Shown: positions 1-64,000 of the stretch, in pieces
How positions within the stretch are numbered: position 1 is the first letter of the stretch
Layout: the number at the start of each line of letters is the position of its first letter
Assembly (NCBI GenBank): GCA_910574835.1
Contig: CAJTDE010000010.1
Location: forward strand, 62,001 to 126,000
Direction of reading: 5' to 3'
Source: Clostridia bacterium
GTDB taxonomy: Bacteria; Bacillota; Clostridia; Lachnospirales; Lachnospiraceae
DNA: 64,000 nucleotides
The notes under the pieces: generated by a model
Database searches by the model: none
Seen by the model: only the letters and a program-made list of their open reading frames with translations
What the model was told of the DNA's origin: nothing
Position numbers and translations under genes: made by a program

Positions 1-1
1 T

Positions 2-328
2 CTTTATCTGAATTGCATCGGCTATTTCTTTATGCCTCTGGTTATTGTGAATGTCTACCGAAACGGTATTCAGGGAATGGGCTTTGGACTTTTGCCTATG
101 ACAGCCGGTATCGCAGAATTGATTGGCCGCGGCGTGGTGGCTGTTATCGCCGCAAGGCAGCACAGCTATCTGGGCGTCTGCCTGGCAAGTCCGACTGCCT
201 GGGTACTGGCCGGAGGGCTTTTGATTGGGATGTATTTTTATATTCTGAAGGTTTATGGGAAAAAACTTGGAAGCGTTCAGGCGGATGATGTGTCCGGAGA
301 GAAAAAACATTCTCCCTGCAGCGTTTAG
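2..328 (+). CDS. MATE-family efflux transporter, C-terminal part (5' end outside the window)
   Basis: The frame is open from the first bases and stops at TAG 326-328, so only about the last 108 residues are visible. They form the last two or three membrane helices and a short charged tail. The segments RNGIQGMG, LPMTAGIAELIGR and GVCLASPTAW match what is usual in the final helices of MATE (NorM/DinF-like) cation-coupled drug or metabolite antiporters. Substrate cannot be inferred. A hairpin terminator follows within 50 bases, so this is probably the last gene of its transcript. Other polysaccharide-flippase-fold families are a less likely alternative. Confidence 0.82.
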   Translation, partial: LYLNCIGYFFMPLVIVNVYRNGIQGMGFGLLPMTAGIAELIGRGVVAVIAARQHSYLGVCLASPTAWVLAGGLLIGMYFYILKVYGKKLGSVQADDVSGEKKHSPCSV

Positions 329-373
329 ATCTGTTTATCTAAAAACTCTGGTAATAAGTTTTCTATTGCATAT

Positions 374-403
374 GGCTGTGGTTGATAAAATCACAGCCTT
401 TTT
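374..403 (+). terminator. Rho-independent terminator after the MATE gene
   Basis: A 7-bp stem GGCTGTG/CACAGCC (374-380 and 392-398) with an 11-base loop is followed by five T. It lies 46 bases after the MATE stop on the same strand. Confidence 0.75.
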
Positions 404-657
404 CCGTAAATAACATATTATGATACCAAAGACTTCTCAAATCGCATTTTAAAAAGTAACTAAAGAATTTCCGGAACATTTCTCCGGCCTGCAATTTAAT
501 TTAAAATCGTCTCCTTAATCAATTCAACCGACTCCATCATAGCATCCATCTCCTCTTGAGTATCCTTAAAATCATATCTTACCTAAATGCGAAAAATCTC
601 GTAATATTATTAAGGACAGAAAATCTTTAAAATTTTCTGCCCTGTAATGTTCTGCTT
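404..657. other. Gene-poor A+T-rich gap with a possible gene-tail remnant
   Basis: No intact gene is visible. On the minus strand, 496-582 holds a 28-codon open tail (ending ELIKETILN) with a stop directly upstream and no start or ribosome-binding site. It could be a relic of a small gene, but that is weak. The neighbouring Rpn-type gene is also truncated, so this gap may be an old deletion scar. Confidence 0.3.
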
Positions 658-1002
658 TTAAATGATATGATATTCCACATAAAGTTCCTGACGATACTCT
701 TTATCCTGTGATACTTTGATAACGTCTGATAAACGGCCATCTTCACTTAAAAGTATTATTAATTTTGCCAACATTTCCTCACCTTTTTTCACATTCTCCT
801 GGTCTCTCATCAACAACGTCATATACTCATGCCACCATTCTCTATTCTTCTTGGCCTCTTTTACAGCTTCTTCCAATCTCTCCACATAGTCATCCTTCGG
901 CTTCTTCCCTGCCACATAATCAAGGAACGCCTTTAATTCATCACTCACATCATCCAGAGTTCCTTTTGCATTGAGAAATATCTTTACCGCCTCATCACCC
1001 AT
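658..1002 (-). pseudogene. Rpn/PD-(D/E)XK nuclease-type transposase-like protein, C-terminal remnant
   Basis: 114 codons resemble the C-terminal half of the Rpn-family recombination-promoting nuclease/putative transposase proteins that are abundant in gut Clostridia. The segments FLNAKGTLDDVS, ELKAFLDYVAGK and REWWHEYMTLLMRDQENVKKG follow the usual order in that family, ending with a helical tail. Family members are normally around 300 residues. The N-terminal PD-(D/E)XK catalytic domain is missing, and no continuation was found upstream of 1002 in any minus-strand frame. The ATG at 1002 is internal to the family alignment and lacks a clear ribosome-binding site. I read it as a 5'-truncated pseudogene; recall of the family is from memory. 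Confidence 0.65.
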
Positions 1003-1298
1003 TGAAATGCTGCCGTTTTCTTTACAGATATTTTCAAAGGTATATCCTGTTATCTATTTCTATTATACACAGCCATTCGGTAAATTACAATAAGCCAAGA
1101 ACCTGTCGGCATTTTTCTTTGATATCCGGTGTTCCAGTTGCCACATACATAATATGTAATCTTATTTTTAGAACCATCTTTGAGTGAATCTTAACTATAA
1201 GTCCATAATACTACCCCCATGAAAGCCACAAACTCCCAGAGGGGTAAAATACAACACTTATTCTCTTTTATTTCCGGAATATCCGTCCTCTTTCGCCC

Positions 1299-1778
1299 TT
1301 ACTTATGATACGGTTCCCCCTTCATAATCCGAAACCCCCGATACACCTGCTCCAACAAGATCACACGCATCAATTGATGAGGAAACGTCATCCGCGAAAA
1401 GCTTACGGACTCATCCGCCCGCTTCATCACCGCCGGGGACAGCCCCAAAGAACCGCCAATCACAAAGACAATATGGCTCTTCCCCTCCACCCCCAGCCGT
1501 TCAAGCCTGCGGGAAAACTCCACCGAATCCAAAACCTTCCCCTCAATAGCCAGTGCAATCACATAAGCATCCTCCCTGACAGCCTTCAGGATACGTTCCC
1601 CTTCCCGCTCCAAGATAGCCGCTTCCTCCGCCGCACTCGCCCTGTCGGGTGTCTTTTCATCCGGCAGCTCCACAATCTCCAGCTTACAATAACGGCTTAA
1701 CCGCTTCGCATACTCCTTCACGGCCTCCGAAAAATACATTTCCTTAATCTTTCCCACCGCAACACACGTAATCTTCAC
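1299..1778 (-). CDS. rlmH: 23S rRNA (pseudouridine-1915-N3)-methyltransferase RlmH
   Basis: SAM-dependent SPOUT-fold enzyme that methylates pseudouridine 1915 in helix 69 of 23S rRNA, acting on assembled 70S ribosomes. Visible family marks are VGKIKEMYFSEAVKEYAKR near the N-terminus, the SAM-binding knot segment FVIGGSLGL, and the C-terminal HQLMRVILLEQVYRGFRI followed by YHK. The frame runs on to a TTG at 1799, but GTG 1778 is preferred: GGGGGAG lies nine bases upstream, and it gives 159 residues, the standard family length. It is a single gene with no obvious operon partner; the next minus-strand gene starts over 1 kb upstream. Confidence 0.96.
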   Translation of the reverse strand: MKITCVAVGKIKEMYFSEAVKEYAKRLSRYCKLEIVELPDEKTPDRASAAEEAAILEREGERILKAVREDAYVIALAIEGKVLDSVEFSRRLERLGVEGKSHIVFVIGGSLGLSPAVMKRADESVSFSRMTFPHQLMRVILLEQVYRGFRIMKGEPYHK

Positions 1779-1847
1779 AGCCTTCCGCTCCCCCGCCAAA
1801 TATCACAGTCCCACATCCCAATATCAAAATTACCGCACAAACAAAAA

Positions 1848-2918
1848 TCACTCTCTCGAATGATCAATCCGATTCCGAATCTTCTGCATCTGATAATCCA
1901 GCTCTTCAATCGAATCCGCACAAACCTTCAGCTGCCGCACAATCTCCTCCGTATTATCCACAACCTTCTTATATTTCAGCTTGTGCTCCAGGCTTGCCCA
2001 GAAATCCATAGCAATCGTCCGAAACTGAACCTCCGCCATCATATACTTCTTCTCCCTGGACAGATAAACAGGCACGCCAATAATCAAATGCAGACTCCGA
2101 TACCCGTTAGGCTTAGGGTTCTGAATATAATCCTTTCTCCTCTGCAAAATAATATCATCCTGCTTAATCAGCAGATCCGCCAGACGGTAAATATCATCCG
2201 GGAAGGAACAAATCACCCGAATCCCCGCCACATCCTTTAGATTTTCCTGGATACTCTCCACCGTCACCGGATAGCCTTTCCGTTCCAGCTTTTCGTAAAT
2301 ACTCTCCGGGGATTTCAGACGGCTCTTAATGGATTCAAAGGGATTCCGCTTATACTCCTGGGAAAATTCCGCATTGAGGATTTTAAGCCTTGTCTCAATC
2401 TCCATAATCGCTGCCTGGTATTCCAGCATCAAACGGTGAAACGGCTCCGCTTCCTTCAGCTTTTCCGCCTGAATCCGAATAATCTGATCCTGCTTTCTGA
2501 GCATTACCGCCTGCTCCTCCACCTTCCGCTCCAGTTGATTTTTTCGGGTGTAGAGCCGCATAGCATTTTTAATACGGTTTTTTACAATCGCTCTCTCAAA
2601 AGGCTTGTGAATAAAATCCGAAGCTCCCAGCTCCAAACATCTGCTTTCCGCCTCCACCGCAAGCTCGCTGCTGATAATCAGCACCGGAATCCTTTTCAGC
2701 CATTCCTTTTTGCTCATCTCAGCCATTACTGCATAGCCGTCCAAATGCGGCATATGCAGATCCAGAAGAACTGCGGCCATTTCTCTGGGGTATTTGTCCA
2801 GATAGTTAAGCGCTTCTCTTCCGTCCTCCGCCGTCTCTACCTGGTATTCATCCTTCAGCATATCGCATAGCAGCTCACGGTTCAGCTCCGCGTCGTCCAC
2901 TACTAATATCCTCTGCAT
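1848..2918 (-). CDS. Response-regulator receiver domain fused to a RelA/SpoT-type small alarmone synthetase
   Basis: 356 residues from ATG 2918 (AAGGAG five bases upstream; the frame extends further but without a site). Residues 1-125 are a CheY-like receiver: RILVVDDAELNR with paired Asp, LLDLHMPHLDG phospho-acceptor, a Ser-Ser in LIISSE and the conserved Lys in DFIHKPFE. Residues 125-180 form a coiled coil. Residues 180-356 are a RelA/SpoT nucleotidyltransferase: LKSPESIYEKLERKG, LKDVAGIRVICSF, NGYRSLHLI and EVQFRTIAMDFWASLEHKLKYK, closest in pattern to the YjbM/RelQ small synthetases. No hydrolase HD domain is present. Inferred role: phosphorylation-controlled synthesis of (p)ppGpp or a related pyrophosphorylated nucleotide. 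No histidine kinase is adjacent. Confidence 0.88.
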   Translation of the reverse strand: MQRILVVDDAELNRELLCDMLKDEYQVETAEDGREALNYLDKYPREMAAVLLDLHMPHLDGYAVMAEMSKKEWLKRIPVLIISSELAVEAESRCLELGASDFIHKPFERAIVKNRIKNAMRLYTRKNQLERKVEEQAVMLRKQDQIIRIQAEKLKEAEPFHRLMLEYQAAIMEIETRLKILNAEFSQEYKRNPFESIKSRLKSPESIYEKLERKGYPVTVESIQENLKDVAGIRVICSFPDDIYRLADLLIKQDDIILQRRKDYIQNPKPNGYRSLHLIIGVPVYLSREKKYMMAEVQFRTIAMDFWASLEHKLKYKKVVDNTEEIVRQLKVCADSIEELDYQMQKIRNRIDHSRE

Positions 2919-3029
2919 AATAACACTCCTTTTCCCGTCAGCCGGGAATTGTAACTCAAAATCTTCTCTTATTATAAGATTTTTGATGCAGGATTTCAAT
3001 TATTCCCGGAGATATTTTCATGATTTTTC

Positions 3030-3058
3030 TTGACACAGGCACAAAAATTTCAGATAAT
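3030..3058 (+). promoter_or_regulatory. Sigma-A type promoter for the zinc-ribbon membrane protein gene
   Basis: TTGACA at 3030-3035 and GATAAT at 3053-3058 are separated by 17 bases. The start codon of the plus-strand gene follows 67 bases later. Confidence 0.7.
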
Positions 3059-3125
3059 AATTCACAGATAGTTTTCATTCATGTGCTTTAAGGGATCTAC
3101 GGAACCGGAATAGGAGAATACGCTC

Positions 3126-3770
3126 ATGGCTTGGTGTCCCAAATGTAAAAATGAATATCGAAAAGGAATTACCCACTGTCCCGATTGTGATGTGGACCTG
3201 ATAGAAGAGCTTTTGCCCGAGGAGGAAGAAACGGTTGAGATTCCGGAGGATTACGAATTTCCGGAGGATTTTGACCCGGGCGCAGTCTTAGAAGGGCCAA
3301 GGGAAAAGCCTGCCTATGTGAAGGCTTACCGAAGCCCGGAGGAACGCTGCGCAGATATGCGATCCTCTGCCTGGACCTTCTCAGCGGTAGGCGGCGTCGG
3401 ATTTGTGGTTATGCTCCTGGCCTTTATGGGGATCTTAAGCTTCCCCTTCCACAACTTTGCTCTGATTGTGATGCTGCTTCTGTTTGCCGGCTTTTTTGTC
3501 GGCGGCATTGTATCCTTCGGGAGCGCAAAGAAGCTTCAAGGTCTTGCAGCCTCGGAGCATGCATTTATTGAGAAGATCACGGACTGGTATCACTCGGAAG
3601 GGATGCACTCGGAAAGTGTGGCTGCTTTGGATACCTCTCTGCCCGAAGAGCTATTTTACCTGCGGAAGTATGAAGCTGTCTCCCAACTGATACGGGAGCA
3701 TTTCCCGAAGATTCAGGAGGATTTGCTGAATAAGCTGGCATCGGATTTCTGTGAAGAAAATGAAACATAA
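3126..3770 (+). CDS. Zinc-ribbon membrane protein of unknown function
   Basis: 214 residues. The N-terminus has two CxxC pairs (WCPKCKNEY and HCPDCDVDL), a classic zinc ribbon, followed by a strongly acidic linker rich in Glu/Pro (about 27-60). Two transmembrane helices (about 82-105 and 110-132) come next, then a roughly 80-residue cytoplasmic or external helical tail. AGGAG lies upstream of ATG, and a good promoter sits 67 bases before it. This architecture is common in Clostridia but has no assigned function that I know. The gene is transcribed convergently with whatever lies to the right; the hairpin repeat at 3824 serves as its likely terminator. Confidence 0.8.
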   Translation: MAWCPKCKNEYRKGITHCPDCDVDLIEELLPEEEETVEIPEDYEFPEDFDPGAVLEGPREKPAYVKAYRSPEERCADMRSSAWTFSAVGGVGFVVMLLAFMGILSFPFHNFALIVMLLLFAGFFVGGIVSFGSAKKLQGLAASEHAFIEKITDWYHSEGMHSESVAALDTSLPEELFYLRKYEAVSQLIREHFPKIQEDLLNKLASDFCEENET

Positions 3771-3823
3771 AGCTGCCCATAGAGAAAAGTCAAAAAGAGA
3801 TTGTCAGTCAGGCCAAGCGTCCA

Positions 3824-3859
3824 GGGGAGCCGGAGACTTATAGAAGTCAATGGCTCCCC
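3824..3859. repeat. 36-bp hairpin repeat, left copy (islet boundary)
   Basis: The outer stem GGGGAGCC/GGCTCCCC encloses an inner stem GACTT/AAGTC with loop ATAG. The same 36 bases recur at 6763-6798 with one substitution (G to A at the ninth position), in the same orientation. Between the copies lies the A+T-rich sigma-factor islet. Each copy also sits where a terminator would be expected for the flanking convergent genes. Confidence 0.85.
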
Positions 3860-3873
3860 TGTTTTGGAACACT

Positions 3874-4086
3874 TTACCTGCAATTAATTATTATCAAATC
3901 ACAATTAGGGCAGTACCATGCCGATTGCTTTTTTAGGCTCATAAGATACATTCGCCCTATCCGAAAGCCGTTTGTTTTGGGTCCTGTATATTTTAACTTC
4001 TTTTCCTTATACTTGGGCACCCATTCTATACCAGGAGTAGGAAGATATCCTTCTAGCATTTCAGTATTGCAATAATTACATTTCAT
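3874..4086 (-). CDS. Small zinc-ribbon protein (PF20097-like)
   Basis: 70 residues with an N-terminal CNYC pair and a C-terminal CPNC pair that can bind one zinc, separated by a basic middle segment. The order CxxCxxEMxEGYL, then YxCPxCxxIII, recalls the small DUF6487/PF20097 proteins of Firmicutes, which have no established function. GGAG lies seven bases before the ATG and overlaps the stop of the preceding gene, so it is translationally coupled and the last gene of the islet operon. Its base composition is A+T-rich like the rest of the islet. Confidence 0.7.
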   Translation of the reverse strand: MKCNYCNTEMLEGYLPTPGIEWVPKYKEKKLKYTGPKTNGFRIGRMYLMSLKKQSAWYCPNCDLIIINCR

Positions 4087-4089
4087 TTT

Positions 4090-4941
4090 TTAACTCCATC
4101 CAACCACATCCCAGACAGAATATGCGAACATTTCATTATGAAACCATACGGCTAACGCTTGTGTACGCCAATCACTGGGTTGATATCCCTCATAATAGTT
4201 ATCACCAGTATGGTAATTGCTGTCTGTTACATGATATTTATAGCCGTAAACATTTTTTGAATGAGCAGAAAGAGTGGTATCAACTAATGTCCATTTGTAT
4301 GTACTTTTTACACAAGCGACCGTTGTAGATAAAGCACTTTTTATAACTCCACCAGTAATGGCAATGCCTGCAGATACACAAATTCTTTTAATTACAGTTG
4401 AGCCAATACTAGCTGCCAAATTAGTAGCCGAAACTAAAATAGACACAAGATCTACAACCGTACCTACATATGACCGAATTGTATATGTACTGTTTTGGTT
4501 TGTTGTAGTATATGAGCATCGTAAACCATAATAAGTATATCCTGTATCGATAATAGCTCGATAGTTTATTGTTCCTAAGGAGGCTCTTGGCGCAGGCTTT
4601 AAAATTTCTTCTTCTAATGTTGCAGTTATATAATCACTTGGTTTAATTATATCTTTCATAGATGTTTGGCTACGTCCATTTGAATCAAAAAATTCTCTTT
4701 CAACAATATCAACCTTTCCATGAATTAATGTGTTTTTTTGGGTGAGAACACCATTTACATATTGCAAAAAAATACGATCACCTGAACTTGTTTCATAATA
4801 TTCAATTTGAGTATCACCCATATCAAATACTACTTCAGGAGCGTTTTCTGTATATACAGCGGCAGAAACATGTATGTTATTCGTTAATAGAATTGCAAAT
4901 ACTACTGCTGAACTAATAAATCGTAAAAAAATTTTTCTCAA
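4090..4941 (-). CDS. Secreted protein with a hydrophobic Gly/Ala/Val-rich central segment, unknown function
   Basis: About 283 residues. TTG 4941 is chosen as start because GGAGG lies seven bases upstream; an ATG at 4956 has no site. The N-terminus is a typical signal peptide ending near HVSAA. The middle (about 165-215) is a long hydrophobic, Gly/Ala/Ser-rich stretch with two potential membrane-inserting helices separated by an IKRIC segment. The C-terminus is rich in aromatic residues (YYEGYQPSDW, DVVGWS). I recall similar orphan secreted proteins in Clostridia and Paenibacilli without known function. A pore-forming or cell-envelope role is conceivable from the hydrophobic segment but is only inference. 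It sits in the sigma/anti-sigma operon. Confidence 0.72.
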   Translation of the reverse strand: MRKIFLRFISSAVVFAILLTNNIHVSAAVYTENAPEVVFDMGDTQIEYYETSSGDRIFLQYVNGVLTQKNTLIHGKVDIVEREFFDSNGRSQTSMKDIIKPSDYITATLEEEILKPAPRASLGTINYRAIIDTGYTYYGLRCSYTTTNQNSTYTIRSYVGTVVDLVSILVSATNLAASIGSTVIKRICVSAGIAITGGVIKSALSTTVACVKSTYKWTLVDTTLSAHSKNVYGYKYHVTDSNYHTGDNYYEGYQPSDWRTQALAVWFHNEMFAYSVWDVVGWS

Positions 4942-4965
4942 AAAATAATCCTCCATTATTTTGGA

Positions 4966-5409
4966 CTAATATTTCGCTTCACTGCTCATGACCGTCCGTG
5001 TTTCAACAGATGATCCGCTGTAAGCTTTGATAGTTGCATGGACACGATAAGTATACCCCTTGTCTACATGGCATGTTTCATTTAAGCTTGTCCTGTGTGA
5101 GTCACTACCTATAGAAAAAGTATCAAACGTAACCCATTTTCCCTTATTATATTGCTGCAGTTTTGCAGTAATTTCAACGCGAGTTGTAGTTCCTTGGTAA
5201 CCATAAACAGAACAGCTTATTGTTGCTTCACCATTGGAGTCTATGTAAAGACTTCCTTTTGCCTGCGCGATATAATCCATATGTGGTAAAATCAAAAAAT
5301 CTAATGCAGTTGAAGCATTTACGTTTGATTCAGCGGCAAATACCTGTGTACAACAACAGGTAAAAAGTAGCAAGCAACAAAGAATAAATCGGGATATCTT
5401 TTTTCCCAT
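4966..5409 (-). CDS. Small secreted beta-rich protein, unknown function
   Basis: 147 residues with a signal peptide (ILCCLLLFTCC then VFAAE) and AAAGGAGG before the ATG. The mature part alternates polar and hydrophobic residues, as in a single beta-sandwich: SLYIDSNGEATISCSVYGY, VEITAKLQQ and YRVHATIKAYSG, ending SSEAKY. This is the pattern of a small family of Clostridia exported proteins that often follow ECF sigma/anti-sigma pairs; I know no function. The gap to the next gene is 24 bases, so the two secreted proteins are probably co-made. Confidence 0.72.
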   Translation of the reverse strand: MGKKISRFILCCLLLFTCCCTQVFAAESNVNASTALDFLILPHMDYIAQAKGSLYIDSNGEATISCSVYGYQGTTTRVEITAKLQQYNKGKWVTFDTFSIGSDSHRTSLNETCHVDKGYTYRVHATIKAYSGSSVETRTVMSSEAKY

Positions 5410-5473
5410 GATAAGTTCCTCCTTTCTTCGATGATATATAATATCAACGAATAAAAAGTGTGATTTGTGACAC

Positions 5474-6172
5474 TTATCTTAAGAGATTTTTTTGTTTTGT
5501 TATAATATTTTCTGCCATTTTAATTAATTCAACCTGTTCAATCTGGCCAATCATTGAATAAATATGAGATTTGTCATACCAATATAATTGTATAATGCCT
5601 TTATTTTCTAAACAGTATAGAAGTTGCTCTCCAATTTCCATTATTTCAGTATTCACATTTTCTGAATCAAAAATGTATTCACTTTGCGTAGCCAATTGCT
5701 GTGCATAGTAAATTTCTCTGCCATCAACATCTATATAAATAATTACATTTTCATATTGATTTATTTTTCTCTCATAAACCTTGTATCCTTGTGGAACATA
5801 AGAGGACTCGACAGGGGTCAAAATATCAAGTTCTACATTATCATTACTATAAATTGTGACCGAGGTAAATTCTTGCCATACCGTCGTGATAAATTCAAAA
5901 AATCGAATACGATATGCCTCAACACTTAAAACAGTAACTAAAAAGACAGTTGTCATCAAAAAAATTACTACAGCAACAGCTTTTGCGTAATGAAAAAAGT
6001 TATGCTTAGTAAGTCTGTATCGTTCATATTTCAATAAACGCTCCATTTTTCGCAAAAAACGTTTGCTAAATTGATGGTTGAGTTCCGATTCATCTGGAAT
6101 TGAATCTAATATAAAATTTTCCATATTTTCCATATGTGTCTGCAAAAATTCATCATTTATTTTATATCTCAT
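5474..6172 (-). CDS. Anti-sigma-like membrane protein with a DUF4367-type extracellular domain
   Basis: 232 residues from ATG 6172 (GAGGAA upstream); the start overlaps the sigma gene's 3' end by 11 bases, showing translational coupling. The N-terminal 60 residues are cytoplasmic and charged, and one membrane helix runs from about 62 to 85 (AVAVVIFLMTTVFLVTVLSV). The external domain ends in YSMIGQIEQVELIKMAENI, the shape of the DUF4367 C-terminal strand-helix found in many Firmicute anti-sigma or sigma-associated proteins. Inferred role: membrane sensor that holds the sigma factor until a surface signal arrives. No Zn-binding HxxxCxxC motif is seen, so it is not a ZAS-type anti-sigma. Confidence 0.75.
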   Translation of the reverse strand: MRYKINDEFLQTHMENMENFILDSIPDESELNHQFSKRFLRKMERLLKYERYRLTKHNFFHYAKAVAVVIFLMTTVFLVTVLSVEAYRIRFFEFITTVWQEFTSVTIYSNDNVELDILTPVESSYVPQGYKVYERKINQYENVIIYIDVDGREIYYAQQLATQSEYIFDSENVNTEIMEIGEQLLYCLENKGIIQLYWYDKSHIYSMIGQIEQVELIKMAENIITKQKNLLR

Positions 6173-6701
6173 CTTTCGTTTCCTCAATATTCAAAATTTG
6201 TGCAAGCCTTTTTTTGGCTCGTGATATCCGTTTACGTACATTATCTTCTTTAATATGTAAAAGCTGTGCAATCTCAGTGTCATTATATCCCTGAGAATAC
6301 TTTAAAAGTAATACCGTTGAATAATTTATAGGTAATTGTGATATTGCTAAAGACACTTCATCCATATGAGCATCAAAATTAATACTGTCATTTTCGATAT
6401 AAATCATAATTTCATCATATGACAATATATTTTCTCTTTTACGTTTTCGATAAAGATCTATTGAAATATGCTCTGTTACAACAACAAGAAAAGCTTTTGT
6501 TTTGCGACAATCACTTTCATCAATTTTTTCTAAATGATTAATTATACGCAAAAATGCTTGATGAACAGCATCTTCCGCTGCATAACTATCTTTTAAAATA
6601 CGATTAGCAACGTAATACATTGTCTGCTTATAAGCAATATATAATCTTTCGAATTTTCTTTTATCCTCTAATGAATCAATCAAAGATAAATAAATCAGCA
6701 T
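6162..6701 (-). CDS. ECF-type sigma-70 family RNA polymerase sigma factor
   Basis: 179 residues from ATG 6701 (GAGGGT six bases upstream; the frame's earlier TTG has no site). Region 2 is recognisable in YVANRILKDSYAAEDAVHQAFLRI, and region 4 in LPINYSTVLLLKYSQGYNDTEIAQLLHIKEDNVRKRISRAKKRL, a helix-turn-helix. This is the usual two-domain ECF layout. It heads the islet operon and is coupled to the anti-sigma-like gene. Probable targets are its own operon and the two secreted proteins; no duplicated promoter motif was confirmed by eye. Confidence 0.88.
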   Translation of the reverse strand: MLIYLSLIDSLEDKRKFERLYIAYKQTMYYVANRILKDSYAAEDAVHQAFLRIINHLEKIDESDCRKTKAFLVVVTEHISIDLYRKRKRENILSYDEIMIYIENDSINFDAHMDEVSLAISQLPINYSTVLLLKYSQGYNDTEIAQLLHIKEDNVRKRISRAKKRLAQILNIEETKDEI

Positions 6702-6762
6702 AACATTACCCTCATAAAACAAATAATCACTTTGGTTTTTTAGTTTAAGTACAAAAAGTTTG

Positions 6763-6798
6763 GGGGAGCCAGAGACTTATAGAAGTCAATGGCTCCCC
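6763..6798. repeat. 36-bp hairpin repeat, right copy (islet boundary)
   Basis: Same sequence and orientation as 3824-3859 with one substitution. On the minus strand it lies just after the DUF1266 lipoprotein stop, in terminator position. The direct pair brackets 2.9 kb of A+T-rich foreign-looking DNA. Confidence 0.85.
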
Positions 6799-6810
6799 TG
6801 CTTTAGACAA

Positions 6811-7584
6811 TCACCACGTTTTCTCAAGCTCCATATGAAAATCCACCTCATAAGGACTGTCATCCCTGGTCTTAATCTTCTCATACAGCGCCCTTCTGGA
6901 AGAGCTGCTCTCCTCAGACCAGAACTCATAGCCCCGCAGATAGCTGTCCATCAGTTCATCCCAGGAATCATAAAGGGGCTGAATCTTCTCGGCAAACTCC
7001 AAAGACAGATCGAGCGCCTCCTCCTTGCCGTAATAGCCGGCAATGTAATAATACCCCAGAAAGTTCATGGCACGGCAGCAGTCCCAGCCTGTAATGGCGT
7101 CAATTCCGTATTCTTCATACATCTTATACCACTCGGCAAAAAGATGCGCCCGTTCATCGCCTCCGAAATCATAACGCTCAATCAGAAAGGCTTCCCGCTC
7201 ATCCTCCGGAATATCACTCATACCATCCCGTTCCAGCGTTGTTACAATCCTTGCAAAATCCGACCGATGTCCCTTATCCCGAATCCATTCCAGAGTTTCG
7301 TCCGCGGAATCCCAGTCCGTAATTCCCCACCGCTCATCCAGAAACTTCCGGACGATTTTCCGGTTCTTCTCCGTATTCGCAAGACCTCCGAACAGATTGT
7401 AATCCCAATTATTCGTCTCCGTCAATATGGCATAGGAAGCATTAAACCAACGGATGGTATCCGTCAGCTCCACTTCTTCCAACACTTCTTCCTTCTTCGA
7501 GCCGCACCCTGCCGTGCCTGTAATTCCGAGAACCAAGATCATAGAAAAAGCAATAAATCTCTTGAAACCATAGTTCTTCTTCAT
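6811..7584 (-). CDS. DUF1266-containing lipoprotein
   Basis: 257 residues from ATG 7584 (AGGAGGG eight bases upstream; the upstream in-frame codons lack a site). A lipoprotein signal ends in the lipobox GTAGC followed by GSKKEE, so it is probably anchored outside the membrane. The rest matches the DUF1266 layout: FLDERWGITDWDSADETLEWI near 90-110, and a conserved GWDCCRAMNFLGYYYIAGY followed by SWDELMDSYLRGYEFWS. The function of DUF1266 is not known. Its 3' end meets the islet's right hairpin; before islet insertion this gene and the one at 3126 probably faced each other across one shared terminator. Confidence 0.85.
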   Translation of the reverse strand: MKKNYGFKRFIAFSMILVLGITGTAGCGSKKEEVLEEVELTDTIRWFNASYAILTETNNWDYNLFGGLANTEKNRKIVRKFLDERWGITDWDSADETLEWIRDKGHRSDFARIVTTLERDGMSDIPEDEREAFLIERYDFGGDERAHLFAEWYKMYEEYGIDAITGWDCCRAMNFLGYYYIAGYYGKEEALDLSLEFAEKIQPLYDSWDELMDSYLRGYEFWSEESSSSRRALYEKIKTRDDSPYEVDFHMELEKTW

Positions 7585-7842
7585 GAGCGCTGCCCTCCTG
7601 GCCTTTTTTTTATGGTAACATTGTGGAAAAGACTTTGTCAATCACTGAACGCCATTTTTCTGATATTTCTGACATTTTCTTTTTTATATATAAGATTTCA
7701 GACGAACAGGCTTCGTGAAAGTTCCTCCAAAGTCTGATCACCTTCCCTCCGTACACAAGATAACTCCCGGCTTCTCTTCACGGATGATACCCTTGTCCAC
7801 TGAAGGTATCATCATTGATACTCATATGAAAAGCATTGCGGC
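7585..7842. other. Intergenic region upstream of the DUF1266 gene
   Basis: No reading frame with a ribosome-binding site. It contains a short inverted repeat GATACC/GGTATC around 7787-7810 of unknown role. The promoter of the lipoprotein gene should lie here; no strong -35/-10 pair was assigned. Confidence 0.35.
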
Positions 7843-7881
7843 AAAAAGGCTTTGAAATGCACACCGCGCACTCCAAAGCCT
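7843..7881 (-). terminator. Rho-independent terminator after nfnAB
   Basis: On the minus strand, stem AGGCTTTG/CAAAGCCT (7874-7881 and 7847-7854) is followed by five T. It lies 75 bases beyond the nfnB stop. Confidence 0.7.
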
Positions 7882-7956
7882 CTTATCATCATAACAAATT
7901 CAAACAACTGCTTAAAACGTCACCGTTTCCTTTATAATCAGCGATATCCAAAACAA

Positions 7957-9342
7957 CTATTTGCTCAGATATTCATGGATTCCCCTGGCCGCATCCTTGC
8001 CTGCGCCCATAGCCAGAATTACGGTTGCCGCTCCGGTTACCGCATCTCCGCCGGCAAACACGCCTTCTTTGGAGGTTGCGCCCACGTCCTCACTGGCAAC
8101 GATACATTTACGCCTGTTGATCTCCAACCCCTTTGTAGTAGAAGAAATCAAAGGATTGGGTGAGGTGCCCAGGGACATAATCACCGTATCCACCTCAATG
8201 TCAAACTCGGAACCCGGAACCTCAACAGGACGTCTTCTTCCGGATGCATCCGGCTCCCCAAGCTCCATGCGGATACAGCGGATGCCGTTTACCCAGCCGT
8301 CTTCGCCAACCAGGATCTCGGTAGGATTGGTCAGCAGATCAAAGATAATGCCCTCTTCCTTTGCATGGTGAACCTCCTCCACCCGGGCAGGAAGCTCTTC
8401 CTCGGAACGACGGTACACAATATGTACCTCAGCGCCCAGACGCAGAGCGGTACGGGCGGCGTCCATAGCTACATTTCCGCCTCCTACGACAGCTACCTTC
8501 TTGCCGATGGCAATCGGTGTATCATACTTGGGATCAAATGCTTTCATCAGGTTATTTCTCGTCAGATACTCATTGGCGGAGAATACGCCGCAGGCAGTCT
8601 CGCCGGGAATCCCCATAAACTTCGGAAGTCCTGCTCCGGAGCCGATAAATACGGCGTCAAAGCCCTCTTCCTCCATCAGCTCATCAATGGTTACGGACTT
8701 GCCGATAATAACATCCGTCTCAATCTTAACTCCCAGAGACTTCACATTTTCCACCTCGGGAAGCACAACGCCGTCCTTGGGAAGACGGAACTCCGGAATA
8801 CCGTAAACCAGTACGCCGCCCGCCTTGTGAAGAGCCTCGAAAATGGTTACATCATAGCCAAGCTTTGCCAGATCTCCCGCACAGGTAAGACCTGCGGGGC
8901 CTGAACCGATAACCGCAACCTTCTTGCCGTTCTTCTCTGTGGAAGCCTCCGGCTTAATGCCCTGCTCTCTGGCCCAGTCAGCCACAAAACGCTCCAGCTT
9001 GCCGATGGACACCGGCTCGCCCTTAATGCCGCGGATGCAGCGTCCCTCGCACTGGCTTTCCTGGGGACATACGCGGCCGCAGATAGCCGGCAGAGCGGAG
9101 GACTTGCTGATAACCTGGTAAGCAGCCTCAAAGTTGCCTTCTTTTACCTCTTTGATAAAATCAGGAATATGTATCTGTACGGGACATCCTTCCATACATT
9201 TTGCATTTTTACAATTGATGCAGCGCTGGGCTTCCTCCACAGCCTCATCCTTATTGTAGCCGAGACATACCTCGTCAAAATTTGTGGCACGGACCTTGGC
9301 ATCCTGCTCTCTAACCGGTACTTTCTTTAATACGTCTCCCAT
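7957..9342 (-). CDS. nfnB: NADPH-dependent glutamate-synthase-type flavoprotein, NfnB/NfnL large subunit
   Basis: 461 residues, in the family also annotated gltA. Order of motifs: an N-terminal double [4Fe-4S] domain (CINCKNAKCMEGCPV and CGRVCPQESQCEGRC, residues about 40-105), an FAD-binding VIGSGPAGL (about 145), an NADPH-binding VVGGGNVAMDAAR (about 285), and the C-terminal FAD motif EGVFAGGDAVTGA. No glutamate synthase large subunit is near. The gene is coupled (stop/start overlap TAATG) to a ferredoxin-NADP reductase-like subunit, so NADH-dependent reduced ferredoxin:NADP+ oxidoreductase (electron-bifurcating Nfn, cytoplasmic) is the best reading. It links reduced ferredoxin and NADH to NADPH supply. 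Confidence 0.92.
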   Translation of the reverse strand: MGDVLKKVPVREQDAKVRATNFDEVCLGYNKDEAVEEAQRCINCKNAKCMEGCPVQIHIPDFIKEVKEGNFEAAYQVISKSSALPAICGRVCPQESQCEGRCIRGIKGEPVSIGKLERFVADWAREQGIKPEASTEKNGKKVAVIGSGPAGLTCAGDLAKLGYDVTIFEALHKAGGVLVYGIPEFRLPKDGVVLPEVENVKSLGVKIETDVIIGKSVTIDELMEEEGFDAVFIGSGAGLPKFMGIPGETACGVFSANEYLTRNNLMKAFDPKYDTPIAIGKKVAVVGGGNVAMDAARTALRLGAEVHIVYRRSEEELPARVEEVHHAKEEGIIFDLLTNPTEILVGEDGWVNGIRCIRMELGEPDASGRRRPVEVPGSEFDIEVDTVIMSLGTSPNPLISSTTKGLEINRRKCIVASEDVGATSKEGVFAGGDAVTGAATVILAMGAGKDAARGIHEYLSK

Positions 9343-10226
9343 TATTTGTCACCTCCGCAATTTCCGCAGCCGCCGTGATGGGTATCACCCTCCTGGTAAG
9401 CCAGAAGGCGTCTGCCCTCCTCGGTCTTATACATGGCCGCGCGCTTCATAGCCTGGTCAAAATCAATCAGATGGCCGTCAAACTCCGGTCCGTCCACGCA
9501 GGCGAATTTTACCTCGTCTCCTACCAGTACACGGCAGGCGCCGCACATGCCGGTGCCGTCCACCATAATCGGATTCATGCTGACAATGGTGGGAATCCCC
9601 AGCTTCTTCGTGGTCAGACAGGCAAATTTCATCATAATCATGGGGCCGATGGCTACGCAGAGGTCATAGTGATGTCCCTCGCTCACCAGCTTCTCCAGCA
9701 TGGCGGTACCCACACCGTGGAAGCCGTAGCTGCCGTCGTCGGTACACAGATGGAGGTTGCCCACTTTGCTCATCTCATCCTCCAAAATCAGGAGTTCCTT
9801 CGTTCTTGCGCCTACGATAATATCGCACTCGATTCCGTGATCGTGAAGCCATTTTGCCTGGGGATATACGGGGGCCGTTCCCACGCCGCCGGCGATAAAC
9901 ACAACCTTCTTTTTCTTTACCTCTTCCAAATCATCCGTTACCAGCTCGGAGGGCTTTCCCAAGGGACCTACAAAGTCCTCAAAGAAATCTCCTTCTTTCA
10001 AATCCACCATCTTATGGGTAGAAACGCCGATGGGCTGGAACACGATGGTGATTGTCCCGGCTTCTCTGTCGTAATCACAGATGGTCAGCGGAATACGTTC
10101 TGCTGTCTCGTCCACTTTTACGATAATAAATTGTCCCGGCTCGCAAGACTTTGCAACTCTTGGAGCATGAACGACTTTCATGTAGACATTTGCAGAGAGC
10201 TGCTCTGCTTTCAAAATCTTGAACAT
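9342..10226 (-). CDS. nfnA: Ferredoxin-NADP+ reductase-like FAD/NAD-binding subunit, NfnA/NfnS
   Basis: 294 residues; AGGAGG precedes the ATG. The FAD/NAD-binding domain shows RIPLTICDYD and FIAGGVGTAPVYPQAKWL. The C-terminal [2Fe-2S] segment is MCGACRVLVGDEVKFACVDGPEFDGH, with an unusual Gly/Cys/His-rich tail (HHGGCGNCGG). Closest relatives by pattern are Nfn small subunits and PyrK-like/sulfide dehydrogenase beta proteins. The direct overlap with the large subunit supports Nfn rather than PyrK, since no pyrD is present. It binds NADH and one flavin of the bifurcating complex in characterised homologues. Confidence 0.9.
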   Translation of the reverse strand: MFKILKAEQLSANVYMKVVHAPRVAKSCEPGQFIIVKVDETAERIPLTICDYDREAGTITIVFQPIGVSTHKMVDLKEGDFFEDFVGPLGKPSELVTDDLEEVKKKKVVFIAGGVGTAPVYPQAKWLHDHGIECDIIVGARTKELLILEDEMSKVGNLHLCTDDGSYGFHGVGTAMLEKLVSEGHHYDLCVAIGPMIMMKFACLTTKKLGIPTIVSMNPIMVDGTGMCGACRVLVGDEVKFACVDGPEFDGHLIDFDQAMKRAAMYKTEEGRRLLAYQEGDTHHGGCGNCGGDK

Positions 10227-10382
10227 ATGCTTCCTCCTGGAGTATCATTTTTGTACAGTGCCATATCCGCACGCCTTTTGGGTTGACGGACTTCGTCCTA
10301 TAAGGTATATATGCTTATCCACTGCGCAGAATTACTCATCTCTAATATCATAATGCAATTTTCATCAGATTTCAACTAAAAC

Positions 10383-10685
10383 CTACAATTCATAATCAAA
10401 GCAGACCCGGTCACAGGCAGCGGGCTTGATCACTTCCTCCGCCACCGCCACATGAAGGGGGTGTACCTGATAGGCATCCAGATCCTCCGGCGTCTCAAGC
10501 TCTGACACCAATAAAAGCTCGCGGCTGCTTCCATGCAGCTTATTAAGACGCATTTCCGCAAAGGTCAGCCCTTTAATCTGCCCCACAAGGGCCTTTAAGC
10601 GCTTATCGGCTTCGCGGGCCATCTCTTCTTTTTTCTCCGCCGGAAAATCCTCCTTGAAGTTCCACATCACCAAATGTTTTACCAT
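10383..10685 (-). CDS. Dabb-family (stress-responsive alpha/beta barrel) protein
   Basis: 100 residues; GGAGG eight bases before the ATG. It opens MVKHLVMWNFKED and has LVSELETPEDLDAYQVHPLHVAV followed by a V-x-x-R-x-x-FDYE end, the ferredoxin-like dimeric alpha/beta barrel (Dabb) pattern. The biochemical role of bacterial members is generally unknown. It starts three bases after the stop of the zinc-ribbon/TPR gene, so it is the last gene of the ftsK transcript. Confidence 0.88.
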   Translation of the reverse strand: MVKHLVMWNFKEDFPAEKKEEMAREADKRLKALVGQIKGLTFAEMRLNKLHGSSRELLLVSELETPEDLDAYQVHPLHVAVAEEVIKPAACDRVCFDYEL

Positions 10686-10688
10686 AGC

Positions 10689-11633
10689 TTAATCCTCCTC
10701 ATCCATATCCGGGTCATACTGAAATTCCAGCCGGTAGATCTGTACCAGCGGTTCGCTGACCATTCCTTTTTTATTAATTGCTACCGCGCACAGAAGATTC
10801 TCACCCTCCGTCAGCGAAATAGGTTTTTCATAGCGGGTGCTGTCCTTGGTGGGTTCCGTACCGTCCAAGGTATAATAGACGGCTCCGTATTCCGCATCCA
10901 GCTCCAGATTCACATAATAGTGATATGTTCCCTCCGGCAAACTGCAAATGGGCTTCTCCACCCGGTAGGGAAGGAGTTTCTCCCTGATCCCGTCATACTT
11001 GCAGGAATCGATTACCTCCTGAATCAAGTGCGTCTGCTTTACCTCATTCAAAAGCTCCATCAGCTCCAGATAAAGCGCTTCCAGCTCATAATTCGCCCCC
11101 CGTGCCGCATCCTCAATAAAAATTGCATTCTGCATACAGCCTACGGCCAGTTCCTTTGCATCCACCTTTGCATAGGCTTCGGCAAGAAGACGCAGAGGCG
11201 CGGTATCCGCTCCCTCCGAGTCGGACTGAAGGCTCTGCGCTTGCTTAAGGTATGGCAGCGCTTCCTCATAGCGCTCCTCCTCCATAAGCTCCTCTCCCTT
11301 TCGCAATTGATAAGCATAATCATTTCCGCGTCCCATAGAGTGGTAAGACATAAGGAAAATGCCAAAGCAGGCTGCGATTGCCGCAAGGGACGCGAAAAGC
11401 TGCCAAAACAGCTTCGACTGCCACAGCGCTTTTCCTGGCTTTTCCTGCGGGTCTGCTTTTCCGGGTTCTTTATTCGGTTGTTCTTTTATCTTCTCACCTG
11501 ATTGCTCCGGTTCTTCTCCGATTACCAGCTCTTCCAAGGGGTCATAGTCCGGAACAATCTGCAGTTCCTGCATACAGACAGGGCAGTAAATACTTCCCGC
11601 CTCCAGCTCTGCGCCACAATTGGGACAACGCAT
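10689..11633 (-). CDS. Zinc-ribbon membrane protein with TPR-like helices and a chitobiase C-terminal-type domain
   Basis: 314 residues. The N-terminus is a zinc ribbon (MRCPNCGAELEAG and YCPVCMQEL). An acidic/Pro linker leads to one membrane helix (about 95-115, FWQLFASLAAIAACFGIFLM). Residues about 125-220 form paired helices with TPR character (EEERYEEALPYLKQAQSL). Residues about 235-305 have the CHB_HEX_C-like beta sandwich marked by GAVYYTLDGTEPTKDSTRYEKPI. Inferred: a surface-exposed domain on a membrane anchor with a cytoplasmic zinc ribbon. It lies between ftsK and the Dabb gene in one operon; the role is unknown. Confidence 0.8.
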   Translation of the reverse strand: MRCPNCGAELEAGSIYCPVCMQELQIVPDYDPLEELVIGEEPEQSGEKIKEQPNKEPGKADPQEKPGKALWQSKLFWQLFASLAAIAACFGIFLMSYHSMGRGNDYAYQLRKGEELMEEERYEEALPYLKQAQSLQSDSEGADTAPLRLLAEAYAKVDAKELAVGCMQNAIFIEDAARGANYELEALYLELMELLNEVKQTHLIQEVIDSCKYDGIREKLLPYRVEKPICSLPEGTYHYYVNLELDAEYGAVYYTLDGTEPTKDSTRYEKPISLTEGENLLCAVAINKKGMVSEPLVQIYRLEFQYDPDMDEED

Positions 11634-11680
11634 GACTTATTCCTCTTTTCTCTCCCAAAATGCGTTTCTAAGAAACATCT

Positions 11681-14335
11681 TTACACACACTCTTCTATGT
11701 ATCGTTCAAATTCCTCCAGGGTCATTAAAATTTCTCTGGGCTTCGTACCGGCCTCTTCGCCCACTACTCCGGCCTCCGCCAGCTGATCCATAATCCGCGC
11801 CGCCCGGTTAAAGCCAACCTTAAACCATCGCTGCAGCATGCCGATGGAAGCCTTATCCTTTTCAATAATGAATTTCCCTGCTTCCACAAACAAGGCATCC
11901 CGCTCAGGTCCGTCTCCCGAAGCCCCCGTATCAATGGCTGCCGCCTGGACCGTATTCATATGCTCCTCCACCTCATTGCTGTAGGAAGCTTCCGCATTGG
12001 TATCCTTAAGAAATTCCACTACTGCGCTTACTTCCTCGTCGGAGACAAAGGCCCCCTGTACGCGGACCGGCTTGGGATAGCCATAGGGATAGAACAGCAT
12101 ATCGCCCTTTCCAAGCAGCTTTTCCGCCCCGTTCATATCCAGGATCGTCCGTGAATCCACACCCGACGAAACGGCAAACGCAATCCGAGAGGGCATATTT
12201 GCCTTAATAAGTCCCGTAATTACATTTACGGAAGGGCGCTGCGTGGCAATAATCAGATGAATCCCGGCCGCTCTTGCAAGCTGCGCCAGACGGCAGATGG
12301 CATCCTCCACCTCCCCCGGCGCCACCATCATAAGGTCCGCCAGCTCGTCCACCACAATGACAATCTGCGGCAGCTTCTTAGGCTTATTTTCATCCTCAAT
12401 ATCCTCAATCCCCTTGATCTTCTCATTGTACCCCTGCAGATTCCGCACATTGTAGTCCGCAAACAGCTTATAGCGGTTCGTCATCTCCGCAACCGCCCAA
12501 TTCAAAGCCCCCGCCGCCTTCTTCGGATCCGTCACCACCGGAATATATAAATGAGGGATTCCGTTGTACACACTTAGCTCCACCACCTTGGGGTCAATCA
12601 TAATCAGCTTGACCTCCTCCGGGTCTGCCTTGTAAAGAATACTCATAATCAGAGTATTGATACAGACAGATTTACCGGAACCCGTTGCTCCCGCAATTAA
12701 AAGGTGGGGCATCTTCCCGATATCCGTCACCATCGTCTTCCCGGCTATATCCTTGCCCACGGCAAAAGCAATCCGCGACTTATGATTCTTAAAATCCGGC
12801 GAAGCCACCAGCTCCCGGAAAGACACAATCGCATTCTCCGCATTGGGAACCTCGATTCCCACAGCCGCTTTTCCGGGAATCGGCGCCTCAATCCGCACAT
12901 CGGCCACCGCCAGATTCAGCTTAATATCATCCGCAAGGGAAACAATCTTGCTGACCTTCACTCCTTGATCCGGCTGCAGCTCATAGCGTGTCACCGACGG
13001 CCCCTGACTCACATTCGTCACCGTCACCCCCACGCCAAAGTCCCGCAGGATCTGCTGTAAATGAATAGCCGTTTCATGAAGAATCCGATCCGCATCCTTA
13101 TTCTCACTGTTTTTCACCTGCTTTAAGAGCTTAAGAGGCGGATACTGATAAGCCGCTTTCTTAAAAAGCCCCTGTCCGCCGCCAAAAGACCGCGATCCCC
13201 CAGAACCCGATCCCTGCCCGGCCGGCTGCGAAAGAGACGCTCCCCGGGCCAGGGAGCCTTCCGAAACAGCCTCCTCTCTTGAAACAGCAGGCTTCGGACT
13301 TTGCCTGACAACACGAACAGGCAGCTCTTCCTCCTGTTCTTCCTCTTCCAACTCCTCCGCAAAAGACATATCGGCCTCCGGCCGAACAGGCTCCCGCTCC
13401 TCTGCCGGCTCAAAAGCAGCCTCCGGCACAAAGATCTCCGCCTCTTCCGTCTCACGTTCCGCCGCCACGCTTCGCTGACGCTGAATCGGAATCTCAAACA
13501 TTTCATCCAAATCCTTCAGATCCGGGCCGTCATCAAGGGTAATCTCCCGCATCTCATCCGTATGCTCTTCCCTTTTCAGCGTAGTATCCTCCAGGGCCAC
13601 ACCGGAAATCTTCCGTTCTACGCGGCTCTTTTTCCGCTCCTCTTCCTCCTTAGCCTCCCGTTCCTCCATCGCCTTCCTGCGCGCCTCTCTGCGCTCATCC
13701 GCCAGCGCCCTGTGACGCCTGGCGTCCTCCCTGGCCGTATCATAGACCTTCCTGCCGCCCGTCTTAACACCGCTGATAAAAGAGCGCTCCGTAATCACAA
13801 CCACACAGATAATCAGCAGCACCAAAAGCACCAGCCATGCCCCAATCGTGCCAAACGCTCCCGTAAGCACCTTCCCCAGCATCCCGCCGAAAAAACCGCC
13901 CCCGGTCTTATGCTCCGCACTAAAAGCATAGAAAGCCTTAGCCGTCCCGGCTCCCCCTTTCTCACCGCTGACCAGCTGAGCGGCTCCGCACAGCAGAAAA
14001 AAAGCCACGCCCACAGCCACAGCCTTAATCACCGCAATCGTATTCTCCCGATTCGAAATCGAAAACGCCGTCACAAGAAACAATCCCACAGGCAGCACAT
14101 ACGCAAAAAAACCAAACAGCCCAAACATCACACCGCTCACAAAACCGCCGGCCGCCCCGCCAATACCAAAATTACTAATAAGCAGCAACACAGACACGGC
14201 GAAAAGGATGAGCACCAAAATCTCATCCCGAATAAAAGCCGTCTCCTCCCGTCTCTTCGCAGCCGCCTTCTTAGAAGCAGCCGCAGTCCTCTTCTTCGTA
14301 CTGGTCCTGCGTCTACCAGAAGCACCTGATGCCAT
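11681..14335 (-). CDS. ftsK: DNA translocase FtsK/SpoIIIE
   Basis: 885 residues from ATG 14335 (GGGAGGG nine bases upstream; the frame extends to 14449 without a site). Layout: basic Ala/Ser/Lys-rich start, four membrane helices (about 35-170), a long charged and acidic linker (about 190-400), then the RecA-like motor with Walker [10 protein letters not shown] and Walker [13 protein letters not shown]. The C-terminal gamma winged helix ([29 protein letters not shown]) binds KOPS-type DNA sequences in characterised members. The protein moves chromosome DNA through the septum during division or sporulation. FtsK and SpoIIIE cannot be told apart here. Confidence 0.95.
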
Positions 14336-14490
14336 AGTTCCAGTCCCTCCCACCAGCAAAAATAAAATAAAAAACTCCAATAAAACCAAACAACCGCTAT
14401 TGTACCATTTTTTTAAACAAAAGTAAATCTCCCAAATCCCCAAAAACATTCACTTCCAAAAAAACCTTCGGCCCCATAACTGTATCGGCT

Positions 14491-14520
14491 CCACGCCAAT
14501 CAGCGGAGTGATTGGCGTGG
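14491..14520. repeat. Perfect 12-bp hairpin upstream of ftsK
   Basis: CCACGCCAATCA, loop GCGGAG, TGATTGGCGTGG. No T tract follows on either strand, so it is not a standard terminator. It lies between the repeat element at 14568 and the ftsK start and could be an operator or a residual mobile-element end. Confidence 0.5.
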
Positions 14521-14567
14521 GTGTGAAAAGTAACAAAAACCGTACCACCCCCACCGTCAGGGAATGT

Positions 14568-14764
14568 CAGAAAATAGGGCGGCAGGCTTTTCCTATATCC
14601 GGTGTCCGGCTGTTCGCGTACAGGGTGTCTGATATGGACGGGCACAGCCTCAAAACCAAACCATCCCCATCCCAGTTACAAAGGCAATGTCCGTACAGAG
14701 CAGACACCCTGTACGCGAACCGTCCGAACACAGGATATGGAAATGACTGCCGCCCTATTTTCTG
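14568..14764. repeat. Nested hairpin element, copy 1 (inverted relative to copies 2-4)
   Basis: The 18-bp outer arms CAGAAAATAGGGCGGCAG (14568-14585) and its exact complement (14747-14764) enclose a 161-base interior. Core blocks CGCGTACAGGGTGTCTG (14615-14631) and its complement (14701-14717) pair perfectly. Flanking the core are GTGTCCGGCTGTT on the left and ACCGTCCGAACAC on the right, the family signature in reverse orientation. The right arm contains the stop codon of the penicillin-binding protein gene, so that gene's terminator is this structure. Confidence 0.85.
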
Positions 14765-16242
14765 ATATTCCCGTCCCCCCAAACCTCAAACACCTTCCTA
14801 GCCACCGGCACCGCATACTCACTCCCCGCCCCGGCCTTCTCAACCAACACACAAACCACAATATCATCCTCCCCCGTATCCGAAAATCCCACAAACCAGG
14901 CATGACTTTCATCCTTATTGCTGGAATACTCCGCCGTCCCCGTCTTCCCCGCAACAGGAAATCCCAGATTCCCCAGCTTGCTCCCGGTCCCTTCCGTCAC
15001 AACCGCTTTCATATACTCCGTCAAAGCCTCCGCCTCCTCCCGGGACATCAGGCTTCCATACACCGACGGATAATAATTCTTCACCACATCCCCCTCATAA
15101 GTCTCCACCCGCTCCAAAAGATAAGGCTCCATCAAAATCCCTTCATTTGCAATGCTGCTCACAATCATCGCCATATGCATAGGACTGGTCAGAGTTTCCC
15201 CTTGTCCGATAGCCGTCATCATCCGCTCCGCCGGCGTAGACCCCGCCTTCAATGTAAATGCACTTTTCGAGTAAGGAAGCTCCAACGGAAGCTCCGCATT
15301 AAACAGCAAGCTCTCGCAATTACTCTTAAAAATTCCTTCCTCCAAAGACAGTCCGATGGAAGAAAAGGCCGTATTGCAGGATTTGGCAAAGGCTTTCCGC
15401 AAATCCTCATCCCCGTGCACATTTTTCCCATAGCAGCTGATCGTATAATTACCTTCCGTCAAGCTGCCCCTGCAATTGAAATGAAAATCCTCATAGGACG
15501 GATTCTCTCTCATATAATTAAGAAGCGTTACAATCTTAAAGGTTGATCCCGGAGGATACAAGCCCTGGAGCGCCCGGTTATACAGTGCGCTCTCACTGTT
15601 ATCCTCTTTATTCAAAGCATCCCAGTCCTCATTTACGCGGTTGGGATCAAAATCCGGCTTGGAAACCATCGTAAGAATCTTCCCGGTCTTAGCCTCCAGC
15701 ACAACCACAGCCCCCCTGTGGCTGCCCAGCGCATCATAAGCGGCCTGCTGAAGCCTTGGTTCCAGAGTGGTGATTACATTATCTCCGATATTTTTTTCCT
15801 CACGAATTTCCTTGGCAATCCGCTCGCCGAAAAAAGCATTGGAGGTCAGCAGGTGAAAATTAGCCAGAGATTCAACGCCGGTTCTCCCGCGGGTGGAATA
15901 ACCAATTACATGAGCGAATGCATTTCCGTAAGGATAACTGCGGACTTCCGTTCCGTCCCCGTCAATTACTGTCTCCGCCAGCACTGTTCCGTCAGAGGCC
16001 AGAAGCTTTCCGCGCACCACGCGGTTTGCAAAGGCATCCTGCCTGGAATTGTAAGGATTATTGATTACCTCCGGGCTTAAAACCGCATCAAAATACACAA
16101 AATAACCTATCAGCAGCACAAAAAGTCCCGTAAAAAGATAAGTTATCATTGTAAGCTCATGATCCTTACCTGATCTTTTCTTTTTTCCCTGCCCCCGTTT
16201 TTTTTGCTCTTGCTTTTGCACGTTGTTTTCGCTCTTTTTCAA
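14755..16242 (-). CDS. Class B penicillin-binding protein (PBP2/SpoVD/FtsI-type transpeptidase)
   Basis: 495 residues. A basic cytoplasmic start, one membrane helix (about 31-52), then the transpeptidase domain with STFK (SxxK), SCN (SxN) and KTGTAE (KTG) active-site motifs. It cross-links peptidoglycan outside the membrane and pairs with the SEDS protein encoded upstream. Start is uncertain: TTG 16242 has GAGGA eight bases upstream but overlaps the ftsW-like gene by 77 bases; ATG 16149 just before the helix is an alternative with a poorer site. The C-terminus runs into the hairpin element, which supplies its stop codon region. Short for an FtsI, consistent with a monofunctional elongation or sporulation enzyme. 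Confidence 0.9.
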   Translation of the reverse strand: MKKSENNVQKQEQKKRGQGKKKRSGKDHELTMITYLFTGLFVLLIGYFVYFDAVLSPEVINNPYNSRQDAFANRVVRGKLLASDGTVLAETVIDGDGTEVRSYPYGNAFAHVIGYSTRGRTGVESLANFHLLTSNAFFGERIAKEIREEKNIGDNVITTLEPRLQQAAYDALGSHRGAVVVLEAKTGKILTMVSKPDFDPNRVNEDWDALNKEDNSESALYNRALQGLYPPGSTFKIVTLLNYMRENPSYEDFHFNCRGSLTEGNYTISCYGKNVHGDEDLRKAFAKSCNTAFSSIGLSLEEGIFKSNCESLLFNAELPLELPYSKSAFTLKAGSTPAERMMTAIGQGETLTSPMHMAMIVSSIANEGILMEPYLLERVETYEGDVVKNYYPSVYGSLMSREEAEALTEYMKAVVTEGTGSKLGNLGFPVAGKTGTAEYSSNKDESHAWFVGFSDTGEDDIVVCVLVEKAGAGSEYAVPVARKVFEVWGDGNIRK

Positions 16243-17551
16243 TCCTCAAATCCTCGTCTTCCTTCAAAAGATACATACCCTGAATCACAGCAAACATAGC
16301 AATGGTAGCCACCATAGAACTGCCGCCGCTGCTCACAAGAGGCAGGGTCACACCGGTGGATGGAATGAATTTGATCGCCCCGCCGATAGTTAGGAATACC
16401 TGAAACCCATAGAGAGTCCCAAGCCCCAGGGCAGCATATTTATAAAAATTGTTTTTGATCTGCATGGCGATATTAACAAACATCATAAAACAGCTCAGAC
16501 AAATCAGAATCAGGCAGACAGAAAAGATTCCGCCAAATTCCTCCGCTATGGCAGAAAACATAAAATCCTCCACCACCACAGGAATCTTGTTCGGCGTCCC
16601 CTGACCAAGCCCCATGCCGAACCATCCTCCCGTGCCAATGGCAAAAAGAGACTGGGTAATCTGATAGCCTTCTTTGTCAATGTATTGGAAGGGATCACTC
16701 CAGGCCATCACCCGCACCCGCACATGGGAAAACAAGTGATATCCCGCCCAGGCAGCCGCGCTCCCGGCTCCCAAACCGCTTAAAAAATAGAGCGGATTTT
16801 TTGCAGCCACATAGAGCATCACCAAATACGCTATAAAAAACAGCAGCGCCCCTCCCAGATCCTTGGAAAGCACCAGAACAATTACATGAAAGGCCGCCAT
16901 AACCGTCGTAAGAGCCACATCCTTAAATGCAGTACTCTTACTGAGCCTTGCCGCCACAAAAAAAACAAAGCTAAGCTTCACAAACTCCGAAGGCTGAAAA
17001 GCAAAGCCTCCAATCTTAAGAAACAGCTTTGCCCCGTTGCTGGTATCCCCAAACACCGCAACTACGGTCAGAAGTAAAAGCCCGGCCCCTCCGTAAATCC
17101 ACGGCAGACTTTGCAGAAAAGAGCATTTGCGTATCAGCAGGGGAATCACCATAGCAAGCACCAAAGACACCGCCGCCATCTGAAACTGCCGCACAGCCCG
17201 ATCGTAGGAAAGGCGGGTTAACATAATAAATCCAATCACCAAAAGCATGCACATATTGTTGAGCACCAAACGGTTAATCTTGGGATAAATGACTCCTGTC
17301 AGAACAATAACCGCTTGAAGCAAAAACAGCTGAAACAGATAAAAAATCAAGATCTTGATCTCTTCTGTCTGAAGATAAAGCACCACATAGGCCAGCAGAT
17401 GGAAAAAAAACATCAGCAGGTTCTGCAGCTTCCATCCGTAATTCATTTCCCCCTGGCTTTTCTTTTTCAAAATGGTAAAGCTCAAAAGGGTATAAAGGGC
17501 TATCAAGATAATAAACGCAAATTTTGATAATTCAACAATCAGATTTGTCAT
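16166..17551 (-). CDS. SEDS-family peptidoglycan polymerase (FtsW/RodA/SpoVE)
   Basis: 461 residues with about ten to twelve membrane helices. SEDS marks: GGFAFQPSEFVKLSFVFFVA, KDLGGALLFF, and a C-terminal FIPSTGVTLPLVSSGGSSMV. Its glycosyltransferase polymerises lipid II and works with the transpeptidase encoded next in the operon, into which it overlaps. A long basic tail (KERKQRAKARAKK) ends the protein. It starts eight bases after the U32 gene stop. Elongation, division and sporulation paralogues cannot be distinguished without phylogeny. Confidence 0.92.
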   Translation of the reverse strand: MTNLIVELSKFAFIILIALYTLLSFTILKKKSQGEMNYGWKLQNLLMFFFHLLAYVVLYLQTEEIKILIFYLFQLFLLQAVIVLTGVIYPKINRLVLNNMCMLLVIGFIMLTRLSYDRAVRQFQMAAVSLVLAMVIPLLIRKCSFLQSLPWIYGGAGLLLLTVVAVFGDTSNGAKLFLKIGGFAFQPSEFVKLSFVFFVAARLSKSTAFKDVALTTVMAAFHVIVLVLSKDLGGALLFFIAYLVMLYVAAKNPLYFLSGLGAGSAAAWAGYHLFSHVRVRVMAWSDPFQYIDKEGYQITQSLFAIGTGGWFGMGLGQGTPNKIPVVVEDFMFSAIAEEFGGIFSVCLILICLSCFMMFVNIAMQIKNNFYKYAALGLGTLYGFQVFLTIGGAIKFIPSTGVTLPLVSSGGSSMVATIAMFAVIQGMYLLKEDEDLRIEKERKQRAKARAKKTGAGKKEKIR

Positions 17552-17559
17552 AATAGAGA

Positions 17560-19803
17560 CTACTCCACTCCACGCCTTAAATGTCCTCTGGTAAAAGAGC
17601 CTTTTATGTCCTCTGCCTCTCCTCCCCGGAAGAACACCTCCACATATTGCCGTAAAATCTTCCGAATCCGTACATCATCCTCCACCGTAAAGCTTATTCT
17701 TAAGCTTTTAGGAGAAAGGTTCTCCACTTCCTTCTTATTTCCAAGAAGGGACAAGGGTTCGCAGTTGTAAATGATATTATAACACCATCGACATTCGTTC
17801 ACGACCGGAAATTCTTTTTTATATCGATCGACAAGGCTTAGCCGCCCTCTTTGCTTCCTGCACGCGCCCACGGTTTTTTGGAGACAGCCCGCCGTCACCA
17901 TAAGCGGAAGATGGCCATATATGAGCATTTCGCTTTCCCGGCATCCGCGAAGCTTAAGCTCCCGCTCATTCAGCTCCAGAGGAAGGGTGTCAAACAAAAT
18001 CCCCTCCTGCATCCAAAACCCATGCGCCCTTTGATTAAAGGTATATAGATTATGATCCAATATCACCGGAATGTCCCAGCTTGTCTCCTTTAAAAACGAC
18101 AGCTCTTCCAGGTTTTTTACAATCACGGCGTCCAGCCCGGCTTCTTTTAGGATATCAACGCGTTCCGTAAAATACTCCCGCTCCCAGGAGCGAAATACTG
18201 CCGGACATACCAGCGCACAAGTCTTCCCTCTGCTGTGGCAAGCCTCCGCACAGTCTTTCAGCCTGTCAAATGCAATCTGCCCTCCGGATATGGAAATCAT
18301 AGACACCTCTGAAAACACCAGCGCTGCCTCAAGAGATTCCGGACGCTCCAGCTGTACATGAAGGGCCGGCTTCCGGTCTTTGCCTGAAATCTCCTTTTCC
18401 TGCGTCTTTACAGACTGTGAGCTTACCTCAAAGTCAAGCTGGCCCTTTTGCCGCTCTCCCTGACTTTTTCGCTTCTCTGCCAGCTCTGCAAGGGCTTCCC
18501 TTCGCATCTCATTGAGCTGACGGACCGGAAGGAATACGGCTTCTTCTCCCAAAAGCTTCAGATCCTCAAATTCAAAAGGCGATTCCCCTGTTTTTTGAAG
18601 CTGCTTTAATATTGCTGCGGACTCCATAGGCTGATTCTTGGGAACCTGGGCCGGCTCGCCAATGACCGTTACGGAGGTTCCCTTGCATGATACCACAAAT
18701 TCCGTAGGATTTTTCGTAGAAATATGGAAGATTCCCTTTATTTTTTCTTTTTTTTCCTTCTCCACATACTCCTTTTTTAACTTCGCCAAAAGCGCTTCAT
18801 AACTCTGCTTCTCCCGCAGCTCGTCAGGATCGCCCTTTCCCTTTCTATTGCCTGCAAAATGTCCCGGCCTGGTAAGGGATAAAAGCTCCCGCCCGTTTCG
18901 TATCTGATAATAGCCTTTGGAAAATCCGCCCCGGTTATACAGCGTTTTCAACTCCTCCAGGTCTTCCTTTGCAGCCTGATATCCTCTGTCCCCATATTCA
19001 AGATACCGATCCAAATATTTCCGGTAAATGCGCACAACACCTGCCGTATATTCCGGACGCTTCATCCGTCCTTCAATCTTCAAAGAGCTGACGCCTGCCT
19101 TCAGAATCTTTGGCAGCAGTTCAATCGTACACATATCCTTGGGGCTTAGTAGATAAGCCTCTTCCTTTGAATTGACCGGCTGACTGCCATTGTACAGACG
19201 GTAGGGAAGACGGCAGGGCTGCGCACAGCGTCCGCGGTTTCCGCTTCGTCCTCCAAGCATACTGCTGAAAAGGCATTGTCCGGAATAGCTGTAACAGAGC
19301 GCCCCGTGGATAAAGCTTTCAATCTCGATATCCACAGTCTCATGTATCCTTTGTATTTCATCCAGGGAAAGCTCCCGCGCCGTCACAATTCTCGCAGCCC
19401 CAAGCTCTTTCAGCATGGCCGCTCCTCCGGCCCCCAAAATGGTCATTTGGGTACTGGCATGGACGGGAAGATCGGGAAAATACTCCCGAATATAAGAAAG
19501 CACGCCGATATCCTGCACAATCACGGCGTCCAGGCCGCTTTCATAATAGGGCTTCAAATAAGGTCCAAGCTCTTCAAGTTCTCTGTCCTTTAATAAGGTA
19601 TTTACCGTTAAATAGAGATCGCAGTCATGAAGATGGGCATAGCGGATAGCCTCGCAAAGCTCTTGCTCATCAAAATTATCTGCATAGGCCCTTGCGCCGA
19701 ACCTGGAGCCTCCAAGATATACCGCGTCGGCTCCGGCCGAAACAGCCGCCTTTAAACTGTCAAAAGAACCTGCCGGAGCAAGAAGTTCCGTTCTATGTCT
19801 CAT
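17560..19803 (-). CDS. U32-family peptidase-like protein (tRNA/rRNA hydroxylation type, RlhA/TrhP-like)
   Basis: 747 residues; GAGGAGG before the ATG. The N-terminal U32 domain is clear: ELLAPAGSFDSLKAAVSAGADAVYLGG, VHASTQMT, IESFIHGALCYSYSGQCLFSS and SGNRGRCAQPCRLPY, whose cysteines bind an iron-sulfur cluster in characterised relatives. The second half has a DUF3656-like region and a further Cys-rich stretch (GCLQKTVGACRKQRG, NECRWCYN). Members add hydroxyl groups to RNA (RlhA on 23S C2501, TrhP on tRNA U34); older annotation as collagenase is doubtful. First gene of the U32-SEDS-PBP operon. Confidence 0.88.
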   Translation of the reverse strand: MRHRTELLAPAGSFDSLKAAVSAGADAVYLGGSRFGARAYADNFDEQELCEAIRYAHLHDCDLYLTVNTLLKDRELEELGPYLKPYYESGLDAVIVQDIGVLSYIREYFPDLPVHASTQMTILGAGGAAMLKELGAARIVTARELSLDEIQRIHETVDIEIESFIHGALCYSYSGQCLFSSMLGGRSGNRGRCAQPCRLPYRLYNGSQPVNSKEEAYLLSPKDMCTIELLPKILKAGVSSLKIEGRMKRPEYTAGVVRIYRKYLDRYLEYGDRGYQAAKEDLEELKTLYNRGGFSKGYYQIRNGRELLSLTRPGHFAGNRKGKGDPDELREKQSYEALLAKLKKEYVEKEKKEKIKGIFHISTKNPTEFVVSCKGTSVTVIGEPAQVPKNQPMESAAILKQLQKTGESPFEFEDLKLLGEEAVFLPVRQLNEMRREALAELAEKRKSQGERQKGQLDFEVSSQSVKTQEKEISGKDRKPALHVQLERPESLEAALVFSEVSMISISGGQIAFDRLKDCAEACHSRGKTCALVCPAVFRSWEREYFTERVDILKEAGLDAVIVKNLEELSFLKETSWDIPVILDHNLYTFNQRAHGFWMQEGILFDTLPLELNERELKLRGCRESEMLIYGHLPLMVTAGCLQKTVGACRKQRGRLSLVDRYKKEFPVVNECRWCYNIIYNCEPLSLLGNKKEVENLSPKSLRISFTVEDDVRIRKILRQYVEVFFRGGEAEDIKGSFTRGHLRRGVE

Positions 19804-19993
19804 ATCTGCCTCCTCATAAAAATAAATACTTCCGGAAACTCTTTGAACGGGGATTTTTGAAAATCTCTTTGGTATTCATAGAAAAAGGCTGCGGCAAATA
19901 AGACCTTCGGATCGTATAAAATCCTCACTGCCGTATTTTGCAGCAACCCCCAATATCTGTATTACCATCCATACGGAAAGCCGAACGCCCGGT

Positions 19994-20665
19994 TTATGTA
20001 TGGGATTTCTGATCCAGCTTTCTCTGCAAATCCCGAATCTCTCTATGAAGCTGTTCAATCTCTCCCTCATAGGTGCGCTTCTGCTCCGCAAGACGCTTCT
20101 GAGCCGTCTGATTCTGCTCTTCCAGCCTTTTTTGCGTACCCTGCCGCTGGGATTCCATAGATTTTTTCTGATTCTCCAGCGCCTTTTCCTGGTTTTCCAA
20201 AGCTTTCTTAAGCTCCTGGCGTTCCCGGTCGCTGTCCTTTTTCCTGGACTCAAGCTTTTCCGAATACTCACGCTTCAGGGCCGAGAGCTTTTCCGCAGAT
20301 TCTTTTTGGCTAAGAGACAGCTTTTCCTCCAGCTCTTTCTTCTCGGTCTGAAGCTTTTCTCTGTCCATCTGGGCTTCGATCAGGTCGTGGCGAATCCCAT
20401 ACATCTCCCGATCCTTTTTTTCCAGTTCACCGGAAAGCTTATCCGCCTGACGCTTGGCCTTGAAAAAATCATCGGCCAGATTCATATTCAGCATCATCTG
20501 CTTCTGATCCGTGCTCTGCTTTCGATACCCCTCAAGCTTCTGAAATTCTGCCAGCTTTTCATTGATATAGACAGCTACCTGATGTAAATACTCCGGACTT
20601 TCATAGCCGCTGATCCGAAAGACCTTCCCGGCAATCACGACCTCCGCGGTATTCTTCATAGCCAT
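19994..20665 (-). CDS. zapA: ZapA-like cell-division protein with a long coiled coil
   Basis: 223 residues from ATG 20665 (GGGAG eight bases upstream). Residues 1-90 match ZapA: KNTAEVVIAGKVFRISGYESPEYLHQVAVYINEKLAEFQ, then MMLNMNLADDFFKAK. ZapA tetramers bundle FtsZ filaments. Typical ZapA is about 90-110 residues; here 130 extra residues of continuous Glu/Lys/Gln-rich coiled coil follow, with short near-repeats (ALENQEKALENQKKSMESQ and QKRLEEQNQTAQKRLAEQ). The extension may set filament spacing or bind another divisome protein; this is inference. It lies upstream of the U32 operon after a 190-base gap without recognisable features. Confidence 0.85.
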   Translation of the reverse strand: MAMKNTAEVVIAGKVFRISGYESPEYLHQVAVYINEKLAEFQKLEGYRKQSTDQKQMMLNMNLADDFFKAKRQADKLSGELEKKDREMYGIRHDLIEAQMDREKLQTEKKELEEKLSLSQKESAEKLSALKREYSEKLESRKKDSDRERQELKKALENQEKALENQKKSMESQRQGTQKRLEEQNQTAQKRLAEQKRTYEGEIEQLHREIRDLQRKLDQKSHT

Positions 20666-20772
20666 GACACTCACTCCCTTTTCCCCGCTCACGGGCTTCT
20701 CCCTATCAAAATGCAGTCCAAATAATTGTCTTTGTGTATATTATATCTGATATAGATAAAAAAGCAAGCAAA

Positions 20773-21768
20773 TCATGGCTGAAACAGTCCCAAATGCCGA
20801 TAGCACAATTCGGTCACTACGCGCCCTCTCGGTGTACGGTTGATAAATCCGCGCTTGATCAGGTAAGGCTCGTAAACATCTTCAATGGTTCCCGAATCCT
20901 CGCCTATGGCGGCAGCCAGAGTATCCAGTCCTACGGGTCCCCCCGTAAACTTATCAATCATTGTATTCAGAATAAGGCGATCGGTTTGATCCAGACCATA
21001 GCGATCTACCTCCAAGAGATCCAGGGCAAAATCCGCAATCTCTTCCGTGATTTCCCCATTGTATTTTACTTGGGCAAAATCCCGGACTCTCTTTAACAGG
21101 CGGTTGGCCAGACGGGGCGTACCCCGGGAGCGTCTCGCCAGCTCCAAGGCTCCCTTTGGCTCAATCTCCACACCCAATACCTGAGCGGAACGCAGGACTA
21201 TCGTCTCCAGCTCCTCTTCCGTATAAAATTCCAAATGATGGATAACTCCAAACCGATCCCGCAGGGGAGCTGTGAGAAGCCCTGCCCGGGTGGTGGCGCC
21301 TACCAGCGTAAAACGAGGGAGATCCAGGCGAATTGACCGGGCCGTGGCGCCCTTTCCGATTACAATGTCTATGGCAAAATCCTCCATCGCCGGATATAAA
21401 ACCTCCTCTACCTGGCGATTCAGACGGTGAATCTCATCTACAAAGAGTACATCCCCCTCGGATAAGTTATTCAAAATAGCGGCCATCTCTCCCGGCTTCT
21501 CAATAGCCGGACCGGAGGTCACCTTCATATTTACTCCCATCTCATGAGCGATAATTCCGGCCAGGGTAGTCTTTCCAAGCCCCGGAGGACCGTAAAACAG
21601 CACATGATCCAGCGCTTCCCCACGCTCTTTGGCCGCCTGAATGTAAATCTTTAAATTCTTTTTTGCCTTCTCCTGGCCGATATATTCATCCAAAGTCTGA
21701 GGACGCAGAGTATATTCGGTACGCACATCCTCTTCTATGGACTCTGTTGTAATAATCCTTTTTCCCAT
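20773..21768 (-). CDS. ruvB: Holliday junction branch-migration ATPase RuvB
   Basis: 331 residues, standard length. Walker A GPPGLGKT, Walker [13 protein letters not shown], sensor I GATTRAG and the C-terminal winged-helix domain ([39 protein letters not shown]) are all present. Hexameric AAA+ motor that drives branch migration with RuvA. GAGGTAG precedes the ATG and the gene follows ruvA by 34 bases, so ruvAB form one transcript. No ruvC is present, as expected in Firmicutes, which use RecU. Confidence 0.97.
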
Positions 21769-21802
21769 CCGTCTCTACCTCAAGCTGATCATTCACGGCA
21801 GC

Positions 21803-22426
21803 TTAAAACGACATATGCTTAAGCGCCGCCTTCAAAATCTCCTCCACACTCATCTCTTCCGTCAGTTCTGTCTGTCGAACTGCCTTTAATGCATCTGCGG
21901 AGGAATAGCCAAGAGCTGTAAGCGCTTCCACTGCCTCGTTCTTAGCCTTTGTAAGTCCGGACAAGTCTGATTTCCTTCCCAAGTCCGCCTTGGCAAGCTT
22001 TGCCTCAAACGCATCCTCCAGCTTTAACTTGTCCTTTAGCTCCAAAATCAGCTTTTGAGCCGTCTTATGCCCGATCCCCGGCGCCTTTGAAATTGCCTTG
22101 GCATCGTCCGCCAAAACCGCAAAACGCAGATCATCTGCCGAGAGGGCCGTCAGGATGCCAAGTGCGCCCTTGGGACCGATTCCGCTGACGCTAAGCAGCA
22201 TCTTAAAAAGCTTCTGATCCTCTCTTGTCAAAAAACCGTATAACTGCAATCCGTCCTCTTTCACCTGCAAGTAGGTATACAGACGAATCTCTTCCCCATG
22301 TCCCGGCAGGAGATCCAGATCCTTTCCTGATATCAGAATCCCATATCCAATGCCTCCTGTCTCTACAACCACAAGGCTTTCCTCCGGTTCAAGATGAGCA
22401 AGCGTCCCTTTGATATATGAAATCAT
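21803..22426 (-). CDS. ruvA: Holliday junction DNA-binding subunit RuvA
   Basis: 207 residues; GGAGGAAGAAGATT upstream of ATG. The N-terminal OB fold opens MISYIKGTLAHLEPEESLVVVETGGIGYGI, the paired helix-hairpin-helix motifs are LLSVSGIGPKGALGIL and ISKAPGIGHKTAQKLILELK, and the C-terminal RuvB-contacting domain has EAVEALTALGYSSADALKAV. It binds four-way junctions as a tetramer and loads RuvB. Confidence 0.97.
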   Translation of the reverse strand: MISYIKGTLAHLEPEESLVVVETGGIGYGILISGKDLDLLPGHGEEIRLYTYLQVKEDGLQLYGFLTREDQKLFKMLLSVSGIGPKGALGILTALSADDLRFAVLADDAKAISKAPGIGHKTAQKLILELKDKLKLEDAFEAKLAKADLGRKSDLSGLTKAKNEAVEALTALGYSSADALKAVRQTELTEEMSVEEILKAALKHMSF

Positions 22427-22493
22427 AATCTTCTTCCTCCGTAATCCTCCGCTATCATATCATAGGCATTTTACAAAGTCAAAGGAATTGCCG

Positions 22494-23729
22494 TCAAGCC
22501 TCCCTGTGCCTGACCGCCGTCCGAAAGAGTACAAAGCCTATCGCAAACATAACCGCCAGCACGGACACGCCGGCTCGGGAGGTATCAAAAAGCTGGGTGG
22601 AGATTCCCATAAGCAAAGTCCCCATAAATGCCGCGCCCTTTCCAAAGATATCAAAGAAGCCGAAATATTCCGCAGCCTTCTCTTTGGGAACAATTTTTGC
22701 AAAATAAGATCTGGACAATGACTGAATAGCGCCCTGGAACACGGCCACCCACACTGCCAGAAACCAAAATTCCCAGGTCTTGTCCAATTGCAGGGCAAAC
22801 AGAACCACCCCAAAGTAGCCGATAATGGAAGCCTCAATCAACACGGTATTTTTCACCTTCTTGGAGAGATATCCAAAGAGAATTGAGCAGGGAAACGCCA
22901 CTACCTGGGTCAGCAAAAGCGCCAGCAGCAGATTCGTATCGCTGATTCCCACATCCTTTCCATAGGAGGTGGCCATATCAATAATTGTATAGACGCCGTC
23001 TATATAGAAGAAAAACGCAAGGAGAAAATACCAGATCGCAGGTTTTCTGCGTATCTCGGAAAAGATACCCGTCAGGCGTCCGAAGCTGTCTCTGATCGGG
23101 TGTGCCGAACGCTCTACATAATGCTTCTGCTCATAGCTTTTTAAAAGCGGCAGCGTTACCAGCAGCCACCACGCCGCATTGATCAGAAAAGCAATCGCCA
23201 TAGCCGCATTTCCGCTGATTCCTATGGTATCGGAGCAGAGAACAAATACAAGGCTGAAAATAAACGGAATACAGCTTCCGATATACCCCCAGGCATATCC
23301 CTGGGCAGACACCACGTCCATTCGTTCATCTGTAGTCACATCACCCAGCATGGCATCATAAAAAACAAGACTGGCATTTAACCCCACCTTGGTTAATATG
23401 AATATCACCAGAAACATCAGCCATGTCTTAGGTACTGCAAGACCCGCGCAGCCAATCACGCCCATCATTACAAAAAAAGTAAATACCGGCTTTTTAAATC
23501 CCTTTGTATCTGCCAATGTTCCGAGAATCGGGCCTAAAATTGCTACAAGGATGGTCACAATTGATGTGGCATAGCTGAAATAGGCGGTGGAATCGGCCGC
23601 ACTGATGCCGCTTGCCTCAGCTATATTTTTATAATAAATAGGTATAATCGTGGCGGCCAGCAGCACAAAGGCCGAGTTCCCCACATCATAAAGAATCCAT
23701 CGCTTTTCCAGCTTTGTCATTTTATCCAT
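22494..23729 (-). CDS. MFS transporter, UMF1/Atg22-like
   Basis: 411 residues, 11-12 membrane helices. It opens LEKRWILYDVGNSAFVLLAATIIPIYYK, the W-x-x-YDxxNSAF signature of the UMF1 (vacuole effluxer Atg22-like) group, and carries GPILGTLADTKGFKKP, the MFS loop 2-3 motif. In bacteria the substrate is unknown; amino-acid export is the role of the yeast relative. It follows ruvAB's upstream end by 67 bases and precedes it on the same strand, so it may be co-transcribed with ruvAB. Confidence 0.87.
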   Translation of the reverse strand: MDKMTKLEKRWILYDVGNSAFVLLAATIIPIYYKNIAEASGISAADSTAYFSYATSIVTILVAILGPILGTLADTKGFKKPVFTFFVMMGVIGCAGLAVPKTWLMFLVIFILTKVGLNASLVFYDAMLGDVTTDERMDVVSAQGYAWGYIGSCIPFIFSLVFVLCSDTIGISGNAAMAIAFLINAAWWLLVTLPLLKSYEQKHYVERSAHPIRDSFGRLTGIFSEIRRKPAIWYFLLAFFFYIDGVYTIIDMATSYGKDVGISDTNLLLALLLTQVVAFPCSILFGYLSKKVKNTVLIEASIIGYFGVVLFALQLDKTWEFWFLAVWVAVFQGAIQSLSRSYFAKIVPKEKAAEYFGFFDIFGKGAAFMGTLLMGISTQLFDTSRAGVSVLAVMFAIGFVLFRTAVRHREA

Positions 23730-23788
23730 ACTGCACCTCTTGCTCTTCTATTGCTGTTTTCTGATATTTGCAATATACATTGCAGGAA

Positions 23789-24589
23789 CTATACGGGTTC
23801 TTGCTCATAATCTCGTGCAAGCCGCGGGCTTAATGCCTCTCCGGTAGCGATGCCGTATACATATTCCTCAATCACCTTTGCCGCAGGACCCACTGCTTCC
23901 TGAAGCCTCTTTTGCAGATAAAGCCTGCTTTCCCCGCAAAGCGGATGAGGTACACCGTCCATAATCAGACCGCCAATTCCCTTATCCTGGCCAACGACCC
24001 TGGATAGAGCCTTTAAAAACAATGCTTTTCCTTTGCATGGGCACTGAAAAAAGCGGATACAGCGACGAAAGCCCTGTATAGCCTGATCGATCTGCCTGGA
24101 TGTGATCCCATCAAACATAGATGCTATTGCTTCTTCCGTATCATAATCTCTGCACAGATGAGCCGTACAGTTTAAATGCACAGGGTCCTTCCCGTCTGTT
24201 TCAATTAAAAACCGATCAAAATCCGTCTCAATCTCCAGGTGCCCCAAATGATGCGTTTTCATATAGCTGCTGATGTATGGATGACATTCGCTGTCCAGCA
24301 TAAAATGACACAAAAAGCCGCACAAGTAAGATAAGAGCACATGATTGGGACGCTCCTGATACTTCTGTCTGCCCTTTTCAAAAAAATCAATAGCCGGCTC
24401 CTTATGCATCTGAACTCCGAGCTGATTCACCGGATTCTTTCCAACCGGCCGATAATAAAATATCAGATCCGGTCCGTGAAGTCCCAGCAGGTACGCTGCT
24501 TTATTTTCCTTCACCATTGTCTGTATTTCTTTTGGCAATGCGCGGTAGACGAGCTTGCCGAATTGGTAATGTGCATAAGTCGCAGGCAT
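23789..24589 (-). CDS. Zinc-dependent phospholipase C family protein
   Basis: 266 residues. It starts MPATYAHYQFGKLV and contains LGLHGPDLIFYY, SYLCGFLCHFMLDSECHPYI and HLGHLEIETDFDRFL, the His/Asp pattern that binds zinc in the S1/PLC-nuclease fold. Secreted alpha-toxin relatives carry signal peptides; this one has none, so it is probably cytoplasmic and its substrate is not known. The Lachnospiraceae-type members form a conserved stand-alone family. The gap to the divergent Gly/Cys-rich gene (about 165 bases) must hold both promoters. Confidence 0.85.
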   Translation of the reverse strand: MPATYAHYQFGKLVYRALPKEIQTMVKENKAAYLLGLHGPDLIFYYRPVGKNPVNQLGVQMHKEPAIDFFEKGRQKYQERPNHVLLSYLCGFLCHFMLDSECHPYISSYMKTHHLGHLEIETDFDRFLIETDGKDPVHLNCTAHLCRDYDTEEAIASMFDGITSRQIDQAIQGFRRCIRFFQCPCKGKALFLKALSRVVGQDKGIGGLIMDGVPHPLCGESRLYLQKRLQEAVGPAAKVIEEYVYGIATGEALSPRLARDYEQEPV

Positions 24590-24755
24590 TGTTTTATTCC
24601 CCTTTTTATTTTTATAGAAATTTATATTCCTATTCTCTCACAAAGCTTAGGTTTGTACAAGTAAATATTTTCCAATCATATTCCAACAAGAAATTCACAC
24701 ATTTTTATCTTTCACATAGTATGGCATTGTAAATAATTATTTTGGAGGATTTCTC

Positions 24756-25010
24756 ATGAGTGATTTAACTGCTACAAACTGTGGATGTGGATGTAATGAA
24801 GTGAACAGCGGCAATAACTGCTGCTCCTGGATCTGGATTCTTCTGTTGCTTTCCTGCTGCGGCGGATGCGGCGGCAACGGCGGCTTCTTCGGCGGCAACA
24901 ACGGATGCGGCGACAACAGCTGTCTGTGGATCATTCTGCTTCTGTTCTGCTGCGGCGGATGCGGCGGCAACGGCGGCTTCTTTGGCGGCAACGGCGGATG
25001 CGGATGCTAA
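24756..25010 (+). CDS. Small Gly/Cys-rich protein with an internal tandem duplication
   Basis: 84 residues; TTGGAGG before the ATG. After an N-terminal NCGCGCNE the protein is two near-copies of a unit, an aliphatic stretch (WIWILLLLSCC or LWIILLLFCC) followed by GGCGGNGGFFGGN. It has 17 cysteines and about a third glycine. The aliphatic stretches are short for ordinary membrane helices. I recall similar high-cysteine small proteins in Lachnospiraceae annotated after insect chorion proteins, a compositional resemblance only. Possible roles (spore coat, surface layer, metal binding) are guesses. A strong hairpin follows the stop. Confidence 0.8.
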   Translation: MSDLTATNCGCGCNEVNSGNNCCSWIWILLLLSCCGGCGGNGGFFGGNNGCGDNSCLWIILLLFCCGGCGGNGGFFGGNGGCGC

Positions 25011-25020
25011 TTAAGTGACC

Positions 25021-25052
25021 GGAAAGGCTGGCTCTACGGAGCCGGCCTTTCC
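25021..25052. terminator. Bidirectional hairpin terminator shared by two small genes
   Basis: A 14-bp stem (GGAAAGGCTGGCTC with GAGCCGGCCTTTCC, one G-T wobble) and tetraloop TACG. It ends the Gly/Cys-rich gene on the plus strand, and its left arm and loop encode the last codons of the small minus-strand gene at 25034. Confidence 0.75.
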
Positions 25053-25201
25053 TTCACCTTATTGAAACGATGACCTCTGCCTTCCAAGCTTTGTTCCTTT
25101 ATATCGGCCGGTTTTGCCCTTTTTTCCTTCTGTTCTTTCTGCCGCATACATTCTTCGTCAATCTCGTAAATCGTCGTATCATCTATGATCAAACGTCCCA
25201 T
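25034..25201 (-). CDS. Small charged protein, 55 residues, unknown function
   Basis: Too short for routine gene lists but well supported: GGAGG lies eight bases before ATG 25201, and 55 uninterrupted codons end at TAG 25034-25036. The sequence starts MGRLIIDDTTIYEIDEEC, continues as a basic and Gln/Glu-rich helix (MRQKEQKEKRAKPADIKEQ) and ends KERPAP. No signal or membrane segment. Its stop lies inside the hairpin that terminates the convergent gene. I recall short proteins with the same MGRL-I-D-x-T-x-Y-E-x-D-E-x-C opening in related Clostridia but no function. Confidence 0.65.
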   Translation of the reverse strand: MGRLIIDDTTIYEIDEECMRQKEQKEKRAKPADIKEQSLEGRGHRFNKVKERPAP

Positions 25202-25294
25202 TGAAAAAGCCTCCGCTTAAAAGAATTTTCTTCTATATCATATTCATTTTTTTTGGTATCGTACATATATTGAATAAGAAGAGGGGGAAACCAT

Positions 25295-25711
25295 ATGCTT
25301 TTTACGGAAGACGGCTATAAAATTCTTCACGATGTACAAAAAAAATGTACGGAATTGAATCAAAAGATCGATTCTATTATCCGGATTATGGAGATCATGA
25401 CTGCTTATATGCAGTATTCGAATATGGCGTCCGGCATGTCTGAGGGCTTTGATGCCTCTGTTATGGCGGATTTTATATCAAATATGACTGCAGATTCGGA
25501 GGATTTTTCCCCTCCACCTATGCCGGAAGGGAGTGAAACGATGAATCCAAATGATTTTCAGAAAATAATGAACGCGGCTAAGAACTCGAACCAACAGATG
25601 TCTCAGGCGGAATTTAATCAGATCTTTGAAACGCTGAAACAGGGAAAGTCTCCGGAAGAGGTTGCTCGGATGGAACAGATGGTGCAGTTGGCTAGGAGTT
25701 TTATGAAGTAG
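25295..25711 (+). CDS. Small soluble helical protein, unknown function
   Basis: 138 residues; AGAGGGGG before ATG. The N-terminal helix (DGYKILHDVQKKCTELNQKIDSIIRIMEIM) is coiled-coil-like. A Met/Ser/Pro-rich linker (about 65-85, FSPPPMPEGSE) leads to a C-terminal helical half with NPNDFQKIMNAAKNSNQQMSQAEFNQIFETLKQGKSPEEVARMEQM. No signal peptide, membrane segment or known motif. Found next to other small Clostridia-specific genes, so a sporulation-linked role is possible but unsupported. It is terminated by hairpin element copy 2. Confidence 0.75.
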   Translation: MLFTEDGYKILHDVQKKCTELNQKIDSIIRIMEIMTAYMQYSNMASGMSEGFDASVMADFISNMTADSEDFSPPPMPEGSETMNPNDFQKIMNAAKNSNQQMSQAEFNQIFETLKQGKSPEEVARMEQMVQLARSFMK

Positions 25712-25721
25712 GGGACGGACG

Positions 25722-25800
25722 GGAGAGACAACAGGGCCGCAGGCTTTTCCGACAGCCGGACACCGGATATCGGAAATGCCTGCGGCCCTGTTGTCTCTCC
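25722..25800. repeat. Nested hairpin element, copy 2 (short form) acting as bidirectional terminator
   Basis: Perfect 23-bp arms (25722-25744 and 25778-25800; the left arm begins GGAGAGACAACAGGG) enclose TTTCCGA/TCGGAAA and the right-hand core signature CAGCCGGACACCGGATATC. The left core half and the middle stem are missing, so this is an internally deleted or minimal version. CTGTTTTTT follows on the plus strand. It lies between the converging ends of the 138-residue gene and leuA. Confidence 0.85.
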
Positions 25801-25814
25801 CTGTTTTTTGGATG

Positions 25815-27473
25815 TTAAAGGGTTGAGTTGTTGATTGCCGTCAGCAGCGCGTCGATGGAGGCACGGATGATGTCGGGGTCTACGGCCGCACCCCAGTGGA
25901 GGTTTCCGTCCGGGGTTTGGATGCCTACGTAGGCGATGGCGCGGGAGCTGGAGCTTTGTTCTAAGGCGTGTTCCTGATAGGTAACCAGATTGTACTGAAG
26001 GCCGAAGCATTTTTTCAGTGCGTTGCTGACCGCATTGAGACGGCCGTTTCCTTCTGCGTAGGTAACTTCCTGCTTGCCCTCATATTCCGTATGCACCTCG
26101 GCGGTAATGCCATTCACTTGCTTGAAATGCACCTCCGTAATATTGTACGGATGTGTAAGGCTCTCAAACTTTCTCTTAAACAGCTCGAAGATCTCCTCCG
26201 GAAGCAGTTCTTTGTTCTTATGATCGGATTCTTCCTTGGCTGCATAGCCCATTGCCTCGCGCATCTTGGGAGGCAGATTCAGACCGAAATTCTGCTCCAA
26301 AATATAGCCAACGCCGCCCTTGCCGGACTGACTGTTGATGCGGATTACGTCCGCATCGTAATTTCTTGTGATGTCTCTCGGATCGATAGGCAGATAGGGT
26401 ACGGTCCACTTATCGCAGCTGTTATCCTCCCGATAATGCATACCCTTTGCAATGGCATCCTGGTGAGAGCCGGAAAATGCCGCAAATACCAGTGCGCCGG
26501 AGTAGGGGCTTCTCTCGTTGATTTTCATTCCTGTAAATGTTTCGTAGGCTTCGCAGACTTCCGGCATATTGCCGAAGTCAAGCTCCGGGTCTACGCCCTG
26601 GGAATACATATTCATGGCCAGAGTTACAATATCCACATTACCTGTGCGCTCTCCGTTTCCAAAGAGGGTGCCTTCCACGCGATCCGCCCCTGCTAAAAGG
26701 CCCATCTCTGTGTCAGCCACACCGCAGCCCCGATCGTTGTGCGGATGCAGGGAGAGCACCACACTGTCACGGTATTTCATGTTTTCGCTCATGTACTCGA
26801 TCTGGCTTGCATACACGTGAGGCATGGAGTGCTGTACGGTAACCGGAAGATTGATGATTGCTTTTTTATCCGGAGTGGGCTTCCATACATCCAAAACTGC
26901 GTTGCATACCTCCAGAGCGTATTCCGGCTCTGTCCCGGTGAAGCTTTCCGGACTGTACTCAAAGAGATAATTTCCTCCTGTCTCGTCTGTCAGCTTTTTC
27001 AAAAGCTCTGCCCCTTCTACGGCAATTTTCAGAATTTCTTCCTTGGACTTATGGAATACCTGCTCTCTTTGTGCCACGGAGGTAGAATTGTATACATGAA
27101 CGACGGCCTTTTTCGCGCCCTTTAGTGCCTCAAAGGTTTTGCGGATAATGTGTTCTCTTGCCTGAGTTAATACCTGGATGGTTACATCGTCAGGAATCAG
27201 GTCCTGCTCGATCAGTGTCCGCAGGAAGGTGTATTCTGTCTCGGACGCCGCCGGAAATCCAACCTCGATCTCTTTGAAGCCGACCTTGCACAGAAGCTTA
27301 AAAAAACCTACCTTTTGATCCAATGTCATTGGAACTACCAAAGCCTGGTTGCCGTCCCGAAGATCTACGCTGCACCACACAGGGGCTTTGTCTACATAGT
27401 CTTTTTCTGCCCATTTCATACATTTGTAAGGGGGTAAGAAATACTGTCTTTGATACTTGTTGTGGTTCATCAT
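25815..27473 (-). CDS. leuA: 2-isopropylmalate synthase (LeuA type 2)
   Basis: 552 residues. Condenses acetyl-CoA with 2-oxoisovalerate, the first committed leucine step. Marks: KAPVWCSVDLRDGNQAL (DRxGNQ-type catalytic start), FKEIEVGFPAASETEY, SLHPHNDRGCGVA (metal-binding HxH), and the C-terminal LeuA dimer/allosteric domain (HTEYEGKQEVTYAEGNGRLNAVSNALKKCF and VGIQTPDG) that mediates leucine feedback. The length and the N-terminal YQRQYFLPP fit the longer type-2 group also seen in actinobacteria. Controlled by the T-box leader upstream. leuCD lie 26 kb away. Confidence 0.96.
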   Translation of the reverse strand: MMNHNKYQRQYFLPPYKCMKWAEKDYVDKAPVWCSVDLRDGNQALVVPMTLDQKVGFFKLLCKVGFKEIEVGFPAASETEYTFLRTLIEQDLIPDDVTIQVLTQAREHIIRKTFEALKGAKKAVVHVYNSTSVAQREQVFHKSKEEILKIAVEGAELLKKLTDETGGNYLFEYSPESFTGTEPEYALEVCNAVLDVWKPTPDKKAIINLPVTVQHSMPHVYASQIEYMSENMKYRDSVVLSLHPHNDRGCGVADTEMGLLAGADRVEGTLFGNGERTGNVDIVTLAMNMYSQGVDPELDFGNMPEVCEAYETFTGMKINERSPYSGALVFAAFSGSHQDAIAKGMHYREDNSCDKWTVPYLPIDPRDITRNYDADVIRINSQSGKGGVGYILEQNFGLNLPPKMREAMGYAAKEESDHKNKELLPEEIFELFKRKFESLTHPYNITEVHFKQVNGITAEVHTEYEGKQEVTYAEGNGRLNAVSNALKKCFGLQYNLVTYQEHALEQSSSSRAIAYVGIQTPDGNLHWGAAVDPDIIRASIDALLTAINNSTL

Positions 27474-27540
27474 AATTTTTCTCTCTCCTTTTATTCGGTT
27501 GAAATGTGATATAAAAAAATTTTCCGGCTGATAGGTTTCA

Positions 27541-27876
27541 CTAAAAAAGCCTTCCGTCTCTTCTACAGCTTTTATGCTGTATCCAGAGACGAAAGGCTGT
27601 CAGTTCTGCCTTACGCGGTACCACTCCGATTTGTGAATGTTCACACGCTCATCAGATACGGATTCATACGGGTCTCCCCTGAACCTTATATCTTCCCCGT
27701 TATAACGGTCGGGTTCCGTCTGCATCTACTCTCTTCGGAGGCCGAAGATTTGGGGCAGCCGCTTAGAGGTCAGTTCCAAGTCTCTCTTCCACTGCTTCAC
27801 ACCAGCCAGCAGTTCTCTGAACGCCAAGGGAAATGTACTACTCCTCATCTTTGCATTTCTCTATATCATAGGGTTA
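27541..27876 (-). promoter_or_regulatory. T-box leader, leucine (CTC specifier), controlling leuA
   Basis: Read on the minus strand: an AGTA-type box (GATGAGGAGTAGTA, about 27836-27849), the GCTGGCTGGTG apical loop, a specifier region GGAACTGACCTCTAAGC with codon CTC at 27768-27766, and the T-box antiterminator sequence AGTGGTACCGCG (27613-27625). The competing terminator is a stem at 27549-27569/27576-27597 followed by six T on the minus strand. Uncharged tRNA-Leu(GAG) would bind and let transcription reach leuA. The family is well established; the codon assignment by eye is consistent with the gene's function. Confidence 0.93.
27549..27597 (-). terminator. T-box attenuator terminator
   Basis: A long stem beginning GCCTTTCGTCTCTGGATACAG on the minus strand, pairing with CTGTAGAAGAGACGGAAGGC, then TTTTTTAG. 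Its 5' arm overlaps the antiterminator region, as in standard T-box switches. Confidence 0.88.
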
Positions 27877-27905
27877 AGGATAGCAAAAAAGTGCTCTTCT
27901 GTCAA
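27877..27905 (-). promoter_or_regulatory. Promoter of the leuA T-box transcript
   Basis: TTGACA (27905-27900), 17-base spacer, TATCCT (27882-27877). The -35 box overlaps the TGA stop codon of the hydrolase gene upstream. Confidence 0.75.
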
Positions 27906-28711
27906 GCATAAAATTCATGACCGTGATACACAAAAAGCATGGTCAGACTATTGCGGAACCATTGAAGGCTGTCCGGATTTGCATAGGCCGGAGCTACAAA
28001 ATACAGCGCGCCCTGTGACGGGTCCTCCCCGCAAAGCGAACGCTCTACTGCCTCTATGGTTGACTCGGACACCCGTACCCGCTCAATCTTTCCGGTGGAT
28101 ACAGGGGAGAATTGAGCCTTTCCTCCTTTTCGCTGATAGACGACTTCTTCGATAGTATTGGGAAAGGAGCCGCTCTTGACCCGGTTGAGCACTACGTTTG
28201 CTACCATCATCTTTCCTGTTATATCCTCCCCGGAAGCCTCAGCCTCTACAATCTTTAAAAGGGCATTATAATCTGCTTCGGATATGGTATAGATCCATCC
28301 GCTGTTTTCGATTATCACCTCCGCCTCCGGAATAACTTCCGCTTCTTCTATGACGGCTGCTTGTGCTTCCGCTGCCTGTTCCTTTTGCGCCGCTTCCTCT
28401 GCCGCCCGTCGTTCTTCCTCCTCTGCTGCTTCTGCCGCCTCTCTTTCTTCTGCTTCTATTCGTTCCTGCTCTGCCTGTTCGGCAGCCTGCCGTTCAAGCT
28501 CTTTTATTTCCTGCTCCTCTCGGATTCTTGTAAGCTCTGTCTCAGCTTCTTTTAACCACTGCTCTCCTGCTGTTGTAAAGGCTATGCAGGAGACAGATTC
28601 GCCTTTGTAAGAGATTTTGTTCGTTGCTTCTACCTCTTTCGTATCGGCAGTTACCATTAATATGGCTCCTGCCAATCCTAACACAATTGCACAATCTCTT
28701 AACTTGTTCAT
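27902..28711 (-). CDS. SleB-like cell wall hydrolase with an N-terminal anchor and coiled coil
   Basis: 269 residues from ATG 28711; the frame extends to a TTG at 28759 without a site. A signal/anchor helix (CAIVLGLAGAILMVTA) is followed by a highly charged Glu/Ala-rich coiled coil (about 65-130), then the Hydrolase_2 domain: YNALLKIVEAEASGEDITGKMMVANVVLNRV, FPNTIEEVVYQ, AQFSPV and GALYFVAP. Relatives include the spore cortex-lytic SleB and CwlJ transglycosylase/amidase group. The coding start lies only a few bases from a strong promoter -10 box (see separate entry), so the mRNA may be leaderless. Role in peptidoglycan turnover or germination is inferred. Confidence 0.87.
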   Translation of the reverse strand: MNKLRDCAIVLGLAGAILMVTADTKEVEATNKISYKGESVSCIAFTTAGEQWLKEAETELTRIREEQEIKELERQAAEQAEQERIEAEEREAAEAAEEEERRAAEEAAQKEQAAEAQAAVIEEAEVIPEAEVIIENSGWIYTISEADYNALLKIVEAEASGEDITGKMMVANVVLNRVKSGSFPNTIEEVVYQRKGGKAQFSPVSTGKIERVRVSESTIEAVERSLCGEDPSQGALYFVAPAYANPDSLQWFRNSLTMLFVYHGHEFYA

Positions 28712-28718
28712 AATCAAT

Positions 28719-28747
28719 ATTATAAAAATCTTCTCCCTGTCCGTCAA
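28719..28747 (-). promoter_or_regulatory. Strong promoter directly abutting the SleB-like start codon
   Basis: On the minus strand TTGACG (28747-28742), a 17-base spacer and a perfect TATAAT (28724-28719). The ATG at 28711 begins seven bases after the -10 box, where transcription would start. Confidence 0.6.
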
Positions 28748-28852
28748 CCGGACATCCAAATGTTTGTTACTCTTTTTGTAAATTTATTCCATAATTAACC
28801 ATTTGTGCATTTATTCTTGTAATTAGAGACAAATTTTCTTATAAATGTGTGC

Positions 28853-28880
28853 AAAAAATTAGAACCTTTTTTGGTTCTAA
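28853..28880 (-). terminator. Hairpin terminator or attenuator upstream of the SleB-like gene
   Basis: On the minus strand TTAGAACC, loop of six A, GGTTCTAA, then TTTTTT. It lies 142 bases before the hydrolase start. A second minus-strand promoter (TTGACA near 29010, 16-base spacer, TAAAAT near 28986) lies upstream, so transcripts from it would meet this terminator. No known riboswitch fold was recognised between them. Confidence 0.5.
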
Positions 28881-28990
28881 TCTGCATACAATAATTGCAA
28901 ATATGTTACATTGACAGCAGTATTTATTAACATTTCCGAAATATTTTCCAAATTGTTACAATCTCTTGTTTGGGATGGTATGGATTTTAT

Positions 28991-29166
28991 AGTCCGGCTA
29001 AGAAATGTCAAGTGTTTATAAGAAATACTCTTGGCCGGACGGTAAAGTTGCAAAGGCACACGAGAGGAACTTTCATGAGTGCCCTTTTGAATGAAAGTTT
29101 CTCTCATCACAAGTGTAACCGAAGCGGCTTTACCCTTTAGTGCTATCGCGCAGCAATTTAAAATAG
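28991..29166 (+). ncRNA. Highly structured leader of the DUF6512-type gene (contains leader block copy B)
   Basis: Read on the plus strand: an 11-bp stem GTCCGGCTAAG/CTTGGCCGGAC (28992-29040) with an inner 7-bp stem, then GGTAAAGTTGC (29041-29051) pairing with GCGGCTTTACC (29124-29134), enclosing a 15-bp stem GAGAGGAACTTTCAT/ATGAAAGTTTCTCTC (about 29062-29105). The structure ends in the conserved 43-base block 29121-29163 shared with two other genes' leaders. It stops just before AGGAG of the gene at 29178. It does not match any riboswitch class I can recall. It could be a regulatory leader or the palindromic part of a small repeat. Confidence 0.5.
29121..29163 (+). repeat. Leader block, copy B (before the DUF6512-type gene)
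   Basis: GAAGCGGCTTTACCCTTTAG then TGCTATCGCGCAGCAATTT, directly followed by the ribosome-binding site of the gene at 29178. The same block precedes leuC (55143-55184, minus) and the CPBP pseudogene (36390-36425, minus), always in the sense of the gene and next to its Shine-Dalgarno site. Confidence 0.75.
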
Positions 29167-29177
29167 GAGAAAAATCT

Positions 29178-29684
29178 ATGAAAATTCGAGAGGGTACAAA
29201 CTTAATTGCCGGGATTGTCTTTTCTCTGGCTGCCGGGATATTATTGCATTTTGTCTATGAATGGTCCGATGCAAATCCCTTTGTGGCGCTTTTTGCTCCG
29301 GTAAATGAATCTGTGTGGGAGCATTTGAAAATGCTGTTTTTTCCGGTTTTTCTTTATACGTTGTTTGAGGTAATCGTGCTGTTTAAGACTTCGGGGCGGT
29401 TCCTTACTTCGCGGATTGCAGGGGTGCTTCTGGGGATGTTCTTTATTGTAGCCGCTTTTTTTACTTATACCGGAGTCAGCGGGAAGGATTATTTGGTGGT
29501 GGATATTTTGATTTTTGTGTTTGGTGTTTTGATCACTTTTTTGGCTTCCCGGTATTTTGAGGTACAGTGCCCGGGGATGCATCTGCCGCTTTTGGCGAAT
29601 TATGCGCTTTTGCTGCTGCTTGTGATTTGCTTTTTTTCTTTTACTTTTAGTCCGCCGGGGTTGCCTATGTTTTATACAGTTTAA
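29178..29684 (+). CDS. DUF6512-type integral membrane protein
   Basis: 168 residues from ATG 29178 (AGGAG seven bases upstream); the frame stays open to 29091 through the leader block but with no better site. Five hydrophobic segments. The segment GILLHFVYEWSDANPFVALFAPVNESVWEHLKMLFFPVFLYTLFE is the hallmark I recall for DUF6512 (His, Glu and Trp conserved inside the membrane). Function unknown. It has a structured leader and a terminating hairpin element (copy 3), so it is a single-gene transcript. Confidence 0.82.
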   Translation: MKIREGTNLIAGIVFSLAAGILLHFVYEWSDANPFVALFAPVNESVWEHLKMLFFPVFLYTLFEVIVLFKTSGRFLTSRIAGVLLGMFFIVAAFFTYTGVSGKDYLVVDILIFVFGVLITFLASRYFEVQCPGMHLPLLANYALLLLLVICFFSFTFSPPGLPMFYTV

Positions 29685-29691
29685 GAGGGAC

Positions 29692-29890
29692 GCAAAATAA
29701 GCCGGCAGACTTTTCCATATCCCGTGTTCGGACGGTTCGCGTACACCGGTCTGCTCTTGTCGGACAAACGGTTTGATGTCTTTGTGGGCTTCGCCCCTTG
29801 AGACTTGGAACGTTTGTCCGCCAATATCAGACAGGCGTACGCGAACAGCCGGACACTGGGATACCGGAAAAGTCTGCCGGCTTATTTTGC
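29692..29890. repeat. Nested hairpin element, copy 3 (full length)
   Basis: Perfect 25-bp outer arms (29692-29716 and 29866-29890; the left arm begins GCAAAATAAGCCGGCAG). Inside: core left TGTTCGGACGGTTCGCGTAC, core right GTACGCGAACAGCCGGACAC, and a middle stem CGGACAAACG/CGTTTGTCCG (29761-29770, 29811-29820) around a smaller GC-rich hairpin. It starts eight bases after the DUF6512-type gene stop and separates it from the convergent exosortase gene. Confidence 0.88.
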
Positions 29891-29977
29891 TGTTGGTTGG
29901 CGGTGGAACTTGTGTTTGGACTGCTTGGAAAACGGAATTATTGCTTTTCCGTTTGGGAGTGGGTAGGCGGTTTGCTG

Positions 29978-30721
29978 TTATTGGTTTGCTTTTGGGCGGT
30001 GCTGGGATAGGTGCTTTATTGTTGTCGGCAGGATAGTGATTAGTAGGATGGAGCTGCAGATTACGAGGATGGGCAGCTCGTAATGGGTCAGGTTTTTGTA
30101 GTCTTTGTAGGCTAGGCGGCTTAGGAATGGCAGGGCTAGTACTGGGATTAGATACCAGAGGGACGGGAGGATGCGGCTTTTTATTGATGGCTCTTTTTTT
30201 GTTTTTTGGGTTATGCGGTCTCCCAGATGGTATAGCGCCAGGAGGGATAGGAAATATATCAGAGTTCCGATGGAGGTGTGGAGCTGGGCCGGGGTTAGGA
30301 GGGAGGCGCCTTTTTCTGTGGTTTGGAGGATTTGGGGCAGGGATATGGATAGGGTGATGCGGATTCCGTTTACGAATATGGTGGCTGCTAAGGCGGCTGG
30401 GAAGCATAGCAGGGTCCAGGTTAGCTTTCTTTTGGGGCCTTCTATTCGGTGGAGGAAGGACCAGCTTAGCATGAGGGAGGTTATCATCCAGAATTTAAGG
30501 CCGGCGCAGGCGGGGGCGATGATGAAGCGCAGGGAGTGGTTTATGTAACCTACTCCCTGTTCGTATGTGAAGGGGTGGCCGCTTAGGATGCTTGTCCAAT
30601 AGGCGGTGGGGCGCAGTATCCATTGGAGTGATTCGCTGTCGGCTTGCTTTGTGTATAGTTTTAGGGCTAAGATGATTGATAAGCTGAGCAGATAGATGCT
30701 TGGGTTTTTTTTGTCTTTCAT
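29978..30721 (-). CDS. xrtK: Exosortase K-like membrane transpeptidase
   Basis: 247 residues with about seven membrane helices. The exosortase/archaeosortase catalytic triad is visible in order: Cys72 in FIIAPACAGLKFW, Arg121 in FVNGIRITLSI, and His148 in AQLHTSIGTLIYF. Exosortases cleave C-terminal sorting signals of exported proteins and are mostly known from Gram-negatives and some other phyla. The adjacent upstream gene encodes a VIT/VWA protein with a C-terminal hydrophobic segment and basic tail, a fitting substrate. Only a weak ribosome-binding site precedes the ATG, so translation may depend on the upstream gene 58 bases away. Assignment to subtype K is from memory of the family's small size and VIT partner. 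Confidence 0.8.
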   Translation of the reverse strand: MKDKKNPSIYLLSLSIILALKLYTKQADSESLQWILRPTAYWTSILSGHPFTYEQGVGYINHSLRFIIAPACAGLKFWMITSLMLSWSFLHRIEGPKRKLTWTLLCFPAALAATIFVNGIRITLSISLPQILQTTEKGASLLTPAQLHTSIGTLIYFLSLLALYHLGDRITQKTKKEPSIKSRILPSLWYLIPVLALPFLSRLAYKDYKNLTHYELPILVICSSILLITILPTTIKHLSQHRPKANQ

Positions 30722-30779
30722 GTTTGGTTACCGTTTTTGTGAGTGGTGAAGGTTTTTAGGGGCTTGGTTTCTTTGGTGC

Positions 30780-32822
30780 TTATGGCTGATGCTTTGATTT
30801 GTGTAGGCAGGGTTTCTTTCTCTTTTTCTGAGTGCGGCTTAGCAGGACTGCCATGCTAAGAAGCAGAATGAGAAGGAGGCCGTTTGGCTCTGCGCCTATC
30901 ATGTAGCCGCCGCCTACGGACAGGCCCGATACGCCGAAGGGGAGGGGATTGGGCTGATCTACGTCTTTGCTGTTTCCTTCCGGGCTGCGTACTTCTTCTA
31001 TTACGGCTACGAAGGAGGTGTAGGGGGTGACCATGCTGTATTTCAGGCCGATGGAGGTGACTTCTTTTTTCACCTGGCTTCCGGTTTTGGAGCTGTAGTC
31101 GGTGAGCATTTCTACGCGCTTTCTGGCCCAGAGGTATTGGATAGCCTCGTTTTCCTGGGAAATGCTTTCGGCTGTGACGGGGATTTCTTCTATGTAGTCC
31201 TCGCTGCCGCGCTTTCCGGTGATGCGGATGGTTCCTGTTGGCTCGCCGCGCCATTTTCCGTAGAGTACGATGGGGCGGCTGGCGTAGAGGGTGGGTACGC
31301 CGGAAGGTTCGGTGTCGTAGGTTTCGAAGCCGTCAAATTCTACCTGGATGTTGGTTAAGAGAGGTGACTGTACGTAGGTGCGGAAGCGCTCCGCTGTTGC
31401 TTTGGCCTGCGCTTCTTCTGTGACTACGAAGTCTTCTCCCATTCCCGCAGCGGCGATTCCCTCGATGAGATAACGGTTTACGGAGCTTCCGATCCCGAAG
31501 GCAAAGTAGCTGGTGTCTCCCAGATTTTCGCGGATGTGATCGAAGATTTCTTTTTCGTCGGATATGTAGCCGTCCGTTATCATAACTACGGTTCTGGCCG
31601 TATTCTCATCCTTGGGAATGTGGTAGGCGGTCAAAAGCGCTGAGAGAAGCTCGGTTCCTCCTCCGCCCTTTTGCTCTTCTATCAGCTGCAGGGCGCTGTC
31701 GATGTTGGGTTTTACGGCTTCCAGGGAATTGGGGGCCAGGGTCCATACCGTATCGGAGAAGAGTATTACGTTGAAGCGGTCGGTTTCTTTTAAGCCGGAT
31801 ACCAGGTCGCTGATAAGTGTTTTGGCTGTGTCCAGGGCATAGCCGTCCATAGAGCCGGATACGTCCAGGGCAAAGATGTATTCTCTTGGGGGAATGTCGT
31901 CGGGGTTGTAGCGCTCGGGGGGCTGCAGGGTTAATTGGAAGAAATTGGTATTTTCTCCCTCGTAGAGTGTCAGACCCGAATGCATGGAATCTCCAGTTAG
32001 TTCATAGCTGAGAATAAAATCGCGGTCGCCGGCAAAGGTGCTTTTGTCGGCCAGGGTTACTTTGGCTGCGGTGTCCTGATCTTTTGAAATATTTATTTTG
32101 TGGGTGGTGCTTTTGAGGTTCTCTATGGGTACGCCGGTGGAGAGATTGACGGTGATATCGTAAGTGCTGTCTATGGGTGCGTTTTCTGTCAGATAGGGAC
32201 TGGCCACCCAGTCGTCCGCCTCTGCTTCTTCGTCTGTCATCCGGCCGGCATAGCGCGGTCCTGTGACGGTAGGAAATACGAATTGGTAGATGCCCTCCTC
32301 CGGCTCTATCAGCTCGGTGTAAGTAAGCTCGATGGCTATTTCGTCTCCCGGCATAATATTTGCCACATCCATTGTAAAGACATTGGCTCTCTGCTCTTCC
32401 ATCAGGGAGGCATTTTTGCCTTCGCTTTTGGCTTCCTCATATACTTGCTTGGCTTCTTCTTTTTCCTTAATCTGCGCCCGAACCATGTGATTGCCTACGG
32501 TCATGGTCATGCCGTGGACTGCGGCACGGGTGGAAGCGGGAAATACGTACTTGGCATTGATGGGATTCTCTCCCTCGTTGGCATAGCGCTGGGTTACGTG
32601 GATTTCGGCAATGGTTCCATTGACATTTGCCGTGACCTCGGTTCCCTTCAGGGGGAAGAGATCAGTGGAGGAGTCTTTGCCTTCTATGAGAAAGTAGGGG
32701 GCGAGGGTTACATCCCTCTCCTGCTCCGCGTCTTCTCTGCCTGCATAAACCGTCACCGGACAGGACGTCAGCAGCAGGAAGCCTGCTAAAATTCCACATA
32801 GCCATCTGTTTCTCCTTTTCAT
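30780..32822 (-). CDS. VIT and VWA domain surface protein, probable exosortase substrate
   Basis: 680 residues; AGAGGTG before ATG. Signal peptide ends near VYAG (28). VIT domain about 50-190 (VTQRYANEGENPINAKYVFPAS, AQIKEKEEAKQVYEEAKSEG). VWA domain about 314-490 with a MIDAS start DVSGSMDG at 320 and TDG at 416. The C-terminus has AEPNG (644-648), a 14-17-residue hydrophobic helix and the basic tail RTQKKRKK, the layout of an exosortase-type sorting signal rather than an LPXTG motif. VIT/VWA proteins (inter-alpha-trypsin inhibitor heavy-chain-like) bind ligands or mediate adhesion. Adjacent to the exosortase gene. Confidence 0.87.
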   Translation of the reverse strand: MKRRNRWLCGILAGFLLLTSCPVTVYAGREDAEQERDVTLAPYFLIEGKDSSTDLFPLKGTEVTANVNGTIAEIHVTQRYANEGENPINAKYVFPASTRAAVHGMTMTVGNHMVRAQIKEKEEAKQVYEEAKSEGKNASLMEEQRANVFTMDVANIMPGDEIAIELTYTELIEPEEGIYQFVFPTVTGPRYAGRMTDEEAEADDWVASPYLTENAPIDSTYDITVNLSTGVPIENLKSTTHKINISKDQDTAAKVTLADKSTFAGDRDFILSYELTGDSMHSGLTLYEGENTNFFQLTLQPPERYNPDDIPPREYIFALDVSGSMDGYALDTAKTLISDLVSGLKETDRFNVILFSDTVWTLAPNSLEAVKPNIDSALQLIEEQKGGGGTELLSALLTAYHIPKDENTARTVVMITDGYISDEKEIFDHIRENLGDTSYFAFGIGSSVNRYLIEGIAAAGMGEDFVVTEEAQAKATAERFRTYVQSPLLTNIQVEFDGFETYDTEPSGVPTLYASRPIVLYGKWRGEPTGTIRITGKRGSEDYIEEIPVTAESISQENEAIQYLWARKRVEMLTDYSSKTGSQVKKEVTSIGLKYSMVTPYTSFVAVIEEVRSPEGNSKDVDQPNPLPFGVSGLSVGGGYMIGAEPNGLLLILLLSMAVLLSRTQKKRKKPCLHKSKHQP

Positions 32823-33140
32823 ACGGATACACCTCTTCTGTTCTTTGATAGGTTTGCCTCAGGCGGCGCTCTGTCCGCTTTGGGGATTGTCTGTTGATAA
32901 GATTAAATTACAATATCAAAGCGTCAGAAGAGCGTCACGAAAACATCATAGTTGCATCATTTTTTTGTGAGCTTTGCGGCAAAATTATTGTGTTATTGAA
33001 TATCTGTTTTGCGGCTTTTTTCCGAGGACAGCGAGTCAAATGTATATGGCCAGGGCCGCCCTCCCGTCTAAAGGATGCAGGGAGGCTTCATAGCATAAGG
33101 GAGTATGCGGGGGACTATAAATAAGAAAATCATTTACGCA
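32823..33140. other. Intergenic region with the junction to the accessory module
   Basis: No gene with a ribosome-binding site. Promoter of the VIT gene should lie at the left. From about 33122 the sequence resembles the region just 3' of and including the end of the tnpV remnant at 46360: the bases ATCATTTACGCATA (last codons and stop of tnpV there) recur at 33130-33143. The left junction of the foreign module is therefore near 33115-33125. Confidence 0.5.
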
Positions 33141-33210
33141 TAATAAACTTGCGGCATAGGCAAAAAACCTGTTATTATTTTTATAATTTTAGTAATGGTC
33201 TTCTCAAAAA

Positions 33211-33256
33211 CGGTCAACGGATATATAATATATTTGTATTAACCGTTACGGTCAAC
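33211..33256 (+). promoter_or_regulatory. Promoter and probable TetR operator, module copy 1
   Basis: CGGTCAACGG (33211-33220) and CCGTTACGGTC (33243-33253) form an imperfect inverted repeat around TATAAT (within 33221-33230). The whole stretch is nearly identical to that at 46246-46290 upstream of the second regulator gene, including the spacing, which supports function. Confidence 0.65.
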
Positions 33257-33269
33257 AAGGAGACCGTAT

Positions 33270-33881
33270 ATGAATGACAAGTTTTTCAAACTTCCATTGG
33301 AAAAACAGCGGCGTATTATAAACGCTGCTTACAAAGTGTTTTCCGAAAACAGCTACAAAAAAGCCCCGATGTCAGAAATTGCAGACAGGAGCGGTATTTC
33401 AAAAGCGCTACTCTTTCACTACTTTACAAACAAAAAAGAATTATATATGTACTTGTGGACAAATGCTATTGACAGGACAAGGAAAGCGGTTGTAGAATAC
33501 AAAACCTTGGAAACAGATGATTTTTTTGAAATGCTGAAAAGGAGCTTATTATCAAAGTGTTCGCTTATGCGTGATTATCCGCATATATATGCTTTTTCGC
33601 TGAGAGCATATTATGAAACGGCTCCGGAAATAAAAAATTCCATTCAGGAAAATTATAAGGATGTCAGCAAGGCGAGTGAAATGACAGTGTTTGAGAAAAT
33701 AGATTTATCAAAATTCCGGAAAGATATTGATATAAAAACAATGTATGCCGAAATCTTCTACGCTATCGATGGATATATGCTGAAAAAATATCGTTCAAAT
33801 TGTATTATACCGGACGAAATCGAGGAAGAGCTTACCGTTTTAATCGATTTTTGGAAAAAGGTTTATACCCGGGAGGTGTGA
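33270..33881 (+). CDS. TetR-family regulator, module copy 1
   Basis: 203 residues. N-terminal helix-turn-helix: QRRIINAAYKVFSENSYKKAPMSEIADRSGISKALLFHYFTNKKELYMYLW. The C-terminal ligand-binding half is helical and aromatic-rich. About 20 substitutions separate it from the copy at 45620, so the two are paralogues acquired separately rather than a recent duplication. AAGGAG before the ATG. Likely represses its own operon through the inverted repeat upstream. First gene of tetR-abh1-abh2-ktr. Confidence 0.9.
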   Translation: MNDKFFKLPLEKQRRIINAAYKVFSENSYKKAPMSEIADRSGISKALLFHYFTNKKELYMYLWTNAIDRTRKAVVEYKTLETDDFFEMLKRSLLSKCSLMRDYPHIYAFSLRAYYETAPEIKNSIQENYKDVSKASEMTVFEKIDLSKFRKDIDIKTMYAEIFYAIDGYMLKKYRSNCIIPDEIEEELTVLIDFWKKVYTREV

Positions 33882-33887
33882 ACAAAA

Positions 33888-34394
33888 TGAGGCATAAAAC
33901 AATTTTGGCACAAGGCGGAACCGTTCATTATTGGATTATTAGAAATGAAAATGTATCAGACTGTATTGTTTTTACGCATGGAGCAACCGCAGATCATACC
34001 ATGTTTGAAAAGCAGATACCCTATTTTTCCGGTAATTACACAATTATTTTATGGGATGTTCCCATGCATGGATTGTCAAGGCCATATTAGCAATTCTCTT
34101 ATCGAGATACGGCGGAAATATTACATAGCATATTGCAGAAAGAAAATATTGAAAAAACATTTATCGTGGGAATGTCTATGGGCGGATATCCAAGTCAGCA
34201 TTTTGCGGCTATGTATTCTGATATAGGTAAAAGGATTGATTTTTCATTCCCCGTTTTAATATTGGCAGACGATAAAGACAGAACAGGCAAAGCATTTTGC
34301 AAATGGAGATAATCCGGATCAAGTAAATAAGGAAATAGAAAACTTTATTACCGAAACGGTACGCCGGGAAAGGAAAAATTATGCTGCATTATGA
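33888..34394 (+). pseudogene. Alpha/beta hydrolase 1, decayed (module copy 1)
   Basis: Compared with the intact 275-residue copy at 44787, the start (MRHKTILAQGGTVHYWI) and catalytic-elbow region (FIVGMSMGGYPSQHFAAMY) are kept. There is, however, a nonsense codon TAG at 34088-34090 (CAG in the intact copy). A deletion removes about 100 codons after AAMYSDIG, and a frame shift follows near 34280, after which the original C-terminus (QAKHFANGDNPDQVNKEIE to KNYAAL) continues in another frame to 34394. Non-functional. Confidence 0.88.
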
Positions 34395-35118
34395 TGAATA
34401 TGGAAGCAGGGAAAATCCCACTGTCCTGTTGCTGCATGGGGCGGGTGCGCTTGATACATTTTGCAGTCAGTATTGCTTTTCTGATAAATATCATCTTGTT
34501 GTGCCTCACTTAGCAGGTGCGGGAAAGGCGGCCGCTGAGATTTATGAGCCGGAAAAGACCGCAGCGGAACTCTTTATGCTCATCAAAACCCTGCATAAAA
34601 AACGAATCGGCGTAATCGGTCATTCGCTTGGAGGCCAGATTGCAATAATGCTTGTCAGCAGGCAGCCTGAATTATTTAACTTTGCCGTATTTTTAAGCGC
34701 ATGGGTAAATCCCAAGCCGAAAACAATTCGGATGTACTGTTCTCTTGCGGGATTGACTGCAAAAATGCTGCATTGGAGATGGTTGGCGCTGCTTCAGGGA
34801 ACGTACTGGCATTACACCAAAGAACAGGCAGATACTATGGCAAAATATTCAAAACAGATTACTCCGCAGGTGTACCGTTCTTTTTTTGCCAATACATTGG
34901 ATTTATCAAAGCTGTCGGAATATCAATCCGTAACAATACCTATGCTTGCTATTTGCGGGAGTAAGGAAGTGAAAGACCTGAAAGTTTCTCTTAAACAGCT
35001 TGCTCAAAATCCAAACTGCCGAACAATAACATTACAAGGAGTAAACCACGACTTTCCAATGCGAAATGCCAGGCAGCTTAATCCAATACTTGAACAATTT
35101 ATAACGGAGTACTTATGA
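34381..35118 (+). CDS. Alpha/beta hydrolase 2, module copy 1
   Basis: 245 residues, intact although its partner gene is broken. Alpha/beta hydrolase fold: oxyanion HGAG in VLLLHGAGALDTF, nucleophile elbow GHSLGGQ, late Asp/His in ICGSKEVKDLK and GVNHDFPMR. It starts inside the end of the preceding frame (overlap of 14 bases), so it was translationally coupled. Close relative of the product at 44063. Substrate unknown; small-molecule esterase, lactonase or thioesterase activity is possible. Confidence 0.85.
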   Translation: MLHYDEYGSRENPTVLLLHGAGALDTFCSQYCFSDKYHLVVPHLAGAGKAAAEIYEPEKTAAELFMLIKTLHKKRIGVIGHSLGGQIAIMLVSRQPELFNFAVFLSAWVNPKPKTIRMYCSLAGLTAKMLHWRWLALLQGTYWHYTKEQADTMAKYSKQITPQVYRSFFANTLDLSKLSEYQSVTIPMLAICGSKEVKDLKVSLKQLAQNPNCRTITLQGVNHDFPMRNARQLNPILEQFITEYL

Positions 35119-35204
35119 AGGGAGTAATCGTATGGATACATCGTCCTGTTTGCAGCATAAAAAACTGCTGTTTTGGTATGTTTCAATTGATTGATAAGTC
35201 CTGA
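35115..35204 (+). pseudogene. Cysteine-rich KTR protein remnant (module copy 1)
   Basis: Starts ATG 35115, overlapping the hydrolase stop exactly as the KTR gene does in module copy 2. Only MKGVIVWIHRPVCSIKN resembles the intact MKQQTEWIRCPICGSKTR; the frame then degenerates and stops after 29 codons. It shows that copy 1 once had the full tetR-abh1-abh2-ktr order. Confidence 0.6.
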
Positions 35205-35695
35205 CTATACCAGCCAACGACAAAATCCTTTAAATCCATCAAAATATCCGTTGCTTTAACATCACACTGATTTTTTATTTTTTCCAAATTTTTCACCATT
35301 CTGTCTTTATCCATTCCATGATTTTTAAAACATATCAGGAATTTTTGAAAACCAAGTAAATCGTTAGGGTCTTTTTCTATTTCGATTTGTAATAACTGCA
35401 AAAATTTCATATCGGATTCATACATAAGACTATTCCAATCAATACGAACACACCATTTTACATGCTGCCATCCCGGATAACTCTCTAAATCATATTTTAT
35501 GGCAGTACCTTCAAAAATCAAATTATCTGTTTCTCCGCTGTTGGACGCATCATCGGAATATAGGCTAACAGGCAGTCCTTCATAAAATGTAATTATGCTG
35601 CCCATACTATCAGCCTTGGTATCATCTTTTGACAGCAATGCAATATCATCCGTAACCATTTCGTTTAAATCTACATAAACTCGTGCTTTATCCAT
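35183..35695 (-). CDS. Uncharacterised soluble protein, 170 residues
   Basis: AAGGAG about nine bases before the ATG. It opens MDKARVYVDLNEMVTDDIALLSKDDTKADSMG and has an alternating beta-like N-terminal half (ITFYEGLPVSLYSDD, IFEGTAIKYDLESYPGWQHVKWCVRIDW) and a helical C-terminal half. No signal, membrane segment or known motif. The pattern recalls small barrel-plus-helix proteins found near accessory genes in Clostridia. It overlaps the KTR remnant at its 3' end and may belong to the acquired region. Confidence 0.65.
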   Translation of the reverse strand: MDKARVYVDLNEMVTDDIALLSKDDTKADSMGSIITFYEGLPVSLYSDDASNSGETDNLIFEGTAIKYDLESYPGWQHVKWCVRIDWNSLMYESDMKFLQLLQIEIEKDPNDLLGFQKFLICFKNHGMDKDRMVKNLEKIKNQCDVKATDILMDLKDFVVGWYSQDLSIN

Positions 35696-35786
35696 TTTCA
35701 GAAACTCCTTTTAGCCTAAAGCATGCCGCGATTGAGATTTGCTTTACCTATGCAGGAAAAAAACGTCAGGTGTGTAAGCCGCCCTA

Positions 35787-36403
35787 TTATCTATGCTCCG
35801 CATCATCCCAATCTAAGCTCTGGTTTTTCGGGAGTGTCTTTGTAAGAATTAAGGTGTAAGCAGTCGCTATAAGCATCATAACCAAGCCATGAAGCATTTG
35901 CTTTTCCACCGTAAATCCCGCTTTATTGGCAAAAGCACTGAGTGTATTCACAGCAGAATGAGTAATCACACAGGGGAGCAGACTTCCGCCGCGGTAAAAT
36001 ATCGTTACAAACAGGAAGCCTACTGCAACCGCAAAGCAAATCTGACACAAAGCATACAGACAATATGGCAAACCATATCCAATAAGGAATAACTGACAGC
36101 AACGCCGTTCCAAAGATTTCCTGTGGCTATCATGATCAACGGCACGTAGTAAAGAAATCTGCGGGCAGGTACGAAAATTTTACAGAAGCCATACTGTTCC
36201 AGCAAATCATTTTTCCAAATAAGGGATAAAAGGATAATTGTCTGCAAGATACCAAAAACAGCATTTGCAGAGTATTCTATTCCGATTTTTTCATTCAGCG
36301 GATTTGCCAAGGATTGCAGAACGCAGTAAATCACAATCCATACAATCGCAAAAGTCAGCTCATTTTTCCCATAGAACTTCCTCCCATGCAAATTGCCGCG
36401 CAA
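35787..36403 (-). pseudogene. CPBP-family intramembrane protease, internally deleted and frame-shifted
   Basis: Two overlapping minus-strand frames make up one gene. The 5' part (36403 to about 36030) encodes the N-terminal helices up to YSLLDMVCHIVCMLC. The 3' part (about 36080 to 35787) resumes with QICFAVAVGFLFVTIFYRGGSLLPCVITHSAVNTLSAFANKAG, the second CPBP motif (HSxxN). The intervening segment that should carry the catalytic EExxxR motif is missing and the junction is out of frame. CPBP proteases often modify or give immunity to peptides; this one is dead. Leader block copy C overlaps the probable start, which is uncertain. Confidence 0.82.
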
Positions 36404-36425
36404 TGTAACGAAAGGGTAAAGTCGC
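36390..36425 (-). repeat. Leader block, copy C (before the CPBP pseudogene)
   Basis: On the minus strand GCGACTTTACCCTTTCG, then TTACATTGCGCGGCAATTT, followed at once by GGGAGGAAG and the start region of the CPBP gene. Same block as before leuC and the DUF6512-type gene. Confidence 0.7.
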
Positions 36426-36439
36426 GGAATACTTATGTT

Positions 36440-37393
36440 TCAGGCATTTTTTAGTTTCTGCCTCTGCATACACTCTTCCACGAACTGCCTCACCAGACGT
36501 TCATAGCGCTTGGTATCCACCATATAGCTCAGTCCGTGGCCGGCGCCGGGGAAGGTTTTCAGGGTTCTGTGACCCCCGCAGGCAGACCAGATCTCCTGGC
36601 TCATGCGGCAGGGCACAAAGCGGTCGTCCTCTCCATGTATCAGCAGAATGGGGATTCTGGTCCGGCGGACAGCGTCTGTCACAGTTGTCTCATCCAGATC
36701 AAAATGGCCGAACCACTTGGCCCCCAGGCGGATAATGGGCAGCATCACAGCGGGCGGGTATCCCCGGTCACGGCAGACCTTTTCAATAATAGCTGCCGGG
36801 GACGAATAGGGGCTGTCCGCTATAATGCCAAGTACATTTTTCGGCAGTTCGAGATTGGAGGCCATCAAAACTGCGGCGGCTCCCATAGACACGCCGGAAA
36901 GGAAAATGGGCGTATCGCTGCCAAAGGTTTCGCAGACGTAGTTGACCCAGCTTAAGCAGTCTTTGCGCTCCTTGATGCCGAAGGTAATGGTCCGGCTGGT
37001 GCTTCTTCCGTGTGCCCGCTGATCTACCACAATAGTATTGTGTCCCATCTCCCTGGCCAGCTTGTTTCCTCCGCAGAAGTCCCGAAGCGCCGTACCACGA
37101 TAGCCGTGAAACTGGATCTGAAAGGGCGCTCCCTCCTCTCCGTGATAATATCTCCCTACCAGGCGAGTTCCGTCCCATGCCTGAATAAAAAGCAGTTCAT
37201 AGGGAAGCCGCTCCATGCTCCCGATCAGGGTGTGCATCCGATCCTCGATTTTCTTATACTGCTCTCCGCCCGGTATTGCGTGCGCATCCTCGTCCGCCTT
37301 GGGAACGGCGTAAAACACCTCCCGATAAGCAATATAAACCACCAATATGCACAGAGCCGCAAGCAATACGCCTGCTCCTATCAGTATTATCAT
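36440..37393 (-). CDS. Membrane-anchored alpha/beta hydrolase (YqkD-like)
   Basis: 317 residues from ATG 37393 (GGAGG nine bases upstream; the frame continues to 37438 without a site). An N-terminal membrane helix (MIILIGAGVLLAALCILVVYIAY) is followed by an alpha/beta hydrolase: QFHGYRGTALRDF, nucleophile elbow SGVSMGAAAV, Asp in LLIHGEDDRFVP and His in PGAGHGLSYMVD. Catalytic domain position relative to the membrane is unclear, probably cytoplasmic or external near the membrane. Function is that of a general esterase/peptidase-like enzyme of unknown substrate. Confidence 0.87.
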   Translation of the reverse strand: MIILIGAGVLLAALCILVVYIAYREVFYAVPKADEDAHAIPGGEQYKKIEDRMHTLIGSMERLPYELLFIQAWDGTRLVGRYYHGEEGAPFQIQFHGYRGTALRDFCGGNKLAREMGHNTIVVDQRAHGRSTSRTITFGIKERKDCLSWVNYVCETFGSDTPIFLSGVSMGAAAVLMASNLELPKNVLGIIADSPYSSPAAIIEKVCRDRGYPPAVMLPIIRLGAKWFGHFDLDETTVTDAVRRTRIPILLIHGEDDRFVPCRMSQEIWSACGGHRTLKTFPGAGHGLSYMVDTKRYERLVRQFVEECMQRQKLKNA

Positions 37394-37514
37394 TTGAAAC
37401 AGCCTCCATACTTGCGGGGATGCCCTTTTTCCAGGCACTTATGCCTGACTTTTCGGCATCCCCGTTCTTTCTTTTCTAAAATCTTCTTCCCATTGGGAAA
37501 CTTTAATTCCGTAA

Positions 37515-38753
37515 TTATGTATACCGGTATTCGCCCAGCTCATCCGTCTCGTAGAAATCTCCGTAGCTGAGATCAAAGACAGATTTCTCCTTAAGCTTCC
37601 CTGAAATATCAATCTGGTTTTTAATCAGATACTGCCAGAAGCCTGTATGGGAAATATCGCCCTGGAACTGAACGCCCTTTATCATGCCGTCCCTTACGAT
37701 CACCTTCTGATAAGCATTCCTGCACTCCCTGGTGTATACCTGGCTTCCTTCCTCCTTCGGCTCCACCTCTCCCACGGACAGCATGGTAAGACCGAAGAAA
37801 TTAATGGTATTCTTAATACAGAAGGTATCCATATACTTCTGCTGCTGACCGCACATATTGGCGGCGGCAATTCGTCCCTGATCCATCGCGTTGGGCCAGA
37901 TGCCGGAAAGGGCCGTTACATCGCCCGCCGCATAGATATCCGGGTCGGAGGTGCGCATACATTCATCCACCACAATGCCCCGCTCCACCGCAAGGCCGCT
38001 GCCTTCCAGGAAGGAAAGGTTCGGCCGAACGCCTGCCGCGCAGACTACGAAATCACAGGGAATCTCTTCTCCGTTTGACAGCTTCACCGCCGTGATTTGG
38101 TTCTTTTCATTTACCACGGAATCACTGGCGCCGATGCCGAGCTTAAACACGGCTCCCGCTTTCTCAAAAAGCTCCTGATAAGCCCTGGCGGAAACTGCGT
38201 CCGTCTGTAAGGGCAGCACCCGATCCGCCATCTCAGCTATGGTTACCTGTATCCCCCGCTCTATCAAGGCGTAGGCTACATCCAGGCCCACCAGTCCGCT
38301 TCCCACGATAAATACGTGCTTTGCGTTCAGCTCTTCAATGGCTTTGTTCATTTTCTGAGCGTCGCTTAAATCCCGGAAGCCGAATACGTTGGCGGCTGTG
38401 CGGAAATTGGGAATGGGGGGGATTCCGAACACGGAGCCGGTGGCAATTAAAAGCTTTTCATAGGGCTGATAGCCATTCTCCATAATCACCCGTTTTTCCT
38501 TAGGGTCAATGGCCTTTGCCGCCTGCCCCCTTCCCCACATGATATTTTTCTTTTCAAAAAAGTCCTCATCCACAAAGGAAAGTCCTTTCTCGTCCCGCTC
38601 GCCGCCCAGATATTTGTGGAGCATGCAGCGTGAGTGGGAATATTCGTCGACGGACATCATCTGTATGGGCGCTTCGGGCTTTAACAGGCGAAGCCGTTCT
38701 GCCGCCGCTATTCCGGCCGCCCCGGTTCCTATGATCACATAAGGTTTTACCAT
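37515..38753 (-). CDS. FAD/NAD-dependent oxidoreductase of the CO dehydrogenase operon
   Basis: 412 residues from ATG 38753 (GGAGG seven bases upstream). Rossmann motifs VIIGTGAAGIAAAERL (FAD) and VFIVGSGLVGLDVAYAL (NAD(P)H), and the FAD closing motif DIYAAGDVTA. Belongs to the nitrite reductase/rubredoxin reductase-like pyridine nucleotide disulfide family. It follows cooF by two bases. In several anaerobes such a gene joins cooS and cooF and is thought to pass electrons from CO oxidation to NAD(P)+; that role is inferred from position. Confidence 0.87.
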   Translation of the reverse strand: MVKPYVIIGTGAAGIAAAERLRLLKPEAPIQMMSVDEYSHSRCMLHKYLGGERDEKGLSFVDEDFFEKKNIMWGRGQAAKAIDPKEKRVIMENGYQPYEKLLIATGSVFGIPPIPNFRTAANVFGFRDLSDAQKMNKAIEELNAKHVFIVGSGLVGLDVAYALIERGIQVTIAEMADRVLPLQTDAVSARAYQELFEKAGAVFKLGIGASDSVVNEKNQITAVKLSNGEEIPCDFVVCAAGVRPNLSFLEGSGLAVERGIVVDECMRTSDPDIYAAGDVTALSGIWPNAMDQGRIAAANMCGQQQKYMDTFCIKNTINFFGLTMLSVGEVEPKEEGSQVYTRECRNAYQKVIVRDGMIKGVQFQGDISHTGFWQYLIKNQIDISGKLKEKSVFDLSYGDFYETDELGEYRYT

Positions 38754-38755
38754 AC

Positions 38756-39202
38756 TCACACCTCCTCCACGTAAATGGCTTTCTTGGGACAGGCTGCCAC
38801 ACATGCAGGGCCTTCCTCCCGATCATTGCAGAAATCGCATTTCACAATCTTTTTCCTGGTTACATCAGGCTTGGGAATCCCGTAAGGACAGTTCATCACG
38901 CACATAAAGCAGGCGCCGCAGCGCTCTTCCCGATAAAGCACGTGTCCCGTTTTCTCATCCCGATAGAGGGCGCCGCTCATACAGCTTTCCATACATTTCG
39001 GGGAACTGCAGTGGCGGCAGAACATGGGGAGATATCCCCCGCTGCCATCGTTTACAATTTCATTACGGGATTCATTGGAGGGGTCGCCAAAATCAAGGGT
39101 CTCCACGCCTGTCTTCCCGTCTGTTCTGTGGCTGTCCATACAGGCCAGGGCACAGCTTTTGCATCCGTCGCATTTGGAAGGATCGATCATGATTCGTTTC
39201 AT
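38756..39202 (-). CDS. cooF: CooF-like ferredoxin (four [4Fe-4S] clusters)
   Basis: 148 residues from ATG 39202 (GGAGG seven bases upstream). Four cysteine groups: CDGCKSCALAC, CRHCSSPKCMESC, CGACFMCVMNC and CDFCNDREEGPACVAAC, the DMSO reductase beta/HycB/CooF arrangement. It takes electrons from the CO dehydrogenase catalytic subunit encoded directly upstream and hands them to the flavoprotein downstream or to soluble ferredoxin. Confidence 0.9.
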   Translation of the reverse strand: MKRIMIDPSKCDGCKSCALACMDSHRTDGKTGVETLDFGDPSNESRNEIVNDGSGGYLPMFCRHCSSPKCMESCMSGALYRDEKTGHVLYREERCGACFMCVMNCPYGIPKPDVTRKKIVKCDFCNDREEGPACVAACPKKAIYVEEV

Positions 39203-39218
39203 GTTTATTCCTCCCTTC

Positions 39219-41105
39219 TTAAATCTGAAGCCCTTTGCGCTTCTCCTCAATGATTTGCTCCAGCTTGTCGGCGGCTTTCACCGGATCAAGCTCTACAATG
39301 ACCTGGCCGCCGGTGATGTCTTTCAAATCCTCGGTGAGCACCTTTACGGTCAAATCGCTGCCTGCGATAAAGGGCTGCTGTCCCAGATGGAGGGGAAGCC
39401 CCAAGGCCGCGCCGAACATGCCGTCCGCAAGAGCCTGCTCCTCCAGCCACTGGGGTGCGGATAATACCAGGGGCAGCTGCGGCAGGTCGATGTTCAGCTC
39501 CTTTGCCAGAGCGGTTGCCACCATTTCCAGACGGCCGATGGCCAGGCAGGGTCCGAAGTTCAGTACGGGCGGAATCCCAAGGCTCTTGCAGACCTCCTTT
39601 AAGCCGTCTCCCGCAAGCTCGGCCGCTTCCGGCGTCATAAGGCCGCAGTTCTCGATTCCTCCTGAGGAACAGCCTGCGGAAAGAACGATGATATCACGCT
39701 TAATCAGCTCTTTTGTCAGCTCTACGGTGCAGACGTCATGGCCCAGGGCTGTCAGATTGGAGCAGCCTACCACGCCTGCAACGCCCTTGATCTTGCCGGA
39801 TACAATGAGATCCAGAAGGGGCTTCCAGGATTTGCCCAAGAAATCATAGAGGGAGCCTTCGCTGACGCCGGTGAGGGTATTCTTGTTTCCGTGCTCCGGT
39901 AAAAGCCGGAGTGTTACCTGGCCTCTGCGCTCCTTGTAGGCGGCGAGAACGGCATCCATAACCTGATTGCTGATTTCCTCCCGTTTGTCGAAGGAGAACT
40001 GCATCAGATCGGCGTTAGCCTTCTTTGCTACGTCGTCCAGGCAGATTTGTTTGATCTTTAATTCGTCACAGATAGGCTCGATGCCGGGCAGGGTGCAGTT
40101 GAACTCAGAGAGCACCGCGTCGATGGCTCCTGTCGCCAGTACTGCCTCACTGGTGTAGTTGTTGCCTGCATGACCGTCGAAAATGTCGGTGTAGTGGACG
40201 CCGCGAAGCTGCAGATCCTGGCCTACGCAGGTACAGCCTACCAGCTTGAAGCCCTTGGCTCCTGCGGCCTTTGCATTTTCCACCGCTTCGGGGGAAACCA
40301 GGCGTTCCTGGAGGTCTACGAAGATGGAATGCTGATGGCCGGTGATCATGATGTTGATATAGTCGGGATCGATGACATTAAGTCCTACGGGGGCCATGCG
40401 GATCTGCGGCTCTCCTAACATCACATCGTTTAACAGGTTGGTCAGGGTCAGTCCGTAAAGTCCTGTGGAAATACCGAGACGCAGGCAGGTCATCAGCATG
40501 TTGACGGGATCGGAGTTCAGATTGGTGGAGCATTTTACTACACCGGCAAAGACTTCGGATTTTGCTCCGCCTGGGAGGATGCCAAGCTCTTTCCACTTTT
40601 TATAGCGGGGAGCGTAGGCGAGCTTTTCGATCAGCTCCATTTCTTCGTAATCGGGCTTGTAGAGATCGGACAGTACCTTGTCAGCGACTGCTTCGGCCAT
40701 TTTATGTAAATCGTCGGACTCTTCCAGGCCAAATTCGTGAACCAGAAGCCGGAGGGCATTTTCTCCCTTGATGGTTCCCTTGGTGCGGGCGGTGTCCTTT
40801 AGGTTCCGGGCGGTATTTTCCACAACGTGGATGTAGCATCCGCTTCCGCTTGCAACTGCCCGGAGAAGGTTTCTGGTTACAATGACATCTGCCGTGGCGC
40901 CGCAGATTCCTCTGGGGGCCGTGGGGGTGATGCGGCAGGGGCCGTTGGAGCACAGGCGGCAGCAGACGCCTTTTAAGCCGAAACCGCATTTTGTTTTTTG
41001 ACTGTCTACCCGGTGATGGGAGGTCTCCATCGGCAGACCGGCGATAAACTCTTCTAAGGGCTTATCTGCGCTTTTACAGGTGTTGCATCCGTAACATTCG
41101 TTCAT
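39219..41105 (-). CDS. cooS: Anaerobic Ni-Fe carbon monoxide dehydrogenase catalytic subunit CooS
   Basis: 628 residues, standard length. Oxidises CO to CO2 (or the reverse) at a Ni-4Fe-5S cluster. Seen: N-terminal cluster cysteines CYGCNTC and CGFGLKGVCCRLCSNGPC, the His in ITGHQHSIF, and active-site cysteines in TCVGQDLQLRG, GVVGCSNLTALGHD, SAGCSSGGIENCG and NFGPCLAIGRL. The monofunctional CooS type, not the acetyl-CoA synthase-linked AcsA context: no acs genes lie beside it. In the operon cooS-cooF-flavoprotein it probably scavenges CO or balances ferredoxin. Confidence 0.95.
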   Translation of the reverse strand: MNECYGCNTCKSADKPLEEFIAGLPMETSHHRVDSQKTKCGFGLKGVCCRLCSNGPCRITPTAPRGICGATADVIVTRNLLRAVASGSGCYIHVVENTARNLKDTARTKGTIKGENALRLLVHEFGLEESDDLHKMAEAVADKVLSDLYKPDYEEMELIEKLAYAPRYKKWKELGILPGGAKSEVFAGVVKCSTNLNSDPVNMLMTCLRLGISTGLYGLTLTNLLNDVMLGEPQIRMAPVGLNVIDPDYINIMITGHQHSIFVDLQERLVSPEAVENAKAAGAKGFKLVGCTCVGQDLQLRGVHYTDIFDGHAGNNYTSEAVLATGAIDAVLSEFNCTLPGIEPICDELKIKQICLDDVAKKANADLMQFSFDKREEISNQVMDAVLAAYKERRGQVTLRLLPEHGNKNTLTGVSEGSLYDFLGKSWKPLLDLIVSGKIKGVAGVVGCSNLTALGHDVCTVELTKELIKRDIIVLSAGCSSGGIENCGLMTPEAAELAGDGLKEVCKSLGIPPVLNFGPCLAIGRLEMVATALAKELNIDLPQLPLVLSAPQWLEEQALADGMFGAALGLPLHLGQQPFIAGSDLTVKVLTEDLKDITGGQVIVELDPVKAADKLEQIIEEKRKGLQI

Positions 41106-41132
41106 TTGGGTTCTCCTTTATCTTGGTTATTA

Positions 41133-41375
41133 TTATTGTGATTGTAGCATTTTGTTGGAAAAACCGCAAGATTTATCCGCTTCCTGTTCCTGCATCAAGA
41201 CAAAAATATCCTCCGAAAGCTCCTGTATCTGTTCTTTTAAATGGCTTTTGAATACCTTCTCTTTTGCCTCGGACATACTGTCCATCAGAATCATGTACAC
41301 CATAACCAAAACGATTCCCGTAAACCATATGGAATAGTTTCTTTCTTTTTTCTTCGGCTCCTTCTTTTGTCTCAT
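41133..41375 (-). CDS. Small single-pass membrane protein, unknown function
   Basis: 80 residues: basic start (MRQKKEPKKKERNYS), one membrane helix (IWFTGIVLVMVYMILM), then an acidic/Lys-rich coiled helix ending with two isolated residues Cys and Phe. It lies 27 bases upstream of cooS on the same strand and nine bases after the small gene at 41385, so it could be co-transcribed with the CODH operon. No family recognised. Confidence 0.55.
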   Translation of the reverse strand: MRQKKEPKKKERNYSIWFTGIVLVMVYMILMDSMSEAKEKVFKSHLKEQIQELSEDIFVLMQEQEADKSCGFSNKMLQSQ

Positions 41376-41384
41376 AGAATATTG

Positions 41385-41537
41385 TTAAATCCCCCTGTTT
41401 TTCAGTCGGTTATAGATTTCATCTGTGTTATAATCCGGGGCGCATAACATGGCCTCCTGGCAAATAAAAGCGACGTCCTTCCCTTTATCCCCCAGAAAGG
41501 ACATGATTTCTTCCAATGCCTTTCCGTTTTTTAACAT
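41385..41537 (-). CDS. Small soluble protein, 50 residues, unknown function
   Basis: ATG 41537 to TAA 41387-41385. Sequence MLKNGKALEEIMSFLGDKGKDVAFICQEAML, then APDYNTDEIYNRLKNRGI; codon use is like that of neighbours. The in-frame stretch continues five codons upstream (ELISS) to a stop, so a rare start further up is possible. No strong Shine-Dalgarno precedes the ATG. It is followed nine bases later by the membrane protein gene. Moderate support only. Confidence 0.4.
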   Translation of the reverse strand: MLKNGKALEEIMSFLGDKGKDVAFICQEAMLCAPDYNTDEIYNRLKNRGI

Positions 41538-41826
41538 ACTGCTTATAAGTTCAATCTTCCATCTTCATATGTTTTCTTTCCTTTCTATTATAATGAATTT
41601 TCTGATTCTTTGCAATAAAAGAAGTATTTTTCTAATCTTCTCACGGATATTTGGCCGAATTGACCTTGATTTAGAAAATAAAATTTAAAATAAGAAAGTT
41701 ATTTTGTAATCAGAAGCTTCCGGGCGTTCTATCATCCTCTCAAACATAAAGATCTGCTAAATTCCATTAGAGAACATATCAGAGAAACGCCCCCATATCT
41801 AAAGATACAAGAGCGTTATCAAACTG
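41538..41826. other. A+T-rich junction between the CODH region and the conjugative-element remnant
   Basis: No gene seen. The change from chromosomal genes to element genes occurs here, so the right-hand end of the integrated element, or a deletion scar, should lie within it. A short repeat GGGCGTT/AACGCCC (about 41721 and 41784) may be a terminator of the sigma-like gene on the minus strand. Confidence 0.4.
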
Positions 41827-42300
41827 TTAGGGGCAGAGATATTTTTTCATCTGCACCTTTATCTTTTCTCTGGCAAGAACGACAGACCGCCTAACCGCCT
41901 GTGCCGTGCAATGCTCCATTGCAGCAATATCATAGTAATTGAAATCGTACTCGTAATAGAGCAGGAAACGCCGCCTTTGTATCTCTGGCAGAGCGGCAAT
42001 GATACGGTGGAGCAGTTCGGAGCGTTCCTGCTCGATAATCAGCTCGTCAACGCCTTTCGGCGTAACCCTTGCCCTTTTGTTAAGGGCTTCATCGGAAAGC
42101 TCGAAAAATTCTTTGTGGCGTTCATCCGATTGCAGCAGATTACGGTTTCTGCGTTCCATCTGCCGAAACTCAGTAAAGAATTGTTCGGATACCTCTAATT
42201 CGTGATAGCCGCCTTGCCCGTCCTTAAAGCTGATAAAATACCTTGTGCCGTTTTCCGCCGCTTCCTCCCGAAGCGTATATGTTTTAACTCGGTATGCCAT
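41827..42300 (-). CDS. Sigma-70-like regulator of a conjugative element (region 4 only) - first of three
   Basis: 157 residues from ATG 42300 (GGAGG nine bases upstream). An N-terminal beta-like domain (YRVKTYTLREEAAENGTRYFISFKDGQGGYHELEVS) precedes a sigma region 4-like helix-turn-helix (LHRIIAALPEIQRRRFLLYYEYDFNYYDIAAMEHCTAQAVRRSVVLAREKI). Region 2 is absent, so it cannot be a complete sigma factor. Such proteins accompany Tn916-like and related elements, where ORF7-type proteins control transfer or excision genes. It is the third minus-strand gene of a three-gene cluster. Confidence 0.78.
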   Translation of the reverse strand: MAYRVKTYTLREEAAENGTRYFISFKDGQGGYHELEVSEQFFTEFRQMERRNRNLLQSDERHKEFFELSDEALNKRARVTPKGVDELIIEQERSELLHRIIAALPEIQRRRFLLYYEYDFNYYDIAAMEHCTAQAVRRSVVLAREKIKVQMKKYLCP

Positions 42301-42385
42301 TATGTTTTTCCTCCTGCGAAAAAATAGGGCGAAAGGTTTTTGACCTCTCACCCCATAGCCCGCAGGTGAATGTATTTTTCTTCCC

Positions 42386-42814
42386 TTACCGCTTAAAGGC
42401 TTTCAGCTTTTTCCGCAGGTGTCCCATCCTTGCGTAGACAGCCCCCGTTGTCAGACCGACAATCGGGGCAATCTCCTTTGTGGAATAGCCCTGCATTTTT
42501 AGGAGAGCGATTTTCAGAGTGCGCCTGTCTACCGTGACTAATGCGAGGTACAGATTTTCATTTTCAATCTCGTCCAGTAAATCAGCCACCGTCCTAACCT
42601 CCGTTTGTTTCTCCCTGTCCGCCATTCCCTCAAGGTATTCCCCGACATCATTCAGATAGCGGTAGAACCGTCTGGCGGCATTAAAATCCGCCCTGTCGTA
42701 AATACGGATTTTCTCAATGGTATCCTCGTCAACACCACATTTCCGTAAAATCCTTTCCTCCGCTTCTTTCCAGATACGCCATTTGCGCTCCTCCCGTCCG
42801 TGGTTATATGCCAT
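42386..42814 (-). CDS. Sigma region 4-like helix-turn-helix protein of a conjugative element - second of three
   Basis: 142 residues; AAAGGAGGAAAAG-type site before the ATG. N-terminal half helical and charged (EERILRKCGVDEDTIEKIRIYDRADFNAARRFYRYL); the C-terminal HTH is DRRTLKIALLKMQGYSTKEIAPIVGLTTGAVYARMGHLRKKLK. Probably a DNA-binding regulator of element genes. The gaps to its neighbours are 85-98 bases. Confidence 0.78.
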   Translation of the reverse strand: MAYNHGREERKWRIWKEAEERILRKCGVDEDTIEKIRIYDRADFNAARRFYRYLNDVGEYLEGMADREKQTEVRTVADLLDEIENENLYLALVTVDRRTLKIALLKMQGYSTKEIAPIVGLTTGAVYARMGHLRKKLKAFKR

Positions 42815-42912
42815 TTCTTTTCCTCCAATCGGGATTTCATAAATCCAAGATTGAGAGGGCAGTAAGAAATCCCCCTCGATTTTCCAAAGGAAAAATCAAA
42901 GGGGCTTTGCAC

Positions 42913-43428
42913 TTAAAATCTGCTTTCCATTATTTTTCTGAGCTTTGCCAGAATTTTGAGCTTGTGTCTGTTTACCGTACTCTGGTCAACATTTTCCATC
43001 TTTGCAATCTCTTTAGTGGAAACACCGTCAAAGAAGATTGCCCGTATCAACGCCCGCTCATCATCCGACAGCAAGAGCAGGGCGGCGTTCAGCCTGTCCA
43101 ACATCATGGAATGGATAACTGTTTCCTCAACGCCCGCCGTTTCATCGGCAATAAAGTCCAGAGCGTTGCCCTCGCTATCGACAAATCCATCTAATGAAAG
43201 CAGGCTGTTCTTCGCATCCAGTTTCTGAAGATAACGCCACCGCTCTTTATCCCGATAGAAGTCCGTGTACTGTTCCCGCACAACCTCAATCAGACAGCCC
43301 TGCACGGGGATAAAGAGCTTGTCCGAATATGTATGGTCTGCTTCTCTGCGGCGGCAAAAATCCGTGTAGGACAGCTCCACATAGCCGCCATTCTCTTTGA
43401 GATATACCTTTCTCGGTGCGTATTTCAC
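42913..43428 (-). CDS. Sigma region 4-like regulator of a conjugative element - third of three
   Basis: 171 residues from GTG 43428 (GGAGGTG six bases upstream; the frame runs on to 43521 without a site). A beta-like start (VKYAPRKVYLKENGGYVELSYTDFCRRREADHTYSDKLFIPVQGCLIEV) resembles that of the gene at 41827, followed by a C-terminal sigma HTH (LLSDDERALIRAIFFDGVSTKEIAKMENVDQSTVNRHKLKILAKLRKI). It is the first gene of the cluster in transcription order. Confidence 0.78.
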   Translation of the reverse strand: MKYAPRKVYLKENGGYVELSYTDFCRRREADHTYSDKLFIPVQGCLIEVVREQYTDFYRDKERWRYLQKLDAKNSLLSLDGFVDSEGNALDFIADETAGVEETVIHSMMLDRLNAALLLLSDDERALIRAIFFDGVSTKEIAKMENVDQSTVNRHKLKILAKLRKIMESRF

Positions 43429-43865
43429 CGTAGACACCTCCAATCTGAATTTTGAAAATCGTTCAAATCCAGATTGAAAGGCGGGGAACGGCAGCCTACG
43501 ACAGAAACAGCCATACGGCATATTCCTGCAAAAAACGACAAAAGAAAAACCGTAAGGGCTGTCACACCTTTACGGTTTAAGGAGAATTTATTTCTATTAT
43601 GTAGAGATTTTACTTCTACTTGTAGGGCAGGAAGCCCCCATGTGGCGACAAGGATTTTTTTAACAGGTTATCCGTCCATCCTCGGTAGGGTATATGTAAA
43701 TACAGATGAAAGCCGCTTGCAGGCAAAAGAAATCCCTCCAAACTTCAAAAGCGAAGTCGGAGGGTAATTCAAGCATAACAAATCAGCCCACCCGCACATC
43801 GTTTTTTTATTAGGTGGACTTGTCCTGCCTGTGTAAAAAGGAAAGAGCCGACAAACGGTGATTGC
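43429..43865. other. Intergenic region between sigma-like cluster and module copy 2
   Basis: No gene seen. It contains the module terminator at 43541-43578 and, on the minus strand, sequence upstream of the GTG start at 43428. Scattered A+T-rich bases near 43590-43620 could hold the cluster's promoter, but no clear pair was assigned. Confidence 0.4.
43541..43578 (-). terminator. Terminator of the tetR-abh1-abh2-ktr operon, copy 2
   Basis: On the minus strand AAACCGTAA pairs with TTACGGTTT (43570-43578 and 43547-43555), followed by TTCTTTTG. It lies about 290 bases past the ktr stop. Confidence 0.6.
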
Positions 43866-44066
43866 TCACTCATTCATCGGCTCTGCGTCTAAAGCGTCTG
43901 GCTCTTTGATGACGGTTACTTGTAAATCCTTTACTTCAATCAGAGTTTCCCGTTTGCACTTCGGACAGTAGAGAGGAAAGTTTTTCAGAATGGTATCTTC
44001 TCTAATTTTGTCACGGGTTTTGCTGCCACAGATAGGACAGCGTATCCATTCTGTTTGTTGTTTCAT
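43866..44066 (-). CDS. Cysteine-rich KTR-domain protein
   Basis: 66 residues from ATG 44066, overlapping the stop of the hydrolase gene (ATGA). Two CxxC pairs (IRCPICGSKTRDKIRED and LYCPKCKRETLIEV) with the Lys-Thr-Arg after the second Cys of the first pair, which gives the KTR family its name. Such proteins are frequent cargo on conjugative elements of Firmicutes; function not known, presumably zinc binding. Last gene of module copy 2. Confidence 0.87.
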   Translation of the reverse strand: MKQQTEWIRCPICGSKTRDKIREDTILKNFPLYCPKCKRETLIEVKDLQVTVIKEPDALDAEPMNE

Positions 44067-44800
44067 AAGCACTCCGATATAAATTTTTCAAGCATTGGAT
44101 TAAGTTGCTTGGCATTACGCATTGGAAAGTCGTGGTTTGCTCCTTGTAATATCATTGTTTGACAGTTTGGATTTTGAGCAAGTAATGTAAGAGAAGTTTT
44201 CATATCTCTGACTTCCTTACTCCCACAAATCGCCAACATAGGTATCGTTACTGCTTGATATTCAGGTAACTTTGATAAATCTAATGTATTGGAAAAGAAT
44301 GAGTCATACACCTGCGGAGTAATCTGTTTTGAATATTCTGCCATATTATCGGCTTGTTTTTTTGTGTAATTCCAATATTTCCCTTGAAATTGCACTAACC
44401 ATCTCCAATGTAGCATTTTTGCGGATAAACCTGCAAGAGAACAGTACATCCGAATTGTATTCGGCTTGGGATTTACCCATGCGCTTAAAAATACGGCAAA
44501 GTCAAATAATTCGGGCTGCTTGCTGACAAGCATTATTGCAATCTGACCTCCAAGCGAATGACCGATTACGCCGATCCGTTTTTTATGTAGGGTTTTAATG
44601 AGCGCAAAGAGTTCCTCTACGGTCTTTTCTGGCTCATAAATCTCAGTAGCCGCCTTTCCTGCACCTGCTAAGTGAGGTACAATAAGATGGTATTTATCAG
44701 AAAAGCAATACTGCCTACAAAATGTATCAAGCGCACCCGCCCCATGCAGAAGCATGATAGTCGGATTTTCCTTGCTTCCATATTCATCATAATACAGCAT
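44063..44800 (-). CDS. Alpha/beta hydrolase 2, module copy 2
   Basis: 245 residues from ATG 44800 (AAAGGAAAAAT upstream). Same fold marks as the copy at 34381: IMLLHGAGALDTF, GHSLGGQIAIMLVS, ICGSKEVRDMK, GANHDFPMR. Most differences between the copies are conservative. It overlaps the preceding hydrolase gene by 14 bases and the ktr gene by four, so all are translated together. The partnership of two different hydrolases under one TetR regulator suggests sequential or heteromeric action on one compound; inference. Confidence 0.87.
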   Translation of the reverse strand: MLYYDEYGSKENPTIMLLHGAGALDTFCRQYCFSDKYHLIVPHLAGAGKAATEIYEPEKTVEELFALIKTLHKKRIGVIGHSLGGQIAIMLVSKQPELFDFAVFLSAWVNPKPNTIRMYCSLAGLSAKMLHWRWLVQFQGKYWNYTKKQADNMAEYSKQITPQVYDSFFSNTLDLSKLPEYQAVTIPMLAICGSKEVRDMKTSLTLLAQNPNCQTMILQGANHDFPMRNAKQLNPMLEKFISECL

Positions 44801-45614
44801 AATTTTTCCTTTCTTTGTGAACAGTTTCAATAATAAATTTTTCTATTTCCTTGTTTACTTGCTCTGGATTATCTCCATTGGCAAAATGCTTTGCCTGTTT
44901 TATAAAATGCAAAGGATAACCTGTTTGCTTTGCCCATTCTTTGCAATATGCCTTAACCTTGCCTGTGCTGTCTTTCTCACCCACCAATATCAATATGGGG
45001 AACGAAAAATTAACATCTCTATTTTCTACAATAAAATATTCATATGCAATCCGCATTTTCTGGATAATTTCTGCTTTAGACAGCGGCTTTAACATAGACA
45101 ACATTTTTTGATAGGAATAGCGGCTCTCTGATACTGACAATGCCATGCTCTTTCGTAAAAGATTTGTTGTAAAGCATTTTGCCATAGGAACAACCTGCTT
45201 CAGCCACCACAAGTCTGATTTTGAGTAATATTTAAGTCCCAATGGCGTTGTATCTAACGCCACAAATCCTTTTACCATATCAGGATACAAAGCAGCAAAA
45301 TGTTGACTTGGATAGCCGCCCATAGACATACCCACTAAAAATGTTTTTTGAATGTTCTCTTTCTGCAATATGCTATGTAATATTTCTGCTGTATCTTGAT
45401 AAGTGAATTTCTGATATGGTTTCGACAATCCATGCATAGGAACATCCCATAAGATGATTGTGTAATTATCTGAAAAGTAGGGTATCTGCTTTTCAAACAT
45501 AGTATGGTCTGCGGTTACTCCATGCGTAAAAACAATACAGTCTGATACATTGTCATTTCTGGCAATCCAATAATGTACAGTTCCGCCTTGTGACAAAATT
45601 GTTTTATGCTGCAT
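44787..45614 (-). CDS. Alpha/beta hydrolase 1, module copy 2 (intact)
   Basis: 275 residues from ATG 45614 (GGAGGTG seven bases upstream). DCIVFTHGVTADHTMFEKQIPYF (oxyanion region), nucleophile elbow VGMSMGGYPSQ, Asp in LILVGEKDSTGK, and His in KQAKHFANGDNP. A long helical cap (about 140-210) covers the active site. It resembles the MhpC/BioH-type hydrolases; substrate unknown. Directly follows the TetR gene, whose stop lies five bases upstream. Confidence 0.87.
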   Translation of the reverse strand: MQHKTILSQGGTVHYWIARNDNVSDCIVFTHGVTADHTMFEKQIPYFSDNYTIILWDVPMHGLSKPYQKFTYQDTAEILHSILQKENIQKTFLVGMSMGGYPSQHFAALYPDMVKGFVALDTTPLGLKYYSKSDLWWLKQVVPMAKCFTTNLLRKSMALSVSESRYSYQKMLSMLKPLSKAEIIQKMRIAYEYFIVENRDVNFSFPILILVGEKDSTGKVKAYCKEWAKQTGYPLHFIKQAKHFANGDNPEQVNKEIEKFIIETVHKERKNYAVL

Positions 45615-45619
45615 TTTGT

Positions 45620-46231
45620 TCACACCTCCTGCGTATAAACCTTTTTCCAAAAATCAATTAAAATAATAATTTCTTTCTCAATTTCATCTGGTATAATACA
45701 ATTTAAACGATATTTTTTCAGCATATATCCATCGACAGCGTAAAAGATTTCAGCATACATTGTTTTTATATCAATATCTTTCCGAAATTTTGATATATCT
45801 ATTTTCTCAAACACTATCATTTCACTTGCCTTGCTAACATCATTAAAGTTTTCTTGAATGGACTTGTGTATTTCTGGAGCCGTTTCATAATATGCTCTTA
45901 GCGAAAAAGCATATAAATGCGGATAATCACGCATAAGCGAACACTTTGATAATAGGCTTCTTTTCAGCATTTCAAAAAAGTCATCTGTTTCCAAAGTTTT
46001 GTATTCTGTAACCGCTTTCCTTGTCATCTCAATAGCGTTCATCCACAAGTACATATATAATTCCTTTTTGTTAGTAAAATAGTGAAAAAGCAATGCTTTT
46101 GAAATACCGCTCTCGTCTGCAATTTCCGACATTGGGGCTTTTTTATAGCTGTTTTCTGAAAACACTTTGTAAGCAGCGTTTATAATACGCCGCTGTTTTT
46201 CTAATGGAAGTTTGAAAAACTTGTCATTCAT
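45620..46231 (-). CDS. TetR-family regulator, module copy 2
   Basis: 203 residues from ATG 46231 (AAGGAG seven to eight bases upstream). Same architecture as the copy at 33270; the recognition-helix region differs by one residue (ADESGISKALLFHYF instead of ADRSGISK), so both could bind each other's operator. Controls abh1-abh2-ktr. Confidence 0.9.
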   Translation of the reverse strand: MNDKFFKLPLEKQRRIINAAYKVFSENSYKKAPMSEIADESGISKALLFHYFTNKKELYMYLWMNAIEMTRKAVTEYKTLETDDFFEMLKRSLLSKCSLMRDYPHLYAFSLRAYYETAPEIHKSIQENFNDVSKASEMIVFEKIDISKFRKDIDIKTMYAEIFYAVDGYMLKKYRLNCIIPDEIEKEIIILIDFWKKVYTQEV

Positions 46232-46245
46232 ATACATTCTCCTTA

Positions 46246-46290
46246 TTGACCGCAACGGTTAATGCAAGTATATTATATATCCGTTGACCG
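46246..46290 (-). promoter_or_regulatory. Promoter and probable TetR operator, module copy 2
   Basis: On the minus strand CGGTCAACGG, TATAAT and CCGTTGCGGTCAA in the same arrangement as 33211-33256. CAACGG/CCGTTG form a perfect inverted core here, one base better than copy 1. Confidence 0.65.
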
Positions 46291-46359
46291 TTTTTGAGAA
46301 GACTATTGTTAAAATTAAAAAAATAGCAACAGAGCTTTAACCCTCTGCCGCTATGCCGC

Positions 46360-46689
46360 CTATGCGTAAATGATTTCAGTATTCACAATCTCCATCGCAC
46401 AAGCCCGTATGTTATTCATCCTCCCGACCCATTCTAAGGCGTTTTCAGCCTTTAGCTGTTCCGTGATACCCTGCGCCTGCTTCATGCCCTCTATGAGCCG
46501 TTCAAGGCGTTCCTGCGCCTGCCTGTCAATGTCGGCAAGGTAGGAATTGAGCCTGCCGCTTGTGAGAAGATTTGTGTATGTAACCCTGCGGTGCTGTTTC
46601 AGATAGTCCAAGTGCCGCCGCCCGAATAAGCCAATCGGCTGTTCCTTTTCGGCAGGTAAGGCAATGCAGGGGATAAGGTAATCCCCGCT
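46360..46689 (-). pseudogene. tnpV: Transposon-encoded protein TnpV, 5' truncated
   Basis: 110 codons read GDYLIPCIALPAEKEQPIG, then LFGRRHLDYLKQHRRVTYTNLLTSGRLNSYLADIDRQAQERL and an end MNNIRACAMEIVNTEIIYA, matching the TnpV proteins of Tn4451/Tn5397-type elements as I recall them. A TAA (46690-46692) sits directly upstream and no start codon with a site is present, so the N-terminal 20 or so residues are lost. TnpV's role in the parent element is not settled. It lies between the module and the recombinase. Confidence 0.78.
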
Positions 46690-46751
46690 TTACATGAGTT
46701 AAAGACAGTGTTTCGGGGAAGTGCCGCAATCGGCACATTCCCCATGCCTAT

Positions 46752-47966
46752 TTAATCAATTTTCCCCACAAAACGATAGTAAATCTCAATATCCCTCACT
46801 GTCCTACCGTTCCCATCTTTCCATGACTGGTGGACAACGATTTTCTCAATCAGTTCATTCAAGAGTGGGGCGGTAAGCTCGTCAATAGCACTGTACTTCT
46901 GGATTAAATCAATCCAACGCCTTGCATCGTCCGTTTCCTCTTTTGTTTCTTCAAGCTTTGCGGAGATGGTCTTGACTGTTTCATCAAGCTGTTGCTGCTC
47001 CGTGCGGTATTTGACAGAGAGCATGGAATAATTTTCTTCATCAAGAAACCCTTTTACCCTGTCCTCATACATCTTCGCAAAAAGGCTGTTCAGCTCCTGC
47101 CTGCGTTTCTGTGCCTTTTTCAGCTCTTTTTCGGCACGGGCATTCTCGGACTGCCGCTGTTTCTCGCTGCCCTGCAGTAGCCGTTCCAGAATGGCATCCT
47201 CATTTTCTTTTACCGCCATCAGCCAGTATTGTAACCTTCCGAGGACAAACGCATACAAAATCTTGTAAGGCGTGTAATGGAGCGTACAGAAATTCCTGCC
47301 ATACGCTGCATACTGGGTACAGCGGTAAAAACGCCCCTTGTCCTTTGTGTTTGCCGAGCCGAGCGTCCATCCACATTCCCCGCACCTTATAAGCCCTGCG
47401 AATATCTGCGGCTCATCGTTTTTACGGCTCCGTCGCCGTGAATTTACATGCGTCTGCACCAAATCCCACAAATCCTGCGTGATAATCGGCTCATGCGTAT
47501 TTTCCACCACGAACCACTCATCCTCGCTGTGCTTGATATTTTTTTTGGATTTATAAGACATTTTTGTCAGCTTGTAATGGACGGTATGCCCAAGGTATAT
47601 CTGGTTGGCGAGGATGCCGCTGACGGTCTGTATGCACCAGCGGTATTTTACTTCTTCTGGTTTTCCCTCAAACATGGACGCCTTATACCCGTTCCTTTTA
47701 TAAAGCCACCATGTTGGGACTGGCACTTTATCTTTGGCGAGGGCGTGGCAGATTTTCTTTGCCCCATACCCATGTGCCGCAAGTTCAAAAATCCGTTCCA
47801 CAATCCACTTCGTTTCCTCATCAATAATGAGCCTGTTCTTTTCCGTCGGATGCAGCTTATACCCTAAAGGCGTGACAGGGGCGATGTATTCCCCATTTTT
47901 AAACTTGGCTTTCATCGCATTTTTTACCTTGCGGCTCGTTTCCTTTGCCTGCCATTCGTTGAACAC
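46752..47966 (-). pseudogene. Large serine recombinase (TnpX/TndX-like), N-terminal catalytic domain missing
   Basis: 404 codons beginning MFNEWQAKETSRKVKNAMKAKF, which in intact relatives follows the resolvase domain at about residue 125. Present: the recombinase domain (APVTPLGYKLHPTEKNRLIIDEETKWIVERIFELAAHGYGAKKI), the zinc beta-ribbon (AGLIRCGECGWTLG, YRCTQYA, CTLHYT) and the long coiled-coil C-terminus. The catalytic serine region (YSR-SD-Q, about 120 residues) is absent and the sequence upstream of 47966 does not contain it. It therefore cannot recombine DNA; the element is stranded unless complemented. Confidence 0.85.
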
Positions 47967-48091
47967 AGGTTATTGGGGAAAGGGAAAGCAAACAGGCAAA
48001 AATCCAGTATTCATGCGGGTTTGCGGCGAGATGGCTCTCAAAAGCTAACCTCACAAAAGACAGATTATTGCACAATCACATATCGTTTCTA

Positions 48092-48127
48092 AGGGAGAAT
48101 GTTGATTCCGGTCACATTCTCCCTTTT
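48092..48127 (+). terminator. Hairpin terminator in front of the parA remnant
   Basis: GGGAGAATGT pairs with ACATTCTCCC (48093-48102 and 48113-48122), followed by TTTTTT. It precedes the parA start by 28 bases, the position of a leader attenuator or of a terminator for an upstream gene that is now lost. Confidence 0.65.
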
Positions 48128-48154
48128 TTCATACCAAGAAACGAGGTGATTATC

Positions 48155-48244
48155 TTGAACACGCAAATCATCGCCATCGCCAACCAAAAGGGAGGTGTGG
48201 GCAAGACCACAACCTGTGCCAACTTAGGGATTGGACTTATCTGA
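48155..48244 (+). pseudogene. ParA-family partition ATPase, 29-codon stub
   Basis: TTG 48155 with GAGGTGAT upstream, then NTQIIAIANQKGGVGKTTTC, the deviant Walker A of ParA/Soj proteins, ANLGIGLI and TGA. Intact ParA proteins have about 250-270 residues. The rest is missing; the sequence after 48244 looks like the promoter of the next gene. This marks the left deletion junction of the conjugative element, whose parA-led operon normally runs outward from here. Confidence 0.85.
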
Positions 48245-48315
48245 TTCCTTTCCATAAGTCAATATAATTTCCATTTTTTTACACAAAACACAGCCTATTT
48301 TTGAAACAATCCACC

Positions 48316-48365
48316 TTGACAAAACGACATATATGTCGCATAATTATTTTAGAGACATCAGTGTC
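48316..48365 (+). promoter_or_regulatory. Promoter with TetR-type palindrome in the spacer, and a second site downstream
   Basis: TTGACA (48316-48321), a 17-base spacer and CATAAT (48339-48344). The spacer contains the perfect 14-bp palindrome CGACATATATGTCG (48325-48338). A related site GACATCAGTGTC (48354-48365) lies 15 bases beyond it. Binding of a TetR dimer at the first would block RNA polymerase. The gene it precedes encodes a TetR domain, so autoregulation is likely. Confidence 0.75.
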
Positions 48366-48490
48366 GCAAATTTTCAATATCTTTCCTGATACACGGATCC
48401 ATTTTGCAGGTATCAGTTTGTGTTGATGGAAATTGCGTTTGTCTCGAAGATACTCAAAGGATTCTTACAAAACTAAAATCAGGAGGTATC

Positions 48491-49819
48491 ATGAGCAGAA
48501 AAGGTGATAAAACAAAAGAACTCATCCGCGAAAAAGCGGCAGTCCTTTTTGCCCAAAAGGGTTTTAAGGAAGTAACCATGAAGGATATCTGCGAGGCGTC
48601 CGGTCTGAGCCGGGGCGGTCTTTACCGCCACTATAAGAGCACGGAGCAGATCTTTTCGGAGCTGATGGACTGCCTGCTAAAAACCCAGGAGAACGAATTT
48701 ATCGTCAAAATGGAACAAGGCCAATCCGCCGTACAGATCCTGGACGAAGTTCTGAAACGCTACCAGGATGAAATGATTGACAGCGGCGCCTCCCTAAGCG
48801 TTGCCATTTACGAATATTTCAGCCGCCCCCATTTGGAAGCCGGAGATAATACTCTCCGGGAAAAATATCGCTCCTCCGCCTGCATGTGGCGGGAATTGAT
48901 TCAATACGGCATAAACCGAAACGAATTTCGGCCCGTTTCCTGGGAAGCGATTTTTGATCTGATTGTATTTTCCTACCAGGGCGTGCGTATGTACAGTAAG
49001 CTTATGCCCATTGATCCCCGGATTCCAAAACGAATCATTGATCAGATCCGTCAGCTTCTTATCGGCTCCCGCTCCTTTGATCCCGCAAGGGTTGCATTTA
49101 TCAACCCTGCGGATATCACAAAGCCTCTGCCTGATTTTCCAAAGATCTGCGTATCTACCTTTTCCGAGGCAATCATTGAGAAATACGCAGCCAGAGAAGG
49201 CGTCACAAAAATCGCGGAGCTTTACACGGCCAACGGCGCCCTTCCCGTCTACCGGACCGTCTATGGAGGAACCCCCATCGCCTTCTTCCTGTCCCGGGTA
49301 GGCGCTCCCGCCTGCGCCGCCGGCCTGGAGGAAATCATAGCCATTGGAGCCGGAAAAATCGTACTCTTCGGAAGCTGTGGTATTCTGGATGAATCCCGGA
49401 TGGAGGGACGCTTCCTGATTCCCACCGCCGCTGTCCGTGAGGAAGGCACAAGCTTCCACTATGCCCCGGAAAGTAAAGAAATCCCGATGGAGCCGTCATC
49501 CGTCCAGGCCATGACCAAGTGCCTTGATACTTGCGGCTACCCTTATGTCACCGGAAAGGTATGGACGATGGATGCCATCTACCGGGAAACGGCAGATAAG
49601 ATCGAAAAACGCAGAAACCAGGGCTGTCTTGCCGTGGAAATGGAGTGTGCCGCCGCTATTGCTGTGGCCCGTTTCCGCGGTGTGAAGTTTGCTCAATTCC
49701 TGTACGGCGCCGATAACCTGGATTCCGACATCTGGGAGCCGCGGGATCTGACGGATTACGGAATGACCAATGGAGAAAAGTACCTGTCTCTGGCCTTTGA
49801 GTGCGGCCTTGCTCTCTAA
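48491..49819 (+). CDS. TetR DNA-binding domain fused to a nucleoside phosphorylase domain
   Basis: 442 residues from ATG 48491 (AGGAGG four bases upstream). Residues 1-190 are a TetR regulator: TKELIREKAAVLFAQKGFKEVTMKDICEASGLSRGGLYRHYKSTEQIFSELM, with a full ligand-binding-type helical half. Residues about 210-440 are a PNP/UDP phosphorylase: FSEAIIEKYA, RTVYGGTPIAFFLSRVGAPACAAGLEEIIAIGAGKIVLFGSCGIL, the DAIYRET segment and VEMECAAAIAVARFRGVKFAQFLYGADNL with the purine/pyrimidine-binding ExEC region. The closest enzyme type by eye is uridine/purine nucleoside phosphorylase. Either the enzyme domain senses nucleosides or the protein is a bifunctional trigger enzyme. Catalytic competence is not shown. 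Confidence 0.9.
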   Translation: MSRKGDKTKELIREKAAVLFAQKGFKEVTMKDICEASGLSRGGLYRHYKSTEQIFSELMDCLLKTQENEFIVKMEQGQSAVQILDEVLKRYQDEMIDSGASLSVAIYEYFSRPHLEAGDNTLREKYRSSACMWRELIQYGINRNEFRPVSWEAIFDLIVFSYQGVRMYSKLMPIDPRIPKRIIDQIRQLLIGSRSFDPARVAFINPADITKPLPDFPKICVSTFSEAIIEKYAAREGVTKIAELYTANGALPVYRTVYGGTPIAFFLSRVGAPACAAGLEEIIAIGAGKIVLFGSCGILDESRMEGRFLIPTAAVREEGTSFHYAPESKEIPMEPSSVQAMTKCLDTCGYPYVTGKVWTMDAIYRETADKIEKRRNQGCLAVEMECAAAIAVARFRGVKFAQFLYGADNLDSDIWEPRDLTDYGMTNGEKYLSLAFECGLAL

Positions 49820-49848
49820 GTCCCCACTACAAACCGACGAGACCTCAA

Positions 49849-49892
49849 GCTTATAACGCAGCAGGCCGCGGGGCATTTGTTCTTCGCGGCTG
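49849..49892 (+). repeat. Short repeat, copy 1 (CGCAGCA-GCGGGG type)
   Basis: TTATAACGCAGCAGGCCGCG, then GGGCATTTGTTC. The second copy is at 50061-50105 (TTATACCTCGCAGCAAGATT, then GCGGGGTATTTGTTC). Both contain a small GC hairpin and lie in the 300-base gap before the solute-binding protein gene, which contains no other gene. Confidence 0.5.
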
Positions 49893-50060
49893 CCCGATAA
49901 AACGGGGTAAGCTTCTCCAAATGAACATGCTGATATTTTCACTCGGATTTTTGCCCGTAGGAATAAAAATACACGCTAAAATATACCTCAAAACCACTTG
50001 CAGGATCGCCCTCTAAATGATAAAATTTTCAGTAGAAAAAATCCTCAAAGGGACATACCC

Positions 50061-50105
50061 CTTATACCTCGCAGCAAGATTGCGGGGTATTTGTTCCCGC
50101 CGGGG
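50061..50105 (+). repeat. Short repeat, copy 2 (CGCAGCA-GCGGGG type)
   Basis: ACCTCGCAGCAAGATTGCGG, then GGTATTTGTTCCCG. The inner stem CCTCGCAGCAAGATTGCGGGG folds around GCA. The copy ends 20 bases before the ATG of the solute-binding protein, so it could also influence its translation. Confidence 0.5.
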
Positions 50106-50125
50106 AATATCATGGAGACACGATT

Positions 50126-51364
50126 ATGAAGAAACGAATTTATCTGTGCATCCTGGCCGCTTTTCTCTGCCTTACTCTTGCCGGATGCCAAAAAGCCGAT
50201 CCGGAGGCGGCCGACGGCACAGCCAAAGCGCCGGAAACGGTAGAACTTTTAGTATGGGGCGCAGCGGAGGACGAAGCTCTGCTGGGTCAGATTTTTGAAA
50301 GCTTTCAGCAAAAATACCAAAGCGAGGCCGATTTTCACATCACCTTTTCCCCCCAGAGTGAAAGCAACTGTATGGATGCGCTGATGAATGATTTGGAAAA
50401 CGGCGCCGATGTATTTGCCTTTGCGGACGATCAATTGAATACGCTGGTAGCCGCAGGCGCCCTGGAGCCTGTAGAGCCGGCGGATTCCATCAAAGCCGCC
50501 AATCTTTCGGAGGCCGTTCACGCCGCCTGTGTGGGGGATACGCTGTATGCTTATCCTCTGACTGCGGATAACGGATATTTTCTTTATTATAATAAGCGCT
50601 ATTTTACGGAAGGGGACATTTCCTCTCTGGAGCGGATGCTGGAAGTCGCCGCAGCCCAGGAAAAGAAAGTAACGATGGACTGGTCCTCCGGATGGTATGT
50701 ATATTCCTTCTTTGGAAATACCGGACTTGAAGTAGGTCTCAACGACGACGGCATTACCAACTTCTGCACCTGGAACGGGACGGAAGGTCCCATTCGCGGA
50801 ACCGATGTGGCGCAGTCCATGCTGAACCTGGCCGAAAGCCCCGGGTTTTTGAATACCACGGACGAAGGCTTTCTAAAGGGCGTGCAGGACGGAACGGTTA
50901 TCGCCGGCGTCAGCGGTACATGGAACGCCGTAGCCATAAAAGAAGCCTGGGGTGCGGACTACGGAGCGTCAAGGCTCCCCTCCTACACCTGCGGCGGGCA
51001 GCAGGTTCAGATGGCCTCCTACTCCGGTTATAAGCTTATCGGCGTCAACGCCTACTCCGCATCTCATGAGTGGGCCTCCCGCCTGGCGGAGTGGATTTCC
51101 AATGAAGCCAATCAGAAGCTTCGTTTTGAGCTGCGGGGACAGGGTCCTGCCAACAAAAATGCGGCGTCTTCTCAGGAGGTGCAAAGCTCGCCCGCTATCT
51201 CCGCTCTCCTCAGCCAGTCGGAATTTTCCACGGTTCAGCGTCTGGGCGGGAATTTTTGGGACCCCGTAACCGTCTTTGCCGGAAATATGGCCGCCGGCAA
51301 TCCCACCGGGCAGGGGCTTCAGGAGCAGCTTGATAAGATGGTGGAGGATATCACGGCGCCCTAG
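50126..51364 (+). CDS. Extracellular solute-binding lipoprotein (family 1, maltose/MsmE-like), no permease nearby
   Basis: 412 residues. A lipoprotein signal with lipobox LAGC then QKADPE. The fold of family-1 binding proteins is indicated by TVELLVWGAAEDEALLGQIFESFQQKY, ADVFAFADDQLNTLVAAGALEPV, PLTADNGYFLYYNKRYF, MDWSSGWYVYSFFGNTGLEV and NEANQKLRFELRGQGPANK. It probably binds an oligosaccharide outside the membrane. No ABC permease or ATPase is next to it; the neighbour is a chemoreceptor, so it may present ligand for sensing instead of, or in addition to, uptake. Confidence 0.88.
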   Translation: MKKRIYLCILAAFLCLTLAGCQKADPEAADGTAKAPETVELLVWGAAEDEALLGQIFESFQQKYQSEADFHITFSPQSESNCMDALMNDLENGADVFAFADDQLNTLVAAGALEPVEPADSIKAANLSEAVHAACVGDTLYAYPLTADNGYFLYYNKRYFTEGDISSLERMLEVAAAQEKKVTMDWSSGWYVYSFFGNTGLEVGLNDDGITNFCTWNGTEGPIRGTDVAQSMLNLAESPGFLNTTDEGFLKGVQDGTVIAGVSGTWNAVAIKEAWGADYGASRLPSYTCGGQQVQMASYSGYKLIGVNAYSASHEWASRLAEWISNEANQKLRFELRGQGPANKNAASSQEVQSSPAISALLSQSEFSTVQRLGGNFWDPVTVFAGNMAAGNPTGQGLQEQLDKMVEDITAP

Positions 51365-51453
51365 TACATCGCCGCACCCTTGAGATTCGTGTCAGCTGTG
51401 CGTCTGCGAAGCGCATACTTGAATATTGCAGCAAATATTTTGGAGGTATTACC

Positions 51454-53040
51454 ATGACAAAACAAATCAGCCTCAAACGGCGCTTAATTCTGCCCATTGC
51501 CCTTCTGGGGATTGTGGCGCTTATTTCCAATGCCTTAGCTGTTATCAATATACATAATGTCAATTCCAATGCAGCCAATATTGCGGATAATCTGATGTCA
51601 GGGAAAAGCCGGCTTGCAGAGATTTCCGAATCTGCCATGAATATTCACAATCTGGCCCTCTCCCACATTGTGGCAACGGATTATAATACAATGATTACGG
51701 TGGTAAATGAGATTAAGGAGGAGGAAGCCTTATTGGACAATATGCTCCTGGAGTACGAAGGCTTTGTTACGGAGGAAGACCAAAAGGAGTATGAGGCTCT
51801 TTTGTCCGCCTATGATTCCTTTAAGCATGCTTTGGTCAATCTAGTGTGTAAGAGCGCCAGTCATAAGACCCAGGAAGCTTATCTTCTCGCCAATGAGGAT
51901 GTGGCTCTTTTTGCCGGAACTATTGAGGCCAGTATTGACGCCCTGGATGCTTCCATCAGTGAGCAGACCTCCGATGCCAGAGGGCAGCTCTCGGCGGTAT
52001 ATGTGATTTCTCTGATTGTCAGTGTTCTTTCCATTGCCATCTGTACGGCCCTTGTGTTTGGAACCATTTCTTTAATTCTGAAATATGTGGTGACACCCAT
52101 TAAGAGTATTTTGAGTACGATTCGCGACAGCTCGGATCGCATTGATGATATGACGAGTGAGGTACGCAAGCGAACGGCTACTTCCCGGGAAAGTGTGTCG
52201 GATCTGTCCAATCTGATGCAGCAGCTCTCGTCAACGATTCAGGAGGTGGCCAGCAATGCCGCTGTGATTACGGCAAGCGCTGAGGAAGTGAACCGGGATG
52301 CCCACGGTACGGCGGAGGAATGTGCAAGTATTACGGCCTATTCCGTGGCTATGAAGGCACGGGCGGATGATCTGGAGCAGTCGGCTAAGACGAATGTGGA
52401 GGTTACCAGCGCTAAGGCGGCGGATATTTTGGAGTCTTTAAATGAAGCGATTGCCCAGAGCCGCAGCGTGGATCAGGTGAACAGTCTTACGGATGAGATT
52501 TTGAAGATTTCACAGACTACCCGGCTGATTGCTCTGAATGCTACGGTGGAGGCGGCCAATGCAGGGGCCGCGGGCAAGGGCTTTTCTATGGTTGCAAAGG
52601 AAATCCGGCAGCTTGCCAATTCCAGCAGTGATGCGGCCAATCGGATTCAGGAGATTAATTCGGTTGTTACTTCTGCTGTTTATAATCTTTCTCAGAATGC
52701 GCAGAATCTGGTGGATTATATGAACAGCTCTATTTTGACGGAGTTTCAGGAGTTTGTGCGGTCGGGGAAGCAGTATCAGGAGGATGCGGCTTATATCAAG
52801 CAGTCGATGGATAACTTTAAGGAGCGGACGGAGCATTTGCGGGGATCTATGTCCGGGATTGTGGAATCTATTGGGGCGATTACGACGGTGATTGGGGAAG
52901 GCGCTTCCGGGATTTCGGGGGTTGCGGACAGTACGAGGAGTTTGGTGATTGATATGGAGGATATTACGCAGAGGATGGGGGTGAATCAGGCTATTGTTGG
53001 GGAGTTGAAGGAGGAGACGGTGGTGTTTGATAATCTTTAA
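51454..53040 (+). CDS. Methyl-accepting chemotaxis protein
   Basis: 528 residues; TTGGAGG before the ATG. First membrane helix 12-32, an external four-helix-bundle-type sensor (about 35-185), second helix about 188-212, HAMP-like segment (VTPIKSILSTIRDSS), then the long cytoplasmic signalling hairpin. The tip reads EILKISQTTRLIALNATVEAANAGAAGKGFSMVAKEIRQLANSSSDAA, a variant of the canonical QTNLLALNAAIEAARAGE in which several core residues differ. It starts 89 bases after the binding-protein stop and is likely co-transcribed. Other chemotaxis genes are not in the window. Confidence 0.92.
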   Translation: MTKQISLKRRLILPIALLGIVALISNALAVINIHNVNSNAANIADNLMSGKSRLAEISESAMNIHNLALSHIVATDYNTMITVVNEIKEEEALLDNMLLEYEGFVTEEDQKEYEALLSAYDSFKHALVNLVCKSASHKTQEAYLLANEDVALFAGTIEASIDALDASISEQTSDARGQLSAVYVISLIVSVLSIAICTALVFGTISLILKYVVTPIKSILSTIRDSSDRIDDMTSEVRKRTATSRESVSDLSNLMQQLSSTIQEVASNAAVITASAEEVNRDAHGTAEECASITAYSVAMKARADDLEQSAKTNVEVTSAKAADILESLNEAIAQSRSVDQVNSLTDEILKISQTTRLIALNATVEAANAGAAGKGFSMVAKEIRQLANSSSDAANRIQEINSVVTSAVYNLSQNAQNLVDYMNSSILTEFQEFVRSGKQYQEDAAYIKQSMDNFKERTEHLRGSMSGIVESIGAITTVIGEGASGISGVADSTRSLVIDMEDITQRMGVNQAIVGELKEETVVFDNL

Positions 53041-53051
53041 AAGGTGGTCGG

Positions 53052-53265
53052 TTTTGAGAGAAAAGAGGCCCCCGGGCTTTTCCATATCTGTGTTCGGACG
53101 GTTCGCGTACAGTCTGTCTGCTCTTGTCGGACTAACGTTTTTGGGATTTGACAGGCTGCGCCTGTTGGAGTTTTTTGACGTTAGTTCGCCAATTTCAGAC
53201 AGACTGTACGCGAACAGCCGGACACCTGATATCGGAAAAGCCCGGGGGCCTCTTTTCTCTCAAAA
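53052..53265. repeat. Nested hairpin element, copy 4 (full length, longest arms)
   Basis: Perfect 32-bp outer arms (53052-53083 and 53234-53265; the left arm begins TTTTGAGAGAAAAGAGG). Inside: GCGTACAGTCTGTCTG (53105-53120) with its exact complement (53196-53211), a middle stem ACTAACGT/ACGTTAGT (53131-53138, 53178-53185) and the apical hairpin ACAGGCTGCGCCTGT. The core signature TGTTCGGACGGTTCGCGTAC / CGAACAGCCGGACACCTGAT is as in copy 3. It starts 11 bases after the chemoreceptor stop and faces the convergent leuD gene. Confidence 0.9.
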
Positions 53266-53317
53266 CCTCTGGTTGGCGGTGGTACTGTGGTTTGTTTTTA
53301 GGATGCTTGCTGTCTTT

Positions 53318-53803
53318 TTATTTTTCGTTGATGTAGTTGATTAGGCCTTCTGCTTTGATGATGCGCTGCATAAATTCGGGGAAGGCCTGGCCTTGGTATT
53401 GTTTGCCGGTGGTGAGGTTGCGGATGGTTCCGCTGTCAAAGTCTACTTCTACTTCGTCGCTGTCTTTGATGTCTCTTGCGGCTTCCGGGCACTCGATGAT
53501 GGGGAGGCCGATGTTGATGGCGTTGCGGTAAAAGATCCGGGCGAAGGTTTCGGCGATGACGCAGGAGATGCCGGATACTTTGATGACCAGGGGGGCGTGC
53601 TCCCGGGAGGAGCCGCAGCCGAAGTTTTTGTTTGCTACTATGATGTCGCCGGGGTGTACTTTGCGGACGAAGTCTTGGTCTATGTCTTCCATGCAATGTT
53701 CGGCCAGTTCTTTGGGGTCTGCTATGGCCAGGTATCTGGCCGGGATGATTACGTCGGTGTCTACATTGTCTCCGTATTTGAATACGTTTCCTTTTGCCTG
53801 CAT
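53318..53803 (-). CDS. leuD: 3-isopropylmalate dehydratase small subunit
   Basis: 161 residues; AGGAG before the ATG. Marks: [31 protein letters not shown] and the following [20 protein letters not shown]. Forms the heterodimeric aconitase-like enzyme with LeuC, isomerising 2- to 3-isopropylmalate. It follows leuC by 51 bases on the same strand. The short (about 160-residue) type is the archaeal/clostridial HacB-like group. Confidence 0.96.
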
Positions 53804-53854
53804 AGATGTGTTCTCCTGTCTTTGTTCGGAAATTTTTTTGTTTTTTGTTTTATT

Positions 53855-55123
53855 TTATAAGGCAAGGTCTTTTGGTGCGGATATTTTGCCTGTTACTGCG
53901 CTGGCGGCCGCTACTGCGGGGCTTGCCAGGTAAACTTCGGAATCTACGTGTCCCATCCGGCCTACAAAGTTTCGGTTTGTGGTGGATACGCAGCGCTCTC
54001 CCGCTGCCAGGATTCCCATGTAGCCGCCAAGACAGGGGCCGCAGGTGGGGGTGCTTACGGCAGCTCCGGCCTGGATGAAAATTTTTAACAGTCCTTCTTC
54101 CATAGCATCCATGTAGATTTTCTGTGTTCCCGGAATCACGATGCAGCGAAGTCCTTTTTTTACTTTTCGGCCTTTTAAGATTTGGGCTGCGGCGCGCAGA
54201 TCGTCCATGCGGCCGTTGGTGCAGGAGCCGATTACTACCTGGTCTATGGCGATGTCTTCTGTAATCTCGCCGATGGTTTTTGTGTTTTCGGGCAGATGGG
54301 GGAAGGCTACCGTGGATTTCAGGGTGCTTAAGTCGATGGTGTATTCCTCATCGTACTCTGCGTCCGGATCTGCCTCGTATACTTTGTATTCTCTTGCGGA
54401 ATGTTCTTTCATGTATGCTTTTGCAAGATCGTCTACCGGGAAGATGCCGTTCTTTCCGCCTGCTTCGATTGCCATATTTGCTATGGTGAAACGGTCGTCC
54501 ATTGACAGGTTTTTGATGCCTTCGCCTGTAAATTCCATTGATTTGTAGAGTGCTCCGTCTACGCCGATCATGCCAATAATGTGGAGAATGACGTCCTTGC
54601 CGCTGACCCATTTGGAGGGCTTTCCTATGATGTTGAATCGGATGGCGGAGGGAACCTTGAACCACGCCTTGCCGGTTGCCATGCCTGCGGCCATGTCGGT
54701 GCTGCCTACGCCTGTGGAAAAGGCTCCCAGAGCGCCGTAGGTACATGTGTGGGAGTCTGCGCCGATGATGCAGTCGCCCGCCACGGTGAGTCCCTTTTCC
54801 GGAAGGAGGGCGTGCTCGATGCCCATCTCTCCTACGTCGAAGTAGTTGCTTACTTCATGTTTGCAGGCAAATTCACGAACGCATTTGCAGTTTTCGGCGG
54901 ATTTGATGTCCTTGTTGGGGATAAAATGATCCATTACCAGGGCGATTTTATCCTTGTGGAATACTTCTTTGCTGTTCATTTTTTCCATCTCGCGGATGGC
55001 TACCGGTGTTGTGATGTCATTGCCAAGAACCAGATCGAGATCCGCTTCGATAAGCTGCCCGGCCTTTACCTCCGAAAGTCCTGCGTGGGCTGCCAGGATT
55101 TTCTGTGTCATTGTCATTCCCAT
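53855..55123 (-). CDS. leuC: 3-isopropylmalate dehydratase large subunit
   Basis: 422 residues from ATG 55123 (GGAGGAG eight bases upstream; the frame continues to 55273 without a site). [29 protein letters not shown] start, [26 protein letters not shown], then the cluster cysteines in [15 protein letters not shown] and [14 protein letters not shown]. Binds a [4Fe-4S] cluster with one labile iron. First gene of leuCD; no leuB beside it. Preceded by leader block copy A rather than a T-box. Confidence 0.96.
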
Positions 55124-55262
55124 ACTGTATACTCCTCCTGATTTAAAATTGCTGCGCAATAGCACGAAAGGGCAAAGTCGCTTCGCGATGCACGGAAATC
55201 GCAAAAAGATACGATTTCGCACTGAAAAACTCGGGATTTCCGCACAAAATTGTAGTTTTTTA
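55124..55262 (-). promoter_or_regulatory. Structured leader of leuC containing leader block copy A
   Basis: Read on the minus strand: a hairpin-rich stretch (GAAATCG/CGATTTC stem near 55200-55230, and GGAAATCC further up), then GCGACTTTGCCCTTTCG, TGCTATTGCGCAGCAATTTT (55143-55184) and immediately the ribosome-binding site. No T-box motif (GGTACCGCG) is present here, in contrast to leuA, so leuCD must be controlled in another way. Direct evidence of a switch is lacking. Confidence 0.5.
55143..55184 (-). repeat. Leader block, copy A (before leuC)
   Basis: Shared with 29121-29163 and 36390-36425. On the minus strand the block ends in GCGCAGCAATTTTAAAT and is followed by CAGGAGGAG. The three copies allow a conserved in-frame reading ([12 protein letters not shown] or similar) with silent changes. 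Confidence 0.75.
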
Positions 55263-55370
55263 TTTCTATGCATATTTTAACACTTGTATTGATATAAGTA
55301 AAATATATATTATTAATAGTTCTTATAAATTTAACTTATTTAAAAGAGAGCTGAAATGCAATGACTGTCA

Positions 55371-55482
55371 AAAAAACAAAGCCCCCGCAGCTAACTGTAG
55401 GGACTTTGATACTCACCGGCAGTATCCGATAAACCAGGGCAGACACCGCCCAACGGACAGAACTGCACAATGTGAGTCCGTT
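55371..55482 (-). ncRNA. Candidate small structured RNA or 3' structure ending in a strong terminator
   Basis: On the minus strand four hairpins follow one another: AACGGAC/GTCCGTT (55482-55452), GGGC/GCCC (55451-55437), GATACT/AGTATC (55426-55408) and a terminator AAAGTCCC... with GGGGGCTTT and seven T (55408-55371). It starts 37 bases after the esterase gene's stop. Four closely packed stems with little single-stranded sequence look more elaborate than a plain terminator. No known RNA family was matched. Confidence 0.4.
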
Positions 55483-55518
55483 GAACGAAAGTGCTTTCTT
55501 TCTGAATGATTTATAATC

Positions 55519-56304
55519 TTATGGAAGCCATCTTAATACATCCTTTATATGACTGTCCCAAAAATTCCAGTCGTGTACGCCCGGATATTCTTCATATGTA
55601 ATCTCAACTCCCAATTCTTTTGCTTTTTTATAAAAAGCTTCACTGGAGGGTGTAATGGGATCTTCTGTACCGCAGGCCATATAGAGCTTCGGAAGCTCCG
55701 CCTTTTCCGAAAGTCTTTTCTCCAAAAGCTTTTCCAGCTGATTGTCGCTGTTATGCTCTAAGGCAACCGCATTTACATAGGAACGCGGCATTTTCTTCAT
55801 ATGAGGCATATCGGCGCTTTCCAAAACATTTCTGTCCAATGCCCCGGAAAGAGAGGCGGCATAGCCATAATAGCCGGGTCTCTCCAATGCGCAGCGGTAG
55901 GTTCCGTAGCCTCCCATAGAAAGTCCTGCAATATAAGTATCCTTTCGCTCTTTGCTTAACGGAAACATTTTACACATAAACTCCGGCAGTTCTCTGGTAA
56001 TATAAGTGAGATATGCTTCTCCTGCCTCCATATTCACATAGCTGCTGTTTTCTCCGGACGGCATGATAACGGCAATCCCTTTCTCCTGGGCATACCGTTC
56101 AATTCCGGTAAATCTTGACCAGTCCATACAGTCCCCATAGCTTCCATGCAGCAGGTACAGCACCGGAAACCGTTTCTCTTCTTTATAGTAATCTACGTCC
56201 CTCTCTTCCAGATAATCATCCGCACTCACCGTCGGAATAAAAACGATGACATGGGCGTTCTTTTTAAGGCTCGTTGAGTAAAAACTGCAATCAATATGTG
56301 CCAT
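55519..56304 (-). CDS. Esterase (alpha/beta hydrolase, putative-esterase/tributyrin esterase-like) - second of a tandem pair
   Basis: 261 residues from ATG 56304 (GGAGGG four bases upstream, overlapping the first gene's end). FPVLYLLHGSYGDCMDWSRFTGIERYAQEKGIAVIMPSGENSSYVNM, nucleophile elbow IAGLSMGGYG, late ACGTEDPITP and His in YPGVHDWNFWDSHIK. No signal peptide. The family includes acetyl-esterases and S-formylglutathione hydrolase relatives; sugar-acetyl or phenolic esters are likely substrates. Clearly duplicated with the next gene. Confidence 0.88.
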   Translation of the reverse strand: MAHIDCSFYSTSLKKNAHVIVFIPTVSADDYLEERDVDYYKEEKRFPVLYLLHGSYGDCMDWSRFTGIERYAQEKGIAVIMPSGENSSYVNMEAGEAYLTYITRELPEFMCKMFPLSKERKDTYIAGLSMGGYGTYRCALERPGYYGYAASLSGALDRNVLESADMPHMKKMPRSYVNAVALEHNSDNQLEKLLEKRLSEKAELPKLYMACGTEDPITPSSEAFYKKAKELGVEITYEEYPGVHDWNFWDSHIKDVLRWLP

Positions 56305-56305
56305 A

Positions 56306-57124
56306 TTATCCCTCCTCCACAGAATCATTGTTTAGCGGCAGCCAGTCCAATACTCTCCGAATATGGGTATCCCAGTAATCCCAATCATGGATTCCCGGGT
56401 GCTCCTCATAAGTCAAATCTATGCCGGCCTTTTCAAAGGCTTTTTTGCCTTCCACATTAATCGGATAAATGAAATCTTCCGTTCCGCAGGATTGAAATAC
56501 CTTGGGAAGCGGCAGCCCTGCTTCTTTGTCTCTTTTTATCAGCTCAAAGATATCTGCCTGCGTTCCTTCCGGTTCCGTATTTTCAAAAATCGCATTCCAG
56601 CAAAACGGGCCGTCTATGGTTCCCTTATCCGTGTCCCGCTTTACCGCAACGATATCGACTGCTCCTGACAGCGTCGCGCAGGCTGCAAACTGCTCCGGTT
56701 TTTGGAATGCCAGACGCAGCGCGCCATAGCCGCCCATAGAGAGTCCGGCTACGAAAGTATTTTCTCTCTTTTTGCTGAGCGGAAACAGTTTTGTTACAAA
56801 TTCCGGAAGCTCCTCCAGCAGATAGGTAAGATAGGCGCTGCCTTTGTACATATTCTGATAAAAACTGTTGGACGCCGACGGCATAACCACCGCCAGCTTA
56901 TGCTCCTGGGCATAACGCTCTATACCTGTCAGCCGAAACCAGTCCGTATAATCGCCGTAAGCTCCGTGAAGAAGATATAATGTCTGAAATTTTGCTCCGT
57001 CCTTAAAATAATCGGACTTTTTATGATTCAGTATTTCATCCGAATTTGGTGTAGGAACAAACACACATATGTCCGTGTTGAAGCACAGCGACGGTGAAAA
57101 AAAGTTTACTTGAAAAAATGCCAT
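56306..57124 (-). CDS. Esterase (alpha/beta hydrolase) - first of a tandem pair
   Basis: 272 residues; AAAGGAG before the ATG. Same layout as its neighbour: FQTLYLLHGAYGDYTDWFRLTGIERYAQEHKLAVVMPSASNSFYQNM, VAGLSMGGYGALRLAFQK, SCGTEDFIYP and EEHPGIHDWDYWDTHIRRVL. An insertion of about ten residues (VKRDTDKGTIDGPFCW) before the cap distinguishes it. It lies next to the sugar ABC importer (about 70 bases downstream of the permease gene's stop), so deacetylation of an imported sugar ester is a reasonable inference. Confidence 0.88.
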   Translation of the reverse strand: MAFFQVNFFSPSLCFNTDICVFVPTPNSDEILNHKKSDYFKDGAKFQTLYLLHGAYGDYTDWFRLTGIERYAQEHKLAVVMPSASNSFYQNMYKGSAYLTYLLEELPEFVTKLFPLSKKRENTFVAGLSMGGYGALRLAFQKPEQFAACATLSGAVDIVAVKRDTDKGTIDGPFCWNAIFENTEPEGTQADIFELIKRDKEAGLPLPKVFQSCGTEDFIYPINVEGKKAFEKAGIDLTYEEHPGIHDWDYWDTHIRRVLDWLPLNNDSVEEG

Positions 57125-57193
57125 AACGTTATGTATCTCCTTTCCTTAATTCGCACACGCTTTTCTATGTAAGGGTATACCTGCAGGATATTT

Positions 57194-58177
57194 TTACTCT
57201 GCTTTTCCCTTTTTCAGATTCTTAAGATAGTCCACATAGACAGCCGCTAAGATAACGACGCCCTTTAAGATAATCTGCCAATAAGAATCTATTTTCATCA
57301 GATTCAGTCCGTTATTCAGCAGTCCGATGATAAGCGCGCCAATCAAAGTCCCGCCTACGTAACCGTAACCTCCAGCCATAGACGCCCCGCCAAGAACACA
57401 GGCCGCAATCGCGTCCATCTCCGCCCCGTCGCCTGCCAGGGGATTTCCCGAATAGCTTCTTGCACAAAGCACCATACCGGCCAAAGCGCCCATAATACCG
57501 CTGAAAATGTACACAAACATTCTCACATTCACTACATTTACACCGCTGAATCTGGCTGCCTTTTCATTTCCGCCCACCGCATAGATATGACGTCCCAAAA
57601 CGGTTTTATTTAAAATCAGCCACACCAATATAAATACAACAGCAAGATAAATAACAGGCAGCGGCAATATACCAAAGGCATAGCCCGTTCCCAGATTGAT
57701 CCAGCTTCTGTTGTCAATCCGCACAGTTGTACCTCCGGTGTAAACATAAGTTGCACCCCTCAGAATACTCATCATGGAAAAGGTTACAATAAAAGGCGGC
57801 AATGTTGTTCTGGATATAATTGTGCCGTTCACCGCTCCGATTGCCGCTCCAATCAAAAGGCAAATGAGAATTACAGCCCAGATGGGCACGCCCTTTCCGA
57901 TAATAGTACCGGCAATCACACCGATGATTGCGATAGTTGAACCAACCGACAGATCAATTCCCCCTGCAATCAAAATCATTGTCATAGCGCAGGCAAGAAA
58001 CATATTTGAGGAAATCTGACGCAGCACATTCATAATATTTTTCTGTGTAAGAAATTGCGGAGACTTGATCGAAATCACAATACAGATGATCAGTAAACCA
58101 ATTAAAATACCTGCGTTCCTTTTAAAATACTTTTTTACTCCATCGAGCAGCTTCCCCTTCAACAGCGTTTTCTCCAT
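57194..58177 (-). CDS. Ribose-type ABC transporter permease
   Basis: 327 residues from ATG 58177 (AAAGGAG eight bases upstream). About nine to ten membrane helices; AGGIDLSVGSTIAIIGVIAGTII and GRHIYAVGGNEKAARFSGVNV are the hallmark of RbsC-type BPD_transp_2 permeases, plus GGASMAGGYGYVGGTLIGALIIGLLNNGLNL. Forms the membrane channel with the ATPase encoded upstream. Third gene of the importer operon. Confidence 0.95.
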   Translation of the reverse strand: MEKTLLKGKLLDGVKKYFKRNAGILIGLLIICIVISIKSPQFLTQKNIMNVLRQISSNMFLACAMTMILIAGGIDLSVGSTIAIIGVIAGTIIGKGVPIWAVILICLLIGAAIGAVNGTIISRTTLPPFIVTFSMMSILRGATYVYTGGTTVRIDNRSWINLGTGYAFGILPLPVIYLAVVFILVWLILNKTVLGRHIYAVGGNEKAARFSGVNVVNVRMFVYIFSGIMGALAGMVLCARSYSGNPLAGDGAEMDAIAACVLGGASMAGGYGYVGGTLIGALIIGLLNNGLNLMKIDSYWQIILKGVVILAAVYVDYLKNLKKGKAE

Positions 58178-58232
58178 ATCTGAAACTCCTTTATCACGTT
58201 TTATTTTGATTCTCATACTTTCAATCAGCTGC

Positions 58233-59720
58233 CTACATATTTACCGCATACTGCATGATAATCTCCTGTGTAGCCTCGTCATGATTTAATACCTTTGTGA
58301 TCCGGCCGCCATTCATAACCATAATTCTGTCGCTCATATTTAAGATCTCCGGCAGCTCGGAAGAAACCATAATGATAGAAACGCCCATTTTCACAAGCTC
58401 GTTCATGATTTCATAAATCTCACTTTTTGATCCTACGTCCACCCCTCTGGTGGGTTCATCCAGAATCAGCACCTTTGGGTCCGCAGCCAGCCAGCTTGCA
58501 ATAATCACCTTCTGCTGATTTCCCCCTGACAAAGAGCTGATTGCCGTCTCGCTGTCCGGCGCCTTCACAGAAAGCTTTTGTATGTATTCGTCAACAATCT
58601 CCCGCTCTTTATGGCTGTCCACCTTAATGCCCTTAATAAATCTGCGCAGTACTTTTAAAGTCAGATTAAACCGAATCTCCATGTCCTGGAAAATCCCCTC
58701 GGCCTTTCGATCCTCCGGAACAAGCCCTATTCCTGCTTTTAAGATCTCCGCCGTGCTCTTTCCCGCCACATCTGTCCCGTTTAAAAGAACATTTCCGGAA
58801 TCAATTTTATCAATTCCAAAGACGGCCCGGACCATCTCGCTTCTTCCTGCTCCCACAAGTCCGGCAAATCCAAGAATCTCCCCTTCCTTCAATTCAAAGC
58901 TTACGTCATGCACTTTCTGATTGGTTAGATTCTTTACCTCCAAAACAGTCCTTGAACATTCGTTAAATGTCCGAATATAGTAGTTATTTAAGGATCTTCC
59001 CACCATCATAGCAATCAGCTCGTCGTTTGTCGTTGTGCTGGTATCCCGCGTCCCGATATATTCTCCGTCTCTCATGACGGTAACCCGATCAACGATCTGT
59101 TCCAGCTCGCTCATGCGGTGAGAGATATACACAATGCCGATTCCTTTTTTTGTCAGATTTCGGATACTGACAAACAAAGACTCTACTTCTCTGTCTGACA
59201 GGGAGCTTGTAGGTTCATCCATCACAACAATCCGCGCGCCGAAGGAGATTGCCTTCGCTATTTCTACCATCTGCTGCTGTGCAATATTCAGATCCGCAAT
59301 CAAATCGGTCGGATTCAGTTCCAGTCCCAATTCCGCCAAGATCTCGGCTGTCCGTTCCTCCATTTTTTTTGCATCTGTCAGTCGGCCGCTGCGCGTTATC
59401 TCTCTTCCCAGAAAGATATTTTCCATCACGGTCAGATAGGGAACCAGCACCAATTCCTGGTGAATAATCGAAATTCCGGCCTTCCTTGCATCTTTTACGG
59501 ATCGTATCTCTGTTTTTGTCCCTTCAATAAAGATCTCTCCCTCATCCTTTGTGTAAATGCCCCCCAATATTTTAATCAATGTCGATTTTCCCGCACCGTT
59601 TTCACCGAGCAATGCATGAACCTCTCCTGCCTTAAGCTGCAGATTAACTCCTTTTAACGCATACACGCCGGGAAAACGCTTATGAATATTTTTCATTTCC
59701 AATAAATATTGTTCCGCCAA
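58233..59720 (-). CDS. Ribose-type ABC transporter ATP-binding protein (two ATPase domains)
   Basis: 495 residues. Two ABC domains in tandem: Walker A GENGAGKST, signature LNIAQQQMVEIA, Walker B IVVMDEPTSSL in the first; GAGRSEMVRAVFG, signature LSGGNQQKVIIASWL and VLILDEPTRGVD in the second. This is the RbsA/MglA/XylG layout. TTG 59720 is the start (AGGGG eight bases upstream). The sugar cannot be read from sequence alone. Confidence 0.95.
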   Translation of the reverse strand: MAEQYLLEMKNIHKRFPGVYALKGVNLQLKAGEVHALLGENGAGKSTLIKILGGIYTKDEGEIFIEGTKTEIRSVKDARKAGISIIHQELVLVPYLTVMENIFLGREITRSGRLTDAKKMEERTAEILAELGLELNPTDLIADLNIAQQQMVEIAKAISFGARIVVMDEPTSSLSDREVESLFVSIRNLTKKGIGIVYISHRMSELEQIVDRVTVMRDGEYIGTRDTSTTTNDELIAMMVGRSLNNYYIRTFNECSRTVLEVKNLTNQKVHDVSFELKEGEILGFAGLVGAGRSEMVRAVFGIDKIDSGNVLLNGTDVAGKSTAEILKAGIGLVPEDRKAEGIFQDMEIRFNLTLKVLRRFIKGIKVDSHKEREIVDEYIQKLSVKAPDSETAISSLSGGNQQKVIIASWLAADPKVLILDEPTRGVDVGSKSEIYEIMNELVKMGVSIIMVSSELPEILNMSDRIMVMNGGRITKVLNHDEATQEIIMQYAVNM

Positions 59721-59796
59721 GCCGTTAACCCCTTTCTTTTAAAAAGGAGGGGCATTTCTCACGCCCCTCCGGATGAACCTCGCCCACTGTCTGATA

Positions 59797-60807
59797 TTAA
59801 TTCCAGTTTGCCGGATCAGTATCTTTTACGGTATCCGGCGTTACAAGTGTTGTCGGAAGTGCGTATTCCGCATCCACCGTACCGCCGTCTAAAATCGTAT
59901 ATGCACACTCTACGGCCTTCACGCCGATGGAAACCGGACTCTGTGCCGCTGTCGCATATAAGCCGCCCTCCGAAACGCTTGTCTTTCCGGACGGAGAACC
60001 GTCTACACTGATGACTTTTATTTCTTCCGCACGGCCCGCAGACTCCACGGCTCCAAGAATGATAAGGCTGACATCATCGTTTAAGCCCCAGAATACGTCA
60101 ATCTCAGGATTTGCCGTCAAAATGTCCTCCGCATTCTGTAAAACAACGTCCATTGTAGAAATAGATTTTCTGTCAATAATCTTGCAATCCGTATCTTTAA
60201 TGGCTTCCTCAAGGCCCTGTACTCTATGTACAACGCTTTCCGCCAGCGGATTTTCAATAACACAGATATTGCAGCCGTCCGGGAAGAGTTTTACAATTTC
60301 TTCTCCGCACTGTCTTCCTGCTTCCACGTTATCCGATGCAAGGTAGCTCTCAATCAGGCTGCGGTCCGCAACGGCTGAGTCAACATTAATTACTTTTACG
60401 CCTGCTTCCGCACATGCTTCCAGCGCCGGCTGTACGGATTCGGAATCTACCGGATTCAGAAAAAGTACCTCGATGCCCTGTGTGATTAAGTCTTCAATTA
60501 CGTCATTCTGCTTTGCCTGGTTCTGCTGTCCGTCAATTGCGATCAGCGTGTCGCCGTTTGCTTCTACCGCCTCCTGCATTGCATCACGCATTGCGATGTG
60601 GAACGGATTCGTCATATCCATACAGGTATAACCAAAAATATGTCCTCCCTCGGAGGCTTCTGCCGGAGCTTCCCCTTCCTCTTCTGCCGGCGTCTCCGCA
60701 GCCGGCGCCTCTGTGGGAGCCTCCTGCTCTGTTTTCGCGTTTCCGCCGCATGCAGTGAGCGCTGCCGCCATGCTGACTGCAAGCAATGTTGCCAATACTT
60801 TTTTCAT
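59797..60807 (-). CDS. Ribose-type sugar-binding lipoprotein (periplasmic-binding protein family I)
   Basis: 336 residues. Lipoprotein signal ending in LTAC then GGNAKTE, an acidic Ala/Pro/Glu linker, and the binding fold: HIFGYTCMDMTNPFHIAMRDAMQEAVEANGDTLIAIDGQQNQAKQNDVIEDLITQGIEVLFLNPVDSE, VINVDSAVADRSLIESYLASDN and FWGLNDDVSLIILGAVESAG. Binds a monosaccharide, or nucleoside/autoinducer-type ligand, outside the membrane. First gene of the importer operon; its promoter carries the G tract. Confidence 0.95.
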   Translation of the reverse strand: MKKVLATLLAVSMAAALTACGGNAKTEQEAPTEAPAAETPAEEEGEAPAEASEGGHIFGYTCMDMTNPFHIAMRDAMQEAVEANGDTLIAIDGQQNQAKQNDVIEDLITQGIEVLFLNPVDSESVQPALEACAEAGVKVINVDSAVADRSLIESYLASDNVEAGRQCGEEIVKLFPDGCNICVIENPLAESVVHRVQGLEEAIKDTDCKIIDRKSISTMDVVLQNAEDILTANPEIDVFWGLNDDVSLIILGAVESAGRAEEIKVISVDGSPSGKTSVSEGGLYATAAQSPVSIGVKAVECAYTILDGGTVDAEYALPTTLVTPDTVKDTDPANWN

Positions 60808-60853
60808 AATCCCTTTTCCTTTCTTTTTCCATCTGTTTGATGAAATCGTCTAC

Positions 60854-60867
60854 GTAAACGTTTTTAC
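60854..60867 (-). promoter_or_regulatory. LacI-type operator downstream of the importer promoter
   Basis: GTAAACGTTTTTAC with the core AAACGTTT, 12 bases downstream of the -10 box of the importer promoter. The second operator at 61038-61047 shares TAAACGTTTA. Both match the usual AAxCGxTT core of LacI/CcpA-family operators. Confidence 0.7.
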
Positions 60868-60878
60868 TTTGTATCTGC

Positions 60879-60910
60879 ATTTTACCCCCCCCCCGGTATC
60901 AATTTGTCAA
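60879..60910 (-). promoter_or_regulatory. Importer promoter with a ten-base G tract between -35 and -10
   Basis: Minus strand: perfect TTGACA (60910-60905), then AATTGATACC and ten G (60894-60885), then TAAAAT (60884-60879). The spacer is 20 bases, three above the optimum of 17. A run of this kind slips during replication, so spacer length and promoter strength could change between cells. Confidence 0.8.
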
Positions 60911-61037
60911 TAGTAATAATTATATAAAAAATATTACTCTTTTTCATGCAAATTATCCAAAATTTCTTTTTTGATTTTCAGCATTATATCTATTTGATTC
61001 TTACTTGACATGGATTTTTTTAGATGATATTATTTTT

Positions 61038-61047
61038 TAAACGTTTA
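61038..61047. promoter_or_regulatory. LacI-type operator upstream of the regulator gene
   Basis: Perfect 10-bp palindrome TAAACGTTTA, 24 bases before the GTG start of the LacI gene. Two operators about 180 bases apart could allow DNA looping and joint control of regulator and importer. Confidence 0.7.
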
Positions 61048-61071
61048 CTATCGCAAGAAAGGAAGATTTTC

Positions 61072-62052
61072 GTGTCAAATATCAGTATTTGCGACGTGGC
61101 AAAGCATGCAGGGGTATCCATCGCTACTGTGAGCCATGTGATTAACAATACACGCTCCGTAAAAGAAGAAACAAGGAATCTGGTACTGAACAGTATTCAG
61201 GAATTAAACTACAGCCCCAATACGGCGGCCCGCAGCTTCAAGACAGGAAAGAGAAATCTGATTGCATTTATTGTTCCGGATATCTCCAACCCGTTTTTTG
61301 CAACGCTGATTGAAGAAGTGGAAATGGTAATTGCCAAAGAAGCCCTCCATCTCCTCGTAGTTAATACAAAAGAGACAAAGGAACGGGAAATAACGAACCT
61401 GCGGTTTTTGGCAAACGGAGGAGTAGACGGCTTTCTTCTGGCCTCCACATTTGACAATTATGCGGAAATGGAAGACGTGATTCCAAAGCATATACCGGTA
61501 GTTCTGGTAGATCGGCGGCCGGCGGGAGCGCCCTATGATTCGGTTATCGTAGCCAATTATCAGGCTGTTTACAGCAGCGTCGAATACCTGATCCGAAAAG
61601 GCCATACCAGGATCGGATATATTACAGGTCTTCCCAGGATTACGACGACTGCCGAACGGCTTGAAGCGTACCAGGACGCTATGGAGGCAAACAATCTCTC
61701 CACGGAAGGCTTTATCCGCACCGGAACATCCATGTCCGCCCTTGTATCCGAGAACCTTGATATCCTCCTTGCACAAGACTGCAGCGCTTTGATTGTCTCC
61801 AATAATATGATGGCGATTCAGGCCATGATGCTTTTAGATCAGAGGGGAATCCGTGTCCCCCAGGATATTGAGCTTATCGGCTATATGGACAGCGCCCAGC
61901 CGCAATACGGCACGCAGTATATGAGCCTTATCCGCCAGCCGGTGGTTGATATGGGACGAACGGCCGGGCAGCGCCTTATAGAACGGCTGAAAAACCAGGA
62001 TATTCCTCTGCGCGAAACGCTTCTGCGCGCTGATTTTATCCCGGTACACTAG
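61072..62052 (+). CDS. LacI-family transcriptional regulator of the sugar importer
   Basis: 326 residues from GTG 61072 (AAAGGAAG upstream; the frame extends to 61024 without a site). Helix-turn-helix ISICDVAKHAGVSIATVSHVINNTRSVKEETRNLVLNSIQELNYSPNTAARSFKTG, then the periplasmic-binding-like sensor domain (AFIVPDISNPFFATLIEEVEM, IPVVLVDRRPAG, IGYITGLPRITTTAERLEAY). Divergent from the importer operon, so it most likely represses it until the sugar or its phosphate binds. Its stop codon lies in the left arm of the terminator hairpin. Confidence 0.93.
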   Translation: MSNISICDVAKHAGVSIATVSHVINNTRSVKEETRNLVLNSIQELNYSPNTAARSFKTGKRNLIAFIVPDISNPFFATLIEEVEMVIAKEALHLLVVNTKETKEREITNLRFLANGGVDGFLLASTFDNYAEMEDVIPKHIPVVLVDRRPAGAPYDSVIVANYQAVYSSVEYLIRKGHTRIGYITGLPRITTTAERLEAYQDAMEANNLSTEGFIRTGTSMSALVSENLDILLAQDCSALIVSNNMMAIQAMMLLDQRGIRVPQDIELIGYMDSAQPQYGTQYMSLIRQPVVDMGRTAGQRLIERLKNQDIPLRETLLRADFIPVH

Positions 62053-62100
62053 TAGTCCGTATCGGAAATATGCACAAGGATTTCCGATACGGACTACTAG
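62049..62100. terminator. Perfect 21-bp hairpin, bidirectional terminator containing both stop codons
   Basis: The left arm 62049-62069 begins CTAGTAGTCCGTATCGG and its exact complement is 62080-62100, with a ten-base loop ATGCACAAGG. The TAG of the LacI gene (62050-62052) and the TAG of the convergent lipase gene (62097-62099) lie at equivalent positions in the two arms. It resembles the outer stems of the nested hairpin elements but lacks their core. Confidence 0.85.
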
Positions 62101-63473
62101 AATCCCCGCTTCTTCAAATCTGCCGCAAGCCGCACATAAGCCTCCACAACATCAAAGCCTTTATAATCCTCTCGCTTCAAATCAATCATATCCCCGTGGG
62201 AAATTCCCCGCATCCGCTTATTGGCAAACACTCCCTGAAATTCCCCCCATTTTGCGGAATCAACGCTCACCAATCCGTCGTTGGCTCCTTCTAAGGGGCG
62301 TATCATGCACCAGGGAATACTAAGCAGCAGATGGCTCCAGGGATATTTCATCACGGAAGCATAGCTCTGGTAATAAACTCCCGGCATATCGGGATTTTCC
62401 CGGTTAAACTGTGCGCTGGCTTCTGTGGAAAACTGATGGGTAGCCGTATAAAAATCAGGATTCTTATCTCCAAACTTTCCAAAGGTCCTGTCAAAGCAGG
62501 AAGCAATAAAACGATACGGCCCTTCCGGCAGACGACAGGCATAATCTACAAAGCGGCATCCGCGGTGAGGTGTGCTCATGGTGGTCAGGGAGGCTACATA
62601 AGGCGCCATTTTCAGGGTGGAAATGGCATAGCGGGCATCCAGACCTCCCTTGGAATGTGCAATGATATTCACCTTTTCAGCTCCCGTCTCCTTAAGAATC
62701 TCAAAAATTCTTCTGCGGATATCCTCTCCATTATAGGCAATGGTTCCAAAAGCCTCCTGGTTGCCGTAATAAATGACAGCGCCATTGCGCATAAGCTCCG
62801 CCGGAATCCGGCCCCAATAGTTGAAATACCTTAGATCCCGAAAGCCTACGCCGTGAACCATCAGCAGAGGATAGCGTGTTTTGCAAAGCTTTGTATTCAC
62901 TCGAAGCTCCCGAAGAAGTACCTTTTCCCGCTCAAAATCATACTCTTCATAAACCAGGCGGCAGGCATAAAGCAGTACAAAAAGATTCACCACAGGAATC
63001 CACATTGTAAGGAGCAGCACAATACGCCGGGCTATACTCAGACGCCGAGAGGTAAAGAAGATCCGGACAGCTCCCGCAAAGATAAGGAAAAAGGCTCCCA
63101 AAACCCCAAAAATCCCATTGGCTATGAGAACTCCGACGCCAAAATCATAAGGCTTTGCTTTTTGTATGTAAAATATAACAAAAACTAATATTTGAACTGC
63201 CATTCCGTAAAGGCCGTCGTACACCAGTCTTCGGCCTCCCAGCATCATACGCACCCGAAGCCCTGTCCTCACCCGGTCAAAAGCAGGCATCACAAGAAGC
63301 CCCAGATAAATCAGCAGAAAACCTCCGCCAAGGGCGCTTAAGAGTCCGACACGGACTGCAAACAATATCCGGGACGCGGACATTGTTTGGTTCACCGCAT
63401 CGAACAGCAGTATGAAATTCAAAATACAGGGAAGTAAGATTGCCAAAATACAGCGCTTTATAGCCTTTTTCAT
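62097..63473 (-). CDS. Membrane lipase/esterase-like alpha/beta hydrolase
   Basis: 458 residues. The first 180 residues hold four to five membrane helices (VGLLSALGGGFLLIYLGLLVMPAF, GMAVQILVFVIFYIQ, GIFGVLGAFFLIFAGAVRIFF, IARRIVLLLTMWIPVVNLFVLLYA). A PGAP1/triacylglycerol lipase-type domain follows: YPLLMVHGVGFRD, nucleophile elbow VNIIAHSKGGLDARY, MSTPHRGCRFVDYA, and a late NDGLVSVDSAKWGEF with final His in GISHGDMIDL. Active site position relative to the membrane is not clear. Function probably lipid or acyl-ester hydrolysis at the cell envelope. Confidence 0.87.
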   Translation of the reverse strand: MKKAIKRCILAILLPCILNFILLFDAVNQTMSASRILFAVRVGLLSALGGGFLLIYLGLLVMPAFDRVRTGLRVRMMLGGRRLVYDGLYGMAVQILVFVIFYIQKAKPYDFGVGVLIANGIFGVLGAFFLIFAGAVRIFFTSRRLSIARRIVLLLTMWIPVVNLFVLLYACRLVYEEYDFEREKVLLRELRVNTKLCKTRYPLLMVHGVGFRDLRYFNYWGRIPAELMRNGAVIYYGNQEAFGTIAYNGEDIRRRIFEILKETGAEKVNIIAHSKGGLDARYAISTLKMAPYVASLTTMSTPHRGCRFVDYACRLPEGPYRFIASCFDRTFGKFGDKNPDFYTATHQFSTEASAQFNRENPDMPGVYYQSYASVMKYPWSHLLLSIPWCMIRPLEGANDGLVSVDSAKWGEFQGVFANKRMRGISHGDMIDLKREDYKGFDVVEAYVRLAADLKKRGF

Positions 63474-63774
63474 TTTAATAACCCTTTTTCCAACAGTTTC
63501 TGGTTTACTCCTCTGCTATTGTAACACATCCTCCTTTTTAATTCCAGATCCATAGCACTCTCGGAAACTCCGGAAAAATATTGCTATTTACATCCTATAC
63601 TCCCTTTAGCTCATCATATTCCTCCGGCGTCAGCCTGGGGAAATTCTTTTTTACCACTCATCAAATATTCTGATTCCGCCGGAAGGTTTGCAAATGAAAA
63701 GATAAAACTATCTGTTCTCCTGAGCTGAGAATTGTGGTAGAATAACATTCATCAGCACAAGGAGGATAATGTTT
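63474..63774. other. Intergenic region before the DHFR-family gene
   Basis: No gene with a ribosome-binding site seen. The A+T-rich stretch 63690-63745 probably holds the promoter of the last gene; no clear -35/-10 pair was assigned. Confidence 0.35.
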
Positions 63775-64000
63775 ATGAAAAACAAATTAATACTGTATAT
63801 CGCAATGTCTTTGGACGGATATATTGCGGAAAAAGACGGCAGTATCGGCTTTTTAGATGAAACCCCAGGTCCTTCGCCTGACCTTGGATATGAAACCTTC
63901 TACCGCTCCTTGCAGGCAATTATACTGGGAGGAAAAACTTACCGCCAAATAAAAAATGAGCTTTCGCCGGATAAATGGCCCTATGAAGGAATGCCCTGTT
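63775..64000 (+). CDS. Dihydrofolate reductase/RibD C-terminal-family protein, 5' part (cut by window edge)
   Basis: 75 residues visible from ATG 63775, AAGGAGG eight bases upstream. KLILYIAMSLDGYIAEKDGSIGFLDE and FYRSLQAIILGGKTYRQI are the N-terminal marks of the YyaP/YwjB-like DHFR-family proteins, which have the DHFR fold but usually no proven folate activity. The rest lies outside the window. Confidence 0.85.
   Translation, partial: MKNKLILYIAMSLDGYIAEKDGSIGFLDETPGPSPDLGYETFYRSLQAIILGGKTYRQIKNELSPDKWPYEGMPC

Follow-up and report, generated by a model that had tools for sequence, protein, structure and literature searches.

The window, the 64-kb stretch of DNA analysed here, contains a long inverted repeat between two convergent genes: a plus-strand gene for a methyl-accepting chemotaxis protein (Pfam; 51454–53040), and a minus-strand gene with an Aconitase_C domain (53318–53803), which from our reading of that domain would be leuD-like and is called leuD below. 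The repeat begins 9 nt past the stop codon of the chemotaxis gene, to which it lies in sense orientation, and its far end is 50 nt from the convergent neighbour. On the plus strand it consists of a left arm (53050–53083; 34 nt, with CTTTTCC at its end), a 150-nt core (53084–53233) with a bulged inner hairpin and the boxes ATATC..GTGTTCGGACGGTTC and GAACAGCCGGACAC..GATAT, and a right arm (53234–53267) that is the reverse complement of the left one, at 100% complementarity. A sequence-only reading had described the same feature, rightly with perfect arms, but as 32-bp arms spanning 53052–53265, 2 bp short at each end of the 34 bp that we measure.

Three further copies lie in the window: a second full copy with 25-bp perfect arms (29692–29890, plus strand), 7 nt after an ORF ending at 29684; a third full copy (14560–14772, minus strand) with 34-nt arms that are 91% complementary, where the upstream minus-strand ORF terminates within the outer arm, at 14755; and an internally deleted copy (25721–25801, plus strand) with 39-nt arms that are 92% complementary, in which the left arm through CTTTTCC is fused to the right box CAGCCGGACACCGGATATCGGAAA. 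The window has three exact matches to the motif TGTTCGGACGGTTCGCGTAC in a search that allowed up to 3 mismatches, against 0 expected from 100 dinucleotide shuffles. The ORF listing agrees with the earlier statement that all four sites lie 3′ of genes and three of them between convergent genes: the sites at 25721, 29692 and 53050 are between convergent ORFs and that at 14560 between tandem minus-strand ORFs. A hairpin at 62049–62100 had been taken for an unoccupied site, which it probably is not: it has neither core boxes nor the arm consensus, spans two convergent ORF ends and is probably a bidirectional terminator. It has the short string TATCGGAAAT/ATTTCCGATA in common with the inner ends of the element, by which it could conceivably be a remote relative. 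Its stem is 21 bp and perfect, and half of its sequence recurs, with one mismatch, in the flank of an element copy elsewhere (L031). The window also holds a T-box leader (27582–27860, minus strand; 101.7 bits). In Rfam 15, no match above the gathering score was found at the window elements or at five loci with remote forms of the element, the best sub-threshold match at the window copy being to a microRNA family (E 0.52).

The unit measures 160–220 bp. Outermost is a G-rich spacer after the stop codon, often GGGGACGGAC, followed by arms with a median length of 34, which often have GGG at the start and CTTTTCC or CATTTCC at the end. Next inward from the arm is ATATC, which a short internal loop separates from GTGTTCGGACGGTTC; a variable stem then leads to GTCTGCTCT and to an inner hairpin whose loop is rich in G and T. 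The other side of the core is a near-mirror of the first. The mirror symmetry is imperfect, most copies having retained an additional base in front of GGAAA as well as an internal loop around ACG/AG. With 42 diverse cores as input, RNAalifold predicted 48 pairs, 31 of them with two-sided changes. In the core alignment 95.2% of cells pair, a figure that favours the predicted structure because this was predicted from the same 42 sequences; 0 of 500 shuffles reached any of five measures, and sliding the partner by 1–3 columns lowered pairing to 33–44%. One U–G pair of the core is kept in 40 of the 42 sequences. By eye, the unpaired loops and the regions 3′ of the right arm are strongly G/T-rich on the sense strand in many copies.

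The source genome (G000; a gut bacterium of the Clostridia, probably of the family Lachnospiraceae; 5.0 Mb in 133 contigs) holds at least 64 copies of the element among 67 fetched loci: 60 with both ends and four (L050, L060, L061 and L064) without the right-end box. Three loci, L063, L066 and L067, were rejected as elements when the 67 were inspected. Copies are thus far more numerous than the four of the window, as emerged from a genome-wide motif search that had been suggested with the first reading of the sequence. This search gave 68 matches at up to 2 mismatches, all fetched except C4:104942, and 77 at up to 3 mismatches; matches at 3 mismatches were not used because a reversed control pattern gave 26. 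A DNA search of the same genome gave 68 matches at 41 places, many being one copy on both strands. The 137 matches to a covariance model in this genome are not taken as a copy number, because a palindrome can match both strands and scoring covered up to 150 candidates per genome. Many of the listed unpaired ends are chance matches in coding sequence, and altered copies were picked by eye; the locus L313, tagged as an element, is a false match.

Within the genus, the DNA search found the element in 11 of 16 genomes, and outside it in 0 of 45 (up to 13 candidates scored per genome in both), while the covariance model found it in 15 of the 16, the exception being G004. Under strict filters, four of 299 family genomes matched the model, two from the same genus and one each from two other genera. 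Remote relatives of the core were seen in two other genera, at L256, L260 and L263 (G181) and L257 (G135), and the arms of these four copies look, by eye, mutually unrelated and terminator-like. The named loci are among the matches listed for an exact motif, so they sample the copies of their genomes with a bias.

The element has a marked position and orientation relative to genes. A simple gene call placed an upstream gene on the element's own strand for 48 of 60 copies. Among the 56 copies in G000 with enough flank, 33 have a sense stop codon (ORF of at least 100 codons) no more than 20 nt from the left arm, and none has an antisense stop equally close to the right arm; for all fetched species the corresponding counts are 68 and 5 of 134. 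The distance from stop codon to element is usually 3–17 nt, the orientation is mostly sense, and in some copies, such as L029 in the window, the ORF ends within the arm. Upstream genes, of which 20 of the 38 listed were scanned with Pfam, include those for ketol-acid reductoisomerase, SmpB, an SRP54-type GTPase, enolase, ThiI and nicotinate phosphoribosyltransferase, with no transposase among the 20; we read the Pfam matches for the reductoisomerase and the GTPase as ilvC and ftsY, respectively.

Being mostly in sense orientation right behind stop codons, the element would provide many mRNAs with a hairpin at their 3′ end. The layout A-tract, stem, T-tract is seen in about half of the copies, and two copies in G011 present it clearly as an intrinsic terminator (CCTCTGC, core, GCAGAGG, TTTTTT). 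By a loose test, right arms have a T-tract in only 27 of 57 cases in G000, hence any terminator function would not be uniform across copies. Placement, orientation and the terminator layout of about half of the copies probably reflect an mRNA 3′-end hairpin, and the element may act as a transcription terminator or as a 3′-end stabiliser.

The arms of different copies are homologous, with a mean pairwise identity of 54%, compared to 28% for shuffled arms. Within copies (59 of 60; L065 was excluded), 1528 of 1578 arm pairs outside TTTTCC are Watson–Crick. For arm positions 11 and beyond, in 55 copies, 1315 of 1336 pairs are Watson–Crick, with 4 G–T, 11 A–C and 6 other, and at many of these positions all four pair types are used. 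Over all 1578 pairs A–C exceeds G–T (23 vs 7, p 0.005), part of the excess lying at positions 7–10, where some copies have a common asymmetry; from position 11 on, 11 vs 4 is not significant (p 0.12). The core stem adjoining the arms (20 positions, 60 copies) has 33 A–C and 20 G–T. The scarcity of G–T in the arms and the adjoining core stem is not the G–U-rich pattern to be expected if pairing were maintained solely through selection on the sense RNA. Between copies, the distances of arms and of cores were not correlated (Mantel r 0.05; 390 of 2000 permutations as high), the core distance being noisy because the variable loop is included.

How the arms change could be followed in orthologous copies. 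There are 50 orthologous pairs among the fetched loci, and 47 were counted after three L069 pairs had been dropped because a one-base indel shifts their register; pairs share loci and hence are not independent. At a flank identity of at least 97% (19 pairs) we found 13 one-sided and 1 two-sided paired arm changes; at 86–97% (15 pairs), 8 and 29, respectively; and below 86% (13 pairs), 15 and 81, together with 10 two-sided unpaired changes. Since one-sided changes dominate among close pairs and paired two-sided changes among distant ones, the arms appear to alter on one side first and to be matched later. Some changes come as blocks on both sides (L109/L122). At the leuD–mcp site, where six species have the element, the core of G012 is flipped relative to that of G013, with 96 of 105 positions identical when flipped and 87 of 105 when not, and the arms of G013 are those most similar to the ones of G012. 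The flanks of the G012 copy match four other copies of the same locus in the opposite orientation. The flip comparison was made with the G005 and G007 rows left out, as the sequence cut stopped early in these, and the inversion is one event, 44 other pairs with both flanks being unflipped. By eye, the cores of L072 and L158 are more symmetric and the short ilvC copy of G002 is close to a perfect palindrome.

We next consider sites with and without the element; a site counts as lacking it if no core box lies up to 330 nt from the stop codon. Six species carry the element behind smpB, and the other ten loci do not; G006 has two smpB contigs (loci L201 and L217), the second of which also has the element, encodes a protein identical to that of G000 and G007, and is probably a contamination. 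Five species carry it behind ftsY, the copy of G012 being truncated; in G013 the left arm alone is found, joined to the right flank, G006 has a left-arm remnant and nine have nothing. Behind ilvC, G000 and G007 have the element, G002 a short form and G012 a remnant, and ten have nothing; the G003 locus leaves its contig. By eye, ordinary terminators that do not resemble the arms lie at the ilvC sites without the element in G005, G004 and G013, and the leuD–mcp site without it in G006 has an unrelated 10-bp hairpin; eight other genomes with leuD have different neighbours there and are not comparable.

Of 29 loci compared from the genome B90_2, 23 match a fetched copy in G000. At L190 and L191 G000 lacks the core and inner right arm present in B90_2 (junction GGCTTT^TCC), and L155 has an internal core deletion in B90_2. 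For L190 this is a loss in G000, because the outgroup C56_79 is occupied (L124). The B90_2 sites L189 and L192 meet diverged or rearranged G000 flanks without the element, and L114 has only a 70% match in G000. Core-less sites that retain arm sequence (L190, L191, ftsY in G013 and 25721 in the window) are best read, from their alignments, as deletions, and most have short direct repeats at their ends. The high-copy clade, sampled to a limited extent and by motif, yielded no new insertion. A single site, behind an ABC transporter gene, gives a clean comparison of presence and absence: G014 and G015 are occupied, G011 has a remnant and G010 is without it, 135 bp being absent by alignment. The G010 site is best read as a precise loss, because close relatives carry the element. 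Imperfect direct repeats of ~12–16 bp surround the G014/G015 copy; they may be an old target duplication, which we slightly favour, or, being nearly self-complementary, arms.

The reading we prefer, whose probability we judge evenly balanced, takes the whole hairpin, arms and core together, as the unit: an old, non-autonomous, dispersed palindromic repeat that would form an mRNA 3′-end hairpin and whose arms would be kept perfect at least partly by template switching. It draws on features that were computed directly (copy number, arm homology, sense orientation and stop distance, the covarying structure with conserved asymmetric bulges, paired arm divergence, deletions and the one core inversion). 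Several findings count against it: the T-tract in only 27 of 57 right arms; the lack of correlation between core and arm distances, which would not be expected on a simple one-unit view; the absence of new insertions from the limited sample of the high-copy clade; and the absence, in a search of the Y1 family, of a transposase carrying the ends. If replication switched template from one arm to the other, a change in one arm would be copied to the other, and the core could also be flipped or symmetrised. The conserved bulges, erasable by such correction, would presumably be held by selection, for example as a protein binding site or an RNA motif, and a putative factor would once have spread the family. 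In a bolder form, which we put forward tentatively and as somewhat improbable, replication writes the perfect arms of a dispersed 3′-end hairpin, copies drift as matched pairs, and selection keeps only the asymmetric core boxes, the recognition site of the putative spreading factor. According to the accessible text of one study, template switching in replication is known to give two-sided multi-base changes and loop inversions, and a loop inversion with a compensatory change is regarded by its authors as the strongest possible support and as extremely rare (PMC8794818). The element resembles the cases in that text in its two-sided multi-base changes and its loop inversion with compensatory change; those cases lie in RNA genes, whereas the element is repeated dozens of times across a genome.

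Two-sided arm changes can also arise by selection on RNA. On an explanation that we consider unlikely, selection acts simply on an RNA, as an intrinsic terminator or a hairpin at the 3′ end, and its pairing is regained through ordinary compensatory point mutations. Several points favour this: the sense orientation 3–17 nt behind stop codons, the T-tracts of 27 of 57 right arms and, clearly, of the two G011 copies, and the core U–G wobble kept in 40 of 42 sequences. Against it are the scarcity of G–U both in the arms (7 G–T vs 23 A–C in 1578) and in the adjoining core stem (20 vs 33), the block changes on both sides in L109/L122 and the flipped core of G012. Intrinsic terminators, bidirectional ones included, lie 3′ of genes and are laid out as A-tract, GC stem and T-tract. 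Many element copies share this layout and position; the element differs in its 150-nt structured and conserved core, in an outer stem that continues past the T-tract, and in that about half of the copies have no T-tract by the loose test.

A doubtful explanation is that the element is moved as a single-strand DNA hairpin by a putative transposase for which the conserved bulges would be the recognition site, in the manner of REP/RAYT or IS200/IS605. Its appeal lies in the conserved asymmetric boxes at both core ends, the many copies, and the ~12–16 bp imperfect direct repeats around the copy in G014 and G015 that are absent in G010. A linked transposase had been proposed as something to look for, and our search for one, made for the Y1 family, found none carrying element ends: G000 has four Y1 matches, and the flanks fetched for them, of at most 1.5 kb and in one case shortened by a contig end, contain no element ends, which counts against this explanation. 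Also against it, no long copy with the same but distant ends occurs among the fetched loci (67 of the 68 G000 motif matches at up to 2 mismatches, and other genomes in part). Two inverted copies in G011 (L075) were considered as the ends of an autonomous element and rejected: the gene between them is not a transposase but, on our reading, a CPBP-like membrane protease, and each copy lies behind its own ORF. Likewise, terminal inverted repeats in common with a full-length relative, as for a MITE of a DDE insertion sequence, were not found among the fetched loci. ERIC, RUP, BOX and other MITE-like repeats of bacteria are imperfect, intergenic palindromes of about a hundred bp; compared with these, the arms of the element differ by copy yet match each other, and its position is tied to the stop codon.

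The element is, like REP, BIME and REPIN sequences, palindromic, multi-copy and extragenic; it differs from them in its copy-specific arms, bulged core and strong sense preference, and no Y1 gene with the repeat at its ends was found in G000. In the accessible text of the respective reports, REP repeats flank the RAYT (Y1) transposase gene as inverted pairs (PMC2817692), an arrangement found at none of the four Y1 matches in G000, and a REP is a palindrome of 20–40 bp with a GTAG or CGTC tag (PMC3733652), compared with 160–220 bp for the element, a comparison on size alone. A further report, as far as its accessible text goes, counts 446 of 4072 E. coli REPs within 15 nt of a stop codon and describes ribosome stalling by such REPs (PMC12306157); by analogy, the element might affect translation. 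The accessible part of a survey of stem-loop families in bacterial genomes names two Clostridium species (PMC2267715). No description of the element family was found among the best-ranked matches of a literature search, most subscription papers being outside its reach.

The sequence-only reading had proposed that a mobile core enters the loops of existing intrinsic terminators, whose stems become the arms. Much of its description holds: there is a repeat family with a conserved core, copy-specific arms, a position 3′ of genes and no transposase of its own. That the arms are pre-existing terminator stems, on the other hand, is not supported, and for this clade the data do not point to entry of a core into host terminator loops. 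Identical arms in every copy had been named as a result that would speak against the proposal, and here the arms have a family consensus (54% identity) yet differ between copies. Orthologous sites without the element either have no arms (leuD–mcp in G006; ilvC in G005, G004 and G013, with other terminators) or look like deletions, with polarity established for L190. Among 22 hairpins listed in 286 kb of G000 (seed 12, loop of at most 60, stem of at least 14), the one with the arm consensus, L061, has a core, and none is a core-less hairpin with the consensus. Behind the ABC transporter gene, the G010 site without the element is a small palindrome, CATAACAAGGTTATG, which speaks for the loop proposal, but the G014 element is outside its loop and has one version of the palindrome on each side. 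For this clade we reject the arms as host terminators on the basis of arm homology, the 22 hairpins and the leuD–mcp and ilvC sites, and we regard loop insertion as quite improbable, despite the copy-specific arms, the uncorrelated arm and core distances and the mutually unrelated, terminator-like arms of the four copies in two other genera. Terminator capture at the origin of a copy is conceivable, because arm and core similarity are uncorrelated and the remote arms are terminator-like.

Work on the evolution of RNA and palindromes has long asked how long stems stay perfectly paired even as their sequence diverges. With about sixty long stems in one genome and orthologues at graded distances in five close species, the order of events is directly readable: a one-sided change and then the matching change, loop inversion, and deletion. 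The element is also an example of a repeat family that, in one genus, has settled at the 3′ ends of ordinary housekeeping genes, such as those for ketol-acid reductoisomerase, SmpB, the SRP54-type GTPase and enolase.

G000 is rich in small repeats. The flanks of L006, L015, L103, L034 and others contain further dispersed repeats of ~55–170 bp that are common to many loci. Copies from several species (L043, L051, L053, L206 and L223) carry an additional small hairpin (CAGCAATAAGGAATCCTCCC...TCCTTATNACAACG), inserted in each at one same point of the core, as if targeting the element. Another insert (CCCAGGCCGCC...) lies directly after GTGTTCGG in two copies from low-copy species, L295 and L315.
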